Virus record (IMG/VR): IMGVR_UViG_3300031787_000780
Location: 1 to 24,951 of that record
Length of the DNA: 24,951 nucleotides
From: a virus
Direction: 5' to 3' (one strand)
The notes under the pieces were generated by a model. It was given only the letters and a program-made list of their open reading frames with translations, had not been told where the DNA came from and searched no databases. Position 1 is the first letter of the stretch, and each line of letters begins with the position of its first letter. Position numbers and translations under genes: made by a program. This document shows, piece after piece, positions 1-24,951 of the stretch.

Positions 1-78
1 CGTACTCCTTTAAAGGGTAAACTTCGGAAACGTAATAAGGGATTACTCCCCTATACTAGCATATTTTGCCGATTGTGC

Positions 79-156
79 GCGTCCGTTCGTGTCCGCGAGC
101 ATCCGCTGCGAAAACTCCTTTCTTCGAGAAGGAGTTTCGCGGATGCGGACGGACGC
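79..156. repeat. TCCG-phased dyad 1, upstream of terS
   Basis: The left side carries GCGTCCGTTCGTGTCCGC (79-96), with TCCG at 82, 92 and 102, exactly one helical turn apart. The right side (139-155) is an inverted copy of the same motif; read on the minus strand it is CGTCCGTCCGCATCCGC. The core is ATCCGC (101-106), ACTCCTT (114-120), an 8-base loop, AAGGAGT (129-135) and GCGGAT (139-144). The same order of elements recurs at 1142-1219, just before terL. The dyad is visible directly. A role as regulator operator, terminase recognition site or integrase arm site is inference. Confidence 0.75.
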
Positions 157-276
157 CATCGGTTGCTGCTTCGGATGCGTTTAAAAGCCCTTGGCCGATT
201 TTTAAAGGGCCGGCAATGGTTCCGGCCGCTGTCAAGTGTTTTGATTGATCCTAGCGCGATTCAACAAAGCCTTGCA

Positions 277-285
277 TGGTATTCT
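277..285 (+). promoter_or_regulatory. Extended -10-like element abutting terS
   Basis: TGgTATTCT followed by six bases and then the ATG at 292. It matches the TGn extended -10 form with conserved T, A and T at the key positions, but there is no clear -35. The same 18-base arrangement ends in the start codons at 1235 and 2813. If it is a promoter, transcription would begin at or next to the ATG, giving a leaderless message. No AGGAG-type ribosome site is present here, which favours a promoter reading at this copy. Confidence 0.45.
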
Positions 286-291
286 GTGGGC

Positions 292-810
292 ATGGCTTCC
301 TCTCTCTCGCCAGAAACCCGGCAACGCATAGCCGACGCATGGCCGGGCATCCTGCAGGCAATCCGTGACGGTGAGCGCGCCGACAAGACCTGCGCGGCGC
401 ACGGGTTCAGCCCGGCGCAAGTCTGGCTATTCCGCAACGCTGCGCCGGAATTGCGCGCAGCCTGGCAAGACGCCATGAAAGATAGCGCCGACGCGTTTTT
501 TAATCGCGCCATTGCTGCAGCTGAGAACGCCGCGGAGAATCCCAAGGCTGCGCGCGTTATGCTGGCGGCCTATCAATGGGCCGCGGAAAAGCGGGATCCG
601 GATAAATACGGCCAGCGCACCAGGGCGGATATTAACGTTAAGACTGTAGACTTGACCGGGATTATTGCCGACGCCAATGCGCGATTAATCGCTGCGCGCC
701 AGCATCGCGTTATAGACGTGACCCCTAGTAATTGCGGCGCCGGGGAAGCTCGCGCTCACGCCTTGCCGGCGATCAACGCAGCAATCGCACAAGCGGCCGA
801 CTTGTTTTAG
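292..810 (+). CDS. Terminase small subunit (probable)
   Basis: A 172-residue protein with the size and layout of phage small terminases, which bind the packaging site and hand DNA to the large subunit. An N-terminal helical region with a helix-turn-helix-like stretch (about residues 10-55, running through DKTCAAHGFSPAQVWLF) is followed by a helical middle rich in Ala. The segment KRDPDKYGQRTRADINVK (about 101-118), with its DPxxYG core, is typical of these proteins just before the C-terminal tail. The ATG at 292 is chosen over the upstream in-frame start because the region before it is occupied by dyads and the homology-like part starts here. The gene precedes the large subunit but is separated from it by 424 non-coding bases, which is unusual because the two normally abut. 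The assignment rests on position and motif style and is likely, not certain. Confidence 0.75.
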   Translation: MASSLSPETRQRIADAWPGILQAIRDGERADKTCAAHGFSPAQVWLFRNAAPELRAAWQDAMKDSADAFFNRAIAAAENAAENPKAARVMLAAYQWAAEKRDPDKYGQRTRADINVKTVDLTGIIADANARLIAARQHRVIDVTPSNCGAGEARAHALPAINAAIAQAADLF

Positions 811-888
811 GTTGGCGCCTGCTCGCATCCTGGTGATTGCTGCCTCGCACAATCGGCCCGTTAGTCCACACTGCGCATTGACCTAGTG

Positions 889-901
889 TAACTCATTGAT
901 T
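889..901 (-). promoter_or_regulatory. Candidate IHF binding site
   Basis: Read on the minus strand, the 13 bases are AATCAATGAGTTA, a full match to the IHF consensus WATCAANNNNTTR. At equal base frequencies this consensus would be expected about 0.01 times in a gap of this size, counting both strands. IHF bends DNA and in lambda-type cos sites helps terminase assemble, which fits a site beside terS. Occupation by IHF is inference. Confidence 0.5.
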
Positions 902-1003
902 GCGTTAGGTTGTTGCGCTGCAAGGTGAGTTTACATAATACACGTTATAGGTCGAATGCGCACCTAAGTCCTTGATTTTGCAGGATGCAGGCAAAGGCAC
1001 CAG

Positions 1004-1034
1004 GCCGCCCCCTCGTGTTTTGTGAGGCGGGGGG
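1004..1034. repeat. G-rich hairpin in the terS-terL gap
   Basis: CCGCCCCCTC pairs with GAGGCGGGGGG across a 9-base T/G loop, with small bulges. It is followed by further G runs at 1042-1045 and 1048-1051. No T tract follows on the + strand, so it is not a standard terminator. The G runs could support an imperfect quadruplex, but only three runs of three or more are present. Confidence 0.4.
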
Positions 1035-1141
1035 TGCAGGCGGGGTAGGGGCCGGAATCGAGCGCGAGCACTGGAGCGGGTATAGTGCAAGCCGACTGCG
1101 CGCAAAAATTATAAAAAATAAAATAATAAAAATTATCTGGC

Positions 1142-1219
1142 CATCCGTCCGCATCCGAAAAGTTCCGGTTTTGCGTCCGTCCTTATCCGCCAACTCTCAA
1201 GAGTGGCGGATAACGGATG
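1142..1219. repeat. TCCG-phased dyad 2, upstream of terL
   Basis: Direct copies CATCCGTCCGCATCCG (1142-1157) and GCGTCCGTCCTTATCCGC (1173-1190) resemble the copies in dyad 1; the second matches the 79-96 copy at 15 of 18 positions. TCCG occurs at 1144, 1154, 1164, 1176 and 1186. A nearly perfect inverted repeat follows: TTATCCGCC plus ACTCT (1183-1197, one bulged A), a 2-base centre, and AGAGTGGCGGATAA (1200-1213). The core order ATCCGC, ACTC, GAGT, GCGGAT is the same as in dyad 1. It overlaps where a -35 for the terL element would lie, so an operator role is plausible. Confidence 0.78.
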
Positions 1220-1228
1220 TGGTAGGCT
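1220..1228 (+). promoter_or_regulatory. Extended -10-like element abutting terL
   Basis: TGgTAGGCT, then GTTGGC, then the terL ATG at 1235, the same spacing as at terS. The AGG inside it could instead be a short Shine-Dalgarno eight bases from the ATG, so the two readings compete here. The dyad ending at 1213 sits directly upstream. Confidence 0.4.
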
Positions 1229-1234
1229 GTTGGC

Positions 1235-2800
1235 ATGAGAGGCACACCGCAGCACGAAGCGGAGATCATGGCGCAGATACTGGCGCTCCGTGACGACCCG
1301 TACACCTTCGTCCACTACGCCTACCCTTGGGGCCGCAAGGGCACGGCCTTCGAGCACTACGAGGTGCCGCGCCGGTGGCAGTTGGACGACTTCATGCGGC
1401 TGGCCGAACACGTTCAGGAGCAGGTGTTCCGGCATGAAAACAAGCTGCCGCTCAAGATGTGGCGGGAAGCGCGCAGTTCCGGCCGCGGTCCTGGCAAGTC
1501 CGCCAAGTTCGGCATGGCCGCCCACTGGCACATGAGCACGCACATCGGTTCGACGACCATCGTCACTGCCAATACCGAGGGCCAGCTGCGCAGCCGCACG
1601 TTTCCAGAGTTCGCCGTGTGGTTCGGTGCGGCGATCAACAGCCACTGGTTCAGCCTGGAAACCATGCGCATCGTGCCGGAGACGTGGCTGCTCGAGATCG
1701 TCCGCCGGCTGCCGGAAGAAGGCGGCCTTGGCATCGACCCGAAATACTGGTTCGTGCAGGGTCAGACTTGGAGCGAGGACAACCCTAACGCCTTTGCCGG
1801 CGTCCACAACCCTTACGGCCTGCTGCTGCAGATGGATGAGGCGGCCGGCATACCGAGCGAAATCTGGAACGTGTCGGAGGGCTTTTTCACCGAGCAGAAC
1901 CCGTATCGGTTCTGGATGGCCGCGTCCCAGATGCGCTCGCGGCAGGGCCGGTTCTTCGAGCTGTTCAACGATCCGCAGATGGGGCAGGGCTGGGATCTGC
2001 GCACGCTGTCCACCCGCGGCATGGAGGGCGTGGACCAGACCGTGGTCGAGGACCAGATCAAACGGTATGGCGAGGACTCCGACTTCGTGCGGGTGGAGAT
2101 TCTGGGCCTGCCGCCTCGGACATCCGAGGACCAGTTCATCCCGTGGGACGCGGTGCGGGCGGCACAGCAGAACGACCTGGTGCGGGACTACGGCGAGCCG
2201 TTGATTCTGGGCATCGACCCGGCGCCGCGCGGCAAGACCGCTTGGCGGTTTCGGCAAGGGCGCAATGCGCGGGACTGTTGCGGAAACGCAACAAAGGGGT
2301 CGTGGCTGGCGATGGACAACGTGCAGATCGCGGACCGGGTGCTGGAGTTGGACGGCAAGTACAAGCCGGACGCCATCTGCATCGACTTCGGTATGGGCAC
2401 CGGCGTCATCGACATCCTGAAACGCAAGCGCACCCATGGCCGAATTCACGAAGTCAAGTTCGGAGATGCGGCCCACGACAAGGGCAGCGAGTACGCCACC
2501 CACGCCATCGAACTCTGGGCGCGGATGCGCGACTGGCTGCCTGGCGGCATGGTCGAAAAAGACAACGGCGAGAAAGGTTCGCTGTCCCAGCAGATAACCG
2601 ACCGGGGCTGGAAGTGGAGCGGGCGCGAGGACAACAAGAAGATCCTTGAAACAAAAGACGAAATGAAGCGCCGGGGCGTGGCCTCGCCGGACGATGCGGA
2701 CGCGCTGGCCTGCACCTTCGAGGTCAACCCGCCCCGGGTGGATGCCGGCAAGCGGGGGCAGGCTATCAAGGTGGATGGGGTGTCGGATTGGATGGTGTGA
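1235..2800 (+). CDS. terL: Terminase large subunit
   Basis: A 521-residue packaging motor ATPase and nuclease that translocates DNA into the procapsid and cuts it. The N-terminal segment DDPYTFVHYAYPWG (20-33) and the following HYEVPRRWQ are typical of podovirus and siphovirus large terminases. Walker A is GRGPGKS (83-89, Lys88). Walker B is LLLQMDE (196-202, Asp201 and Glu202). The RNase H-like nuclease shows LGIDPA (Asp328), ICIDFGMGTG (Asp384) and SPDDADALA (Asp486, Asp487, Asp489), so all catalytic acidic positions are present. Full length. ATG 1235 is preferred; an internal ATG at 1268 would keep every motif and has GGAG just before it, but spaced only three bases. It lies downstream of dyad 2, and its stop codon overlaps the next putative -10 element. 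Confidence 0.97.
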   Translation: MRGTPQHEAEIMAQILALRDDPYTFVHYAYPWGRKGTAFEHYEVPRRWQLDDFMRLAEHVQEQVFRHENKLPLKMWREARSSGRGPGKSAKFGMAAHWHMSTHIGSTTIVTANTEGQLRSRTFPEFAVWFGAAINSHWFSLETMRIVPETWLLEIVRRLPEEGGLGIDPKYWFVQGQTWSEDNPNAFAGVHNPYGLLLQMDEAAGIPSEIWNVSEGFFTEQNPYRFWMAASQMRSRQGRFFELFNDPQMGQGWDLRTLSTRGMEGVDQTVVEDQIKRYGEDSDFVRVEILGLPPRTSEDQFIPWDAVRAAQQNDLVRDYGEPLILGIDPAPRGKTAWRFRQGRNARDCCGNATKGSWLAMDNVQIADRVLELDGKYKPDAICIDFGMGTGVIDILKRKRTHGRIHEVKFGDAAHDKGSEYATHAIELWARMRDWLPGGMVEKDNGEKGSLSQQITDRGWKWSGREDNKKILETKDEMKRRGVASPDDADALACTFEVNPPRVDAGKRGQAIKVDGVSDWMV

Positions 2801-2806
2801 TAGGAT
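2798..2806 (+). promoter_or_regulatory. Extended -10-like element abutting gene 2813
   Basis: TGaTAGGAT, then GATGGC, then ATG at 2813. The TGA is the stop codon of the large terminase. AGGA lies seven bases before the ATG, which is good Shine-Dalgarno spacing, so this copy may be only a ribosome site. Its likeness to the copies at 277 and 1220 is what makes a promoter worth considering. Confidence 0.35.
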
Positions 2807-2812
2807 GATGGC

Positions 2813-3055
2813 ATGAGCGGAATCTTAGGCAAACCCAGCGCGCCGGTGATGGCCCCGGTGCCGCCGAATCCGTCGAACGACCGGGCGGCCGAACAGCAAC
2901 GCCTCGAGGCCGAGCGCGCGGCGCTGGCCGACCAGCGGGCGCGCGGCCGCGCATCGACCATTGCCGGCGGTGGGTTGTCCATGGAGACGGCGCAGATGGC
3001 GCGCGGGGCCGAGCGGCAGCAGCAGCGCTTCGCGGCGCGGGAGATGCTAGGGTGA
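2813..3055 (+). CDS. Small Pro/Ala-rich phage protein
   Basis: 80 residues with a proline-rich start (PSAPVMAPVPPNPSN, 8-22), then a charged helix (about 24-45) with RGRASTIAGGG (44-54), then an Arg/Gln-rich tail. Short proteins with a Pro-rich head and an RG(R)ASTI-type motif are common in the head gene clusters of podoviruses, where they are often annotated only as hypothetical or minor structural. A role in head assembly is inferred from position between terminase and portal. There is no membrane segment. It lies 12 bases after terL, and its stop overlaps the next start. Confidence 0.72.
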   Translation: MSGILGKPSAPVMAPVPPNPSNDRAAEQQRLEAERAALADQRARGRASTIAGGGLSMETAQMARGAERQQQRFAAREMLG

Positions 3056-3240
3056 AGCGGCACAACGTCCGGGTGGCCGAGCGCGTTGCAAAGCTGTCCG
3101 CCGAAATCCCGGAGGACGACTACTGTGAGGGCGTCATGCCGCTGGCGATCGGGCACTTCATGCTGGACCGCATGCGCAGCCACGGTCGCGCCAAGGAACG
3201 CAACGCGCCGGTTCGCCAGATTCGGGGTGGCCGTCGGTGA
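3052..3240 (+). CDS. Hypothetical small basic protein
   Basis: 62 residues, GTG start overlapping the previous TGA (GTGA), and itself overlapping the portal start by four bases, so it is translationally coupled on both sides. The product is basic, with Arg/Lys clusters at both ends and a central acidic turn, EIPEDDYCEG (18-27), followed by a hydrophobic helix (VMPLAIGHFMLDRM). I do not recognise the family. Position between terminase and portal suggests a head or packaging accessory. Confidence rests on the tight overlaps and on codon use like its neighbours. Confidence 0.68.
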   Translation: MKRHNVRVAERVAKLSAEIPEDDYCEGVMPLAIGHFMLDRMRSHGRAKERNAPVRQIRGGRR

Positions 3241-4880
3241 GCGACCGCACGCAGTTCCACATCCAGAAGCTGGGGGCGTTGCGGCAGGAGCGCGGCAACT
3301 GGAACCAGCAATGGGAAGAAGCGGCCTCGCTGATTATCCCGGCGCACCGCAATTCGTTCCAGTCGTACGGCATGGACAACGCCTACGGCAACACCGGGCA
3401 GAAGAAAACCGAGCACCAGTTTGACGCCACGGTGGGTATCGCCGCGCAGCGTTTCGCTGCGGTGATCGAGTCGCTGTGTACGCCGCAGAATCAGGAATGG
3501 CATCGGCTGGTGCCGGCCGACAAGACGTTGAAGCGCAACCGCGCGGTGCGCCTGTTCTTTGACGAACTGAACCAGCGGCTGTTTGAACTGCGCCGGCGCC
3601 CGGTGGCCAACTTTGTTGGCAACAGCCAGCAAGTCTATCTGTCGCTGGGCGTGTACGGCAACGGGCAGATTTTCGTCGATCAGCCCGACGACGAGCCGGG
3701 TCTGCGCTACCGCAACATGCACCTGGGCGAAGTCTACTACGTCGAGAACCACGCCGGCATTGTAGACTCGTTCTATCGGGCGTTTTATCTGAGCGCCCGC
3801 CAGATCGTGCAGATGTTTTCGAAACCCGGCGATTCGGTGCCCGAGGAGATCAAGGAGAAGTTGAAGAATCCGACGCAAGCCGAGCAAAAGATGGAAGTTT
3901 TGCATTGCGTCTACCCGCGCGAGGACTACGACCAGCGGCGGGTTGACCCCCGCGGCATGCGCTACGCTTCGTTGTACATCCTGAAAGATTCGCAGCACGA
4001 ACTGCGCGAGTCCGGGTTCAACAGTTTCCCGATGCCGACCGCGCGTTACACCCAGGTCAGCGGCGAGACGTACGGCCGCGGTCCGGCGCAGTGGGTGCTG
4101 CCGTCGATCAAGGTGCTGAACGAGGAAAAGAAAACAGTCTTAAAGCAGGGCCAGCGCGTGGTGGATCCAGTGCTGCTGGCGCACGACGACAGCACGCTCG
4201 GCAGTTTCAGCCTGCGCGCCGGGCACCTGAACCCCGGCACCATGAGCAAGGACGGCAAGCGATTGGTCGATGTGCTGCCGACCGGCAACATTGCAGTGGG
4301 CGACAAGTTGATGGAGATGGAGCGGTCGGTCATCAACGACGCGTTCCTGATTACGCTGTTCCAGATTCTGATCGACACGCCGCAGATGACGGCGACCGAA
4401 GTGCTGGAGCGGGCGCGCGAAAAGGGCATGCTGATTGCCCCGACCGCCGGCCGCATCAACTCCGAGTTCCTGGGCCGGCTGATCGAGCGCGAACTTGACC
4501 TGATGTTCCAGCAGGGGCTGATCCCGCCGCTGCCGCCCATCCTGCAGGACACCGAAGCGGCCGAGTATTTCATCGAGTACGACAGCCCGATGTCCCGGAT
4601 GCAACGCGCCGAAAAGGCCGCCGGCTTCATGCGGGCGTTGTCCGTGGCGGCCGAGTACGCCAAGAACACCGGTGACGTGTCGCCTCTGGACCATTTCAAC
4701 TTTGACGTGGCGATGCCGGAGATTCTGGACATCAACGGGGCGCCGACGGCGTGGACCCGTTCGATGGAAGAAGTTGAGCAGATTCGCGCCGGCCGCAACC
4801 AGCAGGCGCAAGACCAGCAGTTGATCGAGGCCGCGCCTGCCGTGGCGGGCCTGGCCAAGGTCGCACAACCCGGCGCTTGA
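3237..4880 (+). CDS. Portal (head-tail connector) protein
   Basis: A 547-residue podovirus-type connector, which forms the dodecameric ring at the capsid vertex through which DNA enters and leaves. Family features include WNQQWEEAASLIIPAHRNSF (22-41), the IESLCTPQNQEWHRL stretch (78-92), the SLGVYGNGQIFVD segment near residue 135, and the C-terminal half with MTATEVLERAREKGMLIAP followed by an FLGRLIERELDLMFQQGL helix. Length is normal for the head-tail connecting family of T7-like and BPP-1-like phages. The start is a GTG overlapping the upstream stop (GTGA), and no better start exists. The last ~25 residues are Gln/Ala-rich. It is followed by a candidate promoter at 4877. Confidence 0.95.
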   Translation: MSDRTQFHIQKLGALRQERGNWNQQWEEAASLIIPAHRNSFQSYGMDNAYGNTGQKKTEHQFDATVGIAAQRFAAVIESLCTPQNQEWHRLVPADKTLKRNRAVRLFFDELNQRLFELRRRPVANFVGNSQQVYLSLGVYGNGQIFVDQPDDEPGLRYRNMHLGEVYYVENHAGIVDSFYRAFYLSARQIVQMFSKPGDSVPEEIKEKLKNPTQAEQKMEVLHCVYPREDYDQRRVDPRGMRYASLYILKDSQHELRESGFNSFPMPTARYTQVSGETYGRGPAQWVLPSIKVLNEEKKTVLKQGQRVVDPVLLAHDDSTLGSFSLRAGHLNPGTMSKDGKRLVDVLPTGNIAVGDKLMEMERSVINDAFLITLFQILIDTPQMTATEVLERAREKGMLIAPTAGRINSEFLGRLIERELDLMFQQGLIPPLPPILQDTEAAEYFIEYDSPMSRMQRAEKAAGFMRALSVAAEYAKNTGDVSPLDHFNFDVAMPEILDINGAPTAWTRSMEEVEQIRAGRNQQAQDQQLIEAAPAVAGLAKVAQPGA

Positions 4881-4904
4881 CAGCCCCTGCCGGCGTGGTA
4901 GAGT
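4877..4904 (+). promoter_or_regulatory. Sigma70-like promoter after the portal gene
   Basis: TTGACA (4877-4882), a 16-base spacer, then TAGAGT (4899-4904) preceded by TGg, an extended -10. The -35 is a perfect match and overlaps the end of the portal gene. This is the best-formed sigma70-type promoter I found in the window. It would drive the Bbp19-like, glycosyltransferase and scaffold genes. Confidence 0.65.
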
Positions 4905-4948
4905 GTCGTTCTGAGGCACTGTCGCCTTCAAAGGAAACGCCTGACCTG

Positions 4949-4966
4949 ATGAAAGTCAGCCTGTGA
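4949..4966 (+). promoter_or_regulatory. Five-codon leader frame coupled to the next gene
   Basis: ATG AAA GTC AGC CTG TGA (MKVSL). It follows AAGGAA at 4931-4936, and its stop overlaps the GTG start at 4963. CTGAC (4941-4945) and GTCAG (4955-4959) form a small hairpin around it. The following gene has no ribosome site of its own, so re-initiation from this leader could supply its translation. This is inferred from layout only. Confidence 0.35.
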
Positions 4967-5229
4967 CGCGGGCCGAACTGATCGAAGTTGCCCGCCGGTT
5001 TCTGTTCCGCCGCCGGCACAACTACATTCTGACCTTCCGCAGCGCGCCGGGGCAGGAAGTCCTGCGCGATCTGGCGCCGTTCTGTTACGCGAATTCGTCC
5101 ACGTTCAAGCCCAACGAGCGCGAACACGTGTTGGCGGAAGGCCGCCGTGAAGTCTGGTTGCGGATTGCGAACCACCTCAACATGTCGCCCGAGGAACTGT
5201 GGCGGCTTTATGATGGACGGGAAAGCTGA
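4963..5229 (+). CDS. Bbp19-like phage protein
   Basis: An 88-residue protein resembling the short Bbp19-like proteins found in head modules of BPP-1-like and related phages. Typical features are the Phe/Tyr/Arg-rich start (ARRFLFRRRHNYILTF, 10-25), SAPGQEVLRDLAPFCYAN (27-44), and the middle ANSSTFKPNEREHVLAEGRR (43-62), ending in a helix. Function is unknown in the family; a head-assembly role is inferred from conserved position near portal and scaffold. GTG start with no clear ribosome site, possibly coupled to the five-codon frame just upstream. Its stop overlaps the next ATG by one base (TGATG). Confidence 0.8.
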   Translation: MTRAELIEVARRFLFRRRHNYILTFRSAPGQEVLRDLAPFCYANSSTFKPNEREHVLAEGRREVWLRIANHLNMSPEELWRLYDGRES

Positions 5230-6251
5230 TGTGGCGTAACGGCATCGAGTTGCTGTCGGACACGCAGTTCAACATGGTGTTCAACCACGGCGCGCTGGGC
5301 GATGTGATCTGTTCGCTGCCGGCGGCGGTCCATGCGCGGCGCACCCACGGCGACGCGCTGACCATCCGACTGTGGGTTCCGCCTTGGCAAATGGAATTGA
5401 TTGACCACCTGATGAAGCCCTACGGCAAGTTTGAGATCAGGGACTTTACCGACTTTCCGATGAAAAAAGTCGAGCGTGAGGGCTGGGGCATGGGGCCGGT
5501 GGCCATCAACCAGATGCCGTTCAACACGCACACCCGCAACCGGGTTCACATGGTTGACTATGCGTTCGGTTGTCTGCTCGACGCGCGACCGGAAAACATG
5601 GCCGAGCGCAGCTACCCGACCAAGGCACCGCTCGGCAAATCGCCGGTACATGCGCCCTACGTCGTGTTTCCGGTCGGGGCTACGTCCGAGAACAAGCTGT
5701 TCAAGGCGCACGTCATGGGGCCGGTCATCGAGTGGGCGCTGGACAACGACTGCACGCCCGTGCTGGTTGGCACCAAGACCAGCCACACGCACACGCAGAT
5801 CGGCGACGACGTATCCACCAAGCCTATCGACATCATCGACGAAGTGGACAAGCTGCCGAAGGCGCTGTTCGACGAGTGCGTTGACCTGCGCGAAAAGACA
5901 ACCCTGCTGGGCTTGCGCGATGTACTCGGCCACGCGGATGCGGTTGTGGGTGTCGATGGCGGCACGCTGCATTTGGCCGGCACGACCGACACCTGCATCA
6001 TCTACGCGCTCGGCACGACGTTGCCGAAGCACCGCTACATCGCGCGCCGCGGCAATCCGAATCACAAGATCCGTTATGTCGGCCCGCGCGATCTGGAGTG
6101 CGCCGGTTGCCAAAGCAACATGACGCTGATGTTCCACCACGACTTCCGGCACTGCGTCTACAAGGACAGCCTCTGCATGGACAAGCTGCACCCGGAAGAT
6201 TTTATCAACGGTCTGAAAGAACTTTTCAAGGAGTATCCGCATGCCGAATGA
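5229..6251 (+). CDS. GT9-like (heptosyltransferase-type) glycosyltransferase
   Basis: 340 residues with the two-domain GT-B pattern of the ADP-heptose:LPS heptosyltransferase group. The N-terminal domain has FNHGALGDVICSLPA (18-32), the usual nucleotide-fold start. The C-terminal domain starts near VVFPVGATSENKLF (145-158) and carries LLGLRDVLGHADAVVGVDGG followed by TLHLAGTTDTC (226-256), the donor-binding signature with an Asp-Gly-Gly-x-x-His order. Four cysteines follow (291, 294, 309, 316), as in many GT9-type proteins. The donor sugar and acceptor cannot be told from sequence. It is embedded in the head operon, overlapping the Bbp19-like gene by 1 base and the scaffold gene by 11, so it should be expressed late. 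It might modify capsid protein, DNA or host surface sugar. Fold confidence is high; biological role is open. Confidence 0.85.
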   Translation: MWRNGIELLSDTQFNMVFNHGALGDVICSLPAAVHARRTHGDALTIRLWVPPWQMELIDHLMKPYGKFEIRDFTDFPMKKVEREGWGMGPVAINQMPFNTHTRNRVHMVDYAFGCLLDARPENMAERSYPTKAPLGKSPVHAPYVVFPVGATSENKLFKAHVMGPVIEWALDNDCTPVLVGTKTSHTHTQIGDDVSTKPIDIIDEVDKLPKALFDECVDLREKTTLLGLRDVLGHADAVVGVDGGTLHLAGTTDTCIIYALGTTLPKHRYIARRGNPNHKIRYVGPRDLECAGCQSNMTLMFHHDFRHCVYKDSLCMDKLHPEDFINGLKELFKEYPHAE

Positions 6252-7086
6252 CCCGACCCCCGCTCCGACTCCGAATCCCGCGCCCAGTCCGGCGCCTTCC
6301 GGCGATCCGGCCCCTTGGCACGGCCTGACCGACCCCGATGCCCTGTCGTACATCCAGAACAAAGGCTGGACCAACCCGGCGGATGTCATCAAGTCCTACC
6401 AGGGCGCAGAAAAGTTGATCGGCCGCGACCCGAGCCAGGTGCTGGTGTTGCCGCGCGCAGACGACCCGGACGGCATGCGGCAGGTGTTCCAGAAGCTCGG
6501 CAAGCCCGAGAAGCCGGACGCCTACAACATGAAGATCGGTCTGCCCGACGGCGCGAAAGTGGACGAGGGCTTTGCTAAGTCCATGCAGCAGCTGCTCCAC
6601 AAAGCCGACATTACCGAGGCGCAAGCCAAGACTTTGATTTCTGACTACAACAGCATGCTGGCCGCTGCTGCGGCGCAACAAGCCAAGGACTACGAACTCA
6701 ACGTCCAGGCCGACAAGCAGGCGCTGCTCGACGAATGGAAGGGCGGCCACGACCGGATGATGGGCAAGGCCAAGGCCGCGGCGCAGTCGCTGGGTTTCAC
6801 GCCCGATCTGATCGACGCCATCGAAAAGCAGGTCGGCTACGCCGCGACCTACAAGATGTTCGCGGGGATCGGCGCTAAACTGGGCGAGGACGGTCTGGTG
6901 ACGACCGGCGGCAAGACGCCGAGTTTCGACGGCATGCTGACGCCGGCTGAGGCCAAGGCGCAGTGGGACCAGTCGAAGCTCGACCCGAACTTCATGGCCG
7001 CCCTGACCGACCCGCAGCACCCCGGCCACAAGGCGGCGCAGGAGAAGCAGACCCGCCTGTTCAAGGTCATGTACCCCGATGGCTGA
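6241..7086 (+). CDS. Scaffolding protein
   Basis: 281 residues, acting inside the procapsid to guide capsid assembly and then lost. The first 28 residues are a Pro/Ala linker (starting PNDPTPAPTPNPAPSPAP). Then comes LSYIQNKGWTNPADVIKSYQ (35-54), followed by GAEKLIGRDPSQVLVLPRAD, the N-terminal motif shared by scaffold proteins of BPP-1-like podoviruses. The middle is a long Ala/Gln/Lys helix region (about 110-200). The C-terminus ends with DPNFMAALTDPQHPGHKAA and a basic helix, as expected for capsid binding. AAGGAG at 6228-6233 is a strong ribosome site, so the 11-base overlap with the glycosyltransferase does not prevent independent initiation. It stands one small gene before the capsid gene. 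Confidence 0.85.
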   Translation: MPNDPTPAPTPNPAPSPAPSGDPAPWHGLTDPDALSYIQNKGWTNPADVIKSYQGAEKLIGRDPSQVLVLPRADDPDGMRQVFQKLGKPEKPDAYNMKIGLPDGAKVDEGFAKSMQQLLHKADITEAQAKTLISDYNSMLAAAAAQQAKDYELNVQADKQALLDEWKGGHDRMMGKAKAAAQSLGFTPDLIDAIEKQVGYAATYKMFAGIGAKLGEDGLVTTGGKTPSFDGMLTPAEAKAQWDQSKLDPNFMAALTDPQHPGHKAAQEKQTRLFKVMYPDG

Positions 7087-7258
7087 CCTGACCGACGCCG
7101 AAATCAAGCTGCGGTGCATCGAAGCCGCGGCGCGCATGCCCCAACCGCACGCCGATGGCTTTGCGGTTGGGGTCAAAGAAACCGCAAGTGGTTGGTTTGA
7201 TTGGATAAAATCGAACCAAAAGGCGGGAACCCTCGGCCTGCCGGGGAAACCGAAGTGA
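7079..7258 (+). CDS. 59-residue phage protein of unknown function
   Basis: Overlaps the end of the scaffold gene by eight bases and would be missed by a 60-codon cutoff. The product starts MADLTDAEIKLRCIEAAARM, a style very common in small phage proteins lying between scaffold and capsid genes. A Trp-rich stretch (SGWFDWIKSNQ, 37-47) and a Lys/Pro/Gly tail follow. Codon use matches the neighbouring genes. No function is known to me. It ends just before the capsid promoter. Confidence 0.7.
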   Translation: MADLTDAEIKLRCIEAAARMPQPHADGFAVGVKETASGWFDWIKSNQKAGTLGLPGKPK

Positions 7259-7261
7259 CTG

Positions 7262-7411
7262 TGGTATGATGAAGGTATAGGTGAGTTGCGCGGACAAGGT
7301 TCGCGCCCCCGCACTGCAACAAGCCTGTGTGGCCCCCGTAAGGGACAAGCCGGCGCTGACCAGCCTGATCGGTCAAAACCAGTTTGTTTTTAACATCTTA
7401 CGGAGAGCGCC
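7262..7411 (+). promoter_or_regulatory. Capsid promoter and 135-base leader
   Basis: TGgTATGAT (7262-7270) is a five-of-six extended -10 with the expected start near A7277; there is no obvious -35. The message would carry about 135 untranslated bases. Visible structures are GTTGC paired with GCAAC (about 7284-7320) and TGACC paired with GGTCA (7357-7361 with 7371-7375), followed by a T-rich stretch (7381-7390). A long structured leader suits a very abundant mRNA. ACGGAGA serves as the capsid ribosome site just before the ATG at 7412. Confidence 0.6.
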
Positions 7412-8305
7412 ATGCCTGACGCAATCACCGTTGCCTCGGTACAGCAGTACAAGGCCAACGTCGAACTTCTCCTGCAACAGCAGGATTCCCGGCTTCGCAA
7501 CGCCGTCACCGTCGGTTCCTACGTAGGCAAAGCCGCCAGCGTGGTCGAACAGTTCGGTGAGGCCACCGCAGTCGAACGCACCAGCCGCCACGCCGACACT
7601 CCGCTTCTGGATCTGTCGCAGTCCAAACGCTGGGTGTTCCCCAAGGATTACGAGTGGGCCAGCCTGATTGACAACCCGGACCGCCTGCGCGCGATCATCG
7701 AACTCACCAGCCCGTACGCCATGGCCGGCGCCGCCGCCATGAACCGCGTCATGGACGACGTGATCTTGGCCGCCATCTTCGGCACCAACTTCATCGGTGA
7801 AAACGGCACCACGTCCGAAACCTTCGGCACCGTCGGTTCCGGCGCCTTTGATGTCGGCGTCAACGTCGGCGGCACCGCCTCGAGCCTCAACGTCGCCAAG
7901 CTGCAGAACTCGATCCGTCTGCTGATGACGGCGAACCGCGGTGAACTGAACGAGCCGGCCTACGGCGCCATTTCCAGCTTCGAGCACGACGCGCTGCTCA
8001 AGGAAATGCAGATCGTCAACAAGGACTACGGCAACAGCGCGGTCCTGGTGGACGGCAAGGTGTCGAAGTTCATGGGCGTGAACTTCATCATCACCGAGCG
8101 CCTGACGATCACCAGCGGCAACCGCCTTGTGCCGATCTGGCTCAAGAGCGGCATGCACCTGGGCATGTGGGAAGGCGTGACTGCCAAGATCACGGAACGG
8201 AACGACAAGGGCCACGCGACCCAGGTCTATCTGTCCATGACCCTCGGCGCCACCCGCACCCAGCTCGGTAAGCAGGTCCGCGTTTCCTGCGACGACCAAA
8301 TCTAA
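7412..8305 (+). CDS. Major capsid protein
   Basis: 297 residues, HK97-fold type of the podovirus capsid family to which the BPP-1 capsid protein belongs. Family-like segments are LLLQQQDSRLRNAVTVGSYV (19-38), then an E-loop-like region with ERTSRHADTPLLDLSQSKRW (55-74), and DYEWASLIDNPDRLRAIIEL (78-97), the spine helix region. A central Gly/Thr insertion (TNFIGENGTTSETFGTVGSG, 125-144) follows. The C-terminal half holds KFMGVNFIITERLTI and VYLSMTLGATRTQ, usual for these proteins. Start at ATG 7412 with a clear ribosome site. Own promoter and leader upstream, decoration-like gene and strong terminator downstream, so this is a separately controlled high-expression unit. Confidence 0.93.
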   Translation: MPDAITVASVQQYKANVELLLQQQDSRLRNAVTVGSYVGKAASVVEQFGEATAVERTSRHADTPLLDLSQSKRWVFPKDYEWASLIDNPDRLRAIIELTSPYAMAGAAAMNRVMDDVILAAIFGTNFIGENGTTSETFGTVGSGAFDVGVNVGGTASSLNVAKLQNSIRLLMTANRGELNEPAYGAISSFEHDALLKEMQIVNKDYGNSAVLVDGKVSKFMGVNFIITERLTITSGNRLVPIWLKSGMHLGMWEGVTAKITERNDKGHATQVYLSMTLGATRTQLGKQVRVSCDDQI

Positions 8306-8320
8306 TCGGGAGAAGCCAAC

Positions 8321-8827
8321 ATGACCGTTCGCACCGGAATTTCCCAGGTTGTTCAGGACCAGTCGGCCAACCCGCCGGTCAAGACCAATCAGCTCGAAAA
8401 AGGCGGCATCGTCCGCACCGCGCAGGGTTACTTGGCCGCGGCCAACTTCCCCGGCGGCACCGTGGGCCAGTGGTACACGTTCGTCCGGCTGCCGGCGCGC
8501 GCTCGCGTGCTCGGCATTTTCCTGACGGGCGCGACCACGACCACCGGCGCCGTGCGCTGCGGCCTTTACCGCCCGGATGGCATCGCCATCGACGACGACG
8601 TGTTTGCGACCAACTATGCCATGTCGGTCGAGAAAGACCGCGCCGACATCATGGTGACGCCGACCGCGCTGGAGCGTTCGCAGTCGCTGGCCGAAGCCTA
8701 TGCCACGGCCATCGGCACCGCGGGCGCCACCAACGATGTCGAGTTCGACATCGCGCTGGCCATTGTCACGGTGCTCGGCTCGGCGCAGCCGCACCTGCTG
8801 GAAGTGGACTACGTACTGCCGGAATAA
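8321..8827 (+). CDS. Capsid decoration/cementing-type protein
   Basis: 168 residues directly after the capsid gene, where BPP-1-like phages encode their cementing protein. The sequence is beta-rich with a short N-terminal arm (residues 1-35, with PPVKTNQLEKGGIVRTAQGY), a core with VGQWYTFVRLPARARVLGIF, and alternating Gly/Thr turns; no enzymatic motif is visible. A jelly-roll-like head-stabilising role is inferred from position and composition. GGGAGAAG supplies the ribosome site. A strong terminator begins about a dozen bases after its stop, closing the capsid unit. Confidence 0.75.
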   Translation: MTVRTGISQVVQDQSANPPVKTNQLEKGGIVRTAQGYLAAANFPGGTVGQWYTFVRLPARARVLGIFLTGATTTTGAVRCGLYRPDGIAIDDDVFATNYAMSVEKDRADIMVTPTALERSQSLAEAYATAIGTAGATNDVEFDIALAIVTVLGSAQPHLLEVDYVLPE

Positions 8828-8838
8828 GGCAGGTTGAC

Positions 8839-8866
8839 CCCGAGGGCTTCGGCCCTCGGGCCTTTT
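8839..8866 (+). terminator. Rho-independent terminator with UUCG loop
   Basis: Perfect nine-base stem CCCGAGGGC (8839-8847) and GCCCTCGGG (8852-8860) closed by a TTCG tetraloop, followed by CCTTTTC. The UUCG loop on a C-G pair is exceptionally stable. It follows the capsid and decoration genes and precedes the tail genes. Since no promoter is obvious right after it, partial read-through probably sets the lower tail-gene level. Confidence 0.88.
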
Positions 8867-8879
8867 CAGGAGGCAGCAC

Positions 8880-9116
8880 ATGGCAATTCGTTATTACGGC
8901 ATCGCAGCTACCGACGGCGTGCAAGTCGTCGGCGGTGATGTAATCGGCGCGGCATCCGGCGGCACTCTGACCGGCGGCCAGAACGTCCAGCTCGTCTACG
9001 ACGACGTGGTTTATGAATCGACCCCGGAAGGCAAACAGCGCCTGCTGGCCGCGATCAAGCTGATCGAAAATCGCATCTCGACGGCCCGCGTTTGGCCGAT
9101 CACTTCCGCCTCGTAA
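8880..9116 (+). CDS. Small hypothetical virion-region protein
   Basis: 78 residues, good ribosome site (AGGAGG). The first half is beta-like with Gly/Val repeats (AATDGVQVVGGDVIGAASGG, 9-28). The second half is a helix with charged residues (TPEGKQRLLAAIKLIENRI, 48-66). I do not recognise a family. It is the first gene after the capsid terminator and lies nine bases before the next gene, in the block of presumed head-tail junction proteins. Confidence 0.75.
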   Translation: MAIRYYGIAATDGVQVVGGDVIGAASGGTLTGGQNVQLVYDDVVYESTPEGKQRLLAAIKLIENRISTARVWPITSAS

Positions 9117-9125
9117 GGAGCCGAC

Positions 9126-9707
9126 ATGGGCCGGGTTGTCCGACTTCGCAGCACCATCGCCCGTCCGGCGGACCTGACGGCATACACTGCTGGCGACGAG
9201 ATCAGCAACAGCGCTACGGCGGGCAGCGCGAGCCGCATGACGTTTGACATGCAAGGTCTTGAGAACGGCCAAATCCTGTCGGCAAAAGTCGATCTGACCG
9301 CGGCCAGCGGCGACGTTGTGACCACGGCGGCGGACTTCGAGTTGCTGATCTTCCGCACCAGCGACGTGCCGGCGGCCGTTGGCGACAACGTGACCAACCC
9401 CATCGCTGCGGCAACCCGGTCGCTCGCGGTCGCTCGTTTCCGACTGGACGACGGCGGCTGGTATAACCCGTTGGGCGCGGTTGCCGCGGGCACGTCGCAG
9501 TTCCAAGCGGTGCCGCCGACGCTGGTGCAGCCGCTGGCGACGCCGGTGCTGGAGTACCCGGCGTTCGGCGTGCCGTTTACTTTCGACGGCACCCCGCTGA
9601 CGGTCGCCGGCCGGCAGTTTACCGCGGTCCTGCGCGCGCTGGGCGCGTGGACTCCGGGCGCGGTAGTCAACACTTTCGGCGTAACCCTCGACATTGACCC
9701 GACGTAA
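9126..9707 (+). CDS. Phage structural protein, unknown role
   Basis: 193 residues. The start is RLRSTIARPADLTAYTAGDE, followed by a Ser/Ala stretch, a pattern seen in virion proteins encoded between capsid and tail-tube genes of BPP-1-like phages. The remainder alternates short beta strands and Gly/Pro turns, with no catalytic motif, membrane segment or coiled coil. TAAGGAG is its ribosome site. A head-decoration or head-tail junction role is inferred from location only. Confidence 0.78.
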   Translation: MGRVVRLRSTIARPADLTAYTAGDEISNSATAGSASRMTFDMQGLENGQILSAKVDLTAASGDVVTTAADFELLIFRTSDVPAAVGDNVTNPIAAATRSLAVARFRLDDGGWYNPLGAVAAGTSQFQAVPPTLVQPLATPVLEYPAFGVPFTFDGTPLTVAGRQFTAVLRALGAWTPGAVVNTFGVTLDIDPT

Positions 9708-9719
9708 CGGAGGCGCCCC

Positions 9720-10292
9720 GTGGCCGTCTCTGTCGTCCAGATCGTAAACCGCGCCCTGCAGAAGCTGGGCGCGAAACGCGTCTCCGCGCTCGACCAAGAC
9801 CACCCCAACGCCCGCAGCATGAACGCCGCGCTGGAGCGCGTGCGTCGGGCGGAACTGCGCCGTCACGCTTGGTCTTTCGCCATCAAGCGCGCCGCCATTG
9901 CGGCCGACAGCGTGGACGAAACGGTGCTCGGCACTTGGAAGCGCTACAGCAAACCCAACGATTTCTTGCGCCTGATCCGCGACGATGAAACCGGATTCCA
10001 TGTGGACTGGAAAATCGAAGGGCTTTACATCCTGTCCAAGACTGCCTCGCCGCTGCAGTTGAAATATATTGCAGACATCGAAGATCCAAATTACTACGAC
10101 GACCTGTTCATCGACGCCTTTGCGACTCGCCTGGCCATGGAGTGCGCCATCGAGATCACCAACAGCCAAGCCGACAAGGAAAGCCTCAAGGACGACTACG
10201 ACCGCGCCATCTCTGAGGCCAAGCGCATTGGCGCCATTGAAAAAGAGGCCGATCAGTTTCCCGAGGATTCCTGGCTGGCGGCGCGGAGATAA
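9720..10292 (+). CDS. Tail tubular protein A-like adaptor
   Basis: 190 residues, resembling T7 gp11-type proteins that form the ring joining portal and nozzle. Typical features are the N-terminal VVQIVNRALQKLGAKRV (4-20), the RAELRRHAWSFAIKRAAIAA segment (42-61), the WKRYSKPNDFLRLI motif (72-85), and the C-terminal helix region FIDAFATRLAMECAIEITNS (128-147). GTG start after ACGGAGG, 12 bases from the previous gene. It is followed three bases later by the nozzle gene, the usual order. Confidence 0.88.
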   Translation: MAVSVVQIVNRALQKLGAKRVSALDQDHPNARSMNAALERVRRAELRRHAWSFAIKRAAIAADSVDETVLGTWKRYSKPNDFLRLIRDDETGFHVDWKIEGLYILSKTASPLQLKYIADIEDPNYYDDLFIDAFATRLAMECAIEITNSQADKESLKDDYDRAISEAKRIGAIEKEADQFPEDSWLAARR

Positions 10293-10295
10293 GCC

Positions 10296-12596
10296 GTGCC
10301 GAAAGCCTCTCTCGCCCAACATGGATTCAATGCCGGGGAGTGGAGTCCGCTCCTGCTTGGCCGGCAGGACTTGGAGAAGTACAGCCGCGCGCTGCAAGTC
10401 TGCAAGAACGCTGTCCTGCTGACGCAAGGCGCGTGGACGCGCCGCCCCGGCACCGTCTATCTGCACCAGGCCAAGCATCACGCCAAGAAGTGCCGGCTGT
10501 TCCCGTTTCAGTTCTCCGTCACGCAGACCTACACGCTGGAGTTCGGTGAAAACTACATCCGGTTTTTCACCAACCGCGGCATCCTGACGCAGACTGCGCA
10601 GAACATCACCGGCATCACCCGAGCCAACCCGGCAGTCCTGACCTATTCCGGCTCCGACACCTACGCCAACAACGACCGCGTGTATGTCTCCGGCGTGGGC
10701 GGCATGTCGCAAGTCAATGGCCGGGAGTTTGTCGTTACCAACGTTAACACCGGCACCAACACGTTTGAGTTGTACGACAGCGACGGCAACGCGGTCAACA
10801 GCACCGGCTACGACACTTACACGTCCGGCGGAACCGTAGCCGAAATCTACGAAGTGGCCACGACGTTTGCCGAGGCCGACCTGCCAGACATCCGCATCAC
10901 GCAATCGGCGGACACCCTCTACATCCTGCACCCGGATTTTCCGCCGCAGACGTTGGTGCGCAACTCGGCGGTGTCTTGGACGCTTTCGGAGATCACGTTC
11001 ACCGACGGGCCGTATCTGGCGACGAACACCACAACCACGACGCTGACGCCGAGTTCGCACACACCTGGAACCGGCGTCACCCTGACCGCCAGCGCGACGG
11101 CCGGCATCAACGGCGGCCAAGGTTTTCTGGTAACGGATATCGGCCGCTCCATACGGCTGCGCGAGGGGTCAACTTGGGGTTGGGTTACGATCACCGGCTG
11201 GACTTCTTCGACCGTGGTCACGGTTACGATTCACACCACCCTGACCAACAGTGGGGGCAAGGTCAACTGGCGCATGGGTCTGTGGTCCGACACCACGGGC
11301 TACCCGGTCTGCGGCACGTTCTACGACGACCGGCTGTTTATGGCCGGCGCGGCCACCAGCCCGCAGCGTTTGGATGGCTCCAAGACCGGGCTGTATGCTG
11401 ATTTCACGCCGACGGCAACGGACGGCACGGTGGCGGACGACAACGCCGTGGCGTTCACGCTGAACTCGGACGACGTAAACGCCATCAAGTGGCTGGCTCC
11501 GAACGAGAAGGGGCTGCTGGTCGGCACCGCCCGCGGCGAATGGCAAGTCAAGCCTTCGACCTTGAACGAAGCGATCACGCCAACCAACATCTCGGCCAAG
11601 CCCTCCACCCGGCACGGCAGTTCCGATGTGGCGCCGGTGGCCGCCAACCGGGCCGTTCTGTTCGTGCAGCGGGCGGGGCGCAAGCTGCGCGAGTTCGCCT
11701 ACTTGTTTGAAGTGGACGGTTTTCGCGCGCCCGACATGACGTTGCTTTCGGAGCATATCACCCGGCCCAGCATCATCGAATTAGCCTATCAAGAGCAGCC
11801 ACAAGCGGTGGTGTGGGCGCCGCGTTCCGACGGCATGCTGTTGGGTTTCACCTACGAACGCGACCAAGACGTGGTGGCCTGGCACCGACACGAACTCGGT
11901 GGTTTCAGCAACGCCGGTGCTACGGCAATCCCGCTTGTCGAAAGCGTGGCGGTGACGCCTTCGCCGGATGCCACTCGGGACGAGCTGTATTTGGTGGCAC
12001 GGCGCTACATCAACGGCGGCACCAAGCGCTATATCGAATACATGAGCAAGCTGTGGGAGGACGGCGACCAGCAAGAAGACGCTGTGCATCTGGATTGCAG
12101 CTACACCGTGGTCAACGGCAGCCCCAGCGTCAACGTCTCCGGCCTGTGGCATCTTGAAGGGCAGAGCGTAGTGCCATACGCGGACGGCGCCAACCACCCG
12201 GCGGTCACCGTTACCAACGGGAAAATCACGCTGAATTACGCAGCCACCATCGTCACTTTGGGGTATACTTTCCAGAGCGACGGCCAGAACATGCCGCTGG
12301 AAGGCGGGGCGGCGGACGGCACGGCGCAAGGCAAAACCAAGCGCGTTAACGAAGTCGGGTTCTGGCTGCTGGATACGTTGGGTTTGAAGTACGGCCCGGA
12401 CCCGGACAACCTGACCGAGATCCTGAATACGCAATGGGGCGACGACTTTGGCGAAGCCACGCCGTTGTTTACCGGCGTCACGATGGAGCGATTCGAGGGC
12501 GACTACGACAAGCTGGGCTTGGTCTACTGGCGGGCTGACGGGCCGTTTCCGGCCACGGTGTTGTCGATCCTACCGCGGGTAAAAACCAATGATTAA
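10296..12596 (+). CDS. Tail tubular protein B-like nozzle
   Basis: 766 residues, T7 gp12-type protein forming the tail nozzle. Family marks are HGFNAGEWSPLLLGRQDLEK (9-28), then CKNAVLLTQGAWTRRPGTVY, then FPFQFSVTQTYTLEFGENYI in the first 90 residues; DDRLFMAGAATSPQRLDGSK near 345; WLAPNEKGLLVGTARGEWQV near 397; and the Trp-rich block AVVWAPRSDGMLLGFTYERD with VVAWHRHELGG near 500-535. Residues roughly 105-190 and 235-330 are Thr/Gly-rich beta insertions. GTG start with GCGGAGA ahead. Length is normal for the family. It overlaps the next gene by eight bases. Confidence 0.92.
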   Translation: MPKASLAQHGFNAGEWSPLLLGRQDLEKYSRALQVCKNAVLLTQGAWTRRPGTVYLHQAKHHAKKCRLFPFQFSVTQTYTLEFGENYIRFFTNRGILTQTAQNITGITRANPAVLTYSGSDTYANNDRVYVSGVGGMSQVNGREFVVTNVNTGTNTFELYDSDGNAVNSTGYDTYTSGGTVAEIYEVATTFAEADLPDIRITQSADTLYILHPDFPPQTLVRNSAVSWTLSEITFTDGPYLATNTTTTTLTPSSHTPGTGVTLTASATAGINGGQGFLVTDIGRSIRLREGSTWGWVTITGWTSSTVVTVTIHTTLTNSGGKVNWRMGLWSDTTGYPVCGTFYDDRLFMAGAATSPQRLDGSKTGLYADFTPTATDGTVADDNAVAFTLNSDDVNAIKWLAPNEKGLLVGTARGEWQVKPSTLNEAITPTNISAKPSTRHGSSDVAPVAANRAVLFVQRAGRKLREFAYLFEVDGFRAPDMTLLSEHITRPSIIELAYQEQPQAVVWAPRSDGMLLGFTYERDQDVVAWHRHELGGFSNAGATAIPLVESVAVTPSPDATRDELYLVARRYINGGTKRYIEYMSKLWEDGDQQEDAVHLDCSYTVVNGSPSVNVSGLWHLEGQSVVPYADGANHPAVTVTNGKITLNYAATIVTLGYTFQSDGQNMPLEGGAADGTAQGKTKRVNEVGFWLLDTLGLKYGPDPDNLTEILNTQWGDDFGEATPLFTGVTMERFEGDYDKLGLVYWRADGPFPATVLSILPRVKTND

Positions 12597-13017
12597 GGTT
12601 ACGCCTTTTCGCCGGTGGCACCTGCTTTGGCTGATGGACGAGCCGGCCGTCGGGGGTGCCCTGCCGTTTGACATCGAAGTGGCGATGACGCTGGAGAAGC
12701 ACAATTCCTGGACGGCCTCGGACGACGGCGCCCCGATTGCCTGCGGCGGCACCATCGAGCAGTGGAAAGGCCGGCACCAGGCTTGGATGTTCATGACGAC
12801 CCGCACCGCGCCGCACATGCTGACGATCACGCGGGCGGTAAAGCGGCAACTGGCGGCCACGCCCGGCCGGGTAGAAATGACCGTGCGAGCGGACTTCCCG
12901 CAAGGCCACCGTTGGGCGCGCATGCTGGGGTTTCAGCGAGAATTTCCGGGGGTACTCAAGCAGTACGGGCCGGAAGGCGAAGATCATGTCGGCTACGTGC
13001 GGTTGGGGGCGAGGTAA
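12589..13017 (+). CDS. T7 gp13-like (GNAT-fold-like) protein
   Basis: 142 residues. The layout is that of T7 gp13-related internal-protein genes, which look like shortened GNAT acetyltransferases. The mid-region SDDGAPIACGGTIEQWKGRH (44-63) and WMFMTTRTAPHMLTITRAVK (66-85) carry the beta-4/beta-5 and helix pattern. FPQGHRWARMLGFQREFPGV (103-122) is the usual C-terminal helix and strand with Gly-Phe. An acetyl-CoA loop of the RxxGxG/A type is not seen, so catalysis is doubtful. In T7 gp13 is needed for virion assembly but is not a main component. Position between nozzle and gp14-like genes agrees. Confidence 0.8.
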   Translation: MIKVTPFRRWHLLWLMDEPAVGGALPFDIEVAMTLEKHNSWTASDDGAPIACGGTIEQWKGRHQAWMFMTTRTAPHMLTITRAVKRQLAATPGRVEMTVRADFPQGHRWARMLGFQREFPGVLKQYGPEGEDHVGYVRLGAR

Positions 13018-13019
13018 TC

Positions 13020-13613
13020 ATGGCTCGGGCAGACAAGTACGGCATGTTTGAGATACCCGTAGGCGACCCCTTTGGTGGGCCGGCTTACGGCAAGCGGCAA
13101 GACCCCATGACGGCGATGATGGTTGCGACGGGCGTTTCGACAGCGATGGGCGCCTTAAGCGCCATCCAGCAGGGCCGCGCGGCGCGCGCCGCCGCGGACT
13201 TCAACGCGACCATTTCGACGCAAAACGCGGAGATCGCCCGGTCGGACGCCGCCGCGCAGGCGGCTCAGATTGAGCGCGAGAACACGCTGCGGCTCGGGTC
13301 GATCCGGGCCGCGCAAGGCCGTTCCGGCGGTGCAGCGGGCGAAGGCAGCGTGCTCGACGTGCTGGGCGACGTGGCCGCGCAAGGCGAACTGGAACGGCAG
13401 TACGCCGTCTACCAAGGCGAGCAGCGCGCCCGCGGGTTCACCAACACCGCGGCGCTTGACCGCGCGAGCGGCCGGCAAGCGGAGCGGCAGGGTTTCATGC
13501 GCGCGGGTGCTGAACTGCTAGCCGGCGGGGCGCGCGCCTACGGCTCAGCGTCCAGGCTCCAACGCACCGGCGGCGCCACCGGCTGGACTTCCGGCTATGA
13601 CCTGATGGATTGA
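13020..13613 (+). CDS. Internal virion protein, T7 gp14-like
   Basis: 197 residues. A membrane-active start (DPMTAMMVATGVSTAMGALS, about 29-48) is followed by a long Ala/Arg/Gln helix (49-160) with QQGRAARAAADFNATISTQN and the short motif RAAQGRSGGAAGEGSVLDVL. This is the usual form of gp14-like ejection proteins, which form part of the channel crossing the outer membrane. ATG at 13020, with GGGGGCGAGG upstream, is chosen over the long upstream frame that runs through the previous gene. The stop lies two bases before the next ATG. Confidence 0.82.
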   Translation: MARADKYGMFEIPVGDPFGGPAYGKRQDPMTAMMVATGVSTAMGALSAIQQGRAARAAADFNATISTQNAEIARSDAAAQAAQIERENTLRLGSIRAAQGRSGGAAGEGSVLDVLGDVAAQGELERQYAVYQGEQRARGFTNTAALDRASGRQAERQGFMRAGAELLAGGARAYGSASRLQRTGGATGWTSGYDLMD

Positions 13614-13615
13614 CC

Positions 13616-15169
13616 ATGCCTCGTCTCCCGACCTTTACCGCAAACATCCAGCCCGGCGCCATTGCCGGCGGCCGTCGCGCTGGCCCGGAGGATATGGCCG
13701 CCGACATCACGCCGGTCGGCCGCGCGCTGCAGCAGGGTGGCGAGCAAGTCCTGTCGGTGGTAGAGGAAGATGAAAGCCGGAAGATACTGGTGCGCCAGGC
13801 TGAAATTCGCGCCAAGTACGCGAAGCGTTTGGACGAAGCGACTACCAACGGCGAGGACGTTGACAAAATCCGGCAGGAACTGGACAACGATCTCGCTACC
13901 GCCACCGAGGGGCTGCAGACCAAGAAAGGCTACGAAACCGCCCGGCTGCATACGGCCAACACCGGGGCCGTATTCGACAACCAAGCCAACCAGATCAAGG
14001 TCACGCGCGCCACGCTGGAAGCCCGCGTCGAGGGCGGCAAGTTCCTGAACAGCACCGGCGCGCTGGTGTCGTCAAACCCGACCTACCTGCCGCAAGCCGA
14101 GCAGGACGTTGATGCCTTTGTGGCAACTCTGACCCGAATCTCGCCGGAGAAACGGGCGGAAATCGCAGACAGCCTCAAGCAAAACCTGAACGTGACGGCG
14201 GCCATGGCCAACGCCCGGCTGGACCCGCAGGCTACGATTCAAGCGGTCAAGGGCGGCGCCTACAACATGGACCCGCAGCAGCGGCAACAGGTCGTCAATC
14301 AGGCCGAAGCCGAAATTCGCGCTCGCCGCGTGGAGGAAAACTACCAGCGCGCCGAGCAGGAACGTCTGCGTCGAGAGGCCGACGACAACGCCCGTGACCG
14401 TTATTTCAAGGACATCATGGAGGGCCGCGGTTCGCGCCGCGCCATTCTTGACGACCCGCAGCTGCGCCCGCAGACCCGCGAGCACCTGGTTATGTTCATG
14501 GAACAACGGTCGCGGGCGCTGGCAGGACAAGAACGGCAATCAGACCCGAGCGTGAAAAACGCGCTGTGGCTGGCAATCCACGCGCCGGATGGCGATCCGC
14601 GCAAAATCTACAATGCGGACAGGATTTTTGAGGCGGTGCAGGCCGGCAAACTCAGCACGTCCGACGCCAACCAACTGAACGCGCTGGTGGCCAATCAGCG
14701 GGACTCCAACAACCGCAGCTTTGGCCAGCGGCTGGGCGCTCGCATCCAGAATATTAGCGCGGCGATGCGCGCCAACCCGGTGTATCAGGCACAGCCCGAC
14801 TTGGCCTCGTCTGTCCAGAACGAACTGATCGCTCAAGTCGAACAGCGGGCCGAGGCGCTTCGCCGCGAGAATCGCAGCCCGGACGGACTGCTCGACCCGG
14901 AATCCAAGGATTACTTTTTCAGGCCGAACACCTTGAAGGCCATCGAGGATGACGTGCGCAAGCGGCAAGAAGCGCAGCAGCCCAAGATCCCGCGGGTCAG
15001 TGCGCCGGACGATCCGCAGTTGCGCGACTTGCCGGACGGCGCCTTGTTTATCGACCCGCAAGGCATCACCCGCACCATGACCAAGGAACTGCGTGCTCGT
15101 TTGGGCGCGGCTGCGCCCGCTCCGCGTCAGCAACAACGCCCTGGCTTCCCCACGCTGGAGAATAAATAA
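13616..15169 (+). CDS. Internal virion protein, T7 gp15-like
   Basis: 517 residues from ATG 13616; a TTG six bases earlier is less likely. Mostly alpha-helical and charged, with a strong coiled-coil section near 235-272 (RARRVEENYQRAEQERLRRE followed by ADDNARDRYF). The N-terminus is Pro/Gly-rich (PTFTANIQPGAIAGGRRAGP), as in similar phage proteins. In T7, gp15 and gp16 form the periplasmic and inner-membrane tunnel for DNA entry, and the gene order here is the same. The Gln-rich C-terminal tail (PAPRQQQRPG) ends with a TAATG overlap to the next gene, so coupling is direct. Confidence 0.8.
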   Translation: MPRLPTFTANIQPGAIAGGRRAGPEDMAADITPVGRALQQGGEQVLSVVEEDESRKILVRQAEIRAKYAKRLDEATTNGEDVDKIRQELDNDLATATEGLQTKKGYETARLHTANTGAVFDNQANQIKVTRATLEARVEGGKFLNSTGALVSSNPTYLPQAEQDVDAFVATLTRISPEKRAEIADSLKQNLNVTAAMANARLDPQATIQAVKGGAYNMDPQQRQQVVNQAEAEIRARRVEENYQRAEQERLRREADDNARDRYFKDIMEGRGSRRAILDDPQLRPQTREHLVMFMEQRSRALAGQERQSDPSVKNALWLAIHAPDGDPRKIYNADRIFEAVQAGKLSTSDANQLNALVANQRDSNNRSFGQRLGARIQNISAAMRANPVYQAQPDLASSVQNELIAQVEQRAEALRRENRSPDGLLDPESKDYFFRPNTLKAIEDDVRKRQEAQQPKIPRVSAPDDPQLRDLPDGALFIDPQGITRTMTKELRARLGAAAPAPRQQQRPGFPTLENK

Positions 15170-18100
15170 TGGCCGGCATTTGGGACTTGGCCCCGCCGGT
15201 CGTCCAGCCCAAAAGCATTTGGGATTCCGCCCCTGCGCTGGGCGCGACGCCGGCCAACCCGGATCGCGTGCGCAGTATCAGCGAGGCCGTGCGCTACGGC
15301 TTGCAAAGCAGCGCCACCGGCCTTGCCGCGCGCGGCCGGCTGCCGGCGCAAGAGATGGGGCCGGACGCGCCGTGGTATCAGCGGTTTGCCTCTGGCGCAG
15401 CTGGTGTTGTGGCTGACCTGCCGCTGTCCGTGGCTGTGGCCATACCGGCCGCGCCCGCCGGCCCAATCGCCATGGGCGCGGCAGGCTTCGCCGCCCCCAT
15501 GGCCCTGCGCGACGCGTTGATCGAGGCGTACAGCTACAACCACGCCAGCACCTGGGAAGGTGTGTGGGAAATCACCAAGGCCGCGCTGACCGGCGGCGCT
15601 AAGGGCGCGATCATCGGCGGGGCCACCATCGGCGCTGGCCGAGCGGTCGGCGCCGCGTTGCCGGCGGTCAGCCCTGTTGCCCGCACTGGCGCCGTTTTGG
15701 GCACAGAACTGACCACCATGACCACGGTGGCCGCTGGGCTTGAAGGCCGGATGCCGACCGCGCAGGAGTTCTTCGACAACGCGATCCTGCTGGGCGGCCT
15801 CAAAGGCGCAGTGTCCGGGGCCAAAGCGTTGCGCAACATTTACGCCGAAACGGGCAAGCGCCCGGAGCAGGTCGTCGTGGAAGCACGGCAAGACCCGGCC
15901 ATAAAGACGGCGCTGGAAAAGCAAGAGATCCCCGAAGCCTACCGCCAGTTGGCTGTTGAGGAACGGGTCAAAGCCGCGCTGGCCGAGGATCAACGACCGG
16001 CCATGGTGCAGGAACTGATGCGCCAGATGAAAGACCCGGAAGCCCCGCTCAAGGTCGATCCGGTACGCTACGAGTACATCACGGATGCGCAGACCGCCGA
16101 AAGCGTGGTGCGCGCCGTGGCGGAAGCCTACAAGGCGGACATCGAAATCCAGCGCCGGGGCGTCGTGCCGACTGCCGCCTCGCTGGCCGAAGGTGTCCGC
16201 ATGATCGAGACGGGCGAGTTGACCGAACGCACGATTGGCGCGGCGGCCAACAGCGCCGAAATTGCCGCCCGCGCACTGCTGACCAAAGGCGCTGCCGAGC
16301 AGGCCCGCAAGCTGGCCGAGCAGATGCCGTCCGATCCAGCCATGCAGACGACCCAGCAGAAACTGGAGTTCGCTGCGGCCATGGAGCGCGTGGGCATCTT
16401 TTACGGCGAACTGGCCGGCGCGGGCGCCGAGGCTGGCCGCGCGCTCAACATGCTGCGCCAGATGAAACGCAACCCGGATATGCTGGGTGACGCCGAGACG
16501 CTGGTCAAGCTCTACGAACGCAAAGCGCCGTTTTCCGATTTGGCCACTATGGTGCGTGAACTGAAAAACCCGGAACAGGTGCGCCGCTTTGCCGCGGAAA
16601 TGGAAAAGGCGACCACCACGGAAATGCTGCTTGAAGGCTGGAAGGCATCAATCCTTTCTGGCCCGCTGACCTTTGCCGCGAACGTCATGGGCAACGTCGG
16701 CAAATGGGTCATCGAAGTGCCGGAGTCCGCCGTCAAAGCAACCATGACTGCGGTGCAGCGCAAAGCCGCTGGCGACCCGCTGACCATGGCGCAATATAAA
16801 GCCCGCGCCTTCGCCCCGGTTATCGGCATGCAGCTGGGCGCCCGTGACGCCCTGGCCGTGGCCAACGCGGTGTTGCGCTCCGACGTTGAAATCTTGGACA
16901 AAGCGGATGTTTATAAAACCGCCATTCCCGGCAAGGCCGGCGAAGTCATCCGCATCCCGTTTCGCGTGCTGCAGGCGACCGACGCACTGTTCCGTATTCC
17001 TGCCGAGCGGGCGAAAGCCTATGAATTGGCGGTGGATCGCGTCGTCAAAGAGGGGTTGCACCCGAGCACGGCAGAGGCCCGGCAGCGCATCGCCGCCTAC
17101 ACGGATCAGCCGGTGCTGGGGTTGACCACCAAGCAAGCGGCCGAGGCCACCAAGGTGATTGAGCAGGCCGGCGCAGAAGCGGTGTTTGCGCAGCGGCTCG
17201 GCCCGCGCATGGAGTTGGCGCAACGGGCCATAACCGGCAGCCCGCTGGGCTTTATTCTGCCCTTCATCCGCACTCCGGCCAATCTGGTATCATGGGCGGT
17301 GCAGCACGCGCCGGGGCTGAACCTGATGTCCGGCCGCTGGCGCGAGGACTTCTCGGCTGGCGGCGAACGCCGCAACCAGGCGCTGGCCCGCGTGGCCATC
17401 GGCGCGGGGCTAACGGCCCTGGCCGTCGCTTTAGCTGACGACGATCTGCTTACCGGCGGCGGGCTGTTCGACCCGGAGATGACGCGCACCAAGCAAGCCG
17501 CCGGATGGCAGCCGTACAGCCTCAAGGTGGGCGACACGTACTACAGTTACCAGCGATTGGAGCCGGTGGCCAAGGTGCTCGGTTTGGCGGCGGACATGAT
17601 CGAAATGTCTAAAAGCAAAAAACTTAGCGAAGCCGATACGGGAAAAATCATTGCCATGACGGCCTTGCTGTTTGGCAACGCGACTATCAGCACCACGTAT
17701 TTGTCGGGCTTGGCCAACACCATAAACGCCATCATAGACCCGGATCGCTACGGCGAAACGCTGGTCGAGGGTTACGCTTCGAGCCTGATTCCTAAGATTG
17801 TGGGTCAAACTGTAACTATTGCCGACCCCTACAAACGAGAAGTCAACGGCGTGCTTGACGCCATTCAAAGCCAGTTGCCGTATTTCCGCGAGCAGTTGCT
17901 GCCGAAGCGCGATGCCTGGGGCGAGCCGTCGCAAAACAATCGTTGGTTTGACGTGTTGCCGATAGCAACCAGCAAAGCCGCCGAGGAAAAAGTCAGAACC
18001 GAGGCCGTCCGTCTGCAAGTGGCCATCGCGGACGCACCCAAAAATGTGACCGAAAAAGGCCCATTCAAGCCCAGCGAAAAGCGCGTCGAGCTGTCCGATG

Positions 18101-18372
18101 TCGAGCGCGACATCTACAGGCAGGTGGCCGGCGGTTCGGCCATGGAGATTCTGCGGCCCATCGTGAACTCGCCCGACTGGGAACGCACCCCGGATTTTGC
18201 CAAGACTAAAGTGTATGAGATTGTTTTGGAAAAAACCCGCAAGCAAGCGCAGTGGGCCGCTTTGCCGCCTGACGCCGAAGCGCGCGACAAAGTGCGCCGC
18301 AAAGTGATCGACATGGTGACGAAGCAGACGGAAGCCGTGGCGCCGGAAAAACGGATCAGGGCTGAAAAATGA
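15169..18372 (+). CDS. Large internal (ejected) virion protein, T7 gp16-like position
   Basis: 1067 residues, the largest gene here. IWDxAP occurs twice at the start (4-9 and 17-22). Hydrophobic Gly/Ala segments lie at about 77-115, 138-165 and 170-190, then comes a long helical middle (230-560). ILPFIRTPANLVSWAVQHAP (about 694-713) is a motif repeatedly found in very large phage ejection proteins, and another membrane-like stretch follows (AIGAGLTALAVAL, about 745-757). The C-terminus is Lys/Glu-rich. Unlike T7 gp16, I see no lytic transglycosylase active-site pattern at the N-terminus, so wall digestion is not supported. Expected role is formation of the inner-membrane DNA-entry tunnel. It overlaps the following gene by four bases (ATGA). 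Confidence 0.85.
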   Translation: MAGIWDLAPPVVQPKSIWDSAPALGATPANPDRVRSISEAVRYGLQSSATGLAARGRLPAQEMGPDAPWYQRFASGAAGVVADLPLSVAVAIPAAPAGPIAMGAAGFAAPMALRDALIEAYSYNHASTWEGVWEITKAALTGGAKGAIIGGATIGAGRAVGAALPAVSPVARTGAVLGTELTTMTTVAAGLEGRMPTAQEFFDNAILLGGLKGAVSGAKALRNIYAETGKRPEQVVVEARQDPAIKTALEKQEIPEAYRQLAVEERVKAALAEDQRPAMVQELMRQMKDPEAPLKVDPVRYEYITDAQTAESVVRAVAEAYKADIEIQRRGVVPTAASLAEGVRMIETGELTERTIGAAANSAEIAARALLTKGAAEQARKLAEQMPSDPAMQTTQQKLEFAAAMERVGIFYGELAGAGAEAGRALNMLRQMKRNPDMLGDAETLVKLYERKAPFSDLATMVRELKNPEQVRRFAAEMEKATTTEMLLEGWKASILSGPLTFAANVMGNVGKWVIEVPESAVKATMTAVQRKAAGDPLTMAQYKARAFAPVIGMQLGARDALAVANAVLRSDVEILDKADVYKTAIPGKAGEVIRIPFRVLQATDALFRIPAERAKAYELAVDRVVKEGLHPSTAEARQRIAAYTDQPVLGLTTKQAAEATKVIEQAGAEAVFAQRLGPRMELAQRAITGSPLGFILPFIRTPANLVSWAVQHAPGLNLMSGRWREDFSAGGERRNQALARVAIGAGLTALAVALADDDLLTGGGLFDPEMTRTKQAAGWQPYSLKVGDTYYSYQRLEPVAKVLGLAADMIEMSKSKKLSEADTGKIIAMTALLFGNATISTTYLSGLANTINAIIDPDRYGETLVEGYASSLIPKIVGQTVTIADPYKREVNGVLDAIQSQLPYFREQLLPKRDAWGEPSQNNRWFDVLPIATSKAAEEKVRTEAVRLQVAIADAPKNVTEKGPFKPSEKRVELSDVERDIYRQVAGGSAMEILRPIVNSPDWERTPDFAKTKVYEIVLEKTRKQAQWAALPPDAEARDKVRRKVIDMVTKQTEAVAPEKRIRAEK

Positions 18373-18734
18373 TACTTGACCTTGGCGATGGCCGCGAGAT
18401 CAAATTGCCCGACGACACCTCGGACGAAACAGCGCGTCAACTCGGACGGTTGATCTTGGTGCTGGAAGATCGCGCCATAGCGGCCGAGCGCACTGCCGCC
18501 AACCTGCAATCGCAGATCGACGATCTGCGCCAGAAGCTGAACGAGCAAGACGAGTCCGAGGACGATGAAGATGACGAGGACGACGGGCCGGAAGATGCTG
18601 CGCTGGTCGCCGCCATTCAGCGCTTGGAAGAATCGCTGGCCGCCCGGTTGGACAAGGTGGCGCGGGTGTCCGCTGCCGACCGCATTATGATCGAAGATGA
18701 ACTTGGGACGGCGCGTTCTCGCGTCGTCTTGTAA
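18369..18734 (+). CDS. Acidic coiled-coil protein, unknown function
   Basis: 121 residues. MILDLGDGREIKLPDD is followed by a heptad-rich helix (about 22-57). Then comes an intensely acidic run, DESEDDEDDEDDGPED (about 61-76), and a second helix, VAAIQRLEESLAARLDKVAR. I do not recognise the family. An acidic, oligomer-forming product might chaperone the basic C-terminal part of the preceding large protein or be a tail accessory; both are inferences from position and charge. The start overlaps the previous stop as ATGA. Confidence 0.75.
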   Translation: MILDLGDGREIKLPDDTSDETARQLGRLILVLEDRAIAAERTAANLQSQIDDLRQKLNEQDESEDDEDDEDDGPEDAALVAAIQRLEESLAARLDKVARVSAADRIMIEDELGTARSRVVL

Positions 18735-18743
18735 GGAGCGAGC

Positions 18744-19112
18744 ATGCCATTCCTGAATGACCGCGTGCTTGACAACGGCCTGGCCACACTCCCCAGCGAG
18801 GGCAATCGGCTGACGATCTGCAGCGCGGAACCGGCGACGTTTGCCGAGGCCAATTCGACGTTCGCCCTCGGCGTCAAAGCCTCGCCTTCAATCGGGTCGC
18901 CGGCCGCCCGCACACCCTCTGGCCGCCGCGTCACAGTGGCCGCTTTCACGGACGGCAGCGTCACCGCCAACGGCACCGCGTCGCACTGGGCACTGGTGGA
19001 TACCGTCAATTCTCGGCTGTTGGCCGCCAGCAGCCTTTCGGCCAGCCAGTCCGTGACCAGCGGCAACACCTTCACACTGGGCGCGTTCGACATTGGCATT
19101 CCTGCGCCATAA
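18744..19112 (+). CDS. Small phage virion-type protein
   Basis: 122 residues, with a strong ribosome site (AAGGAGCGAGC). The N-terminus MPFLNDRVLDNGLATL and the following ICSAEPATFAEANSTFALGV (25-44) match a pattern seen in small tail-region proteins of many podoviruses and siphoviruses. The rest is beta-rich with Ser/Thr (GRRVTVAAFTDGSVTANGTA, 60-79) and ends in FTLGAFDIGIPAP. Function is not established. It is grouped with the next two genes, which share its Ser/Thr/Ala-rich make-up. Confidence 0.78.
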   Translation: MPFLNDRVLDNGLATLPSEGNRLTICSAEPATFAEANSTFALGVKASPSIGSPAARTPSGRRVTVAAFTDGSVTANGTASHWALVDTVNSRLLAASSLSASQSVTSGNTFTLGAFDIGIPAP

Positions 19113-19127
19113 AAAAAGGGCTGAAAC

Positions 19128-19592
19128 ATGGCTGACAACTTAGGCTACACACCGGGCAGCGGCTCTAAAGTCGCAACCCGCGAAGTCGCGTATTCCGGCG
19201 AAAACGCAAACGTCCAGACCGTCGGCATTGCGACCTTTAGCGGCGCGGACGACAGCAAAACGGCGCTTGATGTGGGTCCAGAAAACCCGCTCCCGGTTGC
19301 AGGTTATGGTGAACTGATCGAATCACTTGAAGCCCTGCGCATGGCCGTGCAGTCGTTGACGCGCAGCGGACTTGGGCAAGCCATGCCGGACACGGCGATG
19401 CGCCTGCGCGTGGCACTGGACGCGATCAGCGCGTCTCTGACGCTGGCGAGTGTCACGACGGTTGGCACGGTCACGACGGTGAATGCTGTCCTAAACCAAT
19501 CCCAAATTGGCGGCTTCGCCGCGCAGGATCAAATCCCGGCGCTGATGCGTATGGCGGCGGATTCTTCTCGACGCAACATTACGGTGACCTGA
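19128..19592 (+). CDS. Hypothetical tail-region protein
   Basis: 154 residues. Residues 1-35 are a loose Gly/Ser/Thr start (LGYTPGSGSKVATREV). The middle has ALDVGPENPLPVAGYGELIE (46-65), followed by a helix (66-105). A Val/Thr ladder (TLASVTTVGTVTTVNAVL, about 106-123) precedes the final helix. These mixed features are usual in short phage tail proteins of unknown role. AAAAAAAGGGC upstream provides a ribosome site. It precedes the propeller gene by one base, suggesting co-translation. Confidence 0.75.
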   Translation: MADNLGYTPGSGSKVATREVAYSGENANVQTVGIATFSGADDSKTALDVGPENPLPVAGYGELIESLEALRMAVQSLTRSGLGQAMPDTAMRLRVALDAISASLTLASVTTVGTVTTVNAVLNQSQIGGFAAQDQIPALMRMAADSSRRNITVT

Positions 19593-19593
19593 C

Positions 19594-21018
19594 ATGCCGA
19601 CGACAAACGGTAATCGCAAGATACTCGACCTCAAGCGATGGGAGTTCTGCGCTCCCGCGCCGAACATAAATGGTTCGGGGATGCTGATTTCATCCTCCAG
19701 ACATTTTCGGCAGCAACAGCTTTTTATTCGCTCCATTACCGAGGCGTACATCTACAATCCGTCAGAGGATGGATGGGTCCTGATACCCAACCCTGCGCTT
19801 GCAGCGGCGGTTGGCGCTGGCCTTTCGGCAACAGCGGCTGCTTGGAGCATCGGCACGGCGACGGCGGCAGCTTCTTTGACCGCGACGGGCGGCACGACAT
19901 CGACCATCATCACCAACCAGACGCTTGCCCGCGATCTGCGCGGCTACAAGGTTCAAATTCTCGCGGGTCCGAATGCCGGGGCCGTGCTGGATATCGTGAG
20001 CAACACTGTCGCCACTAACGCGGTCATTACCGTGGCGACGCAGGCGTCGGCCTTCTCGGCATCGACGGTTTACCGCTTGCTGACGCCGACTTGGTATGTC
20101 GCGGGCAACGGCTCAACTGCGGCGGCTTCTTTTCGCAAGTATGACTATGCGACAAACACTTGGACCACGCTGGCAAACATGCCCATTGCCTTTGGCACGG
20201 ACGCCAAGCTGATCGCCACACCGTCCGTCGTTGACGGCGCGTTCAAGAATTTTGCCACCGGCACCGCGACCTCGGCCACGGCCACGACGCTGACGCAGAC
20301 CGGCAAAACATGGACTGCTTCGCAATGGATTAATAGTCAGGTCCGCATCACTGCCGGAACTGGTGCTGGCCAAATCCGCACCATCACGGCCAATACTGGA
20401 GACACACTTACCGTTGCCACTTGGACCACCACGCCGGACGCAACGTCGCAGTATGCCATCGGAGGCAACGACGATTTCCTGTATTTGATGGGCAACAACG
20501 CCGTCACCCTTTACCGCTACTCGATCTCGGCTAACACATGGGCGACGCTGACGCCTGTTGCGGCGCGGGCGGCTGCCCCCAACATAGGAATGTCTGGGCA
20601 TTGGGTTCACTCGGCACCGGAAAGCGACTGGAATAACGAAAGCGCGATCCTGAACGGACGTTTCATCTACTCGTTCCAAGGCGGCGCGACAAGCGGCCTG
20701 CATCGCTACGACATCGCAGGAAATACATGGGCGACGATTACCTACTCGCCAAGCACCGAGACCTTCACAGCCGGGACAAAATACGCGCTGCACAACGGAA
20801 CGCTCTACGTCCAAAAGGATGCGACAGGACGGTGGTTTGCCTACGATTTTGCAAGAAGTGAGTTGTTTCCGTGGAGCGTTATGCTTTATCCGCAGGGTGC
20901 CGCTGCTGTCGGGGATACGGCGTTCGACGTAATTTATGAGGATGGCGCAACAGACATTTACTACGTTTATATACTCCTCAACTCGTCCAACGTTTTGCTC
21001 CGGCAAATGGTGATCTGA
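19594..21018 (+). CDS. Kelch-like beta-propeller tail protein
   Basis: 474 residues. Aromatic blade motifs of Kelch type recur: AYIYNPSEDGWVLI (51-64), KYDYATNTWTTL (182-193), LYRYSISANTWATL (306-319), LHRYDIAGNTWATI (369-382) and WFAYDFARSELFPW (414-427). Two related beta modules are inserted between the early blades, about 107-165 (GYKVQILAGPNAGAVLDIVS) and 240-290 (VRITAGTGAGQIRTITANTG). Beta-propellers act as binding platforms, so a receptor-binding or baseplate-like tail role is likely. No signal peptide or membrane segment. The 3' third is richer in A/T than neighbouring genes, which may mark exchange of this adhesin-like gene between phages. The stop overlaps the following small gene. 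Confidence 0.82.
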   Translation: MPTTNGNRKILDLKRWEFCAPAPNINGSGMLISSSRHFRQQQLFIRSITEAYIYNPSEDGWVLIPNPALAAAVGAGLSATAAAWSIGTATAAASLTATGGTTSTIITNQTLARDLRGYKVQILAGPNAGAVLDIVSNTVATNAVITVATQASAFSASTVYRLLTPTWYVAGNGSTAAASFRKYDYATNTWTTLANMPIAFGTDAKLIATPSVVDGAFKNFATGTATSATATTLTQTGKTWTASQWINSQVRITAGTGAGQIRTITANTGDTLTVATWTTTPDATSQYAIGGNDDFLYLMGNNAVTLYRYSISANTWATLTPVAARAAAPNIGMSGHWVHSAPESDWNNESAILNGRFIYSFQGGATSGLHRYDIAGNTWATITYSPSTETFTAGTKYALHNGTLYVQKDATGRWFAYDFARSELFPWSVMLYPQGAAAVGDTAFDVIYEDGATDIYYVYILLNSSNVLLRQMVI

Positions 21019-21182
21019 TGACAATTCCAGACCTCATACGGATGGCGCAATCTAAAATCAGCAACCTCGGTTCGCTTCGCACCAGCGCGGAGCGCATTGG
21101 GGATGTTGAGCAGGTCATCCAAATCGACAAAGATATTGTTGAAACCCAGAACACGCTCAACGTATTGCAGTCGCTGGCCTAA
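21018..21182 (+). CDS. 54-residue helical phage protein
   Basis: Begins on the TGATG overlap with the propeller gene, and would be missed by a 60-codon cutoff. Translation gives MTIPDLIRMAQSKISNLGSL, then a charged helix ending VETQNTLNVLQSLA. Small proteins starting MTIPDLIR and ending in a second ETQ...L helix recur in tail clusters of podoviruses. They look like two-helix coiled coils. Function unknown; perhaps assembly of the adjacent tail proteins. The stop is three bases before the next ATG. Confidence 0.78.
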   Translation: MTIPDLIRMAQSKISNLGSLRTSAERIGDVEQVIQIDKDIVETQNTLNVLQSLA

Positions 21183-21185
21183 ACC

Positions 21186-21554
21186 ATGCTCTTAACCCTG
21201 CTCCAATCTGGCGGGACGGCGGGTCATGTTGTTTTAAGTGCTGATTCTCTCAGCCTTCCTGCGCCTGCCCTCGACACTCCGGCCATCGGTCAGGCGCATG
21301 CGCTGACTGCGATCGCGCTGACCACGGGCGTGCCGGTTCTGGCCACGCCGGCCTTGGCGCAGATCCACGTGCTGGCCGCCAACGGACTCACGACCGGCGC
21401 GCCGGTGCTCGATCTGGCCACGTTGGCCGGCGAAATCCCGGTGCCTGTGCCGGCGGTGACGCCCGCGCTTTTCCGCCCCGATGTCAGCGCGATGCAAGCG
21501 TTTGATTTAAAACGAAAACTAAAACGCCGACGGGCGTTTCTGCTGCTCGGATGA
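21186..21554 (+). CDS. Repeat-containing small tail-region protein
   Basis: 122 residues with a 23-residue repeat: residues 27-49 (PALDTPAIGQAHALTAIALT...) and 50-72 (PVLATPALAQIHVLAANGLT...), with partial copies before (14-26) and after (73-82). The repeat is also the pattern of proteins seen beside tail-fibre genes in other phages, often called tail or structural proteins. The C-terminus is strongly basic (LKRKLKRRR). No ribosome site of strength is seen, so coupling to the 54-codon gene is likely. It is followed by the fibre-gene promoter-like element. Confidence 0.75.
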   Translation: MLLTLLQSGGTAGHVVLSADSLSLPAPALDTPAIGQAHALTAIALTTGVPVLATPALAQIHVLAANGLTTGAPVLDLATLAGEIPVPVPAVTPALFRPDVSAMQAFDLKRKLKRRRAFLLLG

Positions 21555-21560
21555 TAGGAT
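21552..21560 (+). promoter_or_regulatory. Extended -10-like element before the fibre gene
   Basis: TGaTAGGAT, matching the element at 2798-2806 over nine bases. Here it is separated from the ATG at 21581 by a proper ribosome site (AGAAGGAGAG), so a Shine-Dalgarno role for its AGGA is unnecessary. That makes a promoter a better reading of this copy. No clear -35 is present. Confidence 0.4.
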
Positions 21561-21580
21561 AAAGAGAAGGAGAGTTACCC

Positions 21581-22798
21581 ATGACCGTCAGTTCAACCAC
21601 CAACCGCAAGTCGTTCGCTGGCGACGGCGTGACCACCAGCTTCGGCACGTCGCCGGTGGTGTTTTTCAACAGCAGCGAGTTGGTGGTTCAGGTCGTCGTG
21701 ACGGCCACGGGTGCGGCGACCACGTTGGCCGAGGGCACGAACTACACCGTGACCGGCGGCAACGGCGCGGTCGGCACCGTCAACCTGGCCGGCGGCACGT
21801 CGCCCAACGGCGCACCCTCGGCCTTGCAAACCCTGCTGATCCGGCGCGTGCTGCCCCTGACCCAGGCCGACGATTTCGTGAACAACGACATCAACGATGC
21901 CGAAGTCACGGAGCGCCGGTTCGACAAGACCGTAATGCAGATCCAGCAACTGGGCGAGGAAATAGGCCGCGGGCTGGTCATCCCGGCCAGCGAGACGGCA
22001 ACCGCTGCGCTGACGACCCTGCCTTTTGATCGGGCCAGCAAGTTCTTGGCGTTTGATGCGTCCAAGAACCCCATCGCATCCGAGGGCACCGTGCCCGGCG
22101 CGGTGCCGGTGTCCACGTTCATGGCGACGGTGCTGGACGACACCAGCCAAGCGGCGGCGCGGGCGACGCTGGGTGCTGCCGGTTCCGGCGCTGTTACTTC
22201 GTCTGGCTTGACGATGGCCACCGCAAGACTGTTAGGCCGCACAACGGCTGGCAGTGGTGCGGTGGAGGAAATCACTGTCGGTTCTGGTTTGACACTTTCT
22301 GGCGGGGCTTTAACATCAACGGTCGCCGCGCTGACTCTTGGCACTCAGCAAAACACAACCAGCGGCACCTCGATTGATTTCACCGGCATACCGTCAAGTG
22401 TCAATCGTATCACCGCAATGTTTAACGGCATCAGCACCAACGGAACAAGCAACTATCAATTGCAGATCGGTTCTGGCTCGGTGGTTACTGCCGGCTACAC
22501 CTCGTATTGCGCCAATGTTGATGGCACCAACGCCACCTCAGTTGCAACCAGCACATCCGCTTACCTGTTGAAAGCCGGCGGCATTTCCGCGGCCAGCGTG
22601 GGCAGCGGCGTTGCTGTTCTGACGCGCATAAACGGCAACACCTGGGTTTGCTCGTCCTCATTCAACCTTGGGACCGGGGTTAACAGCGTTCAAAACGGGG
22701 TTCTTGCGCTTGGGGGCGCCATTGACCGTCTGCGCCTCACGACGGCCGGCGGCACTGACACGTTCGACGCCGGCACCATGAACATTTCTTGGGAGTAA
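21581..22798 (+). CDS. Tail fibre protein with T7-type N-terminus
   Basis: 405 residues. Residues 1-140 follow the T7 tail-fibre N-terminal pattern that attaches fibres to the tail tube: KSFAGDGVTTSFGTSPVVFF, then the EGTNYTVTGGNGAVGTVNLA block, LLIRRVLPLTQADDFVNND, and FDKTVMQIQQLGEEIGRGL, which runs into a helix. A Ser/Ala/Thr shaft (about 150-240) follows. The C-terminal domain (about 245-405) is beta-rich and ends LRLTTAGGTDTFDAGTMNIS plus WE, a common fibre tip ending in GxxxISWE style. This tip is the probable host-recognition part. Shorter than T7 fibre but normal for related phages. Preceded by a strong ribosome site and a promoter-like element. Confidence 0.87.
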   Translation: MTVSSTTNRKSFAGDGVTTSFGTSPVVFFNSSELVVQVVVTATGAATTLAEGTNYTVTGGNGAVGTVNLAGGTSPNGAPSALQTLLIRRVLPLTQADDFVNNDINDAEVTERRFDKTVMQIQQLGEEIGRGLVIPASETATAALTTLPFDRASKFLAFDASKNPIASEGTVPGAVPVSTFMATVLDDTSQAAARATLGAAGSGAVTSSGLTMATARLLGRTTAGSGAVEEITVGSGLTLSGGALTSTVAALTLGTQQNTTSGTSIDFTGIPSSVNRITAMFNGISTNGTSNYQLQIGSGSVVTAGYTSYCANVDGTNATSVATSTSAYLLKAGGISAASVGSGVAVLTRINGNTWVCSSSFNLGTGVNSVQNGVLALGGAIDRLRLTTAGGTDTFDAGTMNISWE

Positions 22799-22805
22799 AA
22801 AAGTC

Positions 22806-23093
22806 ATGCAGCGGATTGAATTTAATGTGGCCACTGGTGAGCAAAGAGCAGTCGCGCTGACTTCGGAAGAAATTGCAGAAGCGCAGGCGAGATCAGAAGC
22901 GGAGGCCACAGAGCGCACCGCGCCGCTGCGTGTGATCGACCGCATCGAACGCGACAACCCCATCACCCACCGCGCCCTGCGCGAATTCTTTCTCGGCTTC
23001 GGCGAGGTCAACCCGGCCTTCAAGGCGACGCTGCTGTATCAGCGCGTCAAGGCGGCCGACGATGCCATCAAGGCGGAAAGGGCGAAGCTGTGA
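22806..23093 (+). CDS. Small protein after the fibre gene (assembly-type)
   Basis: 95 residues. The start MQRIEFNVATGEQRAVALTS is followed by a helical Glu/Ala stretch (EEIAEAQARSEAEATERTA) and a second helical half that ends basic (VKAADDAIKAERAKL). This form, with a beta hairpin then a charged helix, is common in small proteins next to fibre genes, where some assist fibre folding. That role is inferred. TTGGGAG upstream serves as ribosome site. The stop overlaps the following GTG start by four bases. Confidence 0.72.
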   Translation: MQRIEFNVATGEQRAVALTSEEIAEAQARSEAEATERTAPLRVIDRIERDNPITHRALREFFLGFGEVNPAFKATLLYQRVKAADDAIKAERAKL

Positions 23094-23440
23094 ACGATTT
23101 GCTGGCGACGCTGTGGTGGCTGGTGATGGCCGAGCTGGGCTTCATCCTCGGCACCTGGGTGCTGTATCTGGCGGTGATGAACCTCGCGGGCAATCGCGCG
23201 GAGATGAGCCGGCCGGTAAAGCTGCTGGCCTATGGCGTGATACTGCCCATCGGCTATGTGTGCGACGCGGTGCTCAACCTGCACTTTTGCCTGGCGGTGC
23301 AGCGGCTGCCGCGCGACTGGCTGCTGACCGGCACGCTCAAGCGCACGATCGCCACCGAAAGCGGGTGGCGCGAGGCGTTCGCGGCGTGGGTATGCCTGCA
23401 CCTGCTCGATCCGTTTGACCCCAAAGGGAGGCACTGCTGA
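23090..23440 (+). CDS. Conserved phage membrane protein in lysis cassette
   Basis: 116 residues with two membrane segments, about 8-31 (LWWLVMAELGFILGTWVLYL...) and 45-67 (LLAYGVILPIGYVCDAVLNL). The C-terminal part carries LKRTIATESGWREAFAAWVC followed by LLDPFDPKGRHC, a Pro-Phe-Asp-Pro-x-Gly-x-His ending that recurs in phage proteins of this sort. Exact function is unknown. The cassette position suggests a role at the inner membrane during lysis. GTG start overlaps the previous gene; its TGA shares one base with the next ATG. Confidence 0.75.
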   Translation: MNDLLATLWWLVMAELGFILGTWVLYLAVMNLAGNRAEMSRPVKLLAYGVILPIGYVCDAVLNLHFCLAVQRLPRDWLLTGTLKRTIATESGWREAFAAWVCLHLLDPFDPKGRHC

Positions 23441-23676
23441 TGGATTCCCAAGAAAAACGCCGCAGCAGTGACGTTATTCTTGCGCAGGTCGTCACTGATG
23501 TCGATCAACTCAAGGACGAGATGCGCCGCAACACCGAAGTAACCGAGCAGGTGCGCGACATACTGGCTTCGTTCAAGATCATTGCGGCGGTGGCCAAGTG
23601 GCTGACCGCCATCGCTGGCGCCGGAGCCGCGCTTATCGCGTTGGTCAAGACCGGCGGCGACGTTCGGTTCAAGTGA
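23440..23676 (+). CDS. Holin, XhlA-like
   Basis: 78 residues. An amphipathic N-terminal helix rich in acidic and basic residues (about 15-45, with VVTDVDQLKDEMRRNTE) is followed by one hydrophobic segment (KIIAAVAKWLTAIAGAGAAL, 46-65) and a short basic tail. This is the form of XhlA-type single-span holins or holin partners. Such proteins open the inner membrane to let the endolysin reach the wall. GGGAGG upstream of ATG 23440. Its stop overlaps the next start as GTGA. Confidence 0.72.
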   Translation: MDSQEKRRSSDVILAQVVTDVDQLKDEMRRNTEVTEQVRDILASFKIIAAVAKWLTAIAGAGAALIALVKTGGDVRFK

Positions 23677-24014
23677 AGTTCACCGCCGACGATCTGCGGG
23701 CGGCTTATCGCTTTTTGAAGCGGGTGGCGTTCAACAACGACCGCCGGTTGCCTGCCGCAGATCAGGTGCTTTTCGTGGCCAAGGCGCTGAAAGCGCACGG
23801 CTACCACGGCACGGACGGCTCCCGGCACTGCATCTGGGTGGACACTTCGGGCACCAAAAGCCTTGACATGATGCTGCGCATACTTGCACACGAAATGCTG
23901 CACGTTGCGCTGGGCCACGACAAAGTGCCCAGCAAGTATGCCCACGGCTGCGACTTCAAAGAAGCGGCGCGGGCGATAGAGGCCGAGATGGGTTGGCCGA
24001 AAGGGAGCGTATGA
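23673..24014 (+). CDS. HExxH (SprT-like) metallopeptidase-like protein
   Basis: 113 residues from the GTG overlapping the holin stop. It holds RILAHEMLHVALGHD (69-83) with His73, Glu74 and His77 of an HExxH zinc site, and HGCDF (91-95), which resembles the HGxxF third-ligand motif of SprT-like metallopeptidases. A helical end follows. All expected zinc ligands are visible. There is no signal peptide, so it acts in the cytoplasm unless released by the holin. Substrate is unknown: a virion protein, a host protein and the wall are all possible. It is unusual inside a lysis cassette, between a holin and the endolysin. ATGA overlap with the next gene. Confidence 0.75.
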   Translation: MKFTADDLRAAYRFLKRVAFNNDRRLPAADQVLFVAKALKAHGYHGTDGSRHCIWVDTSGTKSLDMMLRILAHEMLHVALGHDKVPSKYAHGCDFKEAARAIEAEMGWPKGSV

Positions 24015-24313
24015 ACGCGCTGTTTGCCGCCGTAATGCTTGTCGCCGCACCCACAGAGTACGAGTTCAGATTCGACCGCGGCGTAGTCACGGTGGCCAAG
24101 GCGCCCTGCACCGCGCCTCGGGTGGTTGCCCGCATCAAGCCGGAGTTTATCGGCCAATTCTTCGCCGGCCACCTAATGTTCGACAAGCGTCCGGTGGCGT
24201 TCTGCTGGGCCATCGACCCCCGGCAGCCGGATCACATTTTCCTGATCGACGAAAACGGCGAAACCGTATCCTTGCCGGGCAAGGCGTTCAAACCGAAAGG
24301 CACTCAGGTATGA
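24011..24313 (+). CDS. Small secreted protein of unknown function
   Basis: 100 residues from ATG 24011, which overlaps the previous TGA and follows AAGGGAG. The N-terminal 13 residues (MNALFAAVMLVAA) look like a short signal sequence, without a lipobox cysteine. The mature part is beta-rich with conserved-looking KPEFIGQFFAGHLMFDKRPV (44-63) and CWAIDPRQPDHIFLIDENGE (65-84). It lies among lysis genes, so a periplasmic role in envelope disruption is plausible, but it does not look like a standard spanin (no coiled coil and no lipid anchor). Confidence 0.7.
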   Translation: MNALFAAVMLVAAPTEYEFRFDRGVVTVAKAPCTAPRVVARIKPEFIGQFFAGHLMFDKRPVAFCWAIDPRQPDHIFLIDENGETVSLPGKAFKPKGTQV

Positions 24314-24669
24314 CCCCGCACTTCACCAACGAAGAACTGGCCTGCAAGTGCGGCTGCGGCATGCTGCCAAAGCCGGAGTTCATGGCCAAGATCGAGAAGC
24401 TGCGCGTGGCTTACGGCATGCCTTTGAAGGTGACGAGCGCGGCGCGCTGCCCGGACCACAACGCCAAGGTGTCCGGCACCGGCCGGGTCGGCCCGCACAC
24501 CACTGGCCGCGCCATCGACTTCGCCGTGGAGCGGGCGCAGGCGCACTTGCTGGCGAAGCTGGCCTTCGAGCAGGGCTTCACCGGCGTCGGGTTCCAGCAG
24601 AAAGGAACCGGGCGCTTTATTCACATCGACGACCTGATTGACGGCAGGCCCGCCGTCTGGAGCTACTGA
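24310..24669 (+). CDS. Endolysin, M15 family peptidase
   Basis: 119 residues of the D-Ala-D-Ala carboxypeptidase/L-Ala-D-Glu endopeptidase-type family M15 (Peptidase_M15_3). It cuts peptide cross-links of peptidoglycan. The N-terminal HFTNEELACKCGCG (4-17) is typical. TSAARCPDHN (42-51) is followed by GPHTTGRAIDF (61-71), giving zinc ligands His63 and Asp70, and by RFIHIDD (102-108) with His105 as the third ligand and Asp107. All active-site positions are present and the length is normal. No signal peptide, so export depends on the neighbouring holins. ATGA overlap with the previous gene. Confidence 0.93.
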   Translation: MTPHFTNEELACKCGCGMLPKPEFMAKIEKLRVAYGMPLKVTSAARCPDHNAKVSGTGRVGPHTTGRAIDFAVERAQAHLLAKLAFEQGFTGVGFQQKGTGRFIHIDDLIDGRPAVWSY

Positions 24670-24670
24670 C

Positions 24671-24943
24671 ATGAATCCACTCATTCTCGGCCCGGTCCTG
24701 GAGATCGGCAAGTCCCTGCTCGAACGCTTCTTCCCGGACGAAGAAGCCCGGCGCCGAGCCGAAGCCGATTTTCTCAAGGCGGCAATGGACGGCGAGTTGA
24801 AACAGGTGATCGCGCAGCTGGAGATCAACGCCCGCGAAGCCCAGCACCCGAGCGTGTGGGTCGCCGGCTGGCGCCCTTTCTTCGGCTGGGCGGGCGGTGT
24901 CGGCTTCGTCTACGCGACAATAGGCCAGCCCCTGATCAACTAA
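24671..24943 (+). CDS. GTA-holin-like protein, short form
   Basis: 90 residues from ATG 24671. The sequence follows the gene-transfer-agent three-span holin pattern: an amphipathic start (LEIGKSLLERFFPDEEARRR), a charged helix with QLEINAREAQHPS (49-61), then AGWRPFFGWAGGVGFVYATI (65-84) as one membrane segment. Family members usually run on with further spans, but here TAA follows IGQPLIN. Immediately after the stop an ATG GCG CT begins and runs off the window end, so the missing part could lie in a following gene. It is the second holin-type gene of the cassette. Confidence 0.78.
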   Translation: MNPLILGPVLEIGKSLLERFFPDEEARRRAEADFLKAAMDGELKQVIAQLEINAREAQHPSVWVAGWRPFFGWAGGVGFVYATIGQPLIN

Positions 24944-24951
24944 ATGGCGCT

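Follow-up and report, generated by a model that had tools for sequence, protein, structure and literature searches.

The question raised by this locus is what a glycosyltransferase of the GT9 family does among the head genes of a podovirus, and which molecule receives its sugar. The window (the whole 24,951-base stretch of DNA analysed, a virus record in IMG/VR) has a podovirus gene order of terminase, portal, scaffold, major capsid protein (MCP) and tail genes. Among GenBank phages, its MCP and portal are nearest to those of the uncultured Manatee Spring podovirus (MW202898), the MCP being next nearest to those of Pelagibacter phages. The reading that we favour, with a probability of roughly two in three, is that the GT9 enzyme O-glycosylates the phage's own capsid cement protein in a TibC-like manner, being made together with the head proteins. 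The genes concerned are the following.

3237-4880, plus strand: portal/head-tail connector (Pfam PF12236)
4881-4962, plus strand: portal-Bbp19 junction, empty in the window but occupied by an S-adenosylmethionine (SAM) methyltransferase gene in roughly half of the relatives that have GT9
4963-5229, plus strand: Bbp19-like gene (Pfam PF25181, E 3e-13), sharing one base with the GT9 gene
5229-6251, plus strand: GT9 glycosyltransferase with a TibC-like fold, 340 residues (Pfam match and structure model)
6241-7086, plus strand: scaffold-like gene, starting inside the GT9 gene (11-base overlap)
7412-8305, plus strand: MCP (Pfam PF19821)
8321-8827, plus strand: predicted capsid cement (decoration) protein, 168 residues, proposed sugar acceptor (fold match of the model and covariation with GT9)

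The GT9 reading frame begins with ATG and contains no internal stop, in agreement with the original prediction of a complete enzyme. Both overlaps by which that prediction had placed the gene within the operon were found, the 1-base overlap with the Bbp19-like gene reading ..GCTGATGTGG.. and the 11-base one having AGGAG immediately 5' of the ATG of the scaffold-like gene (6241), and the GT9 gene is coupled by translation to the rest of the head operon. Relatives were collected by searching with the MCP, the GT9 and the cement protein, and form a clade of uncultured podoviruses in which a full-length GT9 gene occupies the Bbp19-scaffold slot in all members covering the region except two (L005 and L129). 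Since the copy is full-length and at the same spot in all but these, its placement is not due to chance. Of 64 relatives, 59 have overlapping Bbp19 and GT9 genes (the other five have gaps of 29, 29, 411, 415 and 756 bases), and a 4-base GT9/scaffold overlap is present in 25 of 65. The slot holds no GT9 gene in the outgroups (MCP 36-44% identical), tblastn with the window's GT9 detected no relative in GenBank phage records and PHROGs contains no family for it. The genome scan returned no cellular copy, but one phage-like contig in a metagenome-assembled genome labelled 'Acidobacteria': this GT9-carrying contig of 39 kb (L127), binned with an uncultured acidobacterium, is a weak host hint. As separate observations, HNH-like endonuclease genes are found at varied head-operon junctions (Bbp19-GT9, GT9-scaffold and scaffold-MCP) in L030, L098, L104, L113, L087 and L054, the calls at the GT9 junctions of L030, L104, L098 and L113 being made by eye from the sequence, and a distinct GT9 lineage that shares the cysteine pattern occurs at L191:336-1370 and L209:7962-8960.

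The window's protein scores 33.5 bits (E 3.6e-8) with Glyco_transf_9 (PF01075), for which the cut-off is 22. The catalytic Asp in the N-lobe and the D-x-G-x-x-H motif in the C-lobe that define GT9 members are both present, with D25, D243, G245 and H248 invariant; conservation was scored in an alignment of 26 relatives, which also locates the other residues expected of the active site.

5301-5303, plus strand: Asp25, counterpart of the catalytic base (WaaC Asp13, TibC Asp110), invariant in the 26 relatives
5682-5696, plus strand: Thr152 (invariant) and Lys156 (Arg in L047), with the spacing of the sugar-donor binders Thr226 and Lys230 of TibC
5955-5972, plus strand: D243-G-G-T-L-H248, the GT9 nucleotide-sugar signature, with D, GG and H invariant in the 26 relatives
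6099-6176, plus strand: Cys291, Cys294, Cys309 and Cys316, a four-cysteine cluster similar to the TibC iron finger, invariant in the 26 relatives

In TibC, Asp110 is the catalytic base, Thr226 and Lys230 bind the sugar, and Cys339, Cys342, Cys358 and Cys370 form the iron finger (PMC4358343), to which, judging from the sequence, the cysteine cluster of GT9 is equivalent. The counterparts of these residues follow one another in GT9 in the order of TibC. No position could be assigned to counterparts of TibC Arg286 and Trp305; among the residues that could be located, there is none of the loss of donor-site residues in relatives that the original prediction had held to count against it.

Searches of PDB sequences with phmmer and hmmsearch yielded only chance matches (aldolase, ARF) or WaaC with an E value of about 1.4, so that a comparison of folds, also proposed by the original prediction, was needed. 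The AlphaFold2 model (pLDDT 89, pTM 0.90) has TibC (4rap, E 3.8e-14) as its best PDB match, followed by lipopolysaccharide (LPS) heptosyltransferase II (2e-11) and WaaC (1e-8). TibC/Aah (the BAHT family; TIGR04414; PDB 4rap and 4rb4) therefore provides the closest solved fold, and shares with the window's GT9 the catalytic Asp, the Thr/Lys spacing and the four-cysteine finger. However, TibC also has an N-terminal beta-barrel (residues 1-97) and a beta-hairpin thumb; the window's GT9 is without the barrel, its model entering the Rossmann N-lobe from residue 13 with Asp25 aligned to TibC Asp110. Furthermore, it scores 15 bits with TIGR04414 against a cut-off of 200, and only weak matches are given by 15 of the 26 relatives (best E 3.5e-7). 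Given the missing barrel and the score below the cut-off, GT9 is not filed as a BAHT, although it may work like TibC. TibC acts on a protein and is encoded beside an autotransporter, whereas the neighbours of the window's GT9 are phage head genes.

Among these neighbours, the 8321-8827 product is, on the evidence of its modelled fold (pLDDT 78), an Ig-like capsid cement protein: its four best fold matches are all phage cement proteins, namely those of Pam1 (4.1e-5), KHP30 (1.4e-4), KHP40 (5.9e-4) and GP4 (1.1e-3), at moderate TM scores of 0.43-0.53. As in relatives and outgroups, its gene lies directly 3' of that for the MCP. The Pam1, KHP30/KHP40 and GP4 proteins, which share the fold of the predicted acceptor, are located on the outer capsid surface, and the available text of PMC9698820 describes a GP4 head decorated by 540 cement copies, with no glycosyltransferase partner mentioned there.

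The trees of GT9 and of the cement protein show a common split between type A and the rest. In the 45 loci bearing both states on the backbone tree, the two types, which were defined after the pattern had been seen, agree in every case (35 A/A, 7 B/B and 3 with type-C cement and no GT9), and three loci found later with the cement query (L229, L232 and L242) raise the agreement to 48 of 48. Type-C loci other than L005 and L129 (see below) have no GT9 in the Bbp19-scaffold slot; one of them, L191, encodes a GT9 of another kind, 5' of the gene for the large terminase subunit. In loci with GT9, the cement protein conserves Thr72, Thr129, Thr133 and Thr150, which are mostly lacking from type C. Thr133, conserved at 95% in the GT9-associated cements and absent from GT9-free type C, lies in a loop that may contain the acceptor.

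8717-8731, plus strand: cement residues 133-137 (TAGAT), candidate acceptor loop, from the conservation of Thr133

The two exceptions to full-length GT9 bear directly on this relation. L005 is the closest relative of the window (MCP 93%, portal 84%), but its cement protein is of type C, foreign and resembling that of GT9-free phages. Its GT9 gene has undergone an internal in-frame deletion that leaves residues 1-16 and 297 to the end, and its methyltransferase gene is cut to the start and the last 60 residues, out of frame; no further GT9 was found in its contig of 43 kb. L129, a sister of L005 whose separate contig comes from a different metagenome, shares this type-C cement, with neither GT9 nor methyltransferase at the locus. 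Since the type or absence of GT9 matches the cement type across relatives, GT9 probably adds sugar to the cement protein.

The strongest alternative, although improbable, is that GT9 alters the LPS core of the host late in infection, leading to superinfection exclusion or to release from debris, and that the link with the cement protein is coincidental mosaicism. This was the role preferred by the original prediction. It is in keeping with GT9 family membership and with the fold, which also matches WaaF and WaaC (LPS heptosyltransferases II and I, sharing the GT-B fold and the catalytic Asp). Sequence scores also favour the LPS heptosyltransferase I model, weakly matched by 26 of 26 members, over the TibC model (15 of 26), all being far below the cut-offs (32.2 bits for the window's GT9 against 185.3 in TIGR02193). 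However, the WaaC and WaaF structures match less well than that of TibC, a protein heptosyltransferase, and an LPS-operon context is absent. Moreover, the variation of GT9 follows that of the cement protein and not that of portal, tail or scaffold genes: GT9 and cement distances give a Mantel correlation of 0.75, and a partial correlation of 0.74 when MCP and scaffold are controlled for (p 0.0005, the smallest value attainable with 2000 permutations), as compared with 0.19 or less for the remaining gene pairs of GT9 in the same test. The coincidence of GT9 loss with cement replacement in L005 and L129 also argues against an action on LPS, so that the preference for the LPS core is not borne out.

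Slightly less probable is that GT9 glycosylates another virion protein, such as the MCP, a tail protein or the product of the variable frame at 9126-9707, with the cement protein merely co-occurring. The position of the gene in the head operon would suit such a target, and so would the mycobacteriophages, in which phage-encoded glycosyltransferases put glycans on capsid and tail tube subunits (Freeman et al. 2023, as cited in PMC11652166 and PMC12619734). However, GT9 shows partial correlations of zero or close to it with the MCP, the 9126-9707 product and the tail genes, in a test that omitted tail fibres as too variable, and the MCP remains similar where the GT9 type differs (81% in L016). 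The frame at 9126-9707 of the window, lying between the cement and tail genes, encodes 193 residues that match no family; it varies or is undetected among relatives independently of GT9, and its product may be a second decoration protein. Further downstream, the tail region encodes a Kelch-repeat protein (19594-21018; PF01344, E 6.6e-10) undetected in the compared relatives, most of which end short of that region.

We regard as equally improbable that the types of GT9 and cement protein co-segregate through shared head-operon recombination alone, with no enzyme-substrate relation. Phages are mosaic and the independent events are few: independent contrasts on well-supported branches are concordant in three of three cases (sign test p 0.25), and, for L025 and L016, the B/B swaps are supported by the tree, but a single B clade is not rejected by AU tests (p 0.125 and 0.058) and each swap could be a single exchange of scaffold and MCP. 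Within type A the GT9-cement partial correlation is 0.22, versus 0.36 for GT9-portal and 0.30 for GT9-scaffold, and is thus not specific; with so weak a signal there, the case for the GT9-cement link rests on few type changes. On the other hand, scaffold and MCP, positioned between the two genes, do not follow the link, and in L005 the cement gene has been replaced, and GT9 and methyltransferase have decayed separately, but the genes flanking them and lying between them still resemble those of the window. Furthermore, independent change simulated on the backbone tree gave full agreement in none of 20,000 runs (maximum 96%).

Glycosylation of phage DNA bases, a common activity of phage glycosyltransferases (PMC12619734), is very improbable, as a thymidylate-synthase-type hydroxymethylase is absent from six relatives of about 43 kb and such a target gives no reason for the cement link. 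Thus, of the targets listed by the original prediction (virion protein, DNA or host sugar), only the first is upheld, by the TibC-like fold and the covariation with the cement protein, and its view that modification takes place during assembly is judged right.

Glycosylation of the cement protein would proceed as follows. A cytoplasmic, TibC-like protein O-glycosyltransferase, produced along with the head proteins, would transfer a sugar, probably heptose from the ADP-heptose pool of the host, to Ser/Thr residues of the 8321-8827 product before or during decoration of the capsid by cement trimers. The sugar may shield or stabilise the virion, or favour adhesion to surfaces. A methyltransferase encoded nearby probably caps it by methylation in about half of the relatives. 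Between portal and scaffold, a full-length methyltransferase gene is present in 28 of 55 GT9-bearing loci versus none of 51 GT9-free loci. The enzyme is a SAM methyltransferase (Methyltransf_11) encoded between portal and Bbp19 (L014, L089, L015, L054, L037, L121 and L242 being among the carriers); in L122 its gene lies in the GT9-scaffold gap. L109 instead encodes a methyltransferase of the FkbM type in the Bbp19-GT9 gap, and the portal-Bbp19 junction of the window encodes none. A lineage gaining a cement protein of a different type would take the matching type of enzyme, and one gaining the GT9-free kind would lose the enzyme.

Among the papers searched, none was found to connect the capsids or cement proteins of phages with GT9 enzymes or heptosylation. 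In mycobacteriophages, the reported targets belong to the capsid and tail tube themselves, whereas the uncultured podoviruses have a TibC-like GT9 and, as its proposed target, a separate cement protein. We give about even odds that this is a previously undescribed system, in which a TibC-like heptosyltransferase, often with a sugar methyltransferase, is dedicated to a trimeric cement protein, each virion bears hundreds of (methyl-)heptose-carrying copies, and enzyme and cement protein are exchanged as matched pairs.

Natural gene swaps and decay would thus name the acceptor of an orphan phage glycosyltransferase, two genes forming an enzyme-substrate pair. If this is true, virion glycosylation would extend to uncultured environmental podoviruses, beyond the capsid and tail cases reported for mycobacteriophages. 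Some of the phage GT9/TibC-like genes would also be explained outside LPS modification, public records already giving the names RfaF or Aah/TibC to other phage proteins with this fold, and a small module of two or three genes for adding sugars to phage capsids would become apparent.
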